From NCBI RefSeq assembly GCF_037996765.1, contig NZ_JBBNAD010000004.1:1054001-1118000 (forward strand): 64,000 nucleotides of DNA, in the 5' to 3' direction. The translations under genes and the position numbers were made by a program. This DNA is from Bdellovibrio sp. GT3. GTDB taxonomy: Bacteria > Bdellovibrionota > Bdellovibrionia > Bdellovibrionales > Bdellovibrionaceae. Positions 1-64,000 of this stretch are shown in pieces. Numbering within the stretch: the stretch's first letter is position 1; the number at the start of each line of letters is the position of its first letter. The notes under the pieces were generated by a model. It worked only from the letters and a program-made list of their open reading frames with translations, had not been told where the DNA came from and did no database searches.

Positions 1-27
1 TCCCCAACCCCCAAATGTGCACTCCTT

Positions 28-64
28 AAAGACGCTGGTTTCCCCCGACCGGCGTCTTTTTTTT
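28..64 (+). terminator. Rho-independent terminator of a gene left of the window
   Basis: An 8-bp stem (AAAGACGC with GCGTCTTT) encloses a C-rich loop and is followed by a run of T on the plus strand. It should end a plus-strand transcript that begins before the window. It also separates that unit from the convergent recombinase gene. Confidence 0.75.
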
Positions 65-77
65 GTTTTTGGGGTAT

Positions 78-623
78 CTATAGAATGAGCTTGCGCAGCT
101 CAGTTTGAGAGTAAACGTAGTCGGCATAAACCATCGTATTGGCGATATTTCTGTGCCCCAAAGCGACCTGCACTAGGCGCAAATCCTTGGTTTTTCGGTA
201 GAGTTCAATCGCAAAAGTATGCCTTAAAGAATGGAATTTCTTAGGGACGGGGCGATACATCTCCCAGATTTGATAAAGTCGGGGATAGCTGATCGGAAAA
301 ACCAGGTTGCCTGTTTGTTCTTTGGCCTGCTGTTCTGCAAAGCGATGAAGTCGGGCAAAGATATCTGAGTGAATAGGAATTTCCCGGTCATTTGAGTTCT
401 TTAAACCCCGGATAAAGATGCTTTCATCGTAGGGATTAAGATCCGACCTTTGAATGTTAAGGACCTCTTGGGCTCGGGCTCCAGTCTTTAAAGCCACCCA
501 AAACATCAAACAATTGCGCGGATCTTTGAGTTCAAAATCTGTGAGGATTTTTCGCAAACGGTCAACCTCGGGTTCGAGGAGATATTTGTTCTTATTAAGC
601 TGATACCGGGATGCCGTGGACAT
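78..623 (-). CDS. Short tyrosine recombinase (phage-integrase family)
   Basis: The protein is a DNA-breaking and rejoining enzyme of the tyrosine recombinase family (181 aa). The catalytic pattern is visible in order: an Arg in GARAQEVL, a Lys in the beta-hairpin region (RGLKNSND), HSLRH with the His-x-x-Arg pair, GH in ALGHRN, and the nucleophilic Tyr near the C-terminus (MVYADY). Most integrases are about 300-400 aa. Here only a few residues precede the catalytic domain, so the N-terminal SAM-like DNA-binding domain is nearly absent. It stands alone, with no excisionase or phage genes nearby. It could be a remnant integrase, a small XerC-like enzyme or a recombinase acting on a local inversion. 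Family call strong, role unknown. Confidence 0.88.
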   Translation of the reverse strand: MSTASRYQLNKNKYLLEPEVDRLRKILTDFELKDPRNCLMFWVALKTGARAQEVLNIQRSDLNPYDESIFIRGLKNSNDREIPIHSDIFARLHRFAEQQAKEQTGNLVFPISYPRLYQIWEMYRPVPKKFHSLRHTFAIELYRKTKDLRLVQVALGHRNIANTMVYADYVYSQTELRKLIL

Positions 624-993
624 GATTCATCATTGAAACTTAAAAGAGGTCTGGCAATCAGTATCTCATAACGCATTGCATCCAAAGTGGTGATAGGTAA
701 ATAATTTTTGTTTATATTACCTAGACTAGACGCGTTAGCATTAAAACCCCAAAAGAACCTTCAAATTAAACCCTGTATTTACATATACATAGCACTATAG
801 CTTATGGCTATAAGCTATAGTTAAATTTGAAAAAGGGGTCTATAGGGGTACCCAGGACGGATTCTTTTGTGGTTTCAAAGACTTAGCTTGACTCCCTGTC
901 GGGACCTTTTAAAGTATACATGTATTTCACAACGCTTTTCAATGCGCATAACAACACTAATATTGTGAAGTACAACAGTCTGGGAGGCTTTGA
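624..993. other. AT-rich intergenic region with a long palindrome
   Basis: This 370-bp gap separates the minus-strand recombinase from the plus-strand HTH gene, so it should hold both promoters. No convincing ORF or RNA was recognised. Its main feature is the perfect inverted repeat at 794-821, listed separately. The right end carries GGGAGG seven bases before the ATG at 994. Confidence 0.5.
794..821. repeat. Perfect 11-bp inverted repeat, 6-nt spacer
   Basis: ACTATAGCTTA at 794-804 is exactly repeated in inverted orientation at 811-821, separated by TGGCTA. No T-run follows on either strand, so a terminator is unlikely. The position between a recombinase and a HTH protein fits an operator or a recombinase binding site, but neither is shown. 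Confidence 0.6.
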
Positions 994-1626
994 ATGGATA
1001 TGGAGACCCAGGGTCTAGGTGTGGACCCCCATGAAAAGGACGTTTCAAACGAGGGGTATATTGAGGGTTCTTTAAGCCCTTCATCTGAAATGGAGGCAGG
1101 GGAGGGCTCAGCTGACTCTCCCCGCTCAAAGACCTCTTTAAGGATGCATTATGAGGCTCAGATCTCGGTTCTTCGTCGTCAGATGGGGGATTTGGAATCG
1201 ATTCGATTGGGTCTTGGGCTTTCACAACGCAAAATGAGTCAGCTTTTGATGGTCGATCCAAGCAGTTGGACTCGATGGACAAAGCAAGGCGATGAAGCTC
1301 CTCCGCATATTTGGAGAGCCCTTCAGTGGTATTCAATTTTGAACGAGAAAATTCCCGGTTTAACTCCGCAATATTTCATGAATCAAAGCCCGCAGGTCTT
1401 GCATCAGAAGGCTTTGCAGGAATTGGAATCAGAAAAAGCCGAAAGACAGGCAGAAATGTCGGTTTTATCGCGCAAATTGGATGGTTTTTCGGCTGAAAAG
1501 CACGCTTTGAACGCAGAAGTCGCAAAGCTTAAAAAAGACCTTAAATTTCACCGAAAAATCAGTATATTCATTCTTTCTATGTCGCTCGTTTGGGCTGCCG
1601 TCTTCTTAGTTTGGAAATTTATATGA
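994..1626 (+). CDS. Tail-anchored helix-turn-helix membrane protein
   Basis: I do not recognise a named family. The 210-aa product has an acidic, Ser-rich N-terminus (about residues 1-45) and a helix-turn-helix-like segment around residues 68-105 (LGLSQRKMSQLL then SSWTRWTK). A charged coiled coil follows at about 130-185, and a single hydrophobic helix at about 188-208 ends the protein with almost no residues after it. This is the layout of a tail-anchored inner-membrane protein with a cytoplasmic DNA- or protein-binding head. The ribosome-binding site GGGAGG lies seven bases before the ATG. The stop overlaps the argS start in an ATGA, so the two are probably translationally coupled. Confidence 0.7.
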   Translation: MDMETQGLGVDPHEKDVSNEGYIEGSLSPSSEMEAGEGSADSPRSKTSLRMHYEAQISVLRRQMGDLESIRLGLGLSQRKMSQLLMVDPSSWTRWTKQGDEAPPHIWRALQWYSILNEKIPGLTPQYFMNQSPQVLHQKALQELESEKAERQAEMSVLSRKLDGFSAEKHALNAEVAKLKKDLKFHRKISIFILSMSLVWAAVFLVWKFI

Positions 1627-3368
1627 TTAAACACGATTCAATCCGCCTTTTAGCCACTGAAAAAATCGCAGCCGCGATTCAAAAGATGGGTCACGACCTT
1701 TCTGCAGATGAGATCTATAAAGCCCTGGTTGAGCCACCAAATTCCGAATTGGGTGATTTGGCATACGGTTGTTTCATTTTGGCGAAATCTTTGAAAAAAG
1801 GACCTCCGCAAATTTCTGGGGAATTGGCTGCGAATATGGAACTTGATTCCAACCTGATCAAAGCTCAGGCGGCTGGACCCTATTTGAATCTGACTTTTGC
1901 TCCGCAAGCTTTCGGTGAAAAAGTTTTGAATCCTATTTTGACAGGCGAGCATTTCAAAAAAGCCCTGGTCGAAAAAGCACCGAAAACAATGATCGAATAC
2001 TCTCAGCCAAATACGCATAAAGAACTTCACGTGGGTCACATGCGTAACTTGTGCTTGGGTGACTCTATCGTTCGTATGTTGAGATATGCCGGTCGCGAGA
2101 TCGTATCTGCCACTTTCCCAGGCGACATGGGAACTCACGTGGCGAAATGTCTTTGGTACATGAAAAAGCACAACCAAGAACCTGTTCCTGCAACTGGAAA
2201 AGGTGAATGGCTGGGCAGCATGTATTCAAAAGCCAATCTGCTTTTGGAAGATCAAAACGGCACGCCTCAAGAAGATTTGAATCGTCAGGAGCTAACAGCG
2301 ATCCTTAAGCAATTGGAAGCTGAAAGCGGTCCTTATTATGATCTTTGGAAAGAAACTCGCGAGTGGTCTATCGAGTTGATGAAGTCTGTCTATAAGTGGG
2401 CAGATGTGACTTTCGACGAGTGGTATTTTGAATCCGAAATGGATGCTCCGTCGGCTGCATGGGTTAAAGAGCTTTATGCTGAAGGCAAACTTGAAAAATC
2501 CGAAGGCGCGATCGGTATGAATCTGGAAGCCGAGAAATTGGGCTTCTGCATGCTTTTGAAATCCGATGGCACAGGACTTTACGCCACTAAAGATCTATTG
2601 TTGGCTCGCCATAAATTCCAGGACGTGCATATCGAAAAATCGGTATACATCGTTGATATGCGCCAGGCTTTGCATTTCAAACAAGTCTTCCGTGTTCTTG
2701 AAGTCCTGGGTTTTGAACAAGCTAAGAATTGCTTCCATCTTCAATACAACTATGTGGAACTTCCAGATGGTGCGATGAGCTCGCGCAAGGGCAACATCGT
2801 GCCGTTGAATGATCTGGTTCGCAACATGGAAGAGCACGTTAAAACTCAATACTTGGCTCGTTATAAAGATGAGTGGTCTCAGGAGGATGTGAACTTGATC
2901 GCTGCGCAAGTGGCGAAAGGTGCGATCTTCTATGGAATGCTTCGTATGGATACGAACAAGAAGATCGTCTTTGATATGAACGAGTGGCTGAAGCTTGATG
3001 GTGAGTCTGGTCCTTTTATTCAGTACTCTCATGCACGTATTCAAAGCTTATTGCGCAAATTCCCGCGTACGCAAAAATCTGTGAACTGGGCGTTGCTGAC
3101 TCATCCAGCAGAAAAACAAATGATGCAGGCTTTGTCTGGATTTAATACTGCTGTGGCGCAAGCTGCTGAGAACTACAAACCAGCCGCGATCTGCACTTAT
3201 TTGTATGAGACAGCGAAAAAATTTAATGTCTTCTATCATGAGTGCCCGATTGGAACAGAAAAAGAAGAATCTGTTCGTGAAGCTCGTCTGGCATTGAGCT
3301 CCGCTGTGGGTGCGACTTTGAAGCAAGGTATGGCAGTTCTTGGAATGCCGGCGCCGGAGAAAATGTAA
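1623..3368 (+). CDS. argS: Arginyl-tRNA synthetase
   Basis: This class I aminoacyl-tRNA synthetase charges tRNA-Arg in the cytoplasm. The HIGH-type motif is HVGH at residues 136-139, and the KMSKS-type loop is the variant MSSRKG at about 385-390. An N-terminal Add-1 domain precedes the Rossmann core and a DALR anticodon-binding domain ends the protein. The 581-aa length is normal. I chose the ATG at 1623 because it forms an ATGA overlap with the upstream gene; the same frame runs 33 bases further upstream inside that gene. Confidence in function is very high. Confidence 0.96.
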   Translation: MIKHDSIRLLATEKIAAAIQKMGHDLSADEIYKALVEPPNSELGDLAYGCFILAKSLKKGPPQISGELAANMELDSNLIKAQAAGPYLNLTFAPQAFGEKVLNPILTGEHFKKALVEKAPKTMIEYSQPNTHKELHVGHMRNLCLGDSIVRMLRYAGREIVSATFPGDMGTHVAKCLWYMKKHNQEPVPATGKGEWLGSMYSKANLLLEDQNGTPQEDLNRQELTAILKQLEAESGPYYDLWKETREWSIELMKSVYKWADVTFDEWYFESEMDAPSAAWVKELYAEGKLEKSEGAIGMNLEAEKLGFCMLLKSDGTGLYATKDLLLARHKFQDVHIEKSVYIVDMRQALHFKQVFRVLEVLGFEQAKNCFHLQYNYVELPDGAMSSRKGNIVPLNDLVRNMEEHVKTQYLARYKDEWSQEDVNLIAAQVAKGAIFYGMLRMDTNKKIVFDMNEWLKLDGESGPFIQYSHARIQSLLRKFPRTQKSVNWALLTHPAEKQMMQALSGFNTAVAQAAENYKPAAICTYLYETAKKFNVFYHECPIGTEKEESVREARLALSSAVGATLKQGMAVLGMPAPEKM

Positions 3369-3398
3369 GTATATTGAGAGCATTTAGCTCAGCGCATC

Positions 3399-3428
3399 TA
3401 GCACTGAGCATAAGTGCTAGTCTTTTTA
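3399..3428 (+). terminator. Probable terminator after argS
   Basis: CTAGCACT and AGTGCTAG form an 8-bp stem around a 7-nt loop, followed by TCTTTTT. It lies between argS and the dehydrogenase gene. The T-run is short, so termination may be partial. Confidence 0.6.
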
Positions 3429-3479
3429 CTCAAATGGAACAATGATCCCATGGCAATTCTAATTTAAGGAGAATTTTCC

Positions 3480-4595
3480 ATGGGAACGTTTGAGGTAATC
3501 TCTAAACATGGTGATCACGAGCAAGTTGTATTCTGTAACGATCCTGCTGTTGGTCTAAAAGCAATCATCGCAATTCATAACACAGCATTGGGTCCTGCTT
3601 TGGGCGGTACTCGTATGTGGAACTATAAAAACGAAGATGAAGCGTTGGTTGACGTTCTACGTCTTTCCAAAGGTATGACTTATAAGGCTGCAGCATCCGG
3701 TTTGAACTTGGGTGGCGGTAAAGCTGTTATCATTGGTGATGCTAAAACTCAAAAATCTGAAGGTCTTTTCCGTGCTTTCGGTCAATTCGTGAACTCTTTG
3801 AATGGTAAATACATCACGGCTGAAGACGTGGGTACTTCTGTTCAAGACATGGAACACATCTACATGGAGACTCCATGGGTGACTGGTATTCCTAAGGACT
3901 TCGGTGGTTCTGGCGATCCATCTCCATACACTGCACACGGTGTTTTGATGGGTATCAAAGCTTCTGCAAAAGAAAAATTCGGTACAGATTCTTTGAAGGG
4001 TATGCGCATTGCGGTTCAAGGTCTTGGAAACGTAGGCTCCAACCTTGTGAAGTACCTAAAAGAAGAAGGCGCTGAAACTATCGTTGCGGACATCGATATG
4101 GCACGCACGAAAAAAATCGCTGAAACTTATGGATCCAAAGCCGTTAGCTCTGACGAAATTCTTTTCGCAGAATGCGACATCTTGGCTCCATGTGCATTGG
4201 GTGCGATCGTTAACGATCAATCCATCACGAAGTTTAAAACTAAAGTTATCGCTGGTGGCGCTAATAACGTGTTGGCAGAAGCTCGTCACGGTGACCAATT
4301 GAAAGAATTGGGCATCTTGTATGCTCCAGATTACGTTATTAATGCTGGTGGCTTGATGAACGTATTTGTTGAGCTTGAGGGTTACTCCCCAGAGCGTGCG
4401 TTTGAAAAAACAAAACGCGTGTACGATAACATCCTTAAAGTTTACGAAATCGCAAAACGTGACAATATCGGTACGCACACTGCTGCAGACCGTATGGCTG
4501 AAGAGCGTATCAAAACAATTGGTCGCTTGAAACAACGTCACCCAGGTAAATCTTCTCGTTCATTCACAACTTTGAAAGAAGTTTACAATAGATAG
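3480..4595 (+). CDS. Glu/Leu/Phe/Val dehydrogenase, probably leucine dehydrogenase
   Basis: This enzyme oxidatively deaminates an amino acid with NAD(P)+, giving the keto acid and ammonia. The N-terminal domain carries GGTRMW and GGGKAVI, with the catalytic Lys region that binds the substrate. It is followed by AEDVGTS and a Rossmann domain with the dinucleotide motif [11 protein letters not shown]. The length (371 aa) and the GGGKAVI/AEDVGTS motifs fit leucine/valine dehydrogenases better than the longer glutamate dehydrogenases, but substrate is inferred. AAGGAG lies eight bases before the ATG. A terminator on each side makes it monocistronic. Such an enzyme would suit an organism that uses protein-derived amino acids. 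Confidence 0.9.
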
Positions 4596-4653
4596 TCGGC
4601 TGGGCCGGCAGTGCCGAAGCACCGGTCGGTGCGTAGGCTGAAGCAACTTAATT

Positions 4654-4687
4654 AAAGGCTCGTTACCATACGGTAACGGGCCTTTTT
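4654..4687 (+). terminator. Strong terminator after the dehydrogenase gene
   Basis: AAAGGCTCGTTACC pairs with GGTAACGGGCCTTT around an ATAC loop, with one mismatch, and is followed by a T-run. A second GC-rich hairpin lies just upstream at about 4620-4632. Confidence 0.85.
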
Positions 4688-4725
4688 ATTTGTTATCGAC
4701 GCAGCGAACTACGGGGCGCTCGGGG

Positions 4726-4754
4726 TTGACTCCGCAGGGGTCCAGTTTAACAAT
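4726..4754 (+). promoter_or_regulatory. Possible sigma70-type promoter for the YfgM/BamB-like operon
   Basis: TTGACT at 4726-4731 is a good -35 hexamer. Seventeen bases later AACAAT at 4749-4754 is a poor -10. It lies after the upstream terminator and 38 bases before the TTG start, where a promoter is needed. Weak evidence. Confidence 0.3.
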
Positions 4755-4792
4755 TATTGCGTCTAAGTATTTATTAACAGCGAGGAATTATC

Positions 4793-5599
4793 TTGAGCAC
4801 TAAGTTTACTAAAGAAGAGTTGAAAAGCCCTGACCAAGTTACAAAAACGTTGAGAGAAGGTTTTGTGTGGACCACAACTCACTCCAAAATCGTTATCACG
4901 GCGGTTTTTGCTTTCATCGTTATCGGTGGTGGTATGGCTTTGATGAACTACCTTTCTCATAAAAAGGACGCTGAGACTCAAGGTAAATACTTTGCTTTGG
5001 AAAAGGCTTACACCGAGAAAAAGCGTGGCTTTGACGAGGCTTTGCGCGCAGAAGTGACTGCGGCAGCGGCTAAAGACAAAAAGAATGCTCCCGTCGTGGA
5101 TCCAAGCAAAAAGCCAACTGGCGACATTCAAAAAGATTACGGCACAGTGATCACTGGCTTTGAAGCTCTTTTGAATGAGTCTCCAAAAACAACTGCTGGT
5201 CAAATGGCGGCTTTGAATTTGAGCGACATCTATGTGTCTTATAAAATGTACGACGAAGCGATGGCTTCCTTGAACAAAGTGGAAGCGGGTTTGAACAAAT
5301 CGGACCTGACTTCTGGTCTGGTATGGATGCAGATGGGCAATATCCTGGCGGATAAAGGTGACTGCAAAGGTGCAGTTTCCAAATGGGATGCAATCGTGGC
5401 TTCCAAATCTTTCTCATACGCTCATAACGAAGCAAAATTGCGCCAGGGTCTTTGTTATGAATCCATGAATGATACTGCGAAAGCTGAGCAATTGTACACT
5501 GAAGTTGCAAAAAACACGGATGCACAAAATGCAGATGCAGCGGCTACACGTGAAGCTGCCAAATACCTTCGTCTATTGAAGGCAAAACAGAATCTTTAG
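4793..5599 (+). CDS. Membrane-anchored TPR protein, YfgM-like
   Basis: The 268-aa product has a short cytoplasmic N-terminus, one membrane helix at about residues 30-53 and a periplasmic region with helical tetratricopeptide-like repeats from about 118 to the end. This is the arrangement of YfgM, an ancillary SecYEG/periplasmic chaperone partner. The next gene is a BamB-like lipoprotein, and yfgM-bamB adjacency is known from gammaproteobacteria, which supports the call. The start is TTG, preceded by CGAGG. Compared with YfgM there is an extra Lys/Ala-rich stretch around residues 80-112. Homology is inferred from topology and context. Confidence 0.7.
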   Translation: MSTKFTKEELKSPDQVTKTLREGFVWTTTHSKIVITAVFAFIVIGGGMALMNYLSHKKDAETQGKYFALEKAYTEKKRGFDEALRAEVTAAAAKDKKNAPVVDPSKKPTGDIQKDYGTVITGFEALLNESPKTTAGQMAALNLSDIYVSYKMYDEAMASLNKVEAGLNKSDLTSGLVWMQMGNILADKGDCKGAVSKWDAIVASKSFSYAHNEAKLRQGLCYESMNDTAKAEQLYTEVAKNTDAQNADAAATREAAKYLRLLKAKQNL

Positions 5600-5617
5600 G
5601 ATTCACAGGATCGAAAC

Positions 5618-6775
5618 ATGAAGTTTTTGTATCTGGGGGCTTTGGCTCTTTTTATGATGGGTTGTACGACACTGGATCAGTCAGTTGAGAAGACTGTTGA
5701 TCAATGGCGCGCCCTTAACAGCAGCAAAAGAACCTTCGAGGTCAAAACCGCATGGGTTCGCCAAACTACTTATAAAGACAACCTGGGGTTCAGAAAAATC
5801 AACCGCATGACACCGATCATGGCGGGCGATCTGATTATCCAGGGGAACGGTATGGACTCCCTTTCAGCTTATGGTCGTGGTGACGGTCAGTTGAAATGGA
5901 AGCTGCCGATCAAAAATGGCGTTGAGCCCAGCGCCACTTTGATTCGTGATCGTCTGTTTGTGGGTGCCAGCGATGGTAACTTTTATTCCGTAGAGGCCTC
6001 TACCGGCCGCGTTCAATGGACTTTCCCAACGAAATCAGAAAACCTTTCAGAGCCATTGCTTGATGAAGGCACTGTGTATTTCCTGGCTGGTAACAATGTG
6101 CTTTACGCATTGGATGCCGCTACAGGGAAGCAGGTCTGGTTGTACTCCCGTCAGGACACTTCGGTGTTCTCGATTCGTGGAGGCAGTAAGCCGGCAATTC
6201 GCAATGGAACTTTGTACATTGGATTCTCGGACGGATCCCTGGTGGCGTTTAACGCAAAAACAGGAGCTGTTTCCTGGGAACTTCAATTGAATCGCAACAA
6301 ACGCTTCCGTGATATCGATGCCAGCCCAATTTTGGATGGCGAGCAGATTTATATCGCTGGTTACGATGACAAACTTTACGCTGTTTCAGCGGCCAAAGGT
6401 GAGGTTCTGTGGAGAGTGGATCAGGGTGGGTATAGCTCTGTGACAGTTGCTGCAGATCGCATTTATTATCCAACCACCACGGGCGAAGTACTGGCTCTAA
6501 ACAAAGCAACAGGTCAAACGATCTGGAGCTTTAAGGTTAAGGACGGAATCGCAACGCAAGTGAAACTATTCAAAGGCATTTTGACCTTTGGTGAGTCGCA
6601 AGGACATTTGCAATTCCTGGATGCAGGAACTGGACAACCATTGGGTTCCATGGAGCCTGGTCGCGGAATTCTGGCGGCACCTCAGGTGGATGAAAAATCA
6701 AACCGTGTGTATTTTATCTCTGGAGAAGCCAATCTTTACGCGATTGATGCACAATGGGTTCGCAGTAACTACTAG
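5618..6775 (+). CDS. bamB: BamB-like outer-membrane assembly lipoprotein (PQQ-type beta-propeller)
   Basis: A lipoprotein signal ends at FMMGC (Cys16). The rest is a beta-propeller of repeated blades recognisable by the recurrent pattern 'A..G...W' (KTGAVSWE, AKGEVLWR, ATGQTIWS). This is the BamB architecture, a scaffold of the BAM complex that inserts outer-membrane beta-barrels. The length of 385 aa matches BamB. The gene sits 18 bases after the YfgM-like gene, as in other proteobacteria, and 25 bases before a small lipoprotein gene. Other PQQ-propeller lipoproteins exist, so the symbol depends partly on context. Confidence 0.8.
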   Translation: MKFLYLGALALFMMGCTTLDQSVEKTVDQWRALNSSKRTFEVKTAWVRQTTYKDNLGFRKINRMTPIMAGDLIIQGNGMDSLSAYGRGDGQLKWKLPIKNGVEPSATLIRDRLFVGASDGNFYSVEASTGRVQWTFPTKSENLSEPLLDEGTVYFLAGNNVLYALDAATGKQVWLYSRQDTSVFSIRGGSKPAIRNGTLYIGFSDGSLVAFNAKTGAVSWELQLNRNKRFRDIDASPILDGEQIYIAGYDDKLYAVSAAKGEVLWRVDQGGYSSVTVAADRIYYPTTTGEVLALNKATGQTIWSFKVKDGIATQVKLFKGILTFGESQGHLQFLDAGTGQPLGSMEPGRGILAAPQVDEKSNRVYFISGEANLYAIDAQWVRSNY

Positions 6776-6800
6776 CTGATTAAAAGTCGGGGAGCATGAG

Positions 6801-7181
6801 ATGAAAAAATTAATTACGGCACTTATTCCAGTACTAATTTTGGCTGCTTGTTCTCACGGTGATTGCCGTGGGGAGAAAAAGAAAACATCTCAAGCTGAGG
6901 CAACAGGAGCTGCAGTGGCATCCAGTAATACAACAGACCGTGTGAAAGTCTTTAAACCAGATGGTTCTTTGCAATGCGGTCAGGGGCAAAAAATCGCGAT
7001 CGCTGAAATGCAAAAAGACCTGGGAACTATCCAGGTCTATTCAAGTAAAAATCAAAATGATGGGATGATGCGAATTCAGGTTTGCGGCAGCCCTACCGGC
7101 AACTGCAATGTCTACGAAATCGATCGTAAGGACCTTGCAGCTGCACAGAAAGCAGGTTTTAAGGAGTGGCTGGCTGAATAG
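6801..7181 (+). CDS. Small lipoprotein of unknown function
   Basis: The 126-aa product has a lipoprotein signal with the lipobox LAAC (Cys17). The mature part is short, with further cysteines that could form disulfides (CRG, LQCGQ, QVCGS, GNCNV). I recognise no domain. It follows the BamB-like gene by 25 bases and has GGGGAG before its ATG, so it is probably the last gene of that operon. Its 3' end overlaps the convergent Fic-domain gene by 23 bases. Confidence 0.7.
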   Translation: MKKLITALIPVLILAACSHGDCRGEKKKTSQAEATGAAVASSNTTDRVKVFKPDGSLQCGQGQKIAIAEMQKDLGTIQVYSSKNQNDGMMRIQVCGSPTGNCNVYEIDRKDLAAAQKAGFKEWLAE

Positions 7182-9474
7182 TCAGGCGCTCTTTGATTCG
7201 CTCTTTTGGAAGCGGACCTTCTCCAGGTACGTAGCGACCTTCAATAACCATCACTTCAAATGGCTTGTCGGTATTTCTTAGAAGTGTCTCAGTCACATTA
7301 CCTTTGGCGTCCAGGCGTTGGATCAACATGACAGCATCTGGATCGGTACCACCGATGCCCATAACTTCGGCCTGACGTCCGTACGTGTATGAGAATTTCG
7401 GATCGAAAGCTTTCAATCTGCCTAAATCCACATCTTTGATGGCGCGGTAAGAGGCCACATTGATACGGGATTTTAGCATCGCCTGAAGTTTTGGATCCGT
7501 GTGTTCGCCGTACTTGCCAACAACCATGGCACCCATGGCGAAGGCTTTACCGACCACTTCACGTTTGGATGTGGAGTAGCCGTAAGAGACTCCATATTTA
7601 GGACCGCTTCTGTGGTGATCAATCGCCATTTCAACCATATCACCAGTGATGGTCTCTTTGTTGAACAGTACAAAGTCATCTTTAATAGCTTCAACCAAAG
7701 GCTTTCCTGCGTGGATAGCTCTAAGAACACTGTTTGAAACCAGGTGCGATGTTGGAGTTCTGAAGTATTCCAACAGGTCTTGACGAGTCAGCTCTCGACT
7801 TCTGTTAGAAAGGCCGCGCCAAACCAACATTTCTTTGTCGTACCAGCGATCGATTTTAGCATCCCACAAGTACTTCGAGTTCGATTTGTTTTTACCAAAG
7901 GCTGCAACAAAATCAGGGTCAACCAGGCGTAAACCAATCTCGCGTTCACCATCTTTATCATGGATGTATCGGATGGTTTTTGATCTATAGTATTCCACAA
8001 ACATATCTGCGATACGGGACATTGTGCGCAGGCGATCATTCAGGATTTCCTGTTTCAATTCCGGATGCGCTTGATACAAAGTTTTCAGGAAAGCATTGAA
8101 CTGCTCAGCATCAACCTTGGTTTGGGCGTAGTTTTTTACTTCTTTGGTCTTGCCCTGTTGTTTCAGGGAAATATTGACCATCTCTGGCAAGCCCGGATAC
8201 AGAAGCTCCGGAGAATGCTCGATCGTCATTCCATTTTCCAGGCGGTACATGATGTCCGCCTGTAGTTTTGCGTTGTTTACGACACCTTTATGAACGTATT
8301 CACGCCATTCTTTTTGTGATACCTGTACATCCAGGAATGGATCCACCAGACGAACTGGAGGCAAGCCCTCTTTAGTCAGAAGGTAATTCATGAATAAGCG
8401 GGTTGTACGACCGTTACCGTTCAGAACAGGATGGATCGCAACCAGGTCACGTTGGAAATCCGCTACGATATCAATGTATTGTTGCTCGTTAACTCCGATT
8501 TTGATGGTACCCAATGCTGCGCGCTCGGAATTGAATTTCGCAAAACGATTTTCCACCAGGGCTTTTGTGAAGGCTTGCTCTAACTCTGGAGTGCCTTGGC
8601 CGCCGTAAGATGTGCCTTTTTCTTTGCGATATTCCAGGATTTTTGCATATACCTCAGGATGTGTATCTTTGATTAGATCCACCGTCTCCTGTTTCGGCGT
8701 TGTTACAAAAGGGTAGTGAATACGACCGCTGATCAGCGTGATTGTACCACCGCCAATAGCCATGTCCTTTTGTGAGCCCCAGACTCTGATTTTCTCCCAA
8801 AGTCCGATGTTCAAGTCCTTGTTCATTGTGCCGCTTTGTTGCCAGCCAAGATAAGGATTGGATTCAACAACCGTCACTTCTTTAGGGACCATCATGAAGT
8901 CACCGGCAACGTTACCCATCCAGTGACCATTGCGCCAAACACCCAGTTGGGCAGGAGCAATACCTTCAACACCATTTTCCATGATGCGCTTGTGGATTTC
9001 AGGCAAAAGGTCGGCTGTGATTTCTGGTTTTTCTTTTCTTAAATAGTTATCGCGAGCGTTTAAGAAGCCTTTGTATGGAGCGGCCTCTGTGGATTCACCA
9101 AAACGATCGTAAATCTTGGAAAAATCCAAAACCTTATTGGTACCATCCAGGAAGTTCGGCAAAATCTCTTTGGCTGTATGCGTGTAATCAAAGAACTCGA
9201 CAGCAGCTAATAGATGCTCTACCTGAGCTCTGCGTTCTGCAGGAATCTTTTTAAGTGTGGCCCAAAGTTTGGCCTTGGTTCCGGCAAACTCCAAAAGCTC
9301 GCGAGGAGTTTCAACTTGTTTGGTATCAGAGCGCAGACCGAATTCAGTGCCGCGGGCTTTGACCAAATGATCCGTAAAGACCTGTTCACACATGAGTGCG
9401 GCTTGGGCCGGGCTCATGAAGCTGATAGCAAGTACCAGTGACAGGACAAATTTAAACAGATTATGCATAGGCAT
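7159..9474 (-). CDS. Secreted Fic-domain protein with C-terminal ADP-ribosyltransferase-like region
   Basis: The 771-aa product begins with a Sec signal peptide (hydrophobic core then SPAQA). A Fic-type motif lies at residues 348-359, HPVLNGNGRTTR. Fic enzymes transfer AMP or other nucleotide parts onto proteins. The canonical motif has Phe at position 3 and Asp/Glu at position 5; here these are Val and Asn352, so activity may be altered. The C-terminal third carries an R-S-E-like ADP-ribosyltransferase signature in the right order: Arg553 in VWRGLS, Ser-Thr-Ser at 634-636 in GYSTSKRE, and a QxE pair ending at Glu703 in RQAEVMG. I chose the ATG at 9474 because GAGGAG lies seven bases upstream and it opens directly into the signal peptide. 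Fic call firm; ART call is inference. Confidence 0.8.
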   Translation of the reverse strand: MPMHNLFKFVLSLVLAISFMSPAQAALMCEQVFTDHLVKARGTEFGLRSDTKQVETPRELLEFAGTKAKLWATLKKIPAERRAQVEHLLAAVEFFDYTHTAKEILPNFLDGTNKVLDFSKIYDRFGESTEAAPYKGFLNARDNYLRKEKPEITADLLPEIHKRIMENGVEGIAPAQLGVWRNGHWMGNVAGDFMMVPKEVTVVESNPYLGWQQSGTMNKDLNIGLWEKIRVWGSQKDMAIGGGTITLISGRIHYPFVTTPKQETVDLIKDTHPEVYAKILEYRKEKGTSYGGQGTPELEQAFTKALVENRFAKFNSERAALGTIKIGVNEQQYIDIVADFQRDLVAIHPVLNGNGRTTRLFMNYLLTKEGLPPVRLVDPFLDVQVSQKEWREYVHKGVVNNAKLQADIMYRLENGMTIEHSPELLYPGLPEMVNISLKQQGKTKEVKNYAQTKVDAEQFNAFLKTLYQAHPELKQEILNDRLRTMSRIADMFVEYYRSKTIRYIHDKDGEREIGLRLVDPDFVAAFGKNKSNSKYLWDAKIDRWYDKEMLVWRGLSNRSRELTRQDLLEYFRTPTSHLVSNSVLRAIHAGKPLVEAIKDDFVLFNKETITGDMVEMAIDHHRSGPKYGVSYGYSTSKREVVGKAFAMGAMVVGKYGEHTDPKLQAMLKSRINVASYRAIKDVDLGRLKAFDPKFSYTYGRQAEVMGIGGTDPDAVMLIQRLDAKGNVTETLLRNTDKPFEVMVIEGRYVPGEGPLPKERIKERLTIQPATP

Positions 9475-9730
9475 ACATAGACTCCTCGTTGTCTTATGGA
9501 ATCTAAAAGCAAGCCCTGTGCTAGGCATTAAGCACTATAAAAGACCTGAACGGGGAGTGTGAGTCGTCTCCCCGTCTCATTATGAGAAAGAGGCAATTTA
9601 CGTCTGCAGATGTGCAGTTTATATACAAGCGACAAGCCCCCAGCTTTTCTCAAATGTTCGCCTGTAATTTGGAACATATTGCGTTATGCCTAGAGCTTAT
9701 GTTTGAAGTCCCATACAATCTTACTCAAGA
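9475..9730. other. Divergent intergenic region
   Basis: This region between the Fic-protein gene and a binding-protein gene must hold both promoters. I see no clear -35/-10 pair, hairpin terminator or small ORF with a convincing ribosome-binding site. Confidence 0.4.
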
Positions 9731-10474
9731 ATGAAACTCTCTTTTTGGGTCTATTTTTTTCTTTTCTCTGTAAATCAAGCTGCGTTCGGCGCAAGCCTGA
9801 GTGACTTGCGCGTGGCAATTCCAGCCGGACTAGCGCCGCCTTTATTGATGGAAAAAAATGGCAAAATGGAAGGTTTGATTGTCGATTATACCAATGCGAT
9901 CGCGGAAAAACTGGGCCGAAAGGCGAGTTATAGTGTTGTCACCAGGTATCGTCTGGATGGTTATCTTTTAAGCGGGAAAGTGGATCTACTTTGCTACACC
10001 AGCAAGATCTGGGATGCCAATAGAGACTTTCTTGAATTCTCGAAAACCTTGTTTGTTAAGCGGGAGATTATTGTCGGGCCAGCACCACTTCCCAAAAAGC
10101 TGAACGGCTTTGAAGGACAGACCATCGGTACAATTCTTCAGTATGTGTATCCTTTGCTGGATCCGTATTTTGAATCCGGAAAAATGAAACGTGAAGATAA
10201 TGTCAGTGAAGAGGCGAATTTAAAAAAACTTTTAAATGGTCGCATCCAATACCTGGTCACGGATCAGATTTTTCTGGATTACTTCCGTATGTTACATCCG
10301 AATATCAGTAAAAATCGCGAAGCTTTCTCTTTGCAGGAATATCCAATTCTCTGTTCTATCGGTCGCCAAAGCAGCGTTAAAAAGAAAGATCTGGATAAAG
10401 CCGTTGTCGAGCTTAAAGCATCTGGAAAAATGAAGTCCTTCTTTGATAAATACGGCGGAACTTATATCGAATGA
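9731..10474 (+). CDS. Periplasmic solute-binding protein, SBP_bac_3 family
   Basis: A signal peptide (about 21 residues, ending FGAS) leads into a type II periplasmic-binding fold of about 225 aa. Visible family features are an opening strand LRVAIPAG, GLIVDYTNAIAEKLGRK, the KVDLLCYT segment and a late GTILQYVYPLLDPYF segment. Such proteins normally feed polar amino acids to ABC importers or sense ligands. No permease or ATPase gene is nearby. The ribosome-binding site is poor. It converges with the aminotransferase gene, with a 2-bp gap. Ligand unknown. Confidence 0.8.
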   Translation: MKLSFWVYFFLFSVNQAAFGASLSDLRVAIPAGLAPPLLMEKNGKMEGLIVDYTNAIAEKLGRKASYSVVTRYRLDGYLLSGKVDLLCYTSKIWDANRDFLEFSKTLFVKREIIVGPAPLPKKLNGFEGQTIGTILQYVYPLLDPYFESGKMKREDNVSEEANLKKLLNGRIQYLVTDQIFLDYFRMLHPNISKNREAFSLQEYPILCSIGRQSSVKKKDLDKAVVELKASGKMKSFFDKYGGTYIE

Positions 10475-10476
10475 TC

Positions 10477-11658
10477 TTAAAAAGATTTTGCCAGGGTTTG
10501 AATGCCTGAATCCAGTTCTGTCTGGCTGTTGTGAATATGCGGCGTCAGTCTCATAACCGGTAAGCCAGGGACTTTGGGCAGGCCGACTTGCACTGAAGGA
10601 TTCGATCCTTTCACCATAAGCCCATCAAACTCCAGGCCTTTAAAATCAGAAATCTTATAACAAAGCAGTCGGGCTGGTACTTCAGAATTGGTTGATTTTA
10701 GAGGTTTGAATCCTTTGTTAGAAAGACCTTCCTCAAGATATTTCATACGCATTGAAATCTGGGAGAATAGACTTTCTTTCCCATGCTTTTTCCAAAAATT
10801 GAAACAAGCTTCCAATCCATAGTAAGACGAAAAACTCTGTGAATGAGACCAAAGCATGCGCTCAGCAAAGGGATTTTGTGCAAACTTTTGCATGACTGGA
10901 GGTGTATTGGAATCCGTCGTCCAGGAACCATATAAGGGATAAGTTTTATCCTGATGAATTGGGTTCACCCAGCCGAAGGCAGTCCCTTTGGGGCCCATAA
11001 ACCATTTATGTAGATTACCAGCATAGTAATCGACATCCTGAAGATCGGATTTAAAATCCAAATTCAAAATACCTGGTGCGTGAGCTCCATCAACCACCAA
11101 TAAAACACCTTTTTTACGGCATTCTATCGCCAGCTCTTTAAGTGGAATTTCAATGCCATTGCCTGTGAATATATGGCTGATGGCAAAGACTTTGGTTTTA
11201 TCAGTAAACTCTTTTGTAAGAACCCTTACAGCCTCTCTAACTGAGATATCCTGATATAATTCATCTGGCTGGATAAAACGCAGCGAAAGGTCGTCTTGCT
11301 GAGCCTTATACTTCAAGATATTCACGACGGCACCGTACTCAAAGGTCGTCGTCAGAATTTCAGATCCGACGGGGAGTCTAAGCCCCATGATAATTTCATT
11401 TAAAGCGAGGGTGACATTGGGTCTTAGAAAAATATCTGAAGCATCCGCATTTAAGAACGCTCCCAAATGCTCCTGAATAGCCCATAAACGCGCCCATGAA
11501 TCACCAAGGCTAAGTGATGTGTTCATTTCAAAACGTTCTAATTCGGCCTTTTGGTGATCAATAACGCTGGAAGGACAAAGCCCCAGGGTTCCGTTGTTTA
11601 AATTGATAAAGCGGGTGTCTTTGTATTTCTCAAACTCACCTGCAAAACTATGAAACAT
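10477..11658 (-). CDS. Class V PLP-dependent aminotransferase-fold enzyme
   Basis: The 393-aa protein has the fold type I pattern of class V aminotransferases (cysteine desulfurase / isopenicillin-N epimerase-like). LVVDGAHAPG holds the PLP-binding Asp and neighbouring His. AGNLHKWFMGPKG holds the Schiff-base Lys, in the His-Lys-Trp form typical of the epimerase-like branch. LNNGTLG near the N-terminus is the usual opening. No signal peptide is present, so it is cytoplasmic. It follows the NADAR-like lipoprotein gene with a 2-base gap and is probably co-transcribed. Substrate cannot be inferred. Confidence 0.85.
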   Translation of the reverse strand: MFHSFAGEFEKYKDTRFINLNNGTLGLCPSSVIDHQKAELERFEMNTSLSLGDSWARLWAIQEHLGAFLNADASDIFLRPNVTLALNEIIMGLRLPVGSEILTTTFEYGAVVNILKYKAQQDDLSLRFIQPDELYQDISVREAVRVLTKEFTDKTKVFAISHIFTGNGIEIPLKELAIECRKKGVLLVVDGAHAPGILNLDFKSDLQDVDYYAGNLHKWFMGPKGTAFGWVNPIHQDKTYPLYGSWTTDSNTPPVMQKFAQNPFAERMLWSHSQSFSSYYGLEACFNFWKKHGKESLFSQISMRMKYLEEGLSNKGFKPLKSTNSEVPARLLCYKISDFKGLEFDGLMVKGSNPSVQVGLPKVPGLPVMRLTPHIHNSQTELDSGIQTLAKSF

Positions 11659-11660
11659 AA

Positions 11661-12449
11661 TTACTTATTCAAACCTTTGCAGGTTTTCAAAGAAAGATCT
11701 TCATTGGTTTCAAGGTTTAGCTGGTTTTCTTGAATCAGCTTACGAACATCCATCCATAGCAAATTATAATGCCATTCACGAGGTGCTTTGTCGGATATAC
11801 CATGGTCTGGGATCAGTTTTAGATCCTTGGTGGCCAATAGAGTTTTTAAAACCTCTGGGTTTTGACGGATTTTTTCAATCAATACATCCCAGATCAATTG
11901 ATAATGTTCCTGGGGTTCTTTTGTAGCAAATGGAATTACTTTGCCTTCAAAGGTCACCCAATTCGCATCATTTTTATCCATCAGAAAGTTTGCATAATTT
12001 CCTGCGGATTTTGCGGCATATCCATTGAATTGAGATACTTGCTCACGCGTATATTTCCAGTTTTTAGCCCAAGCCCAGCGCGGATCATCTTGGCCTTCAG
12101 GATATTTCATCATCTGCCAGAAAGCTTCCACCGTGGGATAACAAACCCCACGGAATACAAACGAAGCTTCAGCGAAATTCGACAAAATACCCAGCTCATT
12201 TCGTTTGCTTAAAACAACCTCCATAAAGCCTGCATCTTGAGGCAATATTTCCCAGGTTTTTCCATCCTTTTTAGGTACTGGTTTCCACCAGTGCGCCGGA
12301 TAGCCGGATTGCCATGAATTATCAGGTTTTTGAGCCTCATTTAGGGGGGTATTTTCGGGGTTCTTTGGGGTTTCATTTTTAGGTGTGCAGGCAGCTAAGA
12401 TAAACCCAGCAAAAAGAGCAAGAATCAGCGAAAAGGCAGCCTTAACCAT
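11661..12449 (-). CDS. Lipoprotein with NADAR/YbiA-like domain
   Basis: The product (262 aa) has a lipoprotein signal ending LAAC (Cys21), then a Pro/Asn-rich linker, then a region resembling the NADAR (DUF1768, YbiA) family. Matching features are LSNF at 89-92, FRGVCYPTVEAF with the conserved Glu108 and Gln112, and a later KSAGNYANF segment. NADAR enzymes cleave N-glycosidic bonds of ADP-ribose-type or riboflavin-intermediate substrates and are normally cytoplasmic; an exported form is odd. I chose the ATG at 12449 (GGGAG six bases upstream) over an in-frame start 24 bases earlier. Family call rests on motif pattern only. Confidence 0.65.
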   Translation of the reverse strand: MVKAAFSLILALFAGFILAACTPKNETPKNPENTPLNEAQKPDNSWQSGYPAHWWKPVPKKDGKTWEILPQDAGFMEVVLSKRNELGILSNFAEASFVFRGVCYPTVEAFWQMMKYPEGQDDPRWAWAKNWKYTREQVSQFNGYAAKSAGNYANFLMDKNDANWVTFEGKVIPFATKEPQEHYQLIWDVLIEKIRQNPEVLKTLLATKDLKLIPDHGISDKAPREWHYNLLWMDVRKLIQENQLNLETNEDLSLKTCKGLNK

Positions 12450-12667
12450 AGAAACTCCCAATAAAGGACCCACAAAGCAGGTCTAGAACATTGGGGGAAA
12501 GCCTAACAGAGCCTTGATTCAGAAGACAAATCTGAAAGAATCAATGAAGCGGGCTATTAAATCAAAGATATGCCAGATCAAATATATAGCTTTTAAACGA
12601 CTAAATCAGCCTCAATTCAAATACACACTATAACTCTATGTTACATAATATAACTTATCAGAAATCT

Positions 12668-13450
12668 TTATAAGACCTTACCGCCATGAAGTTTCAGGTA
12701 TTCTTCCGAATTCTTCCTTAGCAAATCCCCCAAGGTTAATTTTGAAATCGTTAGTTTAAGCTGCTGTTCAATGCGTGCTTTGTCTTTCACAAGTGGACTT
12801 TTCCTAGAGATCGCAAAGTAAAAATCAGATGAATAAACTTCTGGTTGAAGCATTTCAATTTCGTCTGATAGTCCTGATTCTTTGATAACAATGTCGCCAA
12901 CAAAATTACTATAAATAACCGTATCAATGCGGCCTTTTGCCAGCATCAGAAACAATTGATTGATCGCTTTCACCCGTTCGATTTTGATATCTTTTTTATT
13001 GGAGTTTAAAAACTGTTCAAAGCTTTCCTGATATCTATCACCAATCAGAATTCCCAGGGATCTGCCTTTTAATGAGCTCCATGATTCAAATTTAAAAGCA
13101 TTGCCTTTTTTAACGTAGACAACGGCTTTGTTTTCAATCAAAGGCAACATGATGAAATCCAGATATTTCGCACGAACTTCGTTTTTATAGATGCCGGCAA
13201 TCGCATCAATATCGCCTTTTTCAGCGCTTTTCTGAACTCGTGCCCATGGACCGACATACTCCAAGGTGGCTGTAATATTTAAACTTTTGAATGTTTCCAT
13301 GATGATATCCGGAAACACACCAGCAATCGTGTCGCCTTTTTTAAACATCAATGGCGGAAATTCGGGATGTCCTGATATTTTGAAATTATCTTTGCCCTGA
13401 ACAGGCAACTGAAACAGAACTATGAGGCAAACCAACCATACATACTGCAT
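12668..13450 (-). CDS. Periplasmic solute-binding protein, SBP_bac_3 family
   Basis: A signal peptide (ending PVQGKD) is followed by about 240 residues of type II binding fold: FKISGHPEFPPLMFKKG, AGVFPDIIMETF, KGDIDAIAGIYKNEV and GRSLGILIGDRYQESF. These match the amino-acid-binding and ligand-sensing SBP_bac_3 group. No transporter genes adjoin it. It is the second orphan of this family within 4 kb. Ligand unknown. Confidence 0.82.
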   Translation of the reverse strand: MQYVWLVCLIVLFQLPVQGKDNFKISGHPEFPPLMFKKGDTIAGVFPDIIMETFKSLNITATLEYVGPWARVQKSAEKGDIDAIAGIYKNEVRAKYLDFIMLPLIENKAVVYVKKGNAFKFESWSSLKGRSLGILIGDRYQESFEQFLNSNKKDIKIERVKAINQLFLMLAKGRIDTVIYSNFVGDIVIKESGLSDEIEMLQPEVYSSDFYFAISRKSPLVKDKARIEQQLKLTISKLTLGDLLRKNSEEYLKLHGGKVL

Positions 13451-13489
13451 TTAGGAAGTATTGGTTAGATTTGCGTTCTTAGCAACTTT

Positions 13490-14482
13490 TTATAAAGGAT
13501 CCAAATCCAATTGGCTTTTTGATTCGCAACCAAGACGGGCTTTTGTGGACTCACCTTTTAATAAAAGTTGAACGCGTTTCATCGAGTTGAACATCGGAAC
13601 AGTTTCCGGGATCTCTGAAATCGCGCTGAATTTGCTCTGCATATCTTTAATCTGCAAACGCACCGGACTGCCATCAATGGTGTTAATATCCACAAAGAAC
13701 TTAAATCCGTGAATCACCATGTAGAACTCAGGAACTTCCAAATCCGGAGTCCAGCTATAAGTGTATTCATCGTTAATGCTCAGGGTGCAAGTCACCTGAA
13801 CGTTGAACAATGCCGGTCCATTGTTAAAACCAAAGATTCCTTGTTGCTTTCGAGCTGTGTTGTTCAACACCTCATCAACTTGGCGATTCAATTCAAAGTC
13901 AGACAGACCTGAATACATCAAACCAATGATTTGGCGGGTTCTATAGGAGCTGCCATCACCAAAGGTTTTACGAAGTGCAAAATACATCTGCTCGTGCAGC
14001 ATAATTGCCGCTTTTTGATAGGATGAAAATACCGGCAGATTCCAGACTCTATTTGAATACGTCACATCCCCGTCTGTCGCATCGGCCAACTGGACGTAGG
14101 ACACCAAGCCACCTGGGCAACTTGAAACCGGTGGTTTATAACGAAGCTCGGCATCTGGAATGTAGCTCAGTGGGTAATCCACGCCGCGCATTTTAAACTT
14201 CAAATCCAGAGGATTACTTTTCATAATGGCAGAAAGAGCTGGCAGGACTCTGTGGATGTAATCATGCTGTTCCTGAAGCAGGTCCCAGACATTACCCGTT
14301 TTTTCGACAAGTTTTCCCGGGTTGTAGAATTCAACCTTCGTCAAATCAGCGGCTTTAATCCAACGGACTTCGCCGGTTTTGGAATTTCGGCAAGCCCATC
14401 CGCCACCGCCGTTATTTACTCTAGGTGCAGACCACGCAGCGGAAGTGAAAAGTGTTGCGATTAGAATCAAAACTAATTTCAT
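13490..14482 (-). CDS. Exported protein with N-terminal Gly-run motif
   Basis: The 330-aa product has a clear signal peptide (about 18 residues, ending AWSAP), immediately followed by NNGGGGWACRN. A later segment, LHEQMYFALRK followed by YRTRQII, has a His-Glu pair but not a full HExxH zinc motif. I recognise no named family. Its start overlaps the stop of the TIGR02147-type regulator by four bases, so the pair is co-expressed and the regulator may control this protein. It is probably periplasmic or surface-located. Confidence 0.75.
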   Translation of the reverse strand: MKLVLILIATLFTSAAWSAPRVNNGGGGWACRNSKTGEVRWIKAADLTKVEFYNPGKLVEKTGNVWDLLQEQHDYIHRVLPALSAIMKSNPLDLKFKMRGVDYPLSYIPDAELRYKPPVSSCPGGLVSYVQLADATDGDVTYSNRVWNLPVFSSYQKAAIMLHEQMYFALRKTFGDGSSYRTRQIIGLMYSGLSDFELNRQVDEVLNNTARKQQGIFGFNNGPALFNVQVTCTLSINDEYTYSWTPDLEVPEFYMVIHGFKFFVDINTIDGSPVRLQIKDMQSKFSAISEIPETVPMFNSMKRVQLLLKGESTKARLGCESKSQLDLDPL

Positions 14483-15300
14483 AGAAGATCCCTTTTTGCA
14501 TTCTTGGTCAAAGAGAAGAACTGCAGATTGATCTGATAAACTTCTTCGCCTGGGTTTTTCTCGATATCACGAATGAACTGATCCATAAATAGACGCAGAC
14601 GTTTTTTCGCTTTCGGAATATCCGCTTTTAATATTGGAATGGAGGCATTCTGAAATTCGATTTCCTCGGTTGCCTGCGATGACAGGGCCAGGCCCGCAAG
14701 ATAATTTTGCTGGCGATGGTTCTCACGAACAGCCTGGGAAGGGATATCATGGGGAGTCTGGATATCTCCATCATTCATAACGACGTACTTGCCGTTTTCT
14801 TTGACGATAAAACCCAGCTTGATCAGGCGATGGAAAGATTCTTTGGCAATTTCATGGGGGATCCCCAATCGCTCCCCGATCCATTTCCCGGTCCCTTTAA
14901 AGTCTTTGGTATTTAATAGAGCCAAGATGGCAAAGTGATGCCACTCAGCCACGGCTTTAAAGCTGTCCTGGGAAATGACGGATTTGGTATTGCGCTGAAC
15001 CTTTAGAATACGTGCGCGCAATTGCTGACCACTGCGGGAGCTTTCATGCAATTGATCCCGGGCCACCAAACGCATCAAATGAGCTTCTTCTTCGGGGGAC
15101 ATATCCAGAATCTGACTGATCTTGCTTGCCGCACCGATTGAAAGAGTCTTTTGTGAGTTCATCACACGGGACAGATAAGAATGGCTGATACCCGCAATAC
15201 GCGCAAAGCTGCGCAAGCTAAGGTTTCGATGCGCGACCTTGCTGGCAAACAAGTCTTTAAGGAAAGTTTGATAGTCCTGGTATTCTAATGGTGAAATCAT
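14479..15300 (-). CDS. TIGR02147-family HTH regulator
   Basis: The product (273 aa from the chosen ATG) has an N-terminal helix-turn-helix (SLRSFARIAGISHSYLSR, about residues 25-42) followed by a DUF4423-like region ending in a Phe-rich segment. This is the pattern of TIGR02147 proteins, a group expanded in Bdellovibrio and Fibrobacter. The frame stays open with GTG codons up to 15351. I prefer the ATG at 15300 because it begins close to the family's usual start, but no Shine-Dalgarno sequence supports either choice. It overlaps the downstream exported-protein gene by four bases. Confidence 0.8.
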   Translation of the reverse strand: MISPLEYQDYQTFLKDLFASKVAHRNLSLRSFARIAGISHSYLSRVMNSQKTLSIGAASKISQILDMSPEEEAHLMRLVARDQLHESSRSGQQLRARILKVQRNTKSVISQDSFKAVAEWHHFAILALLNTKDFKGTGKWIGERLGIPHEIAKESFHRLIKLGFIVKENGKYVVMNDGDIQTPHDIPSQAVRENHRQQNYLAGLALSSQATEEIEFQNASIPILKADIPKAKKRLRLFMDQFIRDIEKNPGEEVYQINLQFFSLTKNAKRDLL

Positions 15301-15582
15301 GTGGACTATATAGCGAAGCCTGACTTCAATGTCCACCGGGGTGTTGTCCACAGATAACCATTACTTGAGATGTCTTGAATTTACTGAATCTTTCCCTGTG
15401 TTTACTATTAGAAAACCTATAAAATCTACCTGAAATCCTCCTGAATCGGGGAATTTTACCTGATAGTGGTGTCCAGTGGTCACCATGACATCCTTTTAAG
15501 AGGATCTTGTGGAAAACCTGCTTTATACGATTCAAGTCTGTTTGAAATTTTAATAAAGAACCTAAATATAAAGGAGACTTCA

Positions 15583-16068
15583 ATGTTTACGAAAATTTTG
15601 ACTACTGCCGCAACTCTGGTTGGTTTTTCTTCCGTATCTTACGCTGGTGCCGCAAATGCTCTTCTAGAGTGCGTGTCTGACTCCGGCAAAACAAAACTTG
15701 TTGCGGATATCCCAGGGGACTATAGTTCTGCAGCCGTTTCCATCAATGTCGAAGGCAAAGAACTGCACTGGATCAACTCTGCGCGTGAAGGTGAAATCAT
15801 CTACTCCAAACCTCAGGAACAATATCCAAACTACGAACTGGCGACCATTTCAAGTGTTGTTTCCATCTCTCGTAAAGTGGCGACATTGCAGGTTGTGGAC
15901 AAGAAATACGAATTCAATAAAATCACTTTGATCGCTTACCCTGAAACAATTAAAGGGAAAACAGCGGATGCTACTTTCCGTGCAACTCTATCAACAAAAG
16001 ATCCACGCGCTGAGAACAAATATCTTTATGATGTTCCAGTGACTTGCAAATACGGCTATTCTATTTAG
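15583..16068 (+). CDS. Small exported protein
   Basis: AAGGAG lies six bases before the ATG. The 161-aa product has a signal peptide (ending SVSYAG) and a compact mature domain with two cysteines, near the start (LECVSD) and end (VTCKYG), likely a disulfide. I do not recognise a family. It is transcribed divergently from the TIGR02147 regulator and overlaps the stop of the next convergent gene by four bases. Confidence 0.75.
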   Translation: MFTKILTTAATLVGFSSVSYAGAANALLECVSDSGKTKLVADIPGDYSSAAVSINVEGKELHWINSAREGEIIYSKPQEQYPNYELATISSVVSISRKVATLQVVDKKYEFNKITLIAYPETIKGKTADATFRATLSTKDPRAENKYLYDVPVTCKYGYSI

Positions 16069-16259
16069 TGTTTGCCGCCAGCTTCCTTCATTTTTCTGAC
16101 TACGATCTGGATCGTTTCAGAGTCAATCCGGGCTTTTTTCATTAAGGAAACGGCCCGGCCAAAATCATCAGAATCCAGTGCCTCAAAGAAATCATCCAGT
16201 TTACCGATAGCTGCGATTTGCTCTAAAACTTCAGTACCTTCAAAGTCGGCTTCATCCAT
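16065..16259 (-). CDS. Small acidic helical protein
   Basis: The 64-aa product is acidic at its N-terminus, basic at its C-terminus and predicted largely helical. No domain is recognised. GGGGTG a few bases before the ATG and good codon use support it as a real gene. It has no signal peptide. Confidence 0.5.
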   Translation of the reverse strand: MDEADFEGTEVLEQIAAIGKLDDFFEALDSDDFGRAVSLMKKARIDSETIQIVVRKMKEAGGKH

Positions 16260-16306
16260 GATTCACCCCGCATGGAGATTTTAGCGAACAGTGATATAGA
16301 CTGCAA

Positions 16307-16780
16307 TCAGTTTACAGAAAGAAGAATGTGGTTGTTTGCGATCACAATCTGCGTGATAGGATTTACCAATTCAAGATGAACATGGGGTTTCCCCGGGGCA
16401 TGGTTGCCAAGCACGGAATTGTTATCAATGCGAAAACGACGTTTGCCATCGGCACTGACAAAAACGCCGCTGCCGGCTTTGCCAATTTGCTTATAGCCAT
16501 CCCCCATCCATCGCTCCCCCATAGCCAAGGCTTCGGTCTGATTGACAGTGTAGCGACTGGTGATGTTTCCCTGACCTTCAATAGTCTCAATGATCACGGA
16601 ATCGATCAGCTGGTGGTCGATCTTTTCATTCAGGAACAGGGATGAGATTGGGGCGGTCTTTTGCTCAAATACACTCGTACAGGCAAGGTGCGGGGATGCC
16701 GCCGCATCCACAACGGCAAGGACAGTCAGGACAAAGGCGGCAATAAGTGAATTTTTAAACAGTTTACGTGCGAAATCCAT
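16307..16780 (-). CDS. Small exported protein of unknown function
   Basis: The 157-aa product has a long signal peptide (about 28 residues, ending AAASP). The mature part includes a motif with Gly-rich turns (GSGVFVSADGKRRFRI) and HVHLELVNP near the end, which could bind a metal, although no family is recognised. The ribosome-binding site is weak. Confidence 0.6.
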   Translation of the reverse strand: MDFARKLFKNSLIAAFVLTVLAVVDAAASPHLACTSVFEQKTAPISSLFLNEKIDHQLIDSVIIETIEGQGNITSRYTVNQTEALAMGERWMGDGYKQIGKAGSGVFVSADGKRRFRIDNNSVLGNHAPGKPHVHLELVNPITQIVIANNHILLSVN

Positions 16781-16894
16781 CAGGGCAGGTCTTGCGAAAT
16801 CCAGACCGCCTTGAGATCAAATATGAAGGTCCTCAAGGGCTTTCAGGGCTCAAAACTATCGACAGGGGCCGTTTTTCGCGGGCCTACAGGGAAG

Positions 16895-17659
16895 TTATTG
16901 GTAGTGATAAAGCCGTGCCTTGATCTCGGAGATGCGCTCTTCAACAAAGGCCGTGGGATCTGGTTGGGGCACTGGAGCCCCTGAAGTCAATTCCGCCAGG
17001 GCTTGCTCATAGTAAGGTTGCGCTTCAGCGTATTTTCGCAAGTCATAGTAGGTATTGGCGATATTCAGTGCAGGGGCTTTTTTTAAACCAGGATTATGTT
17101 TCGATTTCTCTTCAAGGTCCAAATACAAATCCAGAGATTTATTTAAATCCCCCAGATAATTGTAATATGCGGCCTCTTGAAACTTCTGTTCCTCCTGAGG
17201 ATAGAAGTCCGCGATCATATTTAGAACAACATCTTTGTATTTATCTTTAAGTTCCGGATTTCTAAGTTTGGATCTTAAAAAGGAAATAAGGTTGTCGTTG
17301 GCGCGCGTGTTTCCGGCCGACTTAAAGTCCTGATACATTTTCACAGGGTCATCCGCTAATACACAAGCTTCGCCCTGAAAACATCTTGAAACCAGGCTTT
17401 CAAAGTTACCGGCATTCAACTCCAGCACTTTGTCTTCCGGCTTGGGAGCATCCAAAAGCTTTACCTGATCCGTTCCTGTGGATAGTTGCACGCGATTGAG
17501 CATGTTTTCCGGAATAACCGGAGGCTTCATCTCCCCGACCTCACCTCCAGCCTCAATATCAGTGTCTGTCTTCTTGGGATAGAAAATAACAAACACAACG
17601 ATAAGGATGACTAATACAATCAGGATCGCCAGGGCTTTTTTATTTTTGAATATTTCCAT
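16895..17659 (-). CDS. Inner-membrane-anchored TPR-like protein
   Basis: The 254-aa product has one N-terminal membrane helix (about residues 8-27) followed by a periplasmic helical region. Residues about 150-230 have TPR-like spacing (AAYYNYLGDLNKSLDLYLDLE, then ANTYYDLRKYAEAQPYYEQAL). AAGG lies five bases before the ATG. It is the last gene of a tight four-gene unit with a coiled-coil, a KH protein and an esterase. The likely role is a scaffold. Confidence 0.7.
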   Translation of the reverse strand: MEIFKNKKALAILIVLVILIVVFVIFYPKKTDTDIEAGGEVGEMKPPVIPENMLNRVQLSTGTDQVKLLDAPKPEDKVLELNAGNFESLVSRCFQGEACVLADDPVKMYQDFKSAGNTRANDNLISFLRSKLRNPELKDKYKDVVLNMIADFYPQEEQKFQEAAYYNYLGDLNKSLDLYLDLEEKSKHNPGLKKAPALNIANTYYDLRKYAEAQPYYEQALAELTSGAPVPQPDPTAFVEERISEIKARLYHYQ

Positions 17660-17666
17660 ACAAACC

Positions 17667-18614
17667 TTACTGAAGTTTCTCTAACTGATTTTGTTTTTCC
17701 TGCAACAGTTCACGTATAGATCGAATCACGTCTTCCTGGCCTTGTAAATTTCTTTCAGCCTGTTGCACCTGAGATTGCGCCGACATTTGGGTAAGACGAT
17801 TTTGCCGATAGGAGTACTCCAAACGTTGGATATCCTCGCGCAGGGAGCCAATCTCTTCCTGAATCTCCTCTCGCGCCGCTGAATTATCACTGGCTGCCTG
17901 TCGGGCCTGTTGCTGCATTTGCTGTGACTGCTCCAGGGCTTGCGCTGCCAATTGAAGTTTTTGAACTTTCATGTCCTGCAGAGCCTGTAGCTGTTGCTCA
18001 AGTACCGACTGGATCTCCTGGACTTTTTGATCCCGCAGATTCAGGTAATTGTAATTCGACTTCCAATATTCCAGATCCTCCTGGGTTTTCTTAACCAGGC
18101 CTTCCTGTTGTAAAATGTTTTGATCCATTTGCTCGGAGTAATAGCGCAGGGACACACTCTGTGCACTGAGGGCCTGTTGGATCTCCTGCTGAAGCCCGCC
18201 TTGAGTCATCTGGTCGTTATCAAGGGTTTCATTTAAAGATTGAATTTCCTGGTAGGCCTGACTGACCTGATTTCTATAATTGAGCTCAATGCGATCGGGA
18301 TTACTTCGCTGTCGCAATTGATCAAGGTATTGCTTTTGGGTATCGAGCTTTTGATTCTCCTGCAGGAGCTGCTCAGAAAGGGCCTGCATCTCTTGTTGCA
18401 GCTGAGTCTTTTTAAGTGCATTTTCCGGTGCATTGGCTAGAGACGGATCTGCGACTGCCGCTGTCCGCCTCTTGATTAGTTTTTCGGTATCATCCTTGGA
18501 TTCAGTTACGAGCGCCTGTGTTTTCTTTAGTTCCTTGCCGAACTTGGTAAACCAAATACCAAATCCGACAACAATCAGGACCACCAAAATAAACAACGAG
18601 TTTTTCGTCATCAA
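17667..18614 (-). CDS. Membrane-anchored Gln-rich coiled-coil protein
   Basis: The 315-aa product has an N-terminal membrane helix (about residues 5-22) and is then almost entirely coiled coil, rich in Gln, Leu, Glu and Lys (for example LRQRSNPDRIEL, QQMQQQARQAASD, KQNQLEKLQ at the end). No enzymatic motif is present. It lies seven bases before the TPR-like gene and six bases after the KH gene, and shares the topology of its TPR-like neighbour, so the two may form one envelope complex. Confidence 0.75.
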   Translation of the reverse strand: MMTKNSLFILVVLIVVGFGIWFTKFGKELKKTQALVTESKDDTEKLIKRRTAAVADPSLANAPENALKKTQLQQEMQALSEQLLQENQKLDTQKQYLDQLRQRSNPDRIELNYRNQVSQAYQEIQSLNETLDNDQMTQGGLQQEIQQALSAQSVSLRYYSEQMDQNILQQEGLVKKTQEDLEYWKSNYNYLNLRDQKVQEIQSVLEQQLQALQDMKVQKLQLAAQALEQSQQMQQQARQAASDNSAAREEIQEEIGSLREDIQRLEYSYRQNRLTQMSAQSQVQQAERNLQGQEDVIRSIRELLQEKQNQLEKLQ

Positions 18615-18620
18615 TCCCGC

Positions 18621-18938
18621 CTATACCGGAATCTCCACAATCGAGCGAATTCCGTTTCGAGCTGTCATCGCATGCACCACGGCACGAAGGCCCATGATCG
18701 TTTTACCTTGGGCTCCAATAACCTGTCCCAGGTTGTCCTTGGCGCAATTCACCCGGTACACCGTGGTCTTTGGACCTACATAGGTTGTGACGGTGACGGT
18801 GTCTGGCTGATCCACCAGAAAACGCACCATTTTTTCAATTAAAACGCGAATCTCCTCGCGATATTCATCCGCATTGACGTCATCGCCCTTGATGCGATTT
18901 TCATCCTTGAAACCTTTGTAAGGCTCAAAATCATTCAT
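18621..18938 (-). CDS. KH-domain RNA-binding protein, KhpA-like
   Basis: The 105-aa protein carries a KH domain with the GxxG loop as IGAQGKTI (about residues 71-78) and ends shortly after it. This is the size and layout of KhpA, which binds RNA. Its stop is six bases from the next gene, and its ATG overlaps the upstream esterase stop by four bases. khpA usually sits with rpsP and rimM; here the neighbours are envelope genes, which is unusual. Confidence 0.8.
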   Translation of the reverse strand: MNDFEPYKGFKDENRIKGDDVNADEYREEIRVLIEKMVRFLVDQPDTVTVTTYVGPKTTVYRVNCAKDNLGQVIGAQGKTIMGLRAVVHAMTARNGIRSIVEIPV

Positions 18939-19804
18939 GGTGAAACTCCTCTAATGAAATCAGAAACCCCGTGGCGGTCAAAACTGCAGTGAAAGCCATG
19001 GACCGGAGCTGAGTGCGCCTGGAATCCCAATTTTTGTGCTGTGTTTACGAAAAGCTGTGATCCTTCTTGAAATCCGAAATTATCTCCCCGACCCGTTGAT
19101 ACATAATAAGAAGGTTTCAACATTCCCATCGGGTATCGCTCCGGAAGTTTCAAAGCACTATGAACATCCCAGTCGTTGGCATCGCTGATGTACTGTCTGG
19201 AAATTCCAATCAAAGAATCCACCAGCAGAGTTTCCGCCCGGGTGCGCTTGATATAATCACGGATTTCCTGAGGGGCGGAATAAGGGCCTACAACTGTGAC
19301 GGCAGGACAAAGTAAAACGACCCGCTCAAAATAACCCGGAAGTCGCAGGCTGGCCTGGACCGCATTAAAGCCACCCATGGATTGACCGATCAACATTCTC
19401 CGGCCTTGGCGAAGTCCGCCCAGCTGATCCTCTAAATAGGGTAAAATCTGATCGCGAAATAGTGATAAATACTGGTGCTTTTGATTTTCAACCATCATCC
19501 ACACGCGACCAAAGGATATCGTAACCACCGTGGGTTCGTAACCATCGCTCATCCATTTGCGCGCAATGGATCTGGTGTCATTCTTATTGAACCAGGATTT
19601 TTCTGTCGCAGAAATGCCGTGAAAGAAATAGACGATGTCCTGATTGCGACTGCGATCAACATTGTTAACACAAAATTTCACATTGGTGCCGCTGAATACT
19701 TTAGAAGAGCAATGGGCTTCCAGGACACCCGCAAATGATGTCCTTAGGGAAAATAGCGAAAACAACGCCACAATTAGCGCAAGTCCTCTCACGGTTGCCT
19801 CCAT
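18935..19804 (-). CDS. Exported alpha/beta-hydrolase, putative esterase
   Basis: A signal peptide (about 25 residues, ending TSFAG) precedes an alpha/beta-hydrolase domain. The nucleophile elbow is GQSMGGFNA. The likely catalytic His is in PVHGFHCSF near the C-terminus, and the oxyanion region is YFFHGISAT. The pattern resembles the esterase D family, which cleaves carboxylic esters. It heads the operon with the KH protein (ATGA overlap), coiled-coil and TPR-like genes. Substrate unknown. Confidence 0.82.
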   Translation of the reverse strand: MEATVRGLALIVALFSLFSLRTSFAGVLEAHCSSKVFSGTNVKFCVNNVDRSRNQDIVYFFHGISATEKSWFNKNDTRSIARKWMSDGYEPTVVTISFGRVWMMVENQKHQYLSLFRDQILPYLEDQLGGLRQGRRMLIGQSMGGFNAVQASLRLPGYFERVVLLCPAVTVVGPYSAPQEIRDYIKRTRAETLLVDSLIGISRQYISDANDWDVHSALKLPERYPMGMLKPSYYVSTGRGDNFGFQEGSQLFVNTAQKLGFQAHSAPVHGFHCSFDRHGVSDFIRGVSP

Positions 19805-19836
19805 TTCGGATAGGCTCCTCTATGAGAATCTTGAAA

Positions 19837-20235
19837 TCAATTTGCAATGTCGAAATCTTCACGAACTCTGTGTTTAGACACGAGAGTTTGCTCACCCGTA
19901 TTCAGGCAACGCAGATAAAAATGATTGTACCCAGTGTTGGTGATCACAAAACGACTTGGGTTCTTTGGTGAAATCTTTTTCGCAAGGACAGACCCCACAT
20001 CCAGAGTCTCGTACTTCTTCAGCAGCTTTTGCGAAACATGCGAGCGATAGATATGTAACGCCACCGCTGAAGCTAAAAACGCAAATGCTGTTGATCCACA
20101 TACGGCCCAATGAAATTTTCTTTCCAGCAATAAAGTAAAAGAAACCGGAGCCAGAACCGAGACCAAAACGATAGCTCCAGTCAGGCGGCGTTCCTGTTTT
20201 TGATACTTTTTAAATTCGTCGGAAAATGAAGACAT
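19837..20235 (-). CDS. Small membrane protein with two helices
   Basis: The product (132 aa) has two membrane helices (about residues 20-37 and 42-60) and a soluble C-terminal tail. No family recognised. I chose the ATG at 20235, with GAGAGGG seven bases upstream, instead of the TTG six bases earlier. Confidence 0.6.
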   Translation of the reverse strand: MSSFSDEFKKYQKQERRLTGAIVLVSVLAPVSFTLLLERKFHWAVCGSTAFAFLASAVALHIYRSHVSQKLLKKYETLDVGSVLAKKISPKNPSRFVITNTGYNHFYLRCLNTGEQTLVSKHRVREDFDIAN

Positions 20236-20400
20236 CGGCAAACCCTCTCGATGGGAGACTCCTATAAAACCACGAAAGGTTAATGAACATCGAGTCCAGA
20301 ATTGGTTAAAGTTTTGTTGAAGAAATGTTTTGCCGCTGCGTTTCCGTTACTGACAGCTTCTTTGCGCTGATGTTTGCTTAAGGAACTCAGTGAGGTTTTT

Positions 20401-21102
20401 ATGCAACTTTTGCTTTCGCTCCTATTTGCGACCCCGGTTTTTGCTTCCAACCATATTCAGGATAGTCAAACCTGCCCGGATCTGGTTGAGCGCGGTGGAT
20501 CCATCCAAGTCCAGGTTCGTCCTACAGATAAAGGCAATTGTTTCCTTTCTGTTGGCAACTACAAACTAAACACAATGTTTTATCGTAATTACCTTTTTGC
20601 AGCCGATGGCAACCTAATGGTTTTCAATTCCTTCGGATCCGGTCCCATTTCTGAAACGACAGGGGCTCGTGAGTTTTATTTCTTCCCACGTCGTTCCAAG
20701 TACCCGACATTCACATGGAATGAGGAGCAACGTCAGCTTGTGGTGACCTCCACAACGGGTGATGAATATTACTTCGACTATGAAACAGCTGAATTGAAGG
20801 GATCAAATAAGGCCGTCACTCAAGTCGCAGCCGAAATTTCAAAAACCAATGGCGGTGGCGTTGAAATCAAAAAATACAAAGGTCTGGTCTTCGATGCCGG
20901 TTTTAAAATGGGTGCAGCACCTACCAGCAACCCAAAAGCAAAGGGCACCTTCACTGATGAAACTGGCAGAACCTGCTCAATCAATATTGGCGATATCTTT
21001 AGTTATACTGAAGATATGGATCCTTACGTGAAGTACACCGATAAGAATCTGGCAAAGTTTTTAAAGAGCAAATGCTCGAAATTAAAATTCCCGACACTTT
21101 AA
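20401..21102 (+). CDS. Exported protein of unknown function
   Basis: GTGAGG lies five bases before the ATG at 20401, which opens directly into a signal peptide (ending PVFAS). An upstream in-frame start at 20374 would put a spurious extension before it. The mature protein (about 215 aa) has conserved-looking aromatic and Gly residues and four or more cysteines (QTCPD, GNCFL, RTCSI, KSKCSKL). No domain is recognised. A strong terminator follows. Confidence 0.7.
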   Translation: MQLLLSLLFATPVFASNHIQDSQTCPDLVERGGSIQVQVRPTDKGNCFLSVGNYKLNTMFYRNYLFAADGNLMVFNSFGSGPISETTGAREFYFFPRRSKYPTFTWNEEQRQLVVTSTTGDEYYFDYETAELKGSNKAVTQVAAEISKTNGGGVEIKKYKGLVFDAGFKMGAAPTSNPKAKGTFTDETGRTCSINIGDIFSYTEDMDPYVKYTDKNLAKFLKSKCSKLKFPTL

Positions 21103-21111
21103 AAAATCAGA

Positions 21112-21149
21112 ATCAGAAGGGGAGTCTAACCACTCCCCTTCTGATTTTT
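21112..21149 (+). terminator. Strong Rho-independent terminator
   Basis: ATCAGAAGGGGAGT pairs perfectly with ACTCCCCTTCTGAT around a 6-nt loop, followed by TTTTTC. It ends the transcript of the exported-protein gene at 20401-21102. Confidence 0.85.
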
Positions 21150-21277
21150 CTGGACTCCCCTGCATAAATTAGGACCAAATCTTCATGTGGTTTCTTAAGA
21201 CCCAGACCACACCTCAAGTAACTTCGAAGGTTCTTTTGACAGTAAAAACCTATAGGTTTGAAATTGCAGGAGGTTTT

Positions 21278-21910
21278 GTGCGCGCATTTCATTGGATTAC
21301 CAGCATGTTGTTATTAAGTTCATGTACGACGATGACGAATCAAATTCCTGAGATGACCTACACGGATCAGATCTACACCCCAGCCTCTTTCATTCCACAT
21401 ACGGGCGATGGGCCATTTAAAAACTATCTGGCATTCAACCTAAGCCATGACGGCTACAAGCCGATCCTGGAACAACTGGAAGGCCTGTTAAAAACAACCC
21501 TAAAAAGTCGCGGCGAATCCCACATCACGGTTGTAACGCCGGTTGAATTCGACAAAGTTCTTAGTCGCCGTCTGAAAATGCAGGATATCCATGCCCTTGC
21601 TGAAAGCATGCAGCTGCAAAAAAGCCCTTACCATCCCCTGTGTCTGGGGCAAGGTCGCATGAATCTGAATGGAAAAGAGGAAAGCACGTATTTCGTGGTG
21701 GTGGAGTCTGAAGCCCTTTTCAAGATCCGCAAAGCGATTGAGGAGCTTTATATCCGTAAAGGTGGGAAATCTGGTGAATTTAAAGCGGAATTGTTTTTCC
21801 CGCACGTGACCTTGGGGTATACTGAGCGCGACTTACACTATGAAGATGGCGTTATTAAAGATGCTGCCAGCTGCGTATACAAAATGGAGCCCGGTCCCCG
21901 TTCTAAATGA
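21278..21910 (+). CDS. Lipoprotein with 2H phosphoesterase-like domain
   Basis: I chose the GTG at 21278 because AGGAGG lies four bases upstream and it opens into a lipoprotein signal (MLLLSSC, Cys16). The same frame is open 93 bases further upstream. The mature domain carries two HxT motifs, His82-Ile-Thr84 (SHITVV) and His176-Val-Thr178 (PHVTLG), about 94 residues apart. That is the signature of the 2H phosphoesterase superfamily, which opens 2',3'-cyclic or 1'',2''-cyclic phosphates. A lipid-anchored version is unusual. Its stop overlaps the RNA methyltransferase start by four bases (ATGA). Confidence 0.7.
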   Translation: MRAFHWITSMLLLSSCTTMTNQIPEMTYTDQIYTPASFIPHTGDGPFKNYLAFNLSHDGYKPILEQLEGLLKTTLKSRGESHITVVTPVEFDKVLSRRLKMQDIHALAESMQLQKSPYHPLCLGQGRMNLNGKEESTYFVVVESEALFKIRKAIEELYIRKGGKSGEFKAELFFPHVTLGYTERDLHYEDGVIKDAASCVYKMEPGPRSK

Positions 21911-23049
21911 TTTCAACTGACCCACAAACTCTAATCCCATGCCCCTATGAAAAGACCTGCTCTGGTTGCCAGTTGCTGGATATTCCCTATGGTGATCAGA
22001 TAAAGAAAAAAACCAGTGAACTGAGTCAGCTTTTAAAAGAGCACGGCATCCATACACCTTCCCAGATCGACTTTCTGTCGGCCGGTGCCGCTTACTTACG
22101 GGACCGCCTGGATTTCAGCCTTCAAGAGGGCCGCCTGGGTCTTTATGGCAAAAACTCCCGGGAGATCGTGGATATTGAAGTGTGCGCACAGCTTTCGCCA
22201 GAACTTCAAAAATGGTACACAGAGTTTCGCAAAATCAAATGGCCCTTTACCAAGGGATCCATCCGCCTGCGCGTCGGCCCTGATGGCAAACGAGGTGCGT
22301 GGCTGGATTTTGCCAATATCGACATCAAAGCTCTTTTGGACGAGCAGTCGATTCTTAAATCATTACTAGAACAGGCCTTTGTTGAAATCGGTCAGCGTCG
22401 CAAAGTTCCCGTGTGGACCGGCAATGAGTTTAAACTTAAAGATCCCGAGCTAAATACTTGGTTTACGACGTGGATTCAGGATGCTCCAGTGCCTCTTTAC
22501 TGCCACATCGCAAGTTTCACCCAGCCAAGCCTTAAAGCAAACACGCTGATTGCTGATAAGATCTCCACATGGGTGGGGCAATATCCCGATGCCAGAATCA
22601 TTGAATTCGGCTCCGGCATTGGCAATCTGACGATACCAGCACTTGCAACGGCGAAATCTGTTTTGGCTTGTGAAATCGATGCACTTTCTTTGGAGGGGCT
22701 TGAGAAAACAGTTCTTATGTTACCTTCCAATTTGAAAGATCAAGCTGCGAAATTAACAATCTATCGTGGTGATTTTCAAAAGAAGATCCTGCAGGATTTC
22801 TCTCAGTTCGATGGAGTCTTGGCAAATCCACCCCGTTCGGGCTTGATGGGATTTTTAAACCCTTTGGAATCATTGCAGCCGCAGCAAAGGCCGCCGTTTT
22901 TTATCTACATGTCATGCTTTCCAGAGTCGATGGCGAAGGACATGCAACGCCTGCAGTCTTATGGATATGAATTAACGGAAATAGCGATCCTGGATCAATT
23001 CCCACAGACCAACCACTACGAGGTCTTAGGTTTACTTCAAAGAAAATAG
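21907..23049 (+). CDS. RNA (uracil-5-)-methyltransferase, TrmA/RumA family
   Basis: The 380-aa enzyme should methylate C5 of a uridine in rRNA or tRNA with S-adenosylmethionine. The N-terminus has a possible iron-sulfur Cys cluster (CPYEKTCSGC). The SAM-binding motif is IIEFGSGIGNLTIP. ANPPRSGL is the conserved motif IV, and MSCFP holds the catalytic Cys near the C-terminus. Which uridine is modified cannot be read from sequence. The last 18 bases overlap the convergent RDD gene. Confidence 0.87.
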   Translation: MISTDPQTLIPCPYEKTCSGCQLLDIPYGDQIKKKTSELSQLLKEHGIHTPSQIDFLSAGAAYLRDRLDFSLQEGRLGLYGKNSREIVDIEVCAQLSPELQKWYTEFRKIKWPFTKGSIRLRVGPDGKRGAWLDFANIDIKALLDEQSILKSLLEQAFVEIGQRRKVPVWTGNEFKLKDPELNTWFTTWIQDAPVPLYCHIASFTQPSLKANTLIADKISTWVGQYPDARIIEFGSGIGNLTIPALATAKSVLACEIDALSLEGLEKTVLMLPSNLKDQAAKLTIYRGDFQKKILQDFSQFDGVLANPPRSGLMGFLNPLESLQPQQRPPFFIYMSCFPESMAKDMQRLQSYGYELTEIAILDQFPQTNHYEVLGLLQRK

Positions 23050-23625
23050 GCGAAGCCCGCAAAGCTTACCCGGCAGATCGCCACCCAGAATCAATGACAA
23101 GGCCGGCAAGACTACAACACCCGTAAGCACAATTAAAGACGTGCGCACAAAGACCCGCAGAATGTAGCGGGATTCCAAGCGTTCATGGGGCTGACCCAAT
23201 CGGATATTACAAGCCCATTCCCCAATGCTGGAACCCATGAAGGCCCGCATGGAGATCAGATAAAGTCCGCTACTTAAGGCGAAGATTTCAGCGATAAGTA
23301 AAAATTGAGAATCAGAATGAAAGAGCAGCTTTAACACCGATCCCGCAGAGGTTTTCATCAACAATGAAAACACAATCAGGAAAGCGCAGCTGATAGCAAT
23401 TAAAACCAGGAAATCCACAAATGAAGCCAGCAGTGACCACAAAGCCAGGCGATACCCTTTGCGCTTGCGTGAGGGCCCACCTTGAAATCCCGTGCCGACA
23501 AAACCCAAATCCTTGGAGGACTTAAAAACGTCTTTCGACGGACCCCTTAAAGGCACAGGGGCTTCTCGTTTCCGAGGAGCCCGCTGTGGATTTTCTTGTT
23601 TGTCGATTTCGTGATTAAAAGTCAT
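23032..23625 (-). CDS. RDD-family membrane protein
   Basis: The 197-aa product has a basic, Pro-rich cytoplasmic N-terminus (about 60 residues) and then a RDD domain beginning RLALWSLLASFVDFLVL, with the conserved Arg and Asp. At least three membrane helices follow (about 64-92, 104-122 and 155-180). RDD proteins are often transporters or membrane factors of unknown role. It lies seven bases after the stop of the large exported-protein gene. Confidence 0.75.
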   Translation of the reverse strand: MTFNHEIDKQENPQRAPRKREAPVPLRGPSKDVFKSSKDLGFVGTGFQGGPSRKRKGYRLALWSLLASFVDFLVLIAISCAFLIVFSLLMKTSAGSVLKLLFHSDSQFLLIAEIFALSSGLYLISMRAFMGSSIGEWACNIRLGQPHERLESRYILRVFVRTSLIVLTGVVVLPALSLILGGDLPGKLCGLRLFSLK

Positions 23626-23632
23626 GTGACTT

Positions 23633-25519
23633 CTAGCGAACGCCGCCGTTGATCACAGTTCCTTCGGTCGTTCCACCTTCAGAAGGAGGAGGCTCCGGAA
23701 GTACGATCGTTGGCGGAGTACAGACTCCGTTGACCAGAGTATTCGGAGAATCACACGTTGGATCCACCGGATTCGGCTCTGGAACTTCAATCACAGTGCC
23801 CGGAGTCGTCGCAGTTGCCGTCGGAGAAGGCGTCGGTACTGGAGTCTCTACCGGAGTTTCGTAGACTGGATCTTTGTGTTTTTTCTTCTTATCTTTTTTC
23901 AACAACAGAAGACCCGCAAGAAGAAGTGTTAAACCAACACCCAGACCGATATAAAGGCCTTTCTTCTTACACCAGCTCCACTCAGAGCATTCTTCTTCTT
24001 TCGCTACTTTTTCACCTGCACCAGCAGCTCCGACCGCAGCCGCACACACTTTAGGGTGATCACTGTCGCCTGAATCAGTTGGAGGAGCATTCGTGGATTC
24101 ACAAACACACTCGCCACCAGCATTCATTTTAGTGCCAGCAACCTGCTTCGCACAGTTGTCTTCTTTGATAGGCGGAGGAGCGATTGTGATTGGAGGACCT
24201 TGATCAACCAATGCTGCCAAACCGAAGTAACGATCTCTTAGAGCGTCACAAGCTTGCGCCTGGTCTCCCTTAATGTCTGAACGAGTCACCCATGAAGCTT
24301 TGTCTTCAGGCGTTTTCACTGAACCACTTGTACAGAAGTCAGCTGCATTCGAGTAATGCTGTCTTAAGCCATCAGTGTAATTATCAAGAGCATCCAAGCA
24401 CGATTGTGAAACCGTGGATTCGCCATTCAGCTTACAAAGAGAGCCGTCTTTGCCTTTAGCCGCGACGATAGATTGGATGATTTTTTCTTTACCAGCAGTC
24501 GACAACGGAGCTCTCTCGTTACATTGACGAGTAGCCGTTTTAACTGATTTCGTAATACAATGAGGAGTACCATTGTTGTCTTCGAAACCGAAGATCATCG
24601 GATTACATGGCAAGCCACCAGAGTTTGCACAGCTCTCAACTTTAGCTTTGATCGTGTCATTAAATGGAAGCTTACCTGCCTCCGCGATCAACGTATCACG
24701 TCCCAAGCTGGCACGAGCACATGAGTTTTGGTGATAAGATGCAATCCAGCCTGAAGCCACACATGGGCCCGTCGCTGCGTTTGCCTCCGGGATCATCAAG
24801 CCCCATACATACTGCGTTGGATCCTCAAAATTCAGGATCTCATTCATCGCGCCTTTTTTACCACCGGATGTGAAAACTTTGTCTGCAGCCTCGGAAGCCG
24901 CTCTCATACGAAGCATGTAGTCCACTTGCGCACGCAGAGTTGGAAGTTTCGCGATCTCGCGGCCCTTCAAGAATCTTTTTTGTGTTGTGAATTTTGAAGT
25001 CTTCACAGACTTTTCAACTGGAACCTGCAATGACTTTTTGATCATTGGATCTTTTGAAAGCTTAGCTACCAGATGATCCAAGTTCTTATATTTGCGAACG
25101 TCTTTTTCAGACAGGTACACAGAATTGATTTTAACAAAGCGATCTTCATCACCTGTGAAAGTCAAAGTCATGGTCTTGCCATCATTCATCAACAAGTTCA
25201 GACGAATCTGTTCCTGACCATCAGGACCTTTGAAGCTGGTCGCATCAACCTTTGGCATTGGTTCGTTACCATTAAGGCGAACCCATTGATCCAATTGGCT
25301 TTGCGATTGTTTCGGGAATACGTGACGAACACGTTGCCAGAATTGACCGACAGTTTGTTTTTGAGTGGAGATTTTCGTCTCTTTCAAAAACTGGTTAACC
25401 AATTGCTTTTGATTGGCCGCTGCTGCACCTTGTGCGACGGGAGCTATACAAAATGTAAATACAGACAAGCTCGCTGCAAATGTTTTGATGGCTGACATCG
25501 GCTTCAATTTCAATCTCAT
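23633..25519 (-). CDS. Large exported protein with C-terminal membrane helix and Pro/Thr tail
   Basis: The 628-aa product has a signal peptide (about residues 8-33, ending QGAAA) and a long extracytoplasmic region with many cysteines. One membrane helix follows near residue 525-545 (YIGLGVGLTLLLAGLLLL), with KKDKKKKHK behind it. The last 70 residues are rich in Pro, Thr and Val. No domain is recognised. GAGGT lies four bases before the ATG. It is co-oriented with the RDD gene. The basic stretch suggests the tail is cytoplasmic. Confidence 0.7.
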   Translation of the reverse strand: MRLKLKPMSAIKTFAASLSVFTFCIAPVAQGAAAANQKQLVNQFLKETKISTQKQTVGQFWQRVRHVFPKQSQSQLDQWVRLNGNEPMPKVDATSFKGPDGQEQIRLNLLMNDGKTMTLTFTGDEDRFVKINSVYLSEKDVRKYKNLDHLVAKLSKDPMIKKSLQVPVEKSVKTSKFTTQKRFLKGREIAKLPTLRAQVDYMLRMRAASEAADKVFTSGGKKGAMNEILNFEDPTQYVWGLMIPEANAATGPCVASGWIASYHQNSCARASLGRDTLIAEAGKLPFNDTIKAKVESCANSGGLPCNPMIFGFEDNNGTPHCITKSVKTATRQCNERAPLSTAGKEKIIQSIVAAKGKDGSLCKLNGESTVSQSCLDALDNYTDGLRQHYSNAADFCTSGSVKTPEDKASWVTRSDIKGDQAQACDALRDRYFGLAALVDQGPPITIAPPPIKEDNCAKQVAGTKMNAGGECVCESTNAPPTDSGDSDHPKVCAAAVGAAGAGEKVAKEEECSEWSWCKKKGLYIGLGVGLTLLLAGLLLLKKDKKKKHKDPVYETPVETPVPTPSPTATATTPGTVIEVPEPNPVDPTCDSPNTLVNGVCTPPTIVLPEPPPSEGGTTEGTVINGGVR

Positions 25520-25688
25520 AACGACCTCATAGTTGTGGTTCTTTTCGGTACATCACGGTAAATACTTAACAAGAACCTAGGCTTACCGACCAAAGTCCTC
25601 GATTTTATGCTAAACACGCTTTGTATTATGTTATGGGATTTCCTCAAATTCTCGAAGGATTCCTTCAAGGACTAGACTATTTTTGACA

Positions 25689-25717
25689 TAAAAAAAGCCC
25701 CCTTAAGAGGGAGCTTC
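25689..25717 (-). terminator. Terminator of the L,D-transpeptidase gene
   Basis: On the minus strand AAGCTCCC pairs with the GGGGGCTT region (one bulge), followed by TTTTTTT. It lies just after the stop at 25728. Confidence 0.75.
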
Positions 25718-25727
25718 TTCGGTTCTT

Positions 25728-26384
25728 TTACTGTTCCACTTCATCCGGTGGCTGTGGAGTCTCTGGTGGAGGGGTTGGGTTTTGTGGAGGGGCGCTCATT
25801 TTACAGATCTCCACCGTCGTCCCCTTACCCGTCATCATATACAACTGTTCAATTTCGAGATTCGTCACGGCGATGCAGCCCTGGGTCCAATTGTAGAACG
25901 GATGAACTGCGGTGACCAAAGCGTTTTTAGTCGGGTCATTAGGGAAACCGTGAATCATAATATCCCCGCCAGCCGACTTCCCTTTGGATTTCGCATAAGC
26001 GCGATCGGCCTTGTTGGGATAGTTAATATGCAAACCACGGTAGTAAAGGCTCTCAGGGTTTTTGGAATCAATAAGGTAAGTTCCCTCTGGAGTCTTGTTG
26101 TCGCCCTCAAACTGTTTGTGACCGAATGGTGCGCCACCAAAAGCCACATCGTAGGACTTCAAAACCACATCAAATCGTAAAGCATAAAGCTTCTTGCGAT
26201 CCTTGGAGATAACGATGCGGTCGACCTTCGTGCCATCGATAAAAAAGTTCTTAAATTGTTCAGAATTCAAACGAGGCAACTGATCCAGACGAGTGATATC
26301 GTTGCAATAAGAAGCCGATTTAGAAAATGCCAAACTTCCCGAACCCACGATAATCAAAGATACCAAGATAGACAGTGTTTTCAT
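25728..26384 (-). CDS. L,D-transpeptidase (YkuD domain), exported
   Basis: A signal peptide (ending LAFSK) precedes a YkuD catalytic domain. The catalytic motif is HGFPN (His) followed by TQGCIAV with the nucleophilic Cys. The Ile-Ala-Val ending resembles the YafK/DpaA-like branch rather than the classical SHGCIRM form. Such enzymes modify peptidoglycan or its attachment to lipoproteins. The C-terminal 18 residues are a Pro-rich tail. In a predator they may also act on prey peptidoglycan, but no evidence here decides that. Confidence 0.87.
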   Translation of the reverse strand: MKTLSILVSLIIVGSGSLAFSKSASYCNDITRLDQLPRLNSEQFKNFFIDGTKVDRIVISKDRKKLYALRFDVVLKSYDVAFGGAPFGHKQFEGDNKTPEGTYLIDSKNPESLYYRGLHINYPNKADRAYAKSKGKSAGGDIMIHGFPNDPTKNALVTAVHPFYNWTQGCIAVTNLEIEQLYMMTGKGTTVEICKMSAPPQNPTPPPETPQPPDEVEQ

Positions 26385-26451
26385 GGGGGCCGTTATAGCT
26401 CAGCCAGGACCTAAAACAAAGAATTGCTTCGGATATTTCTCTTTTATAATT

Positions 26452-26480
26452 AAAAAGGGGCCCATGCGTTGGAGCCCCCA
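26452..26480 (-). terminator. Terminator of the NlpC/P60-like gene
   Basis: On the minus strand GGGGCTC pairs with GGGCCCC (one T-G pair) around AACGCAT-like loop bases, followed by TTTTT. It lies downstream of the stop at 26507. Confidence 0.75.
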
Positions 26481-26506
26481 AATAGCCATGTCCTTTTTTC
26501 AAGGAA

Positions 26507-28048
26507 TTATTGGGTAAATACACTAGAGGAACAGGATTGGATGCAGCTTTCCTGAGACAGAGAAACCCGCTTATCCATGCACGCAGTCGTGCCCTTATGA
26601 CGAACCACCGACAATGTTCCCAGATTTGGTGTGTAGGACTTGGAGTTGATTTTAGCCAGGCACGCATAATAAGCGTATTTTTCAAGTCCCGCCTTCATCT
26701 TTTCGCTGGTTGGAAGATAGTCTTTGGCAACTGAGTGATTGATGCCGACACCTTCTTTACTTGGTGAACTTTGCGCCACTGAAAAATCGAAACTTTCAGA
26801 AGTGATTTTACTGCAATCACTTGTGGTTCTGGCATTGGCAATACCAAATGGATCAGCACCCACTTTATCCACCAGCAACACGTGTCCTGGAACAGCCACG
26901 ATATCCCCAGCCTTCAAACTCATATCCGGCGTGACGGAGATTTTATTCAGGCACGTCAGACCATTCTTAGTAGGCTCCACAAAAGCCGTGGAACCCCAGG
27001 CCCAGGAGTCAGACCCCTTCAGCGCCCGACCTTCCTTCACACGTAAACCCACCGTCGCCATGGAGGAATAAACATAAGCTGAACAGTCGATACCCAAAAC
27101 GCTGGTACCACTGCCGCTGTTTTTAAAGAAATTGATCGGTGAGGTTGATGCCGTCGTCGCGTAGGGTTTGCCACCGTAATCATAGATTAGCGGATTCTGG
27201 CGCACATTAAAGCAGCTGGATGGATAATTGGATTCCTCTTTAATATACGGATGAGTGGCTTGAACTTTTGCAAGACTCGCGATCATACGTTTATTGCCGA
27301 CGCCGTCAGAATGTTTTCCTGTAATGGAAATCCCTTGAATATCGCTGACACTGTCATCCAACGCGGGAATCTTAACACTGTTGCAGGACTGATAAGCGGT
27401 CGCCAAAGCCCAACGCTCACCGAATACAGCCAATGGCACACCTGCCGCCACCGCTTGTTTTTTATGGTATTCAAAGTCGGAATTAACCACCACTTCTGGT
27501 GTGGAAGGTTCTTCTGCTTCCGTTTCAGTGCCAGCTGTGGAGTTGGAACCTGAATCTTCAGGACATTCCAATTCCATGGACTTTACGGTAGTTGAAAGCT
27601 GAGTGAAATTGGCACGAATACGATCCTGCATGTATGAACGGAAGGTTGTGGAGCGATCACCCACATCAATGGCTGAAAGTAAAATTAGCAATTGGTCAGA
27701 GTTTTCCACACGCTCACCTTGCGGCGCTTCCGCCAAAAGTGAATCCACCAGGCCATCCAGATCTTTTTGGACTCGCTCGGCCTGTGCCGAAGTCATGCTA
27801 GGGTTTTCCTGAGCCAGCTTTTGCACGTGGATTTTCATCGCAGATTTCAACTCTTCCGCCGTGGGAATCGTTTTTTGCTCAATTAAATAACTTTTTAAAC
27901 CGTCGTAGAGTTTTTCTTCCAGCTTTTGATTTTTACAAGCAATGTCTGAAACGGTCTGAGATGCCATATCATCAATAGCAACAGGAAGTTGTTGCCCACA
28001 AGCAGCTAAAAAAACGGATGCGCTTAAGGATAATACTAAGTTTCTCAT
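26507..28048 (-). CDS. Lipoprotein with NlpC/P60-like cysteine peptidase domain
   Basis: The 513-aa product has a lipoprotein signal (FLAACG, Cys17). After a Glu-rich helical region (about 40-190) comes a domain with the NlpC/P60 pattern: GIDCSAYVYS holds the likely catalytic Cys, and KAGDIVAVPGHVLLVDK holds the likely His. That family cleaves peptidoglycan peptides or related bonds. The rest is unassigned, including a Cys-containing C-terminus. Family call moderate. Confidence 0.72.
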   Translation of the reverse strand: MRNLVLSLSASVFLAACGQQLPVAIDDMASQTVSDIACKNQKLEEKLYDGLKSYLIEQKTIPTAEELKSAMKIHVQKLAQENPSMTSAQAERVQKDLDGLVDSLLAEAPQGERVENSDQLLILLSAIDVGDRSTTFRSYMQDRIRANFTQLSTTVKSMELECPEDSGSNSTAGTETEAEEPSTPEVVVNSDFEYHKKQAVAAGVPLAVFGERWALATAYQSCNSVKIPALDDSVSDIQGISITGKHSDGVGNKRMIASLAKVQATHPYIKEESNYPSSCFNVRQNPLIYDYGGKPYATTASTSPINFFKNSGSGTSVLGIDCSAYVYSSMATVGLRVKEGRALKGSDSWAWGSTAFVEPTKNGLTCLNKISVTPDMSLKAGDIVAVPGHVLLVDKVGADPFGIANARTTSDCSKITSESFDFSVAQSSPSKEGVGINHSVAKDYLPTSEKMKAGLEKYAYYACLAKINSKSYTPNLGTLSVVRHKGTTACMDKRVSLSQESCIQSCSSSVFTQ

Positions 28049-28162
28049 GGGAAACTTATCGGTTTAACGACGCAGCTGCCTAACCGTTTTCGGCAAAAAA
28101 TTTTCCCTCGACTAGACTAAAAAATAGTCACTATACTCATGGTTAACGATTGAGGAATCAGC

Positions 28163-29221
28163 ATGGCAGAGAAGTTCATCAAAATTCAGGTACTGTACGA
28201 CATTCTTCAACTTGAAGGTTACATTCTGATTGGATGTTTACTCGCAATCTCCTGGCTGTTTTACAAATTCTTTTTAAAAGAAGTAAGTGAAGAGCGACAC
28301 AAAAGTATCCGCAATCATTTCCGTATTTTGATTCGTCACTTCGTTATTCTAAGCTTCTTGTTTGTTTTATTTATCTTCATGCAAAGTTCCGAAGCGCAAT
28401 TGGCCAGCTTCAATCGCTTCACTCCGTACTTTGCCTTATTGACCTTTATCTGGGCCAATATCGTTTTCGTAAAAACAACTCGCTTGATGGTATTGCAGTA
28501 CCTTTTTCTGGGATCCATGAAGCATGGTGTTCCATTGCTACTTGTAAATATTTTTTCACTGTTAATGTCCATCGTCCTGTTGTTTTGGGGCATCAACAGA
28601 ATTTTCGGTTTGGAGCTGGGACCTCTGCTTGCAACTTCGGCGGCGGCATCCGTGATTCTGGGGCTTGCACTTCAGGACACCTTGGGAAATCTTTTTGCCG
28701 GGATTTCTTTGCAGCTGGATCGCAACTTTGAAATCGGAGACTGGTTGGAAATCACCAGCGGTATTCAAAAAGCCACGGGGCAGGTAAAAGAAATTTCCTG
28801 GAGATCCACGACGCTGGTGGGTTTTTCTGACGAGATCATCACCTTTTCAAATCGCTTCATGGCCAATGCCCAGATCTCAAACTTCTCCCCGCCCGACAAC
28901 CCCATTCTACGCCGTCAGATCTTCCGCCTGGCCTATGGCGAAAATGTGGAACTGGCAAAACAGATCCTGGAAAAGATCGTGGCAGGAATTGGGGAGGTTC
29001 GCGGGATCCCAGCCCCTTGGGCCTATGTCTCTGATGCCAATGAGAACTGGGTGGAACTGAAAATTATTTACTTTATTGACCACTACAGCTCCCAGTACAG
29101 CATCGGCGATAAGGTTTATACGCGGGGTATAGCGGACCTGACGTCAGCGGGCATTAAATTAGCTCGACAAGTCGTTGAGATTTCGTCTAAAAATAACTCC
29201 GATGTCACCAGCAAACTTTGA
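28163..29221 (+). CDS. MscS-family mechanosensitive channel
   Basis: The 352-aa product has four or five membrane helices in the N-terminal half. The MscS pore/TM3 region is AASVILGLALQDTLGNLFAGISLQLDRNFE-like (about 163-192), recognisable by its Gly/Ala spacing and LGN motif, and is followed by the conserved beta-domain GDWLEI. It would release solutes on hypoosmotic shock. GAGGAATC lies before the ATG. It overlaps the ttcA start by 20 bases. Confidence 0.88.
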   Translation: MAEKFIKIQVLYDILQLEGYILIGCLLAISWLFYKFFLKEVSEERHKSIRNHFRILIRHFVILSFLFVLFIFMQSSEAQLASFNRFTPYFALLTFIWANIVFVKTTRLMVLQYLFLGSMKHGVPLLLVNIFSLLMSIVLLFWGINRIFGLELGPLLATSAAASVILGLALQDTLGNLFAGISLQLDRNFEIGDWLEITSGIQKATGQVKEISWRSTTLVGFSDEIITFSNRFMANAQISNFSPPDNPILRRQIFRLAYGENVELAKQILEKIVAGIGEVRGIPAPWAYVSDANENWVELKIIYFIDHYSSQYSIGDKVYTRGIADLTSAGIKLARQVVEISSKNNSDVTSKL

Positions 29222-30026
29222 GCACCCGCTCGCCATTAAAATCCGCAAACAAATCGTTCAGGCTTTGAATGATTTCAACATGATCGAGAACGGCGACAAG
29301 CTGATGGTTTGCGTTTCCGGCGGCAAGGACTCCAGCGTTTTACTTGCGCTTTTGACCCAAATTCAAAAACGTTCCGAACGTCAATTTCATGTGGAAGCCG
29401 CCATTCTGGATCAAAAACAACCAGGCTTTGATGCGACGAAATTCAAAGTCTGGATTGAATCCCTAGGGGTCAAACTTCACGTCATCGAAAAAGACACCTA
29501 TTCAATCGTGAAAGAGAAGTCCAAAGGGGCGACGTACTGCTCTTTGTGTTCCCGACTTCGTCGTGGAATTTTATATGACTATGCCCATGATTTAGGTTTT
29601 ACGAAAATGGCTTTGGGCCATCACCGTGATGACGTTGTTCATACAGCTCTTTTAAATATGTTTTATACGGGCCAAACGGCTGCGATGCCGGCTAAGCTGC
29701 GCTCGGATGATGGGCGCAATATTTTACTCCGCCCCCTGGCTTATGTTTCTGAACGCGATATCGAAGAATTAGCTGCTGCGTGGGCCTTCCCGGTGATTCC
29801 GTGCAATCTGTGCGGCTCCCAAGATGGTCTAAAACGCGTGCGCATCAAGAAACTGGTGCGCGACCTGGAAAAAGAAATTCCCAACATCTACTCGTCCATT
29901 CAAACAGCCATGGGCAATGTGAAGCCAAGCCAGATGATGGACCACGATTTATGGGATTTTAAAGGTCTTAAGCCATTGCTTTCTGAACAGCTGGACGCTC
30001 CGAAATCTTCTGAGCCCACTGTTTAA
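29202..30026 (+). CDS. ttcA: tRNA 2-thiocytidine synthetase TtcA
   Basis: The 274-aa enzyme thiolates cytidine 32 in certain tRNAs, using ATP and an iron-sulfur cluster. The PP-loop SGGKDSS (about residues 41-47) is intact. Two Cys pairs, YCSLCSR (about residues 111-117) and PCNLC (about 199-203), are as in TtcA. The ATG at 29202 lies inside the mscS 3' end, which implies coupling. The 3' end overlaps the convergent glutathione transferase gene by 59 bases. Confidence 0.92.
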   Translation: MSPANFEHPLAIKIRKQIVQALNDFNMIENGDKLMVCVSGGKDSSVLLALLTQIQKRSERQFHVEAAILDQKQPGFDATKFKVWIESLGVKLHVIEKDTYSIVKEKSKGATYCSLCSRLRRGILYDYAHDLGFTKMALGHHRDDVVHTALLNMFYTGQTAAMPAKLRSDDGRNILLRPLAYVSERDIEELAAAWAFPVIPCNLCGSQDGLKRVRIKKLVRDLEKEIPNIYSSIQTAMGNVKPSQMMDHDLWDFKGLKPLLSEQLDAPKSSEPTV

Positions 30027-30579
30027 CCCTGGGGGCCTCTGAAAACATCTCTGGGGCCATCTGCAGCTTCGCTGCGATCCATGGGTAGGTCGTCATGTCG
30101 GCGATCGTATAGTGACTACCCGCCAGATATTCTGATTTTTCCAAAGCCAATTCCAAAACACCAATAATGCGGCGACTTTCTTTTTCAAAGCGCTCAATGA
30201 AACCAGGATTGTGCGGGGTCATTGAGTTTTTTCCGTAGTACAGATTCCCGAAGTTGGGACCGACTCCTGACATTTGAAACATCATCCACTGCATCGCAGA
30301 TGTGCGTTCTTTCAAATCAGAACCAAAGAATTTCCCGTTATACTTCTCTGCAAGGTAATAAAGAATTGCGGCACTTTCAAATACCGGCAAATCGCCATCA
30401 GCGGCGTGATCGACAATGACTGGAATACGACCATTGGGGTTCATAGCTAAAAACTCGGGCTTCTTTTGATCACCCGATTTTAAGTCCACCATGTGCTTGG
30501 TATAAGGAACACCCAGCTCCTCAAGCATAATAGCGACTTTACGACCATTAGGGGTAGCAGCAGTATAAAAATCGATCAT
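29968..30579 (-). CDS. Glutathione S-transferase family protein
   Basis: The 203-aa protein has the two-domain transferase layout: a thioredoxin-like N-terminus (FYTAATPNGRKVAIMLEELGVPY) with the glutathione-contact ESAAILYYLA, then an all-helical domain. A likely relative is the YfcG/YghU group (AATPNGRKV). GGAGG lies five bases before the ATG at 30579, which I prefer over earlier in-frame starts. Cytoplasmic. Confidence 0.88.
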   Translation of the reverse strand: MIDFYTAATPNGRKVAIMLEELGVPYTKHMVDLKSGDQKKPEFLAMNPNGRIPVIVDHAADGDLPVFESAAILYYLAEKYNGKFFGSDLKERTSAMQWMMFQMSGVGPNFGNLYYGKNSMTPHNPGFIERFEKESRRIIGVLELALEKSEYLAGSHYTIADMTTYPWIAAKLQMAPEMFSEAPRVKQWAQKISERPAVQKAMA

Positions 30580-30750
30580 CACAACCTCCGCCATAAATTG
30601 AATATCCAACGACCCGCAAAAGCAACAATACGTTCACAAGGATGCCCTAAATTAGCCACTGTTCACTCCCTTTACAGGCCAAAAGCAACCTACCTATTTA
30701 TGAGCCAGGTTTGGCTTTTGCTAGGTATGTGGATGAAAAAGGGAGATATT

Positions 30751-31101
30751 ATGAAATTGAAAGGCTTTGCTACATTAATTCTATTGGTTCTGGCTACATC
30801 CTCATCATTTGCTGCATCTAATGTATGGTTTAGCGATGGGCAATGCCACGAAGTCTCAAGCGACGGCGACGACTTGGGTGTCGTGAACAGCCAATTATGT
30901 GGTGGAGGTGGAAATACCTATCAATGGCTTGCCGATGGCAATTGCCATATTTGGACAGGTGGCGATACGGATGGTGGTACTGTATCTGATCAAATGTGCG
31001 GTGGTATTATCTATCAAAGATTCGGCGACGATACCTGCCACAAGATGTCTCGCGGTGGCGCTGACCGTGGCGTAGTCGCTGAAAGCTATTGCGGCGGATA
31101 A
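30751..31101 (+). CDS. Small exported protein with three Cys-containing repeats
   Basis: GGGAGA lies five bases before the ATG. The 116-aa product has a signal peptide (about 22 residues, ending SFAAS). The mature protein is three repeats of about 29 residues (about 25-54, 57-84, 87-116). Each has an aromatic start, a Cys-His pair, Asp/Gly-rich loops and a closing Cys (QLCGG, QMCGG, SYCGG). One disulfide per repeat is likely. I recognise no family. Confidence 0.75.
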   Translation: MKLKGFATLILLVLATSSSFAASNVWFSDGQCHEVSSDGDDLGVVNSQLCGGGGNTYQWLADGNCHIWTGGDTDGGTVSDQMCGGIIYQRFGDDTCHKMSRGGADRGVVAESYCGG

Positions 31102-31134
31102 CCCCAAAGGCTTCTATTTGTTGAACCTGCGATG

Positions 31135-31167
31135 AAAGGCACTGATTGAACTCAGTGCCTTTTTATT
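31135..31167 (+). terminator. Strong terminator after the repeat-protein gene
   Basis: AAAGGCACTGA pairs with TCAGTGCCTTT around TTGAAC, followed by a T-rich run. It separates this gene from the DoxX-like gene. Confidence 0.85.
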
Positions 31168-31194
31168 TTAGGCTTTAAGCAAACGGGGGTCTCT

Positions 31195-31563
31195 ATGAAT
31201 ATTGCTCTTTGGGTACTACAAATCCTTCTTGCTCTGCACACTGGTATTGGCGCCCTCTGGAAATTCTCTCATACAGCAGAGCAGACCATGCCTTCGTTGG
31301 CGCTGATTCCCGACGGAGTCTGGATGGGGCTTGCCATCGTTGAGCTTCTTTGTGCAACTGCCCTCGTGATTCCCGGCATTCTAAAACGCCATACACTGCT
31401 AACTCCGATTGCCGCGGGCCTTATCGGATTTGAGATGCTGATCTTCTGTACTTTGCACTTTTTCTCGGGGGATCGCTCACCTCAACCGGTAATCTATTGG
31501 CTGATCACAGCGGGCTTCTGTGCATTTATCGTTTACGGCAGAACCATTCGCCGTCCTCTGTAA
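31195..31563 (+). CDS. DoxX-like small membrane protein
   Basis: The 122-aa product has four membrane helices (about 4-22, 45-66, 74-92 and 99-115) and resembles the DoxX-like/DUF6 membrane family seen with oxidative metabolism and unknown small transporters. GGGG lies five bases before the ATG. No clear operon partner. Confidence 0.65.
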   Translation: MNIALWVLQILLALHTGIGALWKFSHTAEQTMPSLALIPDGVWMGLAIVELLCATALVIPGILKRHTLLTPIAAGLIGFEMLIFCTLHFFSGDRSPQPVIYWLITAGFCAFIVYGRTIRRPL

Positions 31564-31708
31564 AAAAGTACTAAGGGCAACACACACACCTTTTCATTAC
31601 CCCTGCTACATCTCCACATCCGATTCGGATGCGGCAGCGTGATATACACGAAGTCTGTGCGGTGTTCGTCGCTGGGTGGTTTAGAAACATTCCTTTGATG
31701 ACATTGCG

Positions 31709-32431
31709 ATGGAAGTTCTGATTAAATTTGGTATGGAAGAAAAATTTATTCCAAATGACGAAGGCCAAATTCACACGCTATGGCAACCTCTCAAAAATAC
31801 CGCCTTTATCTTAATGATACCAGGTATGTTTGGCGTAGCTGAGGACTGTAAAGAAGAGTTTGCGAGTCTTACCCAATATTCTTTGGCTGCAATGAGCGTC
31901 AGAGGTAGAGGAAAGAGTACTCGAGCATTCGTTAGTTACACATTCCATTCTCAGGTTAGCGATGTGCTTGCAGTCATTGACTCATGTCCTGACGAAAATA
32001 TTATTCTCTTTGCACATTCATTCGGCTGTCTTTTTGCAGTCGCTGCTTGCGAGAAAAGGATAGATCGCATCGCAGGCCTTATTTTAGTAGATAAGGGCTT
32101 AATTCAGAACAATATATCTGATCAGTGGCTTCAAAGAGTCGTCGAAAGTCCTCCGCAAAATTCTTCTATTGAAATTGCTCGAAAAATTCATGACGAATTT
32201 TCGCCTGTCGATCTAAGCGGAGTTTTTAAATCTCTAAATAAGCCTACATTGTATTTTAAGGGCGAGAAGGAAGGTCATGCTTTGCAAGAACAAGAGGCTA
32301 AAGAACTCGAGAAGTTGCCTAATGTTCAAATGGTCAGATTAAATGAATCGGGGCATTGGCCAAGTGAATCAGATTACGACACATTTATCTATAAGATTCA
32401 AAAGTTTGTCGCCTCTTTGGGTGTTCAATAA
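31709..32431 (+). CDS. Alpha/beta-hydrolase
   Basis: The 240-aa cytoplasmic-looking protein has an alpha/beta-hydrolase fold. The nucleophile elbow is FAHSFGC (Ser in His-Ser-Phe-Gly), the oxyanion segment is LMIPGMFG, and the likely catalytic His is in ESGHWPSE near the C-terminus. The acid is probably within the KPTLYFKGE region. The codon use is slightly more AT-rich than its neighbours. The start is uncertain because no Shine-Dalgarno sequence is clear; an alternative ATG lies at codon 8. Confidence 0.78.
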   Translation: MEVLIKFGMEEKFIPNDEGQIHTLWQPLKNTAFILMIPGMFGVAEDCKEEFASLTQYSLAAMSVRGRGKSTRAFVSYTFHSQVSDVLAVIDSCPDENIILFAHSFGCLFAVAACEKRIDRIAGLILVDKGLIQNNISDQWLQRVVESPPQNSSIEIARKIHDEFSPVDLSGVFKSLNKPTLYFKGEKEGHALQEQEAKELEKLPNVQMVRLNESGHWPSESDYDTFIYKIQKFVASLGVQ

Positions 32432-32609
32432 TCGTTATGGAATCGAATAAACAAATTACCAAAAATCACTGGCAAAAAAGCTGTACTCAATCAGACTGAC
32501 ATCATGCAGAACCGCTGCGGTTCCGCGTTGCAGGATCTGTTGCGTTAAAAACTTGAATTCGCCCTGTTACCTGAGGGGAGATTGGAAGATTCCTTCCTGA
32601 GGAAGAAAT

Positions 32610-32685
32610 TGGTGCGAATAACTGGACTTGAACCAGTGACCTCTTCCATGTCAAGGAAGCGCGCTACCAACTACGCTATATCCGC
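32610..32685 (-). tRNA. tRNA-Val (anticodon GAC)
   Basis: On the minus strand the sequence folds as a full cloverleaf. The 7-bp acceptor stem (GCGGATA with TATTCGC) has one G-T pair. The D stem is GCGT/GCGC, the anticodon stem CTTCC/GGAAG encloses TTGACAT, and the T arm is ACTGG/CCAGT around TTCAAGT. The anticodon GAC reads valine codons. Discriminator A and an encoded CCA end at 32610. It is 76 nt. Confidence 0.96.
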
Positions 32686-32762
32686 ACATAATTGGAGAGA
32701 TAAATCTATCTGTTGCCCCGCGGTTCCGCAAGAAATGGCTCAGCGCAACACTGGGTTCGACT

Positions 32763-33161
32763 CTATATTGTCGTCCACTTTACACAGCGAACTCGGTGAT
32801 TCTTCCCTAAACTGGGTCCATAGGATCCACCTTTTGAAAAGCGATAGACCACTGGCAATCCATCCCCGACCGCAAAGAGCCTGGATTTCGTCCACACAAA
32901 GCGTTCGGGATGTGTTTTGGTTGTCAGATGATCCAACTCCTCTTTGGCAGGCACATCCCACTTCTCAAAGACTTTATCATCACAAGCCACAGTGGTGGTG
33001 TTCGTGACCTCGCAGGGGGACTTCAACTTTTTGCAATACTTATTTGCCTTTTCATAGGGCATCTCTGAAGCAGACAGCGGTGACATCATCAGTACATATT
33101 TGATGGATGCAAAAGAATTACTCGAGACAAACAAAAGCAGAAATAGAACGACAAATCTCAT
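32763..33161 (-). CDS. Small exported protein, DUF1566-like ending
   Basis: The 132-aa product has a signal peptide (ending SNSFAS). The mature part ends with RFSKGGSYGP and RVRCVK, similar to the DUF1566/lectin-like domains that end in 'RCV'. Several cysteines are present. I chose the ATG at 33161, with GGAGG four bases upstream, instead of the in-frame start 18 bases earlier. It runs toward the tRNA. Confidence 0.62.
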   Translation of the reverse strand: MRFVVLFLLLFVSSNSFASIKYVLMMSPLSASEMPYEKANKYCKKLKSPCEVTNTTTVACDDKVFEKWDVPAKEELDHLTTKTHPERFVWTKSRLFAVGDGLPVVYRFSKGGSYGPSLGKNHRVRCVKWTTI

Positions 33162-33247
33162 CGGACCTCCAAATTGCAAAACTAATCTGGAGATCCCTAG
33201 AGGTCATATCGAAATATTTTATGGGAGGTATCTTGTTATTCTTATCG

Positions 33248-33281
33248 AACAACAACGCTCTCTAGAATAGAGCGTTGTTCG
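33248..33281 (-). terminator. Hairpin over the asnS stop codon
   Basis: AACAACGCTCT (33251-33261) and AGAGCGTTGTT (33269-33279) form an 11-bp stem spanning the asnS stop. No clear T-run follows on the minus strand, so termination is unproven. It may also protect or slow the 3' end of the mRNA. Confidence 0.45.
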
Positions 33282-34653
33282 GCGTTCTTGGGAATGGAAT
33301 CACGTCACGGATATTAGTCATCCCCGTCACGTACATCAGCATACGCTCAAAGCCCAAGCCGTATCCTGCGTGTGGGAAACTGCCATAGCGGCGAAGATCA
33401 GTATAGAAAGAATAGTCATTCAAATGCAGACCATGACCCGTCATACGGGATTCCAGGATCTCCAGATTGTCTTCACGTTGGGACCCACCAATGATTTCCC
33501 CGATACCAGGAGCCAACAAGTCCATGGCACGAACAGTCTTACCATCTGCGTTTAGCTTCATGTAGAACGCTTTGATTTCTTTTGGATAATCCGTCACGAA
33601 AACCGGGCGTTTGAAGTGCTCTTCAGCCAGGAATCTTTCATGCTCGGATTGCATGTCGATACCCCACTCAACATTGAACTCAAACTTCTTGCCGGATTTT
33701 TTCAAAATATCGATCGCCTCCGTGTAAGTCACACGGGCAAAGTTGTTGTTCAAAACGTTGTTCAACTTGTCGAACAGGCCTTTTTCGATGAACTGACTAA
33801 AGAATTCCATCTCTTCCGGACATTGTTCCATCACGTAGCGGATGATGTACTTGATCATGTCTTCAGCCAATTCCATATTCGCTGTCAAATCAGCAAAAGC
33901 GATCTCAGGCTCGATCATCCAGAACTCCGCCGCGTGACGGGAGGTGTTTGAATTCTCCGCACGGAACGTTGGACCAAATGTGTAGATATCACGGAAAGCC
34001 GCACAGAATGTTTCACCATTCAACTGGCCTGATACCGTTAAGTTTGTCTCTTTACCGAAGAAATCTTTGGAAGCATCAATCTTGCCATCAGCCGTTTTTG
34101 GTGGATTGTCCAACTTCAATGTTGTTACACGGAACATTTCACCAGCACCTTCAGCATCAGAGCCGGTGATGATCGGAGTGTTCACGTAAACGAAGTTTTG
34201 CTCCTGGAAGAATTTATGAATTGCGTAAGCCAATACCGAACGCACACGGAAAACTGCAGAGAACGTGTTACCACGTGGACGCAAGTGCGCGATCTCGCGC
34301 AGGTACTCGAAGCTGTGACGTTTGTTTTGCAGTGGATATTCCGCAGAAGCTTTTTGAATCACTTCAACTTTGGAAGCCAAAACCTCGAATGATTGACCTG
34401 CTCCTTGGGACTTCACCACTTTACCCGTGACGATGATGGAGCTTGCGATAGAAAGCTTTGCCACGTCAGCAAAGTTTGCCATTTTTTCGTCAAAGACTAC
34501 TTGCACACCTTTAAAGAAAGAGCCGTCATTCAACTCGATAAAGCCAAAGTTTTTTTGGTCACGGATCTTACGAACCCATCCGGACATTTGGATTTCTTTA
34601 TCCAGGTGTTTTTCAGTTTCTCTATAAAGTGATTTAACCAGTGTCGTTTGCAT
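33262..34653 (-). CDS. asnS: Asparaginyl-tRNA synthetase
   Basis: This class IIb synthetase charges tRNA-Asn. An N-terminal OB-fold anticodon-binding domain ([16 protein letters not shown]) precedes the catalytic core. Motif 2 and 3 regions are visible ([19 protein letters not shown] and GLGFERMLM-like). The length (463 aa) is typical. I chose the ATG at 34653; a GTG 15 bases upstream is also in frame. The presence of AsnS suggests direct charging of Asn-tRNA rather than amidation alone. Confidence 0.96.
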
Positions 34654-34711
34654 AGAAGGCCCTTTCACAGACTCTCTATGATTATGTATTTTTCGCTATA
34701 AAATCAATATT

Positions 34712-36463
34712 TTAATCGCGAGCCAGCATCTCCCAGTCCGTCAGATTATAACGGCCCAGAATCTCCTGAAGGTGAGAGTTCTTACGGGATTGCGCAAACC
34801 ACTCATCCAAACCCGTACCCAAAACCTGAACCTGGGGGTTTTTCTTAAGGCCCACTAGGACTAGAAAGCTAAAACCGGTGATGGAAGTTGGATGAAGGGT
34901 AAATTGCCCTTTATCGCGAAGCAGATAATAACGGAGAACGTTATAATCTCCCAGCGCCACGTCCATGCGTTTTTGCGCCACGATGCGCACCATTCTTTCA
35001 ACAACGTCGGAGCCTGAAAGCTTATTGATTTTCTGTCCAGAAAACTCAGCCTCAATACGTCCATCCTGAAGTCCGAAGTCAGAATAAATGATTTTCTTAT
35101 TCACCTGGGATTGTCGGTCAAAAATCTGCGGCGCCTTATTGGCTTTATCCAACAGCGCTCCGGTGTAGTTCACCCCCAACTGAGGACCCACGACCAGAAT
35201 ATCATCCATATAACGAACCAGGTATTCCGGCGCGATAATGTAATCTAGCTTGCGATTTTGCAGCCCTTGTTTCAACCGTGCAGTCGTCACATTCTCCAAA
35301 CGCAGCTCAACACCGAGATCGCGAGAGACCTCCCCTAGGATTTCAAAAAGATAACCCGTCCATACACCCGGGGACTTTTCACAAATATACGGACAAAGTG
35401 GAGTCGTCCCAATGCGAATGATGCGCTTCTGATTTCCATCAAATTCCTTTCGCGCCAGAGGGGAGGTGGTTTTCTTTTCTGCTTTTTTGGGAGCAACGGC
35501 TTTGGGCACACCCATCCAGCCTGGATACTCCGCAATATTCTTTTTGGTGATAGGGAACGTGGTGACACGAATCTTGCGTTCAACCGGATTCCCATTTAGC
35601 ACTTTCACAAGCACCCGAACGGATTCACGCCCCAGTTCCCCGCAGAACTGAGCTGAATCAATAACCGTCAAACGATCTTCTCGAATATTCTCAACCGAAG
35701 CAGGGTCCCCATCAAAGGTGGCGTGTCTGATTTCGGTTCTTTTCTTGGCATAAAGTTCTTTGATTATCTCCAAACCACCACCGTCATTGACGGTCAAAAT
35801 CAAATCGACACTGTCTTTCGCTGGAAAATCCTTCAAAAACTTTTTAACGGCTGCCTTGCCTGAATCGGGATCAACCGCCTGATAAACACCAACAACTTCA
35901 AAACGGACATTCTGACTTCTTAAAGAATCAAAAAAACCATCTACCCGCTCCGTGGTTGATGAAACCTGCGGATACTCAAAAACGACAATTCTGATTTTCT
36001 TTTCAGGCTTGAATAAACTTGTGATGAACTGCCCGTTGTCCCGCCCCGCATGGTAATTCGCACTCGTGATAAAGGCAGTCAGATCACCGTTCACGATATA
36101 CTGATCGTAGGCAATGACCGGAATTTTCAACTTATTGGCTTCTTGCAGACCGGAAGCCAGGGCTGAGTTGTCAGTCGGTTGGATGACGATGGCATTCGGC
36201 TTTGTTTTTAAGGCTTGTTGCAATTGATTGACCTGATTTTCAATCCCGGCCCGTCCTTCACCCGCAACATAGGGAGTCACAGTGATGGAGTTTTTTCCTT
36301 TGTTTTCGGTATTATATTTCTGAACCTGCTCTTCGAGGCCTTTGCGCATGGCAACCTGGCCTTCGATTTTCATACTCCAGTATAAAACGGCCACTTTCCA
36401 GTCCTTGGCATGAGCGACTGAAGACATCAGGATAAATATGCAAAGCAAGAATGAGTATTTCAC
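34712..36463 (-). CDS. Fused type I and type II periplasmic binding domains
   Basis: A signal peptide (ending AHAKD) precedes two different binding folds in one 583-aa protein. Residues about 21-310 match the sugar-binding type I fold: an opening strand VAVLYWS, NAIVIQPTDNSAL, PVIAYD and DLILTVNDGGG. A short Lys-rich linker leads to residues about 345-575, which match SBP_bac_3 type II binding proteins (RIIRIGTTPLCPYICEKSPG, GYLFEILGE, KMDVALGDYNV-like). Normally these are separate proteins. No transporter genes adjoin it, so it could be a sensor or scavenger. GTG start. It follows the FlgT-like pair by 39 bases. Confidence 0.78.
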   Translation of the reverse strand: MKYSFLLCIFILMSSVAHAKDWKVAVLYWSMKIEGQVAMRKGLEEQVQKYNTENKGKNSITVTPYVAGEGRAGIENQVNQLQQALKTKPNAIVIQPTDNSALASGLQEANKLKIPVIAYDQYIVNGDLTAFITSANYHAGRDNGQFITSLFKPEKKIRIVVFEYPQVSSTTERVDGFFDSLRSQNVRFEVVGVYQAVDPDSGKAAVKKFLKDFPAKDSVDLILTVNDGGGLEIIKELYAKKRTEIRHATFDGDPASVENIREDRLTVIDSAQFCGELGRESVRVLVKVLNGNPVERKIRVTTFPITKKNIAEYPGWMGVPKAVAPKKAEKKTTSPLARKEFDGNQKRIIRIGTTPLCPYICEKSPGVWTGYLFEILGEVSRDLGVELRLENVTTARLKQGLQNRKLDYIIAPEYLVRYMDDILVVGPQLGVNYTGALLDKANKAPQIFDRQSQVNKKIIYSDFGLQDGRIEAEFSGQKINKLSGSDVVERMVRIVAQKRMDVALGDYNVLRYYLLRDKGQFTLHPTSITGFSFLVLVGLKKNPQVQVLGTGLDEWFAQSRKNSHLQEILGRYNLTDWEMLARD

Positions 36464-36502
36464 GCTTTCATCGTAACCCGAAATATTTTCGAAATACAGG
36501 AA

Positions 36503-37429
36503 TTAATAGATCTCTACGCGGTCGTTTTCTTTAAATCCGGAACCACTATGAATGATGGCAATAGAGCCGTCGGTTCCAAAGTAAGAAATCACTTCAAGCG
36601 TGCCCTTCAATCGACCAGGAGCGCGTCCAATATGCGTCCCACTTTCTGGGTCATAAATGTCATTACCATCCTCGATCACCTTTAGAAGATCACCCATTTC
36701 CAAACCGGAAATCTTGCCAACATTCAGATAAATGCGATCTCCCTGTATTGCAGCAATACGACCTTCCCAGGAAATCTTCTCAAGCGCCGTTAATACCTGC
36801 GGAGAGAAATCCAAAAAAGCATCTTTAACAATAACGTCGATCATATCAGGATTGTTTTGCAAAAACTTGTCAGTCTCCACTCTCTCACCAACTCGAACGC
36901 CTTGGTCTTTAAGAGTGACTGTCTTGATAGTGTTAAAAACTTCCTGACCACTGCGAGCTGTGACAACGCGAACTTGGGCCACGACCTCAAAACCCGTGGT
37001 CATTTGTCGAACAACACCTACGTTGTCAGCACTGCGCTTGACTCGCACATCCAGAACACGACCTTCCAAAACAGCATTGAAACCCAAGGCACCGGCAGCT
37101 TTGGATACTTCAGAAAGTTTATATCCACCTGCGGGGTCCATCATTTTGGTCAAATCAATATTTAGTTCTCGACTGTCCATAGCGATCAACTCGCCTGAAC
37201 GATTTAAATCAGAAATAAAAGCCGCACGAGCACGATCCCGTACACTTTGGGGACGTTTATCTGAGGAATCCAAAAATGGTAGAACCATCAAACGCTTGCG
37301 AGGCGAAGAATCATTCTTATAAGAGACCTGGTTGTCATCACGAACTTCGCGCTGAGGACCGCCACCGCGATCCACCGTCATACATCCCACCATGGACAAA
37401 ACGGCCGTCAAAACCAAAAGCAATCTCAC
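36503..37429 (-). CDS. Lipoprotein, FlgT middle/C-terminal-like
   Basis: The product (308 aa) has a lipoprotein signal (MVGC, Cys16). Residues about 45-215 resemble the CsgG-like/FlgT middle domain (LMVLPFLDSSDKR, AVLEGRVLDVRVKR), and residues about 225-308 the FlgT C-terminal domain (IYLNVGKISGLEMGDLLKV, ENDRVEIY). FlgT forms the H-ring of sheathed flagella in Vibrio. The upstream gene resembles the FlgT N-terminal part, so the pair could be a split version. The start is GTG with GGAGG five bases upstream. Homology is from pattern only. Confidence 0.6.
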   Translation of the reverse strand: MRLLLVLTAVLSMVGCMTVDRGGGPQREVRDDNQVSYKNDSSPRKRLMVLPFLDSSDKRPQSVRDRARAAFISDLNRSGELIAMDSRELNIDLTKMMDPAGGYKLSEVSKAAGALGFNAVLEGRVLDVRVKRSADNVGVVRQMTTGFEVVAQVRVVTARSGQEVFNTIKTVTLKDQGVRVGERVETDKFLQNNPDMIDVIVKDAFLDFSPQVLTALEKISWEGRIAAIQGDRIYLNVGKISGLEMGDLLKVIEDGNDIYDPESGTHIGRAPGRLKGTLEVISYFGTDGSIAIIHSGSGFKENDRVEIY

Positions 37430-37439
37430 CAGAGCCTCC

Positions 37440-38606
37440 TTATTGCGCCAGTTTTAAAACAATTTCTTCGCGATCTTCAGATACTTTAACCAGTTTCTTG
37501 CCATTGACATCCAATGTCTCAAGCTTTGTGGCAAGTTCTGCTGCCGAAGCCGCAGTGTCCACTTCAAAACTGACAGAGTCAGAACTCACCAATCTCTCAC
37601 GAATGTTTTTAACCTGAGTCAATTGGGAGCGAATGCGCTCCTTCAAAGCTTCCATCGAAGGCAACGTATGCTTGCCAGTAACTGTCACGCGAATAACGGA
37701 AGTACCCACGGAACCTCTTTGCCATGCTTCAAACACCTGGGAAGCCAGATCATTGGAAACCGCCTCGGCCACTTCGCGGATTTTTTTATCAACCGCACCC
37801 TCGAAGGAACCTTGCACATCGTAACGACGAGACACATCCGCAATCGGGCGGGCATTGCTTACCTGCAGGGCTGTCATGCGGATCTCAACTTTATAGCCGT
37901 TACCTTTATCCGCTTTACTTAAAAAGATCTGGCCGTCAATCAATACCGGAGCATTGAAGTATTGCGCAAAAAACTGCGCATCATCACCAGCAATTCTTTC
38001 ATTCTGATAACTGCCGGGAACATTGATTCCCAAACCTGATTCGACGGGCTTGATCACATAAAAACCACTTTTCAAAAAAGAACCACGAAGGGCTTCTTCA
38101 ATGGTGCGATTTTGTTTTACCAGAAAGCCTTGATTCTTATCCGAGGACGTCTGCCACCAACGGTAACTGCGTCCTTCAACACGATCCACGACACTGATCA
38201 CCGGCAAAACCACCGGAATGGTGTCGTTTTCGTTCAAAAGTGAATTCACCTGCAAAAGCTGTTTCAGATCCGTCAGCGACACTTTCATGTTCACTGTCAT
38301 CTTGTACTCTTCACCTTCCTGAGTGATCGGTGAAGGCTTCACAAATGGAATATAACGGGGCGAAAGCTTGATCACTTTATTCGCGATCAAGGATTTGTTT
38401 TTGGAGTATCGTTCCTCGCCAATCAGATCCTTGATAACTTCCTCGGAAATTTTTTGCGAAGCTTGGTTTTGAATATCCGCCTTTGCAGCCTGCGGAGTTG
38501 TTTGTTTGGAAGTTCCGGCGAAGTTACGCTCCAGAAGATCCGCTTGTTGTGCAAATACGATAGAAGAAAACATCACGAAGAAAACAATCAAAGATGCAAA
38601 ACGCAT
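37440..38606 (-). CDS. Exported protein, FlgT N-terminal-like / LPP20-like
   Basis: The 388-aa product has a signal peptide (ending IVFAQQ) and then a region with Ala-rich helices and alternating strands (AAKADIQNQASQKI, PRYIPFVKPSPI, YKMTVNMKVSL) like the FlgT/LPP20 N-terminal fold. A second, similarly sized domain follows. It lies five bases after the dnaE stop and ten bases before the FlgT-like lipoprotein gene, which indicates one transcript. AAGGAAA precedes the ATG. A role in an envelope ring or similar assembly is inferred. Confidence 0.55.
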   Translation of the reverse strand: MRFASLIVFFVMFSSIVFAQQADLLERNFAGTSKQTTPQAAKADIQNQASQKISEEVIKDLIGEERYSKNKSLIANKVIKLSPRYIPFVKPSPITQEGEEYKMTVNMKVSLTDLKQLLQVNSLLNENDTIPVVLPVISVVDRVEGRSYRWWQTSSDKNQGFLVKQNRTIEEALRGSFLKSGFYVIKPVESGLGINVPGSYQNERIAGDDAQFFAQYFNAPVLIDGQIFLSKADKGNGYKVEIRMTALQVSNARPIADVSRRYDVQGSFEGAVDKKIREVAEAVSNDLASQVFEAWQRGSVGTSVIRVTVTGKHTLPSMEALKERIRSQLTQVKNIRERLVSSDSVSFEVDTAASAAELATKLETLDVNGKKLVKVSEDREEIVLKLAQ

Positions 38607-38611
38607 TTTCC

Positions 38612-41600
38612 TTACCTCAATTCAATAAAATCCGTTCGTCCAAACAAGGAATGGACGCCTTCAAAGAACTCATTGCTGACATTCACACCGGATATATCGC
38701 CTACTTCCATCATCACACGGCGACGGACGTCGGGTATATCAATTTCCAGACTTACTGCCGTTGGACCGGGATTATCCTTCATCAATAAACTCAAACTCTG
38801 ATAATCCTGGTGCGGAATACGATCCAGCCTAAAGACCATACGTTTGGTTTTCTTTAAAATGTCCTCCAACGGAGACACAGAATCCACCATGATCTTTGCC
38901 ACCCCTTCCTCGACCTCAAGACCACCGCCGATCAACATCGGACGCTCATCTTTCAGCATCTCACCATTCTTGGCGAAAGCATCGGGGAAGATCACCAACT
39001 CCACCGCCCCGGTCAGATCCTCGATCTTACCGAAAGCCATACGAGTTCCTTTTTTCGTGATCAACTCACGCAACTCAGTGATGAGGCCGGCGACGATCAC
39101 GCGCTTTTTCGCAGCATCGCGGTTTTTCCAGTCTTTCTTGGCGGCCTGCATGGCTTCCCATTCAGGTGAACCCTGAGCTGGCATCTGGGCTGGCAAATCC
39201 ACAACTTTACAAGTCGTAAAGATCTCAGATAGTGTATCAAACCCCTTCAACGGGTGATCACTCAGATAGAAACCCAAAACTTCTTTTTCGTAAGCCAGAG
39301 TCGCTGTACGGTTCCAGGATTTTACCTCTTCCAGTTTAACAATAGTTTCTGTAGAAGGCCCCAGATCAAACAATGACGACTGCCCCAGCTCACGGTCTTT
39401 TTGCAAACCTTGAGCTCGATCCAGGAATTTCTGATAACCGCTGATCAACTGATTCCGGTGTGCACCGAACCCATCGAAGGCACCAGCTTTAATCAAACAC
39501 TCGATCACTTTTTTATTTACGCGACGAAGATCGATCGCATTGAAAAATTCATCCAGAGAGTTGAACTTCTTGTCAGGCATGTTTTCACGGGCTTCAACAA
39601 TGGCTTCAACCGCATTTTGCCCAACACCCTTGATCCCGCCCAGACCGAAGTAAACTTCGTCCCCATGGGCACCAAAGAAATATTCCGAGAAATTCACATG
39701 CGGGGATTTAACCGTGATTCCACGCTTTGCCGCATCCTTGGAGTACTTGACGATTTTATCCGTATCAGACAACTCGGTGGAAAGAAGTGCAGCAAAGAAC
39801 TCAACAGGATAGTGGCACTTCAACCAGGCCGTCTGTAACGTAACAACGGAGTAAGCAGCGGCATGGGATTTATTGAAACCGTAATCCGCAAACTTATACA
39901 TCAGATCAAACAACTCAGAAGAACGATCTTTGTTGTGTCCTCTTTCGATCGCACCCTTCATGAAACGTTCACGGTGCTGATCCATCTCCTCTTTGATCTT
40001 CTTACCCATCGCACGACGAAGCATGTCGGCTTCCCCGAGAGAGTAACCGGCGATTCGCGAGGCGATACCCATAACCTGTTCTTGATAAACCATAATCCCG
40101 TAGGTCTCAGACAAGACCTCACGAGTGTCTTCCAGAAGATATTCAACCGGCGCTTTGCCATGCTTACGATCTGTAAAGTCAGGAATATTTGCCATCGGAC
40201 CCGGACGGTACAACGACGTGATCGCAGTGATATCCGCAAATGACGATGGACGGATTTTACGAGTGGCATCGGTGATGCCCTCACCCTCGAACTGGAACAC
40301 CCCTGCGGTATCACCACGTGACATCATTTCAAAGGTGGCCGTATCGGTCATCGGAATCATGCGTGACGTGATCGCCTTGCCACGATTCTTTTTGATATGT
40401 TTCAACGCTATGTTGATGTGAGTCAGCGTCTTCAATCCCAGGAAGTCGAATTTGATCAAACCGATTTTCTCGGCATGCTTCATATCGTATTGAACGACTT
40501 GCTCGCCATCAGCGCCTTTATAAAGCGGCGCGTGTTTCACCAACTGACCATCACCGATGATAACACCGGCCGCATGGATCCCTGCGTTTCGAACCATACC
40601 TTCCACACGCTGTGCAAGATCGATTAAAGTCGCAACCGTTGGATTCATCTCCATCATCTCAGTCAGGCGAGGCTCCATCTCAAGAGACTCTTTCAAACTG
40701 ATCCCCAATTTATCCGGAATCAGCTTTGTCACCTGATCCACTTCAGCGAAAAGCATTCCCAATACGCGACCCACGTCTTTCAGAGCAGCACGAGTCTGCA
40801 ACTTACCGTAGGTGATGATCTGAGAAACTGAAGCCTGACCGTATTTCTCGGTCACATAACGAATCACTTCCTGACGACGATCCTGACAGAAGTCGATATC
40901 GAAGTCGGGCATGGAGATACGTTCCGGATTCAGGAAACGCTCAAACAGAAGGAAATTTGGAAGTGGATCCAAATCCGTAATTTTTAATACATATGCGACC
41001 AGAGAACCCGCACCGGATCCACGACCTGGCCCCACAGGGATGTCGTGATCCTTTGCCCAGCCGATGAAATCCTGGACGATCAAGAAGTAACCGTTGAACC
41101 CCATGCGATCAATGATACCCAGCTCATAATCCAAACGAGCAAAGTAGTCCGGTTTTTTCTCTTCAGGGACAGCCTCCCCGCGTTCTGCAGCCTCTTCAAA
41201 GCGCTGCAACAGGCCTTCTTTTGAACGACGGGCAATGTCTTCTTTCAAAGTCACGCCTTCGTCAGTGGGGAATGTTGGCAAGTGATAAATGGGCTTGCCA
41301 GCGTCGTCCTTAAGTTTGAATTTCACATCGCAGCGCTCGGCGATTTGCAAAGTGTTACTGATGGCCTCTGGAATATCAGAGAACAATTCAACCATTTGCT
41401 CTGGTTTTTTAAAATAAAACTCATCCGTTCCCAAACGGAAACGACCTTCATCACTCAAAGTTTTATTGGTTCCGATACAGATCAATACCTCTTGGGCGAT
41501 CTGATCGTCCTGAGTCATGTAATGAACATCATTACTAGCCACCACAGGGACGCCCGTGATTTTTGAAGCTTCCAAAAGGAAGGGATTGATCTGATCCCAC

Positions 41601-42148
41601 TCTGGAACGCCGGTACGGCACATTTCCAGATACAGACGATCATCAAAGATTTCTTTCAGTTGGCGGATCTTGGCCAGCGCTGCATCCGCGCCTTCTTTCA
41701 TAAAGGCTTCAGCAACCTCACCACGCAGTCCACCCGTCAAACAGATCAAATCAGAATTGTATTCTTTGATAACTTCGTAATCGATACGCGGTTTCCAGTA
41801 AAAACCTTCCTGATAACCGATCGTCGAAAGCTTACAAAGGTTTTGATAACCCTTGGTGTTTTGCGCAAGGAACACCAGACGGCGCGGCCCTTGAGCGACC
41901 TGATCGCGGTCTTGTTTTTTCTCCAAACGCGAACCCGGCGCAAGATATGCATCCAAACCCAATAGTGGTTTTACGTTGTTATCCTTGCAGGCAAAGTAAA
42001 ACTCAACAGCACCAAACATGTTGCCGTTATCTGTTAACGCCGCCGCAGGCATGTTCATGGCAGCCGCTTTTTTTGCGATTGCTTTAACTCGGCAGGCAGC
42101 CTCTAAAAGGGAGTATTCTGAATGGGTGTGCAGATGAACAAAAGACAT
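38612..42148 (-). CDS. dnaE: DNA polymerase III alpha subunit
   Basis: The 1178-aa protein is the replicative polymerase catalytic subunit. It opens with a PHP domain (HLHTHSEYSLLE). The palm contains the catalytic Asp cluster in PDFDIDFCQD and the conserved GPGRGSGAGSLVAY region. A tandem helix-hairpin-helix region (GGIKGVGQNA) and an OB domain (VIVAGLITELRE) follow. The length is typical of DnaE. It appears to head a transcript that continues into the FlgT-like genes. Confidence 0.97.
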   Translation of the reverse strand: MSFVHLHTHSEYSLLEAACRVKAIAKKAAAMNMPAAALTDNGNMFGAVEFYFACKDNNVKPLLGLDAYLAPGSRLEKKQDRDQVAQGPRRLVFLAQNTKGYQNLCKLSTIGYQEGFYWKPRIDYEVIKEYNSDLICLTGGLRGEVAEAFMKEGADAALAKIRQLKEIFDDRLYLEMCRTGVPEWDQINPFLLEASKITGVPVVASNDVHYMTQDDQIAQEVLICIGTNKTLSDEGRFRLGTDEFYFKKPEQMVELFSDIPEAISNTLQIAERCDVKFKLKDDAGKPIYHLPTFPTDEGVTLKEDIARRSKEGLLQRFEEAAERGEAVPEEKKPDYFARLDYELGIIDRMGFNGYFLIVQDFIGWAKDHDIPVGPGRGSGAGSLVAYVLKITDLDPLPNFLLFERFLNPERISMPDFDIDFCQDRRQEVIRYVTEKYGQASVSQIITYGKLQTRAALKDVGRVLGMLFAEVDQVTKLIPDKLGISLKESLEMEPRLTEMMEMNPTVATLIDLAQRVEGMVRNAGIHAAGVIIGDGQLVKHAPLYKGADGEQVVQYDMKHAEKIGLIKFDFLGLKTLTHINIALKHIKKNRGKAITSRMIPMTDTATFEMMSRGDTAGVFQFEGEGITDATRKIRPSSFADITAITSLYRPGPMANIPDFTDRKHGKAPVEYLLEDTREVLSETYGIMVYQEQVMGIASRIAGYSLGEADMLRRAMGKKIKEEMDQHRERFMKGAIERGHNKDRSSELFDLMYKFADYGFNKSHAAAYSVVTLQTAWLKCHYPVEFFAALLSTELSDTDKIVKYSKDAAKRGITVKSPHVNFSEYFFGAHGDEVYFGLGGIKGVGQNAVEAIVEARENMPDKKFNSLDEFFNAIDLRRVNKKVIECLIKAGAFDGFGAHRNQLISGYQKFLDRAQGLQKDRELGQSSLFDLGPSTETIVKLEEVKSWNRTATLAYEKEVLGFYLSDHPLKGFDTLSEIFTTCKVVDLPAQMPAQGSPEWEAMQAAKKDWKNRDAAKKRVIVAGLITELRELITKKGTRMAFGKIEDLTGAVELVIFPDAFAKNGEMLKDERPMLIGGGLEVEEGVAKIMVDSVSPLEDILKKTKRMVFRLDRIPHQDYQSLSLLMKDNPGPTAVSLEIDIPDVRRRVMMEVGDISGVNVSNEFFEGVHSLFGRTDFIELR

Positions 42149-42184
42149 GCTAAATTCATATCTTAGCCACGTCGTTTATTCAAA

Positions 42185-43441
42185 TTAGGAGCCTTGCGTT
42201 AACCCCTCTGGGGGAGTAAGTTTTTGCTCATCTTTGCCTTGACTCTGATAGCGCCAAAACTGAGGCAACAAAAAGCCTGTTAAAACGACCATAACAGCAC
42301 AAATCAATCCACCACTCGCAACGCTGACAGGCACAGAATACTTCGCTGCAACCCAACCCGCACGGGCATTTCCTAATAGTGGTCCCGACATATACGAGAT
42401 CATTTCAATTCCTGACAACCGGCCGCGCAGGTTGTTGGGAACTGTCTGATTCCAAATAATACCTCGAAATAATCCACTCATCATATCCGCCGCACCGGCC
42501 AATGCTAAAAACAAAACGGCCACCCAAAGATTCTGAGCAAACCCCACTCCGATGATGAACACCGCCCAAAGAGTTGCCGCAATCACCACCGCACGACCGT
42601 GATGTCGAACCTTCCCGGTCCAACCACTGAACAAAGTCATTAGCAAAGAGCCCACGGCCATCGCAGAAAACAAAGCGCCTGCTGCTGTGGCTCCTCCCCA
42701 ATTTTCAGACATGGCCGGAAACAATGCGACAGGAAATGCAAATACCATCGCAACAATATCGATCACATAGGTACCGACAAGTTCGGGTTTTGAAAGGGCA
42801 TATTTAAGTCCGACCTTGGCATCTTCCAACGGGGATTCGTCCCGCTTTTCAGGAGCCGGCATACGACTCATCATATACAAAGCAACAAAGGCTGCTGCAA
42901 AACTGATAACATCAAAAAAGTAAGCGCCTTTAACGCCAAACTTCGCAATCAACACACCACCCAGGGCCGGCCCCACGATGGCGCCCGCCGCCCAACGAAA
43001 ACTTCCCAGCGCACCGATGGCCGGATAATCCTCGGGCTCAACAATTTTTTGAGTCATGGCCTCCATCGCAGGACGATGAAACCCCAAAACAGACTGAAAG
43101 ATCGCAACTAAAACAAAGATCAACGGCACCGACGGTTTTTCCCGACACGCATTCAAGGCCTGAGCCAGAATAATCAATGTCATGATAATTTCTGAAGTCA
43201 GCAGCAGCTTTCTGCGATCCATGCGATCCGCGAAAGTTCCACCTAAAATTCCAAACACTAGAACTGGCAACAGTTGGACCAAACCCAACATTCCCACCAG
43301 CCAGTTGTCTTTGGTCAACTCATAGACCTCATAGGGAATCGCCACATAAGTCACCATGCTCCCCAAAAGAGAAACCATCTGTCCAAAATAAAGAAGTCGG
43401 AAATCACGATATTTACGAAGGGGAGCAACATTAATAAGCAT
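42185..43441 (-). CDS. Major facilitator superfamily transporter
   Basis: The 418-aa protein has about twelve membrane helices with the MFS loop motif between helices 2 and 3 (GGTFADRMDRRK). It resembles the MFS_3/enterobactin-exporter-like branch. Such proteins export small molecules by proton antiport. The substrate is unknown. It lies 36 bases before the dnaE start in the same direction, so it could be the first gene of that transcript. Weak ribosome-binding site. Confidence 0.88.
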   Translation of the reverse strand: MLINVAPLRKYRDFRLLYFGQMVSLLGSMVTYVAIPYEVYELTKDNWLVGMLGLVQLLPVLVFGILGGTFADRMDRRKLLLTSEIIMTLIILAQALNACREKPSVPLIFVLVAIFQSVLGFHRPAMEAMTQKIVEPEDYPAIGALGSFRWAAGAIVGPALGGVLIAKFGVKGAYFFDVISFAAAFVALYMMSRMPAPEKRDESPLEDAKVGLKYALSKPELVGTYVIDIVAMVFAFPVALFPAMSENWGGATAAGALFSAMAVGSLLMTLFSGWTGKVRHHGRAVVIAATLWAVFIIGVGFAQNLWVAVLFLALAGAADMMSGLFRGIIWNQTVPNNLRGRLSGIEMISYMSGPLLGNARAGWVAAKYSVPVSVASGGLICAVMVVLTGFLLPQFWRYQSQGKDEQKLTPPEGLTQGS

Positions 43442-43504
43442 TGCTCATTCTATTGCGACTTAACATTTTTCGCAAGAACGCTTAACAGAAGTAAACTCGC
43501 GATT

Positions 43505-44458
43505 CTAGATTGCCAAGGACCGCAAGCTCACACCTTCTGGCACCGTCGCCTGATCCACACTCAGTCGATCCTTCAACACAGGAATGATCACGGTTTTATC
43601 GCCTTGCCCGCCGTTGAGGATGATTTTAATTTGAACCCCCTCCACGCCACTTGGCTCAGTACCACCGTCGATATTCCACAGAGTTGCGATGTCACGGGAG
43701 ATTTCAATTTTATCACTGTCGGTCACGTTTGGATTTTTCTCCATCTCAACCGAAAGCACGCTGGCCCCGAAGCCTTCTGCCACGGCCATATCTATTTGCA
43801 GGCGTTGATAGAATTTACTGACGATTCCCATCTTCACCAAAGCAGCCTTCATTTTACCAGCATCTGGCGCCACAAAGTCCTGATCCCGGGTACTATCGGT
43901 CCCAATCACACCGATATATCTTTGCGGCAGAGTCGAATTCGGAACATCCAACACAAAGGGATGCTGCACCTGAGGATTTTCAGAGAAAGAGTTAAAGGAT
44001 ATAATCAAATAACCAGTGGCAACATCGTAAATTCGGTAACCCGTGGCAGCTCCACAGCACTGCGAAAGCCCCGTGGTGACCAGCCCAAATTCATGATCGT
44101 AGTTAATCAACGTGGCTTCTTCGGTTTTCTTCCATGCTGGGGTTTTTAAATTCTCCCCGGTGACGACTTCCATTTTTAGTTCGCCGAAAATACCGTCTTG
44201 ATCCAGGGAATAATTGGTTTTAAGCCTGCTATCAACCAGGAACAAACTTTGCGTTGAGTCCTGATTGTAGCGAACCAGCATTTCGTAATTTTGAATGGCC
44301 TTACGAACCTGACGAAGATTGTTTAAATCCGTGACGTAGCCGAATGCCGACGTGCCTGCGGTTTGAAAGAAAATCTGAACTGCGGCGAAAGAAACACTGG
44401 TTACGGCAAGGGCAGCGAACACCACCCATTTTAAGCGTGTCACCTTTAAGCGAATCAC
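43505..44458 (-). CDS. Membrane-anchored exported protein of unknown function
   Basis: The product (317 aa from the chosen start) has one N-terminal membrane helix (WVVFAALAVTSVSFAAV) and a periplasmic region with cysteines near its middle (LSQCCGAATG). No family recognised. The longest frame begins with TTG at 44539, but GGAGG lies six bases before the GTG at 44458 and that start places the membrane helix close to the N-terminus. It follows guaA in the same direction. Confidence 0.6.
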   Translation of the reverse strand: MIRLKVTRLKWVVFAALAVTSVSFAAVQIFFQTAGTSAFGYVTDLNNLRQVRKAIQNYEMLVRYNQDSTQSLFLVDSRLKTNYSLDQDGIFGELKMEVVTGENLKTPAWKKTEEATLINYDHEFGLVTTGLSQCCGAATGYRIYDVATGYLIISFNSFSENPQVQHPFVLDVPNSTLPQRYIGVIGTDSTRDQDFVAPDAGKMKAALVKMGIVSKFYQRLQIDMAVAEGFGASVLSVEMEKNPNVTDSDKIEISRDIATLWNIDGGTEPSGVEGVQIKIILNGGQGDKTVIIPVLKDRLSVDQATVPEGVSLRSLAI

Positions 44459-44545
44459 CGTGGACCTCCATCTTTTGAGAATGAATCTACTCTCCTTAGG
44501 TTTATCGAAATCAACCCGCGGCAGTAGATCCAAAGTCAAAAGACA

Positions 44546-46069
44546 CTATTCCCACTCGATAGTTCCCGGAGGCTTACTGGTCACATCATAAACGACGCGA
44601 TTTACACCCTTCACCTTGTTGGTGATCAAATTTGATACTTCACGAAGGAAGGCAAATTCGAAAGGATACCAGTCAGCTGTCATGCCATCACTGGAGGTCA
44701 CAGCACGCAATGCAAGAACATGATCGTAGGTTCTGGAATCGCCCTGTACACCGACAGTCTTAACCGGCAGAAGCACACAGAATGCCTGCCAGATTTTTTC
44801 ATATAACCCGTGTTTGCGAAGTTCAGAAATGTAAATTTCATCGGCATCTTTCAAAATGCGCAATTTCTCTGGTGTCACTTCACCCAGAACACGAATCGCC
44901 AATCCCGGCCCTGGAAACGGATGACGCCACAATAGCTCTTTTGAAAGACCCAATTGCGCACCCATAGCACGAACTTCGTCTTTAAAAAGCTCACGCACCG
45001 GTTCCAACAATTTAAGATTCATTTTCTCCGGCAAGCCACCCACATTATGATGAGATTTGATTGTGACACTTCCGCCAATTGACGAGACGCTTTCAATCAC
45101 ATCCGGATACAGAGTCCCTTGCGCAAGCCACTTGATTGGCAATGACTTATCATAGCTTTTATCAAAGACTTCAATAAACACCCTGCCGATGGCTTTACGC
45201 TTGTCTTCAGGATCCGCTTTACCGGCAAGTGCAGTCATGAACTCCTGAGTCGCATCGACACCACGAACATTCAAACCAAGACCTTCATAGTTTTTCAATA
45301 CGGATTCGTATTCATTTTTTCGCAGCAAACCGTTATCCACAAACACGCAGTGAACACGGTCCGCACCCAGAGCTTTGGTTAGCAAGGTCGCGACTACGGT
45401 GGAATCAACGCCGCCACTTAAGCCCACCAAAACGTGATCTTGGGGTTGAACTTTCTTACGAATGTCGTCCATCAAGTGATCCTTGATATGAGGAGCATCC
45501 CAGTCAGCAGGGGCGTGACACATTTCCGTCGTGTAGTATTTCAACAAATCCAATCCGTGCTCGGTATGAGCCACTTCCGGATGAAACTGAACTGCCAGGA
45601 CATTTTCTCCGCGCATGGCCGCCGGATGATCACCATCAGAGTTTGCGATGACTTTAAAGCCCTCAGGGACCGCCTCAACGACGTCACCATGGCTCATCCA
45701 AACTTTCTGCTTTTGCGGAACGCCTTTTACGACTTCCGTCCATGTTACATAATTCAGCCCATACTCACGGTGCTGAGCTTTTGCAACACGGCCACCCAAT
45801 GAGTGAGTCAGCAATTGCATCCCATAACAAACGCAAAACAAAGGACTTATGTTACGAAGCTCCTGGATATCTCTTTGCGGAGCACCAGTCTCATAAACTG
45901 AATTAGGTCCGCCACTTAGAATGATTCCATAAGGTTTCTTTTTAAGAATTTCTTCTGTTGGATATTTATAGGAATGAATTTCCGAATAATATCCCATTTC
46001 ACGTAAACGGCGCGCAATCAACTGTGTGAATTGCGAACCAAAATCCAAAATAATAAATCCACGCAGCAT
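44546..46069 (-). CDS. guaA: GMP synthase (glutamine-hydrolysing)
   Basis: The 507-aa enzyme converts XMP to GMP. The N-terminal class I glutamine amidotransferase domain has the nucleophile in CYGMQLL and the His-Glu of FHPEV. The ATP pyrophosphatase domain has SGGVDST, and a GMP-synthase C-terminal dimerisation domain follows (KPPGTIEWE at the end). It lies five bases downstream of the guaB stop, a common operon for guanine nucleotide synthesis. Confidence 0.97.
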   Translation of the reverse strand: MLRGFIILDFGSQFTQLIARRLREMGYYSEIHSYKYPTEEILKKKPYGIILSGGPNSVYETGAPQRDIQELRNISPLFCVCYGMQLLTHSLGGRVAKAQHREYGLNYVTWTEVVKGVPQKQKVWMSHGDVVEAVPEGFKVIANSDGDHPAAMRGENVLAVQFHPEVAHTEHGLDLLKYYTTEMCHAPADWDAPHIKDHLMDDIRKKVQPQDHVLVGLSGGVDSTVVATLLTKALGADRVHCVFVDNGLLRKNEYESVLKNYEGLGLNVRGVDATQEFMTALAGKADPEDKRKAIGRVFIEVFDKSYDKSLPIKWLAQGTLYPDVIESVSSIGGSVTIKSHHNVGGLPEKMNLKLLEPVRELFKDEVRAMGAQLGLSKELLWRHPFPGPGLAIRVLGEVTPEKLRILKDADEIYISELRKHGLYEKIWQAFCVLLPVKTVGVQGDSRTYDHVLALRAVTSSDGMTADWYPFEFAFLREVSNLITNKVKGVNRVVYDVTSKPPGTIEWE

Positions 46070-46074
46070 AATAA

Positions 46075-47568
<1,494 letters not shown>

Positions 47569-47631
47569 TCAATGCAGAGTTCAACAAGAACACCATCAGG
47601 AATCTGTCAGGAAGTTGACCAAAGTCGTGGC

Positions 47632-48144
47632 TTATTCGTACCAGGTTTTATATAGCAAATAGTTGTCCGCTGACTTCTCCAACAATGCGACCTCTTCATC
47701 GGATAATGCGCGTTTTACCTTGGCCGGACGTCCCACGACAAGACTGCGGGGAGGAATCTCGGTCCCTTCGGTCACGAGGGAGCCAGCACCGATCAGGCAA
47801 TGATCGCCAACTTTAACTCCATCCATAACAATAGAACCCATACCCACAAGTGTTGCCCGGCCAATCTCACAGCCATGCAACATCACCAAGTGACCAATGG
47901 TCACACGATCGTGCAAAGTGGTTCCATACTTTCCGTATGTGCCATGAATGACACTGCCATCCTGAACATTCACTTCTTTGCCAATTTTTATCGGCATGAC
48001 ATCACCGCGAACGGTGACATTGTACCAGATCGAGGAACCTTCCCCGATTTCCACATCACTGATGATGCGTGCGTTGTCTGCAATAAAAACTTTTTCAGCC
48101 ACAACCGGTTGCTTACCGCGTGCCTTAACAAATGGACTGCTCAT
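47632..48144 (-). CDS. Gamma-class carbonic anhydrase family protein
   Basis: The 170-aa product has the left-handed beta-helix hexapeptide pattern of the gamma carbonic anhydrase family. The zinc His ligands are visible in VIHGTY and TIGHLVMLHGC. Zinc-dependent CO2 hydration is known for some members, and others are ferripyochelin-binding or acetyltransferase-like. GAGG precedes the ATG. It is in the same direction as the FGE-like gene upstream, with a 21-base gap. Confidence 0.87.
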   Translation of the reverse strand: MSSPFVKARGKQPVVAEKVFIADNARIISDVEIGEGSSIWYNVTVRGDVMPIKIGKEVNVQDGSVIHGTYGKYGTTLHDRVTIGHLVMLHGCEIGRATLVGMGSIVMDGVKVGDHCLIGAGSLVTEGTEIPPRSLVVGRPAKVKRALSDEEVALLEKSADNYLLYKTWYE

Positions 48145-48165
48145 ATAAACCTCAGGACAATGCTA

Positions 48166-49332
48166 TCACAGCTCTGTATTGATTTGCGAAAATTTTCGCT
48201 TCTCGGCTTGCGATGCATTTTTTGGGTCCGAGGTCACCAGACGAAACCCCACCTGTGGCGAGCCACTCCAGATATCCCCATGACGTCGAGCCGCAGGATC
48301 CAGGTTGGAACAATAGGCGTCAGTGCACAAATAAGATCCCCCTTTTTGCACACGCTTTTTCAAAGAAGGATCCAGCTCATTCTCGGCTTTATCAGGTCCA
48401 CGGGGATTCCGTGCCACCGCCAGTTTTGCAAACTCTCTGAAGTAATCATCCCGATACCAGTCCGAGACCCACTGCCAGACGTTTCCAGTCATATCAAAAA
48501 GTTCATACCCGTTCGGTGGAAAGCTCCCCACTGGAGACAATCCTTTAAAACCATCCTCTGCAGAGTCAAAATATGGGAAATTCCCCTGCCAAGTGTTCGC
48601 CATGAATTTGCCGGCGGGGCGAAATTCAGTTCCCCAACTAAATGGCTTACGATCCAGACCTCCGCGTGCCGCAAATTCCCACTCGGCTTCAGTGGGCAGG
48701 CGTTTTCCACGGAACTTCGCATAGGCTTCAGCATCCGTATAAGAAACATGAATGACAGGCATCAACTCACGACCCCGCAAATCACTTTGCGGCCCTTCAG
48801 GATGTCTCCAGTTTGCACCCGCTTGCCAGCGCCAATAAGCAGAACCACTGATGCCCAAGTCAGGGCGCTCAATCCGTGGACTGAAAATAATCGAACCGGG
48901 TTCCAGCAACTCCGGCGGAAGATCCGGATGATCTTTTGGATCCAGTCTTCTTTCGGCAATTGTGATGTAACCGGTTTCATCAACGAATTCTGCAAAATCC
49001 TGATTCGTCACCAGATATTGATCCATCCAAAATCCATCCACATGAACACGATGAACCGGCTGTGCATCCAGTACTGTTTTATTGGAACTGCCCATCCAAA
49101 ATTCACCACCCGGAATCCAAACCATGCTCTGGCGGAAATTGGGATTCAACGGACTCATCACAGACTCTTCAGAAATCTCACTTTCTTCCAAAGTCGATAT
49201 ATCCCCACGAACATCAGCTTCCTGATGCTTAAAATTTCGCTTTTCAAAAAAAGCCGAGCCTCCAGTAAAGAGCACGACAAATATAACCAGCATGGGAAAT
49301 AAAATTAGACGGCGGGACATCAATGGTTTCAT
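48166..49332 (-). CDS. Formylglycine-generating enzyme (SUMF1) family protein, membrane-anchored
   Basis: The 388-aa protein has an N-terminal membrane helix (about residues 8-25) and an FGE-sulfatase domain ([38 protein letters not shown]-like, [11 protein letters not shown]). The two active-site cysteines of true FGE are both present, Cys336 and Cys341 ([10 protein letters not shown]), which many FGE-like proteins lack. FGE converts a Cys of a sulfatase to formylglycine; other members have different jobs. No sulfatase lies in the window. Confidence 0.85.
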   Translation of the reverse strand: [388 protein letters not shown]

Positions 49333-49404
49333 GATCGAAGCCTTTCCAGTCAGAACTTTGAAAGATCTTCTTATTTTCCCGCCCGGGAATTTTTAGGTAA
49401 ATAT

Positions 49405-51612
49405 TTATTCCGACACAAACCAGACTAGATCACCGGCCTGCATTGACGTTCCTGCCGACGGCCCCAGGATTCTGGTCGGGCCTCTTTCAATACAAACCAC
49501 CAAAATCTTCTGTGATTCACGAATCCCGCTTTCGCGGATCGTTTTTCCGACATAAATATCATCAGCCTGAACAACAAACGAACCCATGCGATACTTGGGT
49601 GTTTCAGCTTCGGAGATTAAGCTTGCGCGTTCCTGCTCGACTTTATGATTCAAATCCTGCAGTTCTGAATCACTGCCGAAGCAAACGATCTTGTCATAGG
49701 GCCATAGCAAAAAATTACCCGACGGCGCAAAAAATCTGCGCGAACCGCGTATGATAGAAGCGATCGTCACGCTGTAATTTTCCTTGAATTTCAAATCACG
49801 CAGGGTTTTCCCCGCCCAGTTTGAATCAATAGCCACTTCAATCACACTGATTGAGGCATCCCAAGGCAACGCCAACTGAGTGATTTCATCGCGCTTGGAT
49901 ATTTCCTCACGCTCACGTTCCGTCAGATTGGACAAAAACTCACCCTCAAAGAACTTGTAAAATACTTCCCCGTAGCGATAGGCAAGAACACCCATAACCA
50001 GGATTGCACCGAACAGAGCTCCCGACGCAACTTTCAAAGACACAAACTGCGCCACCATCACCGACAGTAAAATAATGGCAAACAGAACCCGAACAACTGT
50101 CACCACCGGAATCAGACGACGCAAGCGCGCCATGACATCCAGATCCTGAGTCAGCTTTTTCGCCGGACGTCCCTTTACCAATCCCCAGAAAAACGGAACC
50201 GACACAACCATACACAGACCCAAAGTAAAGCCTTGAATATGTCTGAAGTCCGGAAGAATCATACGCAGAAATTCAGTTGCGTAAAGTTTAAAACCAAACG
50301 CCAAGGCCACAATCACCACCGAATTCAGAATGACTTTCATTCCGTAGGCTTCAACCAGCAAAGAGGCCACTGTGCGACTGCCCTGCCTTTCAAATGTCGA
50401 TTTATAATTATCCAGAACTTTTTTAAATCTGTCCGGCAGAAGCCGATCCACGCGCTCAGAACACCAGGAGGAAGATTTGATCAAATAAGGTGTCGTGAAA
50501 GTCGTGACCGCGGAAACCGCCACCGCCAGTGGATAAATAAAATCACTGGTTACCTTTAAGGTCATCCCCAGAGAGGCGATGATAAACGAGAACTCCCCGA
50601 TTTGCGCCAAACTCATCCCTGACTGCATGGAGATCTTGCGACTTTGTCCGGAAAGCAACGCCCCCAAGTAAGTGCTGATAAATTTACCGAATATAGTCAC
50701 GGCCGTCAGAAGAAAAATCAGACCCGGCTTTTCAACGATGATTTTAGGATCAATCATCGTTCCGACCGAAACAAAGAAGACTGCGGCGAAAAGATTTTTC
50801 ACCGGATTGATCAGCTTTTCAACACGATGACCTTCTGGTGTTTCAGCCAGCAAGGACCCCATTACAAAGGCCCCCAGTGCCGGAGAAAACCCCGCCAGTG
50901 AAGAAATCGCCACCATCATAAAGCACAGAGCGATGGAAACGATCAAAGTGATCTCTTCCTCCATGAGGTTGCGAATTTTTCTTAGGAATGCCGGCAACAG
51001 GAAAATCCCCACCACAAACCACAAAAGAATAAAGAAAACCATCCTGAAGGTGACGGACGCCAACGTCCCCATATTCAAACCTTCACTTAACGCCAGCGAA
51101 GGTAACAAGACCAGCAGAAGGACCGCCACAATATCTTCAACAATCAATATTCCAAACACCAGCTCCACAAATCGCTGGCCCTTCATATTTAGTTCCTGAA
51201 AAGCGCGAACGATGATCGTGGTGGAGGAAATTGAAAGCACCCCACCCATGAACAGACTGTCGATCGAATTCCAACCAATCAGACGGCCCACCATATAACC
51301 AAGACCGACCATGAAGATGACTTCAAAGACTGCCGTGAAACCAGCGGATCCCCCGACTTTAACAAGCTTCTTGAAGCTGAACTCCAAGCCCAGACCGAAC
51401 AACAGGAATATAACACCGATTTCAGCCCATGTATGAACACTCGCTTTATCCTGAATTGTCGGTAAATACGGAAAATGCTGACTGACCAGGAAACCAGCAA
51501 CGAGGTAACCCAACACCACTGGTTGGCGAAGTTTTTTGAAAAGCAGTGTAACCAAGGCTCCAACTACCAGGATGATGCCGAGATCGTATATCAATGGTGG
51601 CAAATGAATCAT
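49405..51612 (-). CDS. CPA2 cation:proton antiporter with two RCK-C domains
   Basis: The 735-aa protein has about 12 membrane helices of the CPA2 (KefB-like) type in residues 1-370, with QIGEFSFI and GAFVMGSLLAE features. A second hydrophobic region (about 410-545) follows. The C-terminus holds two TrkA-C/RCK-C-like domains (ISVIEVAIDSNWAGKTL and MGSFVVQADDIYVGKTI). No NAD-binding Rossmann (TrkA-N) domain is seen, unlike KefB/KefC. It exchanges K+ or Na+ for H+. ATAGGGC precedes the ATG. Confidence 0.85.
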   Translation of the reverse strand: MIHLPPLIYDLGIILVVGALVTLLFKKLRQPVVLGYLVAGFLVSQHFPYLPTIQDKASVHTWAEIGVIFLLFGLGLEFSFKKLVKVGGSAGFTAVFEVIFMVGLGYMVGRLIGWNSIDSLFMGGVLSISSTTIIVRAFQELNMKGQRFVELVFGILIVEDIVAVLLLVLLPSLALSEGLNMGTLASVTFRMVFFILLWFVVGIFLLPAFLRKIRNLMEEEITLIVSIALCFMMVAISSLAGFSPALGAFVMGSLLAETPEGHRVEKLINPVKNLFAAVFFVSVGTMIDPKIIVEKPGLIFLLTAVTIFGKFISTYLGALLSGQSRKISMQSGMSLAQIGEFSFIIASLGMTLKVTSDFIYPLAVAVSAVTTFTTPYLIKSSSWCSERVDRLLPDRFKKVLDNYKSTFERQGSRTVASLLVEAYGMKVILNSVVIVALAFGFKLYATEFLRMILPDFRHIQGFTLGLCMVVSVPFFWGLVKGRPAKKLTQDLDVMARLRRLIPVVTVVRVLFAIILLSVMVAQFVSLKVASGALFGAILVMGVLAYRYGEVFYKFFEGEFLSNLTEREREEISKRDEITQLALPWDASISVIEVAIDSNWAGKTLRDLKFKENYSVTIASIIRGSRRFFAPSGNFLLWPYDKIVCFGSDSELQDLNHKVEQERASLISEAETPKYRMGSFVVQADDIYVGKTIRESGIRESQKILVVCIERGPTRILGPSAGTSMQAGDLVWFVSE

Positions 51613-51674
51613 GCCCTATTGTTTCAACAACAGGGCCATTACACAATTTGCAGTACAGCAATTTGATGATTTTT

Positions 51675-52229
51675 TTAGTTTAGATATCTGGGCTTTTCGC
51701 CAGACATGTTTTGGAGTACGTGGGAATTGCTTTCCACCGTCGCATTCATAATTTTTGAACGACCAATGTAGTTTCTAGTGGCAAAAATAGGCGTGCCCAA
51801 ATGCAAGCAAAGAGACATCGCTTCATCAGCACGCACCTTAATTGAATTTGTTTTTGGATGACCGGTCAAATAAAGACGAACGTACTGGCTCGCCCCCTTG
51901 ATTTCCACAAACACAGCCTGACGGACTTCTATCCCCAATGATTGCATCAAAAGTTCCGTGAACTTGTGCGGAGTCGACTCGGCAATACTTTTATTCGATT
52001 GTGACAAAGCCACACCCGCCTCAATCGGAGAAACTGCCACCGGCAGAGTATGGGAATGCGATTCGTCTTTTAACAAAAGAAAAGGACGGGAAATATCACC
52101 CGTCACAGAAAGACCATACGGAAACAAGCGCACCAAGTCGTCCTGATGGAATGTTTCCTCGTCGCCGGATTCCTCCGCGAAAATGATTTGTGCTTTCAGA
52201 TTTTGAAAATCTAAAACATCTTCTTTCAT
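51675..52229 (-). CDS. Bifunctional nuclease family protein (DUF151)
   Basis: The 184-aa protein resembles the DUF151 bifunctional nuclease family. The conserved pattern includes LLLKDESHSHTLPVAVSPIEA and HKFTELLMQSLG, with RADEAMSLCLHLGTPIF. Members are reported to cleave DNA and RNA or act as regulators. Its ATG overlaps the miaB stop (TAATG), so it is translated with miaB. Cytoplasmic. Confidence 0.82.
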   Translation of the reverse strand: MKEDVLDFQNLKAQIIFAEESGDEETFHQDDLVRLFPYGLSVTGDISRPFLLLKDESHSHTLPVAVSPIEAGVALSQSNKSIAESTPHKFTELLMQSLGIEVRQAVFVEIKGASQYVRLYLTGHPKTNSIKVRADEAMSLCLHLGTPIFATRNYIGRSKIMNATVESNSHVLQNMSGEKPRYLN

Positions 52230-53602
52230 TACTGAACCAACTCTCCATGAAAGGTAGCCGGGAAGGCACGCGTGATACGCACATCGACCGTTTTACCGAT
52301 CAAATCCGGTGAACCTTTCAAGTGCACCAGTTTATTCCCTGTGGAACGACCGTGAACTTTGCCTTCTTCACGATCTGTGTTTTCAACCAGAACTTTCATA
52401 ATCTGACCTTCGTAACGTTTTACCAATTCGAAGGACATTTTATCATGCATATCAAACAAACGGTTCAAACGCTCCGTCTTAACCTCTTCCGCAATTTGAT
52501 CTTCAAACTTTGCAGCTTTGGTGAACGGACGTGGCGAGTATTTGAATGCAAAAATAGTTTCAAAACCACCCTCTTGAACCATCTTCATTGTATCCTGGAA
52601 ATCCTCTTCGGTCTCACCCGGGAAACCCACGATGATATCTGTAGAGAACACCACATTGGGAATCGACTTGCGCAGCATTGCGATCTTTTCCAGATACTCT
52701 TCACGAGTGTAAATACGATTCATACGCTCCAGGACACGCGTGCTGCCGCTTTGGAATGGCAGATGGATGTACTCCATGATTTTGTCCTGATGTTTTGCCA
52801 TAGTGTCCGCCAGCTTCTGATTGAAGTCTTTTGGATGAGATGTGGTGAAACGAATTCTTTCAACATCCGTCTCAGTGGCAACCTTCGCCATCAAATCAGC
52901 AAAATCCACATCGCTGTCAGAATATGAATTTACGTTTTGCCCCAGCAAAGTAACTTCTTTCATTCCGCGCTTCACCAGGTGACGGATGTCCGTCAGAATG
53001 TGTTGCAACGGACGGGATTTTTCGCGACCGCGAGTGTACGGAACCACGCAGAAGGTACAAAAATTATCGCAACCCTTGGTGATGTTAACAAACGTCGCCA
53101 CACCCGGATTACGAACCATGGTTTCAATGTGATAAGGGGCGCGGTGCTGGAACTTCGCACTGATGCGTTTTTCGCGATCCATGAAGCTGTCAGCAACCAA
53201 GTACGGAAGACTGTCGATTTGATCAGTACCAAATACGAAGTCGATCATCGGTTGGTTCTTGATCAGGTTTTCTTTTTCCTGCTGACCCACGCAGCCGCCA
53301 ACTCCGATACGCAAGTCAGGATTTTTCTCTTTCATTTTTCTGAAAGTTCCGACTTCGGAATAAACTTTATGAACCGGTTTTTCCCGCACACTGCAGGAGT
53401 TGATGATGATCAAAGACGCGTCTTCAGGCTTATCCACGGGCGCAAAGTTCTGCATCTCCAGAAGAGAGTACATGCGTTCCGTGTCGTTCACGTTCATCTG
53501 ACATCCGTAAGTGGAAATATAAACACCACGGCCCTGACCAACATCTTGATTAATGCCTTCAATTTGCTTGGTGATTTCAGGAATTTGGCTCACTTCATCC
53601 AC
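52229..53602 (-). CDS. miaB: tRNA-2-methylthio-N6-dimethylallyladenosine synthase MiaB
   Basis: The 457-aa radical-SAM enzyme methylthiolates i6A37 of tRNA. The N-terminal UPF0004 domain has the Cys ligands of the second iron-sulfur cluster (YGCQMN, INSCSV, GGCVGQ). The radical-SAM motif is CDNFCTFC. A TRAM domain ends the protein (VKRYEGQIMKVLVENTDRE). The start is GTG with GAGG upstream; other in-frame starts are less likely. Start overlaps nothing upstream. Confidence 0.95.
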   Translation of the reverse strand: MDEVSQIPEITKQIEGINQDVGQGRGVYISTYGCQMNVNDTERMYSLLEMQNFAPVDKPEDASLIIINSCSVREKPVHKVYSEVGTFRKMKEKNPDLRIGVGGCVGQQEKENLIKNQPMIDFVFGTDQIDSLPYLVADSFMDREKRISAKFQHRAPYHIETMVRNPGVATFVNITKGCDNFCTFCVVPYTRGREKSRPLQHILTDIRHLVKRGMKEVTLLGQNVNSYSDSDVDFADLMAKVATETDVERIRFTTSHPKDFNQKLADTMAKHQDKIMEYIHLPFQSGSTRVLERMNRIYTREEYLEKIAMLRKSIPNVVFSTDIIVGFPGETEEDFQDTMKMVQEGGFETIFAFKYSPRPFTKAAKFEDQIAEEVKTERLNRLFDMHDKMSFELVKRYEGQIMKVLVENTDREEGKVHGRSTGNKLVHLKGSPDLIGKTVDVRITRAFPATFHGELVQ

Positions 53603-53656
53603 TGTCTTACCTCTTGTGTCATCAAAGAAAGTGAGTTATAGAGGAGCACTTTAGAA

Positions 53657-54307
53657 ATGTCAAAGTTCGAGGAGACTCTCGCTATGAATCCAAGACTGAA
53701 AAGTTCCAAAAAGTGGACAAATTTTCCCAAAGAGTACTCAAATCAAATTCAGACGGTGTTCAACGAAAATTTCGCTCAATACCTAGAGAATGCAGAGCTG
53801 ATTATCGAAGGTCGTATCTACACCGAAGAGATAGTGCTGCGCGTCGGATATCACGAGGACGGCCGCCTGGCTCAAGCAAACTTTGAAGTTTCCATGAATT
53901 ACTCTCAGGAACAACAAGATGCCATCACTCGCATTCACAACTGCGTGGACGCTGCTGCCTCCATGATGGTGGAATACTTTGAAAACGATGGCGAAGTGGA
54001 CTTCCCGTACGTTTGGAAGGAAATCCCGTTCCAGGGCAAAAAGCTTTACGTGCAATTCACGACTGAAAACTCCAGCCTTGAAGCGGAAGCCAATAAACTA
54101 TTGGGCGTGGAAGACGACAGCATCGTTTATGAAGAATCGGAATCCGAAGACGCCTTGGCTCGCGCAGAACAAAGCGAGGAGCTAAGCCCTCCGCGTGATG
54201 ACGAAGACTACGAAGATCACGGTGAAGAATCAGAGCCGGACGATGAAGACGGCGATGATGAAAAGGGTCCGAAGATGTTCAAAGGAAACAAAAAAAAGCT
54301 CCACTAG
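53657..54307 (+). CDS. Protein of unknown function with acidic tail
   Basis: The 216-aa cytoplasmic-looking protein has a folded N-terminal region (about residues 20-150) and a highly acidic C-terminal tail, rich in Glu and Asp from about 155, that ends in a short Lys cluster. No domain recognised. GAGGAG lies about ten bases before the ATG at 53657; a second ATG 27 bases later also has GAGGAG upstream, so the start is uncertain. A terminator overlaps its stop. It is divergent from miaB. Confidence 0.72.
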   Translation: MSKFEETLAMNPRLKSSKKWTNFPKEYSNQIQTVFNENFAQYLENAELIIEGRIYTEEIVLRVGYHEDGRLAQANFEVSMNYSQEQQDAITRIHNCVDAAASMMVEYFENDGEVDFPYVWKEIPFQGKKLYVQFTTENSSLEAEANKLLGVEDDSIVYEESESEDALARAEQSEELSPPRDDEDYEDHGEESEPDDEDGDDEKGPKMFKGNKKKLH

Positions 54308-54320
54308 GAGCTTTTTTTTT
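54291..54320 (+). terminator. Terminator overlapping the acidic-tail gene stop
   Basis: AAAAAAAGCTCC pairs with GGAGCTTTTTTT around ACTA, with the stop codon inside. A T-run follows directly. Confidence 0.8.
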
Positions 54321-54350
54321 GCCCTGATGAAAAATCAAACCCCTAAAATG

Positions 54351-54384
54351 AAAAAGGCTCACCCCACATGGTGGAAGCGAGCCT
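54351..54384 (-). terminator. Terminator of the HNH-like gene
   Basis: On the minus strand AGGCTC pairs with GAGCCT across an 18-nt loop, followed by TTTTT. It lies after the stop at 54415. Confidence 0.6.
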
Positions 54385-54414
54385 AACCCCTCGATGAGAG
54401 ATATTTAATTCAGA

Positions 54415-54894
54415 CTAAAGATCTTGAACGCGAGCCAAGATTGCTGGAACTTCGCTAAGGTTGTTCTTAGCGCGCATGATGATTTGGACAGCGTCTTTTT
54501 GAAGAAGCTTGCCTTGAGCCATTTTCTCACAAAGAAGACCTTCCAAAGGATCTGTGATCTCGTAAACTTCTTTGTATTGTGGCCATAGGTTTTTGATATC
54601 GTTAGAACCACCCATGCAAAGTGGGATGTAATGGTCAATTTTGAAATCCTGACGATTCATGGAACGAGTGTGGAAACCCAACTGTTGATCGTATGCTGCG
54701 AAACGACCTTTTTTAGTTTGAGTATCAACATCGCGCTCGCAATAGTTGATTTGCTCAGGGTAACGGTGCTCCGTCGGACGATTGCACAACGCACCAGGAG
54801 TCAGATTTGAATCTGGCCCTGTTGGATAAGCATCTTGTGCGAAGGATGAAAGGGAAACGACTAGTACTGCGCAAAGAACAAATAGGTTCTTCAT
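54415..54894 (-). CDS. Exported HNH nuclease-like protein
   Basis: The 159-aa product has a signal peptide (ending SSFAQD). The mature domain contains an HNH-like core: DHYIPLCMGGSNDIKNLWPQ, with Asp87-His88 and Asn102. HNH enzymes cut nucleic acids with a metal. GGAG lies in the ribosome-binding position. A secreted nuclease would fit a predator that digests prey nucleic acid, but this is inference. Four cysteines may form disulfides. Confidence 0.8.
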   Translation of the reverse strand: MKNLFVLCAVLVVSLSSFAQDAYPTGPDSNLTPGALCNRPTEHRYPEQINYCERDVDTQTKKGRFAAYDQQLGFHTRSMNRQDFKIDHYIPLCMGGSNDIKNLWPQYKEVYEITDPLEGLLCEKMAQGKLLQKDAVQIIMRAKNNLSEVPAILARVQDL

Positions 54895-55156
54895 ATATCT
54901 CCAAATAGTCTGCCATTAATACTGGTGGCAGGTAGAAACGACGGACCATATTTCCGTCATATATTCAGGGTTCAACTTGCGGCTACTGCTACCAATCCCA
55001 TTTCCAGATTGCAATTCAAATTTGTACCACAAAATTTCGTGACGCGCCCCTGAATACTCCAAGCCCACCAATTAACAATTGTAAACTATCAATTCCCTTA
55101 ACATTTCCCCAAAAACCGCCCGGTTTTCATATATTTACGCAACGTGTAATTTGGCC
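54895..55156. other. Intergenic region, no gene seen
   Basis: About 260 bp of AT-rich DNA upstream of the HNH-like gene, which must hold that gene's promoter. It contains the imperfect dyad AATTAACAATTG. No ORF with a ribosome-binding site and no RNA gene recognised. Confidence 0.4.
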
Positions 55157-55187
55157 AAAAAAAAGCCCCACCATCAAGGTGAGGCTA
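55157..55187 (-). terminator. Terminator of the histone-H1-like gene
   Basis: On the minus strand AGCCTCACC pairs with GGTGGGGCT (one mismatch) around TTGAT, followed by TTTTTTT. Confidence 0.8.
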
Positions 55188-55224
55188 ATTTAGCGTGCCG
55201 GAAAATTCGATTTACCGGTGCGTT

Positions 55225-56139
55225 CTAGTACTCATCGTCATCAGAGACGCTGCCACCAGAATCACCCATGCCGCGCACTTCTTCGATAAACGCGTTCGTA
55301 TCCTCTTCAAATTCCCCTTCACCAGCTGATTCATCGATCTCCAGCTCTTGGATCGCAGCCAGGAAGTCCTTCTCAGTTCGAAGGTCACGGCGGATCATCT
55401 CAAGGAATTTATCCGGATAACGAGACGTCAATTCCTCAACGTAACGCTCCAGTTTTCCATCAGTAAGGATTTTCTTACGAACTTGGATTTTCTTCCAGAA
55501 CAACAGGTAGTGATAACGGCAGTACACATCAACCACAGCCACTTGATCGCAATCGCGAGCACGGCAGTAGCGGCGACCTTCAGCATCCGTCAAAACAATC
55601 TCTTCGTCAGATTTGTCTTTCTCTTCCGCTGTCCAGTCCTCGATGACTTCGATTTCCTCTTCGGATTCCTCGACAGCCTTCAATTCCTCTTCGTACTCAC
55701 CAATTTCGTCACCCATCATGGCGTCGTCATCAGCGATAAAGTCGTCATCCATATCGGATTCTTCTTTTTCCTTTTTGCCTTTGCCTTTTTTCGGTGCTTT
55801 CGCATCCTTCTTAGGTGCAACGGCTTTTTCAGGAGCAGGGACTGGTGCCGCCTTTTTCTCGACTTTTTCCTTTTTGGAAACTTCAGCTTTAGTTTCTTTA
55901 ACTTCCTTTACGGATTTCGCGGAAACTTTCGCCTTCGGTTCAACTTTGGCTTCGACTTTTTTCTTAACTTCCGGCTTTTTAGGAGCTGCCTTTGCAGGAG
56001 CTTTCTCGGCCTTCTTTTTAACAACAGTCTTAGGCGCTGCCTTTTTAGGGGCTGGTTTAGACGCAGCTTTTACCGGCGCTTTTTTAGCGGGTTTAGCTGG
56101 AGTCTTTGCTGCGGGCTTCTTTTTTACGATTTTTGCCAT
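55225..56139 (-). CDS. Histone-H1-like protein with acidic region and Cys/His cluster
   Basis: The 304-aa protein has three parts. Residues about 1-120 are Lys/Ala/Pro-rich with repeats like PAKKA and APKKAA, as in bacterial H1-like DNA-compacting proteins. Residues about 125-185 are strongly acidic. Residues 192-210 carry Cys-x4-Cys-x9-Cys-x2-His (Cys192, Cys197, Cys207, His210), a possible zinc site, followed by a helical region and an acidic tail. The combination is unusual. No family name is known to me for the Cys/His part. AGGT precedes the ATG. Confidence 0.72.
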   Translation of the reverse strand: MAKIVKKKPAAKTPAKPAKKAPVKAASKPAPKKAAPKTVVKKKAEKAPAKAAPKKPEVKKKVEAKVEPKAKVSAKSVKEVKETKAEVSKKEKVEKKAAPVPAPEKAVAPKKDAKAPKKGKGKKEKEESDMDDDFIADDDAMMGDEIGEYEEELKAVEESEEEIEVIEDWTAEEKDKSDEEIVLTDAEGRRYCRARDCDQVAVVDVYCRYHYLLFWKKIQVRKKILTDGKLERYVEELTSRYPDKFLEMIRRDLRTEKDFLAAIQELEIDESAGEGEFEEDTNAFIEEVRGMGDSGGSVSDDDEY

Positions 56140-56207
56140 TGTTTTACCTAGTTGACGGTGATGAATGTACCTTCAAATACCTGAATCATAGAGCTTGGGC
56201 TGTCAAC

Positions 56208-57191
56208 TCATTTTACTTGAATTGTTGTCTCTTGGCCGCGTACCGAAATACTGCCTCTTTGTGCTGTGCCACGCAGACGCCCCCGCACACTTTTCTCAGA
56301 ACTTAACTTGCTGACTCTGAGTTCGTTGGGAACAAAAATTTCCCCATCGACTGTGTACAGATTGACGCTGGCCCCCGAAGCCGCTGGAGAGATGATATTA
56401 ACACGACCCGCTTTGGATTTTACATCGACCTCTGAATCCAAAGTCATGTTGATAGTGACATTGCCATCTTGATTCTGCCCCTCAAGACGACCTTGAAACG
56501 CCTGAAGACTCAAACTCCCCTTGCCATTTTCAAATTGAATTGTTCCGGACCCTTGGTTCACTTTTCCTGTCGCCTGCTGCGTCGTAAGCGAGACAAAGCC
56601 GCGAACTTTTTCCAGATTCAATTGACCCGAAAACATCGAGGCATCCACGTCCCCTTGGATATTTTTTAAGTTCATGGCACCAGAATATCCATCAGCGTTA
56701 ACGCGCCCCACATGGTCAGCAACGCTGATCTCGCCCTTTTGTACATAGAGCTGCAAAGTACCTGTCCCATTGGCTGTGGCAACGCGTCCTGAAGTCATGC
56801 TCACTTTCAGATCTTTGCTCCATCTTTGAGCAACAACGCTGCCACTCTTAAGCTGAACTTCCACTGGCACAGCAGCACCGGAAATTTCGATCTTTTTCGC
56901 TTGGGAGCTCGCTTTCGGCAAGATATTCATCCAGGTTTTCTTGCTCCCGAATTCATTCATGGAGACTTCAATGATATTCTCTTTTTTGGTAACCACATAG
57001 GCACCTTCAAAACCCGACTCTTCAACACCTGAGATTTTTACAGAATTTGCGCCGGGAGCTGCGACCAGTTGAACCTGGGCGTCGAGGCCCTTAATAACCA
57101 AACGAGTTCCTTCCTGCACAGGAGCCTCAAATGTGGCTGCCCAAAGAGGCTGAACGAAAAGACTTATCAAGATGACGGTGATCGCTGACAT
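56208..57191 (-). CDS. Exported beta-helical protein, DUF4097-like
   Basis: The 327-aa product has a signal peptide (ending LWAATF) and then repeated short strands (GSVVAQRWSKDLKVS, SGAMNLKNIQGDVDAS, QLNLEKVRGFV) typical of the DUF4097 putative adhesin beta-solenoid. Function is not known. GGAG lies seven bases before the ATG. It is co-oriented with the H1-like gene but the intervening gap holds no terminator. Confidence 0.68.
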   Translation of the reverse strand: MSAITVILISLFVQPLWAATFEAPVQEGTRLVIKGLDAQVQLVAAPGANSVKISGVEESGFEGAYVVTKKENIIEVSMNEFGSKKTWMNILPKASSQAKKIEISGAAVPVEVQLKSGSVVAQRWSKDLKVSMTSGRVATANGTGTLQLYVQKGEISVADHVGRVNADGYSGAMNLKNIQGDVDASMFSGQLNLEKVRGFVSLTTQQATGKVNQGSGTIQFENGKGSLSLQAFQGRLEGQNQDGNVTINMTLDSEVDVKSKAGRVNIISPAASGASVNLYTVDGEIFVPNELRVSKLSSEKSVRGRLRGTAQRGSISVRGQETTIQVK

Positions 57192-57274
57192 GCGTTGTCT
57201 CCAAATTCTGAAATATTGACTCAGACTCTATTTAAGATAATTTTTTTACGATTTTCAACATGAAGAGGTGAATT

Positions 57275-58450
57275 ATGGAAAATGTAGTGATTGTCAGCAG
57301 CGTCAGAACTCCTGTCGCATCCTTTCAAGGTGGTTTCGGTGCAGTACCTGCTCCCAAACTAGGCGCCGCTGCGATTAAAGAAGCTTTGAATCGCGCTGGT
57401 GTTTCCCCAAATGAGATCGACGAAGTGATTATGGGTGAGGTATTGACTGCAGGTGTGGGACAAGCTCCAGCTCGTCAAGCTGCTCTTTATGCTGGACTTG
57501 GCAACAACACTCCGTGCATGACGATCAATAAAGTTTGCGGTTCTGGCTTGAAGGCCGTGATGCTTGCCGCTGATAATATCAAATTGGGCAACACCAAAAT
57601 TGCAATCGCTGGTGGTCAGGAAAACATGACTTTGGCTCCGCACTTGTTGGAAAACTCCCGTTCTGGTTACCGCATGGGACCAACGCAAATGACTGACTCC
57701 ATGATCAAAGATGGTCTTTGGGATCCGTACAATAATTTCCATATGGGAAATGCCGCAGAGATTTGCGTAAAAGAACATAACTTCACTCGCGAGCAACAAG
57801 ATGCTTTCGCAGTCGATTCTTACAAAAAAGCACAAAAAGCCTGGGCTGATGGCGTATTCAAAAACGAAATCGTTCCGGTGACTGTTGCGGGCCGCAAAGG
57901 TGACGTGGTTATCGATAAAGACGAAGAGCCATTCAACACCAACTTCGATAAAATTCCAGGATTGAAACCGGCTTTCGATAAAGCGGGCACAATCACGGCG
58001 GCAAATGCTTCCAAAATCAACGACGGGGGCGCAGCTCACGTTTTGATGTCTGAGTCTGAAGCTAAAAAACGTGGCGCAAAACCTTTGGCTAAAATTGTAG
58101 CGCACGGAACTTTCGCGCACGAGCCTAAATACTTCACAACAGCACCTGTTGGCGCGATCAAGAAAGCTTTGGATAAAGCGGGCTTGAAAGTGGGCGACAT
58201 CGATCTTTGGGAAATCAACGAGGCTTTCGCAGTTGTCACTCAAGTGGCAATGAAGGAATTGGAAATCCCTGCTGAAAAAGTAAATGTGCACGGTGGTGCC
58301 GTTGCTATCGGTCACCCGATCGGTGCTTCTGGGGCTCGTATCCTGACGACATTGGTCCATGCTCTTCACACTCATAACAAACGCTATGGTTTGGCGACTT
58401 TGTGTATTGGTGGCGGCGAAGCGGTGGCTTTGATCATCGAAAAGGCGTAA
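57275..58450 (+). CDS. atoB: Acetyl-CoA acetyltransferase (thiolase)
   Basis: The 391-aa enzyme condenses two acetyl-CoA or cleaves acetoacetyl-CoA. The catalytic nucleophile is in NKVCGSGLK, GHPIGASG holds the His and CIGGGEA the second Cys. The length is standard. It is followed three bases later by the CoA-transferase genes, so the set probably degrades or makes acetoacetate. GAGGTG precedes the ATG. Confidence 0.95.
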   Translation: MENVVIVSSVRTPVASFQGGFGAVPAPKLGAAAIKEALNRAGVSPNEIDEVIMGEVLTAGVGQAPARQAALYAGLGNNTPCMTINKVCGSGLKAVMLAADNIKLGNTKIAIAGGQENMTLAPHLLENSRSGYRMGPTQMTDSMIKDGLWDPYNNFHMGNAAEICVKEHNFTREQQDAFAVDSYKKAQKAWADGVFKNEIVPVTVAGRKGDVVIDKDEEPFNTNFDKIPGLKPAFDKAGTITAANASKINDGGAAHVLMSESEAKKRGAKPLAKIVAHGTFAHEPKYFTTAPVGAIKKALDKAGLKVGDIDLWEINEAFAVVTQVAMKELEIPAEKVNVHGGAVAIGHPIGASGARILTTLVHALHTHNKRYGLATLCIGGGEAVALIIEKA

Positions 58451-58453
58451 GCC

Positions 58454-59152
58454 ATGAGCAAAAAAGTTTATAAAGACGCCATGTCTGCCCTTGACGGGGT
58501 CAAAGACGGAATGACTTTGGTCGTTGGCGGCTTTGGTCTTTGTGGAATTCCTGAAAACTCCATCGCGGCCCTTGTTGAACGCGGGGTTAAAAACCTGACG
58601 TGCGTTTCCAACAATGCCGGGGTGGATGATTTTGGATTGGGTTTGCTTTTACAAAAACGTCAGATCAAAAAAATGATCTCTTCCTACGTTGGTGAAAACG
58701 CCCTCTTTGAAAAACAATACATGAGCGGCGAACTTGACCTTGAGTTCTGCCCTCAAGGCACTTTGGCAGAACGCATTCGTGCCGGCGGCGCAGGTATCGC
58801 CGGATTCTATACTCCTACAGGAGTTGGAACTCTGGTTGCGGAAGGCAAAGAAATTAAAAACTTTGATGGCCGCGACTATGTTCTTGAGCGCGGCATCGTT
58901 GGTGACTTTGCCTTGGTCAAAGCCTGGAAGGGCGACAAGTTCGGCAATCTGATCTTCAGAAAAACCGCGCGCAATTTCAATCCCATGGCTGCAACTGCGG
59001 GTAAAATCACAGTGGCCGAAGTTGAGGAATTGGTTGAAGTGGGAGAATTGGATCCGGATCAGGTTCACACTCCAGGTGTGTTCGTTCAAAGAATCTTTCA
59101 AGGAACGAACTATCAAAAACGCATCGAACAGCGCACAGTGAGCAAGGGATAG
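58454..59152 (+). CDS. 3-oxoacid CoA-transferase subunit A
   Basis: The 232-aa subunit pairs with the next gene product to move CoA between acetoacetate and succinyl-CoA (or acetyl-CoA). The glycine-rich start [12 protein letters not shown] and the region [16 protein letters not shown] are typical. It lies three bases after the thiolase stop and two before subunit B, giving a single transcript. ScoA versus AtoD identity cannot be decided from sequence alone. Confidence 0.93.
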
Positions 59153-59154
59153 TT

Positions 59155-59811
59155 ATGCCTTTAACAAGAGAACAAATTGCACAACGAATCTCCAAAGAAG
59201 TTCAGGATGGTTACTGCGTAAATCTTGGAATTGGCATTCCAACTTTGGTTGCCAACTACATTCCGAAAGGAATGTCCGTTATGTTACAGAGCGAAAACGG
59301 TCTTTTGGGAATGGGCGCTTACCCAACTGAAGACAAAGTCGACGCGGATCTGGTGAATGCCGGCAAACAAACTGTGACAGCAGTTCCAGGAGCGAGTTTC
59401 TTTTCCAGCGCAGACAGCTTTGCGATGATTCGTGGTGGCCACGTGGACCTTACAGTTTTGGGCGCCATGGAAGTCGATGAGCAAGGCTCCATCGCCAACT
59501 GGATGGTTCCTGGAAAAATGGTTAAGGGAATGGGCGGCGCCATGGATCTTGTAGCCGGCGCCCGCAACGTGATCGTAGCCATGCAACACACTGACAAAGA
59601 AGGAAACTCCAAACTTCGCACCAAGTGCACTCTGCCTTTGACTGGCATCAAGTGTATCAAGAAAATCGTCAGCGATTTCGGTGTGATCGAAGTGACAGAT
59701 CAAGGATTCGTTTTAAAAGAATATGCTCCTGATTTATCACCAGAAAAAGTTCTTGCTGCGACAGAGGGCAAAATGACAATTGCGCCTGACTGCAAAGCGA
59801 TGACTTTCTAA
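59155..59811 (+). CDS. 3-oxoacid CoA-transferase subunit B
   Basis: The 218-aa catalytic subunit carries the SENGLLGMG motif with the nucleophilic Glu. It pairs with the preceding gene. GIGIPTLVANY near the N-terminus is typical. ATG follows the upstream stop by two bases. With the thiolase this gives a route from ketone-body-like acids to acetyl-CoA, useful for lipid or polyester catabolism. Confidence 0.94.
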   Translation: MPLTREQIAQRISKEVQDGYCVNLGIGIPTLVANYIPKGMSVMLQSENGLLGMGAYPTEDKVDADLVNAGKQTVTAVPGASFFSSADSFAMIRGGHVDLTVLGAMEVDEQGSIANWMVPGKMVKGMGGAMDLVAGARNVIVAMQHTDKEGNSKLRTKCTLPLTGIKCIKKIVSDFGVIEVTDQGFVLKEYAPDLSPEKVLAATEGKMTIAPDCKAMTF

Positions 59812-59910
59812 GGTAAGTCCATACCAACGTCCAGCCTCCTTCCTACAAATTGCCCTGAACTTTTGTTTCAGGGATACTAAATACAACAATTTCTCGGGAA
59901 GGATCTGGGC

Positions 59911-60891
59911 GTGGCTGAGGCTAAGAAGCTTGCAAAAGACAATTACTTGTTTCGTGAAGGTGATGCAGCGGATGCGATGTACATCATTAAATCCGGTCTG
60001 CTGGCTGTAACGAAAACCAAAGGCCAATCTGAAGTCATGCTTGCCGAAATCAATCCTGGCGCCATGGTTGGCGAGATGGGTTTGTTCGACAACAAACCTC
60101 GCAGCGCAAACGTCAAAGCCATCAAGGAAACTGAAGTCATTGCCCTGCCCTATGACTCTCTGAACAAACAACTTGATCAGTTGCCAGTATGGGTTCGCGC
60201 GATTTTAAAAAATCTGAATGAAACTATTCGTGAATCCAACAAAAAGATCAAACAACTTGAAACTGCAAATGCAGATGAAGAGCGTTTCCCACCTCATGTG
60301 ATCAATAAATTCATGTCGATCCTGAATTTCGTGTTTAACAAATACGGAAAACCTGAAGCCACAGGCGTCAGTATTTCCTCCGTACTGCTTCGCAATTACA
60401 CGATTCAGATTTTTCAGGAAGCCACAAATAAAATGACCGCGATGGTGAATGCCCTGACTGAACTGGGTTATCTGACACAGGAAGATCGTGGCGACGGCAC
60501 ACAGAAAATTACCAACCTCAAAGCGGCCGAGTTATTTGCATTTGTTGATTGGTACAACGACTGGTTGTTTAAACAGGAAAAAGACCGCAAAGAACCACTG
60601 ACAGAACAAGAATGCAAAGTTCTGAATGCACTGATTCTATTTGCTAAAAAAGTTCCGACCGACAACAAAGGTCTGAATAAAGTTGATTTAAGCGTTGTGC
60701 AAAATGAATCCATGAAGGAAGTCGGCGCACTGATTAAACCCGACGACGCCAACAGCCTGGTTGAGAAAAAATACCTGGGCGACAAGATCATGGACGGCAC
60801 ATCCGTCTTCGCTCCAGTGGAGCTTCCCTTCGTGGAGCCACAAGCCCAAAACTGGTCACTGGTAAACAATCTGAAAAAGAAACTGCGCTAG
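59911..60891 (+). CDS. Cyclic-nucleotide-binding domain protein with unusual C-terminus
   Basis: The 326-aa protein starts at GTG with GGAAGGATC upstream. Residues about 1-115 are a cNMP-binding domain with the phosphate-binding cassette GEMGLFDNKPRSANVKA, including the conserved Glu and Arg. The rest (about 120-326) is mostly helical and does not look like a standard CRP helix-turn-helix, though a winged-helix segment around 150-205 (ISSVLLRNYTIQIFQEATNKM then ALTELGYLTQEDRGD) is possible. It probably senses cAMP or cGMP. It lies 99 bases after the CoA-transferase genes. Confidence 0.85.
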   Translation: MAEAKKLAKDNYLFREGDAADAMYIIKSGLLAVTKTKGQSEVMLAEINPGAMVGEMGLFDNKPRSANVKAIKETEVIALPYDSLNKQLDQLPVWVRAILKNLNETIRESNKKIKQLETANADEERFPPHVINKFMSILNFVFNKYGKPEATGVSISSVLLRNYTIQIFQEATNKMTAMVNALTELGYLTQEDRGDGTQKITNLKAAELFAFVDWYNDWLFKQEKDRKEPLTEQECKVLNALILFAKKVPTDNKGLNKVDLSVVQNESMKEVGALIKPDDANSLVEKKYLGDKIMDGTSVFAPVELPFVEPQAQNWSLVNNLKKKLR

Positions 60892-60895
60892 AAAA

Positions 60896-60933
60896 ACAAA
60901 AAGGCTTTAGTGATGAACTAAAGCCTTTTTTTT
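60896..60933. terminator. Bidirectional terminator between cNMP-binding protein and pyk
   Basis: AAGGCTTTAG and CTAAAGCCTT form a perfect 10-bp stem around TGATGAA. T-runs follow on both strands, serving both convergent genes. Confidence 0.9.
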
Positions 60934-60941
60934 ATTTTGAA

Positions 60942-62429
60942 TTAATCAATGCTTGGATCTGTTTGACAGCGCATTGGCAATTGCTCATCCGGCAAACGTA
61001 CCAGACTCTCTGCACCCACAGTGTGAACATAGAGTGAGTTTGTTTTGATACCACTCGCGATAGGCTGCCCCAAAGTTAGGATCACCTTATCACCGGTTTT
61101 TGACAAACCATGAGTCACCAACAACTTATCAACTTCAGACAGAATGTCTTCCATGTTTTTATAAGGTTTGATCGCGTGAGTTTGAATACCCCAGTTCAAT
61201 TCCATCGAGTTCAACACTTCATGATGTTGAGTCACGGAAATGATGCGGGCCTTGGGACGGAAGCTGGAAATGATGCTTGCTGTTTTACCTGTGCTGGTTA
61301 AACAGATGATTGCTGTGGCATTCAACTTCAACGCACTCAAAGACGCACTGGCAGCAATAGCCGCAGGTGTGCTCAAGAACTCACTTTCAAGAGAGATCTT
61401 ATAGTATTTCTCCTCGTTGCGCTCAACCTCCAGAATGATCTCATGCATGGTGCGAATAGCTTTAAATGGATGTTTACCACTTGCCGATTCAGCCGACAGC
61501 ATCAAGGCATCAGAACCATCCAAAACCGCATTGGCCACGTCTGTGATTTCAGCACGTGTTGGACGAGGATTTTCAATCATACTCTCAAGCATCTGAGTCG
61601 CCGTGATTACCGGACGCCCCAACTGATTGCAGACATTGATGATACGCTTTTGGAAACCAGGAAGACGACTCTGACCCACTTCAACAGCAAGGTCACCACG
61701 AGCCACCATGACAGCGTCTGAAAGACGGCAGATCTCTTCAAGATTCTCCAACGCCTCGATCATTTCAATTTTAGCAATGATCTTAGCCTGTGAACCACGG
61801 GATTCGATAATCTCACGCAGTTTGCGAATATCACGGGCATGGCGAACAAAACTCAAAGCAATGTAGTCGACCTTGTTGGCAATACCAAATTCAAGATCCT
61901 CAAGATCCTTCGGAGTCATTGGATCCACCGGTAAATTCACACCCGGAAGATTCATACCTTTACGGTCCTTCAGGATGCCGCCGTCAATAACAACAACATC
62001 AACCTCTTCACCGCGAACCTGCAATACTTCGACTTGCATAAGGCCGTCATCCAAAAGAATGCGTGTGCCCGGAGCGCAAGCCAGCGGAAGCTCTTTAAAG
62101 TCTGAAGGAATCAAACCTTGGCGTCCTAATACCGGAGCCGTGGTGAAGGTGAACTTCTCACCAGGTTTAATTTCAAGCTTTCCATTTTCAATTTTTCCGA
62201 CGCGGATTTTAGGCCCCTGCAAATCCTGGAGGATCGTCACTGGAGCACTCAAGTCTTTGGAAAGTTTACGGAGTGAGTGAATCACTTTTAAATGATCTTC
62301 ATGGGTCCCGTGAGAAAAGTTAAGGCGAGCCACATTCATGCCCGCCTTAATTGCTTTTTCTAGGTTTTTCTCATCACGAGTAGACGGCCCGATGGTCGCC
62401 ACAATCTTTGCTCGTCGGTCTGCTAACAT
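60942..62429 (-). CDS. pyk: Pyruvate kinase
   Basis: The 495-aa enzyme converts phosphoenolpyruvate and ADP to pyruvate and ATP. The N-terminus is KIVATIGPSTRDEKN. The substrate and metal region is MVARGDLAVEVG (with the preceding catalytic Lys in IIAKIEM). A C-terminal domain follows. Length is normal. GGAAGG precedes the ATG by about ten bases. Its start is five bases after the stop of the coiled-coil gene, so the two are probably co-transcribed. Confidence 0.96.
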   Translation of the reverse strand: MLADRRAKIVATIGPSTRDEKNLEKAIKAGMNVARLNFSHGTHEDHLKVIHSLRKLSKDLSAPVTILQDLQGPKIRVGKIENGKLEIKPGEKFTFTTAPVLGRQGLIPSDFKELPLACAPGTRILLDDGLMQVEVLQVRGEEVDVVVIDGGILKDRKGMNLPGVNLPVDPMTPKDLEDLEFGIANKVDYIALSFVRHARDIRKLREIIESRGSQAKIIAKIEMIEALENLEEICRLSDAVMVARGDLAVEVGQSRLPGFQKRIINVCNQLGRPVITATQMLESMIENPRPTRAEITDVANAVLDGSDALMLSAESASGKHPFKAIRTMHEIILEVERNEEKYYKISLESEFLSTPAAIAASASLSALKLNATAIICLTSTGKTASIISSFRPKARIISVTQHHEVLNSMELNWGIQTHAIKPYKNMEDILSEVDKLLVTHGLSKTGDKVILTLGQPIASGIKTNSLYVHTVGAESLVRLPDEQLPMRCQTDPSID

Positions 62430-62434
62430 TGAAA

Positions 62435-64000
62435 CTACGCCTTCCTAGAGTATGCACTCATCTTTGTAGACAAGTTTTGCATATCCTCCTGGTGGCGTCT
62501 ATTCATTCTATCAAGTTGATCTTGGTGCGACTCACTGAGTTGCGCAAGCTTTGCTTCATACTGCATAGTTACAGATTCTTTTTCATTCTTCGAAGCCTTG
62601 CCTTGATTGTCGATACGCTGACCGTACATGCGCTCAAGACGCTTTACTTCTTTGTCCTGATTGTCTTTAAGTTTTGTGATTTTGTCCTCGTAAGTCTTCA
62701 CGGTTTGCTCAAGACGCGAATTGAAGCTCTGCTCCATGCCACGGAATCGCTCTGTCATGGCCTTGTTTGTAGCGATCTGATCCTCTGCAAAACGCTGACG
62801 TTGACCATCCATGCGTTGCGAATAGTTGTCTTCCATTTGCTCCAGGGAACTACCGTAATACTCTCCCAATCTTTTCGCATTATTTGACGACAAATCCGTA
62901 ATTTTCTTAACGCGGGACTCAGCCGTGGAGTTCACTTGGATCATTTGATCCTCGTGTTGCTGTTTCATAGTTTCACGATCCAGAGAGCTGCGTGCATTTG
63001 CAACATTGGCCTGTGATTGATATTCACGGTCCACATTGCGCAACAACTGTGCGTTCTTGTGATTCATTTTATCAACGCGCTCGTCCGAAAGCTCACGCAT
63101 ACGATGAACGGCATCTTCACGGCGCTGATCCACCAAATCCAACTGCTTTTCATAAGCTTGTGTCAGATTCTTTCTTTCGATACCGCGCAGTTTTTCATTC
63201 TTGGCCATCTCGTTATTCAACTTGCTGTTCAAACGTTGAATTTGCGAATCTTTGGAACGCACCTGAGTGTTAATTCTTTCACTTACGGTATCGCGGAAAT
63301 CTGCATTTTGATCATCCAAGGTTTCCATTTTGCGCTCCAAAGTATTATGATACTTGTCGCGCACACGGTTCAACTCGGAGTCCATCACCGCCTGCTTCAT
63401 TTGCAAATTGTCAGAGTATGTCTCTTTGCCATTGGTGACAATGTCAGCTATTTTCTGCTGATAAGATTCTTTATCGTTCTCACGCATGTTCTCGCTTTGC
63501 TTGATACGAGCCTCGTAAGACTTTCTCATCTCATTCGTTGCACGATTTTTCGTGGCCACTTCCTGCTGATGGGAAGACGCCATCGCGTTTCTTTCTTTCT
63601 CATGCGCATCATTTAGTCGGCGTGCATTGTTTGCCACATTCTGACGTGCTTTTTCACGATTTTCATCAGTCGATCGCTGCAGCTGCTCATCACGGCTTTT
63701 GATTTCCGTGCTCAGCTGCCCCACCAAATTGTTCTTTTGGGATTCATTCACTTCTTTTTGCTTACTCAGCTGAGCTTCATAGGAATTGCGCATCAAAGCG
63801 CGATCGTTGTAGGATTCTTCAGTCTTATTGCGCAAAGATTCGCGATAAGTATTACGAACTTCATCAATCTTACGGTTGTTATCCAAATCCTTGTCCGTTA
63901 ACAATTCACGATTGCGCTCTTTCAGGGAGTCGATTTTATTTTCATAATTATCAGTGATGGATTTCACTTCGTCGTGATAACGTTGCTCAAGGCGTTTGAT
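62435..64000 (-). CDS. Long coiled-coil protein, 5' end cut by the window edge
   Basis: The visible part (521 codons plus stop) is almost entirely charged coiled coil rich in Arg, Lys, Glu, Asn and Gln, with no membrane helix or enzyme motif. Asn is used unusually often. Similar short blocks recur, for example KITKLKDNQDKEVKRLER near the end and KRLEQRYHDEVKSITDN at the window edge. The frame is still open at 64000, so the start lies outside. It precedes pyk in the same direction with a five-base gap. A filament or scaffold role is possible. Confidence 0.8.
   Translation of the reverse strand: MKRLEQRYHDEVKSITDNYENKIDSLKERNRELLTDKDLDNNRKIDEVRNTYRESLRNKTEESYNDRALMRNSYEAQLSKQKEVNESQKNNLVGQLSTEIKSRDEQLQRSTDENREKARQNVANNARRLNDAHEKERNAMASSHQQEVATKNRATNEMRKSYEARIKQSENMRENDKESYQQKIADIVTNGKETYSDNLQMKQAVMDSELNRVRDKYHNTLERKMETLDDQNADFRDTVSERINTQVRSKDSQIQRLNSKLNNEMAKNEKLRGIERKNLTQAYEKQLDLVDQRREDAVHRMRELSDERVDKMNHKNAQLLRNVDREYQSQANVANARSSLDRETMKQQHEDQMIQVNSTAESRVKKITDLSSNNAKRLGEYYGSSLEQMEDNYSQRMDGQRQRFAEDQIATNKAMTERFRGMEQSFNSRLEQTVKTYEDKITKLKDNQDKEVKRLERMYGQRIDNQGKASKNEKESVTMQYEAKLAQLSESHQDQLDRMNRRHQEDMQNLSTKMSAYSRKA

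Follow-up and report, generated by a model that had tools for sequence, protein, structure and literature searches.

Gene order and conservation of the locus

The window, i.e., the whole stretch of 64,000 nucleotides of Bdellovibrio sp. GT3 that was analyzed, carries on its minus strand two adjacent genes that follow directly behind dnaE (38612..42148, minus strand), the upstream neighbor of the pair and the probable head of an operon. The first of them, referred to hereafter as PERI (37440..38606, minus strand), begins with an ATG and encodes a protein of 388 aa with a signal peptide that has no cysteine and no lipobox. The second, LIPO (36503..37429, minus strand), begins with a GTG and encodes a protein of 308 aa that is classed as a lipoprotein by its lipobox SMVGC (37382..37396, minus strand), in which Cys16 is the predicted lipidation site. 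Since the gaps measure 5 nt between dnaE and PERI and 10 nt between PERI and LIPO, the three genes probably form a single transcription unit. Both reading frames lie exactly where a preliminary description of this DNA had placed them, and its portrayal of the two products as a periplasmic-type protein and a lipoprotein agrees with these signals. The gene downstream of LIPO (34712-36463, minus strand) encodes a secreted protein of 583 aa in which a sugar-binding Peripla_BP_4 domain (E 1.8e-36) is fused to an SBP_bac_3 domain of the amino-acid-binding type (E 1.4e-5, slightly below the cut-off).

The organism of the window shares its genus with 23 of the genomes used for comparison. A first survey of 59 genomes found LIPO in 56 and PERI in 54 genomes; this presence, together with Cys16 being invariant in 71 of 71 rows of the LIPO alignment, argues against chance open reading frames. 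The order dnaE-PERI-LIPO is kept in most loci, often with lipB as the next gene, and the named relatives recovered with the LIPO profile came mostly from Bdellovibrio and Bdellovibrionales. Alignments A1 and A2 hold 31 LIPO rows (from 48 found) and 33 PERI rows (from 50 found), the window being included in each. The 71 LIPO rows of alignment A3 represent 70 of 80 loci and the 61 PERI rows of alignment A4 represent 60 of the 66 loci with a PERI match, each with the window protein added; near-duplicates and partial reading frames were dropped from both.

Predicted folds of LIPO and PERI

The AlphaFold2 model of LIPO (pLDDT 89.7) begins with an alpha/beta domain of the CsgG/TolB-N/FlgT-middle type (residues 43-222; 36764..37303, minus strand; VIA-align 2 ranges), followed by a FlgT_C-like beta-barrel domain (residues 221-308; 36506..36769, minus strand) that was delimited from the FlgT_C Pfam match, the VIA-align 2 ranges 220-308, and conservation. 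This second domain is the most conserved region of LIPO and ends in an invariant tyrosine, Tyr308. The best match of the model among solved structures is FlgT of the Vibrio H-ring (chain 8z5n_0, Foldseek E 7.7e-18), on which VIA-align 2 superposes 244 residues at 3.6 A with a Z of 18.9, and the second is again FlgT (3w1e; Foldseek E 3.4e-17, Z 16.5). These alignments run from residue 36/40 to residue 308 of LIPO and cover the middle and C-terminal domains of FlgT, with the domain order preserved within a single superposition, whereas TolB, the next family (Z 12.9), and CsgG (best Z 11.1) each align over a single domain and score well below FlgT. As far as a predicted model can tell, LIPO combines the folds of the FlgT middle and C-terminal domains, in line with the resemblance that was first proposed.

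Sequence models point in the same direction, at scores that stay below threshold. Among the LIPO relatives, no Pfam family matches more often than FlgT_C (67 of the 71 at E<=0.1, best 6.3e-6), and the LIPO protein of the window matches it with an E of 0.0064 and 17.4 bits, below the Pfam cut-off of 27. Profile searches against the sequences of solved structures did not find FlgT, and none of 12 relatives matched FlgO above the Pfam cut-off. Other matches among the 71 relatives at E<=0.1 were to CsgG (25), TolB_N (6), and FlgT_M (3); CsgG was above its cut-off in 2 of 10 other LIPO proteins, some relatives fit CsgG better than FlgT_C, and there was one match to LpoB. The family is thus not confined to CsgG or LPP20, the outcome that had been named in advance as speaking against FlgT, though CsgG does recur among the relatives.

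The model of PERI (pLDDT 91.5, pTM 0.68) can be divided into an N-terminal beta-alpha-beta-beta-alpha domain (residues 24-120; 38247..38537, minus strand) that was defined by secondary structure and lies on the N-terminal domain of FlgT in the 3w1e alignment, a second domain of the CsgG/TolB-N/FlgT-middle type recognized by structure alignment (residues 129-296; 37719..38222, minus strand), and a C-terminal beta-alpha-beta-beta-alpha-beta-beta domain defined by secondary structure (residues 303-388; 37443..37700, minus strand), which lies outside the FlgT alignment. Its top Foldseek matches are the same two FlgT chains as for LIPO (E 1.2e-8 and 2.2e-8), and VIA-align 2 places residues 25..293 on residues 1..264 of FlgT 3w1e, i.e., on the N-terminal and middle domains, with a Z of 11.3 at 7.2 A. 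The predicted fold of PERI therefore looks FlgT-like, yet HpaA of H. pylori, aligned over one domain, ties with FlgT at a Z of 11.4. The likeness of PERI to the N-terminal part of FlgT, as initially suggested, finds support in the predicted fold, apart from this tie, and is not borne out by the family models: FlgT_N matched none of the 61 PERI relatives, and PERI of the window gave no match to the FlgT models nor any other relevant Pfam match. Among 10 further PERI-like proteins or candidates, one matched FlgT_N at E 0.079. The only Pfam family that recurs among the PERI relatives is DUF2066 (PF09839), with 2 of the 61 (best E 1.6e-5) and no match in the other 59, including PERI of the window. 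A weak match of PERI to the FlgO domain in a profile search (E 0.25) was set aside as evidence.

Co-occurrence of LIPO with flagella

We surveyed 241 genomes of the phylum that are at least 90% complete, and found matches to LIPO in 216, FlgI in 222, PERI in 109, and PilQ (above cut-off) in 213. LIPO and FlgI occur together in 213 genomes, LIPO alone in 3, FlgI alone in 9, and neither in 16. FlhA was sought in 30 genomes, namely every discordant or FlgI-negative genome plus two more. Two FlgI-negative carriers of LIPO (G056 and G219) turned out to possess FlhA, and one genome with both FlgI and LIPO (G108) gave no FlhA match, so that single flagellar markers evidently err. The LIPO match of G174, a genome also without FlhA, was discarded as a 19-bit stretch inside an unrelated reading frame of 349 aa. 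Like FlgT, LIPO occurs with flagella: every genome that carries it also has a flagellar marker. It is present in none of the 17 genomes that lack both FlgI and FlhA and in 215 of the remaining 224 (Fisher p 6.3e-20, without regard to kinship), though few independent events underlie this contrast. In a DnaE tree built from 61 genomes (60 of the 241, with all flagella-less and nearly all discordant genomes included; G241 had no DnaE match at threshold), flagella change five times, corresponding to about five independent losses, and LIPO changes ten times. On the supported branches, LIPO changes in the same direction in about three of four independent pairs and never in the opposite one (sign test p 0.25, not significant). 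The distribution is consistent with LIPO tracking flagella and, resting on few events, is suggestive rather than conclusive. Nine genomes with a flagellar marker have no LIPO (G048, G053, G162, G181, G212, and G241-G244, with G181 at a contig edge), and therefore LIPO is not indispensable. Among the loci whose neighbors were read, LIPO stands beside flagellar genes in G042 only, and loosely.

One may argue that the two proteins serve the envelope in a general way, as members of the CsgG/TolB-N/LpoB superfamily engaged in secretion or maintenance, with no specific link to flagella, and that the co-occurrence mirrors genome reduction; we regard this as unlikely. The middle domains of both proteins do share the alpha/beta fold of the CsgG/PelC/TolB-N/LpoB superfamily, the Pfam matches of the LIPO relatives to CsgG and the one match to LpoB fit such a proposal, and so does the survival of PERI without flagella. 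Moreover, genomes without flagella measure only 1.2-2.9 Mb, hence general gene loss may contribute to the absence of LIPO. On the other hand, the two-domain match of LIPO to FlgT lies well above those to CsgG and TolB. Compared with the CsgG secretion channel, LIPO shows the CsgG matches and fold scores given above, but a FlgT_C-like domain follows, in which it differs from the superfamily, and no curli genes were seen among the recurring neighbors read at LIPO/PERI loci. LIPO is gone from 17 of 17 flagella-less genomes, whereas PERI and lipB still adjoin in several: the PERI match lies beside lipB without LIPO in G177, G178, G179, and G160, and in G177 PERI is still directly behind dnaE. This survival, together with the retention of PilQ (by 13 of these genomes at E<=2e-89), speaks against mere gene loss as the cause of the absence of LIPO. 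Several of these genomes (G160, G161, G175-G179, and others), which belong to the same order as the window, measure 1.2-2.4 Mb, and keep PilQ without FlgI and FlhA, are apparently non-flagellated lineages that have retained type IV pilus genes.

A possible split of FlgT and the pilus alternative

The preliminary description had read the two genes as a possible FlgT split in two, PERI providing the N-terminal part and LIPO the middle and C-terminal parts. Taken strictly, with both as obligate parts of one H-ring-like structure, this appears quite unlikely to us. FlgT is indeed the first Foldseek match of PERI, over the N-terminal and middle domains, and the two genes adjoin in most loci, with a related order that reaches families f13, f14, f17, and f21, in which distant PERI-like proteins (hhalign E 1.5e-12) are found between dnaE and LIPO. 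However, the middle fold is present in both proteins, in barely similar sequences (hhalign probability 20), and the additional C-terminal domain of PERI has no counterpart in FlgT; the pair therefore reads as N-M-X plus M-C and not as N plus M-C. The tie with HpaA and the absence of FlgT_N from the PERI relatives weigh on the same side. Furthermore, PERI is decoupled from flagella both ways. Eleven of the 17 flagella-less genomes carry a PERI match, which is strong (E<=5e-51) in three; conversely, none of the 11 flagellated genomes of genus g3 has PERI, and each of them possesses FlgI and LIPO. On account of domain content and PERI distribution, we rejected a simple split as the main reading. 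The distribution also argues against the pair acting in flagella only, and PERI must have an additional job that does not depend on the flagellum.

We have not filed LIPO and PERI as FlgT, because the one-chain N-M-C architecture is not found and the family cut-offs are not reached: LIPO has no N-terminal domain, PERI has no FlgT-type C-terminal domain, and the window proteins reach 17.4 of the 27 bits for FlgT_C in the case of LIPO and nothing in the case of PERI. Further differences from FlgT are that two genes with a duplicated middle fold stand in place of one, that LIPO is a lipoprotein, that PERI ends in a different domain, and that both lie outside a flagellar operon, next to dnaE and lipB and not to flgO/flgP. 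The likeness consists of the middle and C-terminal folds in LIPO, the N-terminal and middle folds in PERI, and the co-occurrence of LIPO with flagella.

TsaP, a type IV pilus protein made of LysM and FlgT_C, shares the FlgT_C-like domain with LIPO. A single genome (G042), in which LIPO and pilQ overlap behind a pilP-like gene, prompted the idea that LIPO, in the manner of TsaP, works with the secretin of the type IV pilus. This is very improbable and was dismissed after the PilQ survey: 13 of the 17 genomes without flagella keep PilQ and have no LIPO, so that LIPO follows flagella and not pili, and LIPO is present despite only a weak PilQ match in, e.g., G034, G142, and G148. LIPO relatives have no match to LysM (71 rows, Pfam), and the genome of the window has a separate LysM+FlgT_C protein. 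In the G042 locus (L053, 8764-19641) PERI is convergent and a flagellar cluster with flgI and others lies a few kb away, which makes it the one locus, among those whose neighbors were read, with LIPO/PERI between flagellar and pilus genes (flgI and pilQ were named by search and the remaining genes by reading). The second FlgT_C protein of the window's genome (L169, 4986-6608, plus strand), which we take to be of the TsaP type, adjoins a dprA-like gene.

A putative outer-membrane collar of the Bdellovibrio motor

Returning to the flagellar reading, we consider it reasonably probable that LIPO is a FlgT-like lipoprotein of the M-C type associated with flagella. As described in the 2018 tomographic study, the L/P rings of the B. 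bacteriovorus motor are enlarged and meet the outer membrane at the transition to the sheath, the protein or proteins responsible being unidentified (PMC5758724). The same study mentions a small disk at the outer membrane, likewise of unknown composition, and states that homology searches in deltaproteobacteria did not recover any known accessory protein (PMC5758724). In Vibrio, the H-ring is formed by FlgT and FlgO, and about 80% of the flagella of a flgT mutant remain in the periplasm (PMC7175336). It is tempting to propose that LIPO, made from the dnaE-PERI-LIPO unit, would be exported, lipidated at Cys16, and anchored most likely in the inner leaflet of the outer membrane. There, copies of the CsgG/FlgT-middle domain and of the FlgT_C-like barrel may pack around the L/P rings. 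The resulting ring could be the small outer-membrane collar of the Bdellovibrio motor, at the transition from outer membrane to sheath, and LIPO would do the work there that the middle and C-terminal domains do in Vibrio FlgT. PERI, with its predicted FlgT N-terminal and middle-like folds, would be a periplasmic companion that may join the collar. The genes, their signals, the predicted folds, the conserved order, and the presence of LIPO only with flagellar markers were established computationally, and we infer the operon, the sorting to the outer membrane, the formation of a ring, its contact with the L/P rings, and any role in passage into the sheath; taken as a whole, a flagellum-associated collar lipoprotein with PERI as its companion is the explanation that we favor with reasonable, not high, confidence.

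We see in LIPO a good candidate for the protein that enlarges the L/P rings of Bdellovibrio. A wider version, which we hold more tentatively and would rate as somewhat short of an even chance, is that LIPO enlarges the L/P rings at the sheath transition throughout Bdellovibrionota as an outer-membrane-anchored collar of the FlgT type, ancestral kin of the Vibrio H-ring or convergent on it, PERI having been recruited from or released to an envelope function independent of the flagellum. In the parts of the open-licence literature that were searched, we found no link of the LIPO/PERI pair to flagella. As a single gene, LIPO offers a concrete candidate that is open to deletion or tagging. Should the proposal be true, H-ring-like collars would not be limited to the sodium-type gammaproteobacterial motors that a BLASTP survey covered (PMC6375700), and the sheathed flagella of two distant phyla would have a building block in common.

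The interval between dnaE and LIPO varies among relatives. Loci with the order dnaE-LIPO-lipB and no PERI exist, some of which belong to Pseudobdellovibrio. In family f12 (L150, 6871-8292, and relatives, cluster c97), this interval, where PERI would be expected, holds a secreted protein of about 470 aa, for which homology to PERI is not demonstrated (hhalign probability 5). A protein of 249-251 aa sits behind dnaE in the flagella-less genomes G105-G107. Finally, in G056, the genome with FlhA and no FlgI match, PERI (L174, 4892-5857) measures only 321 aa and its N-terminal domain is gone.
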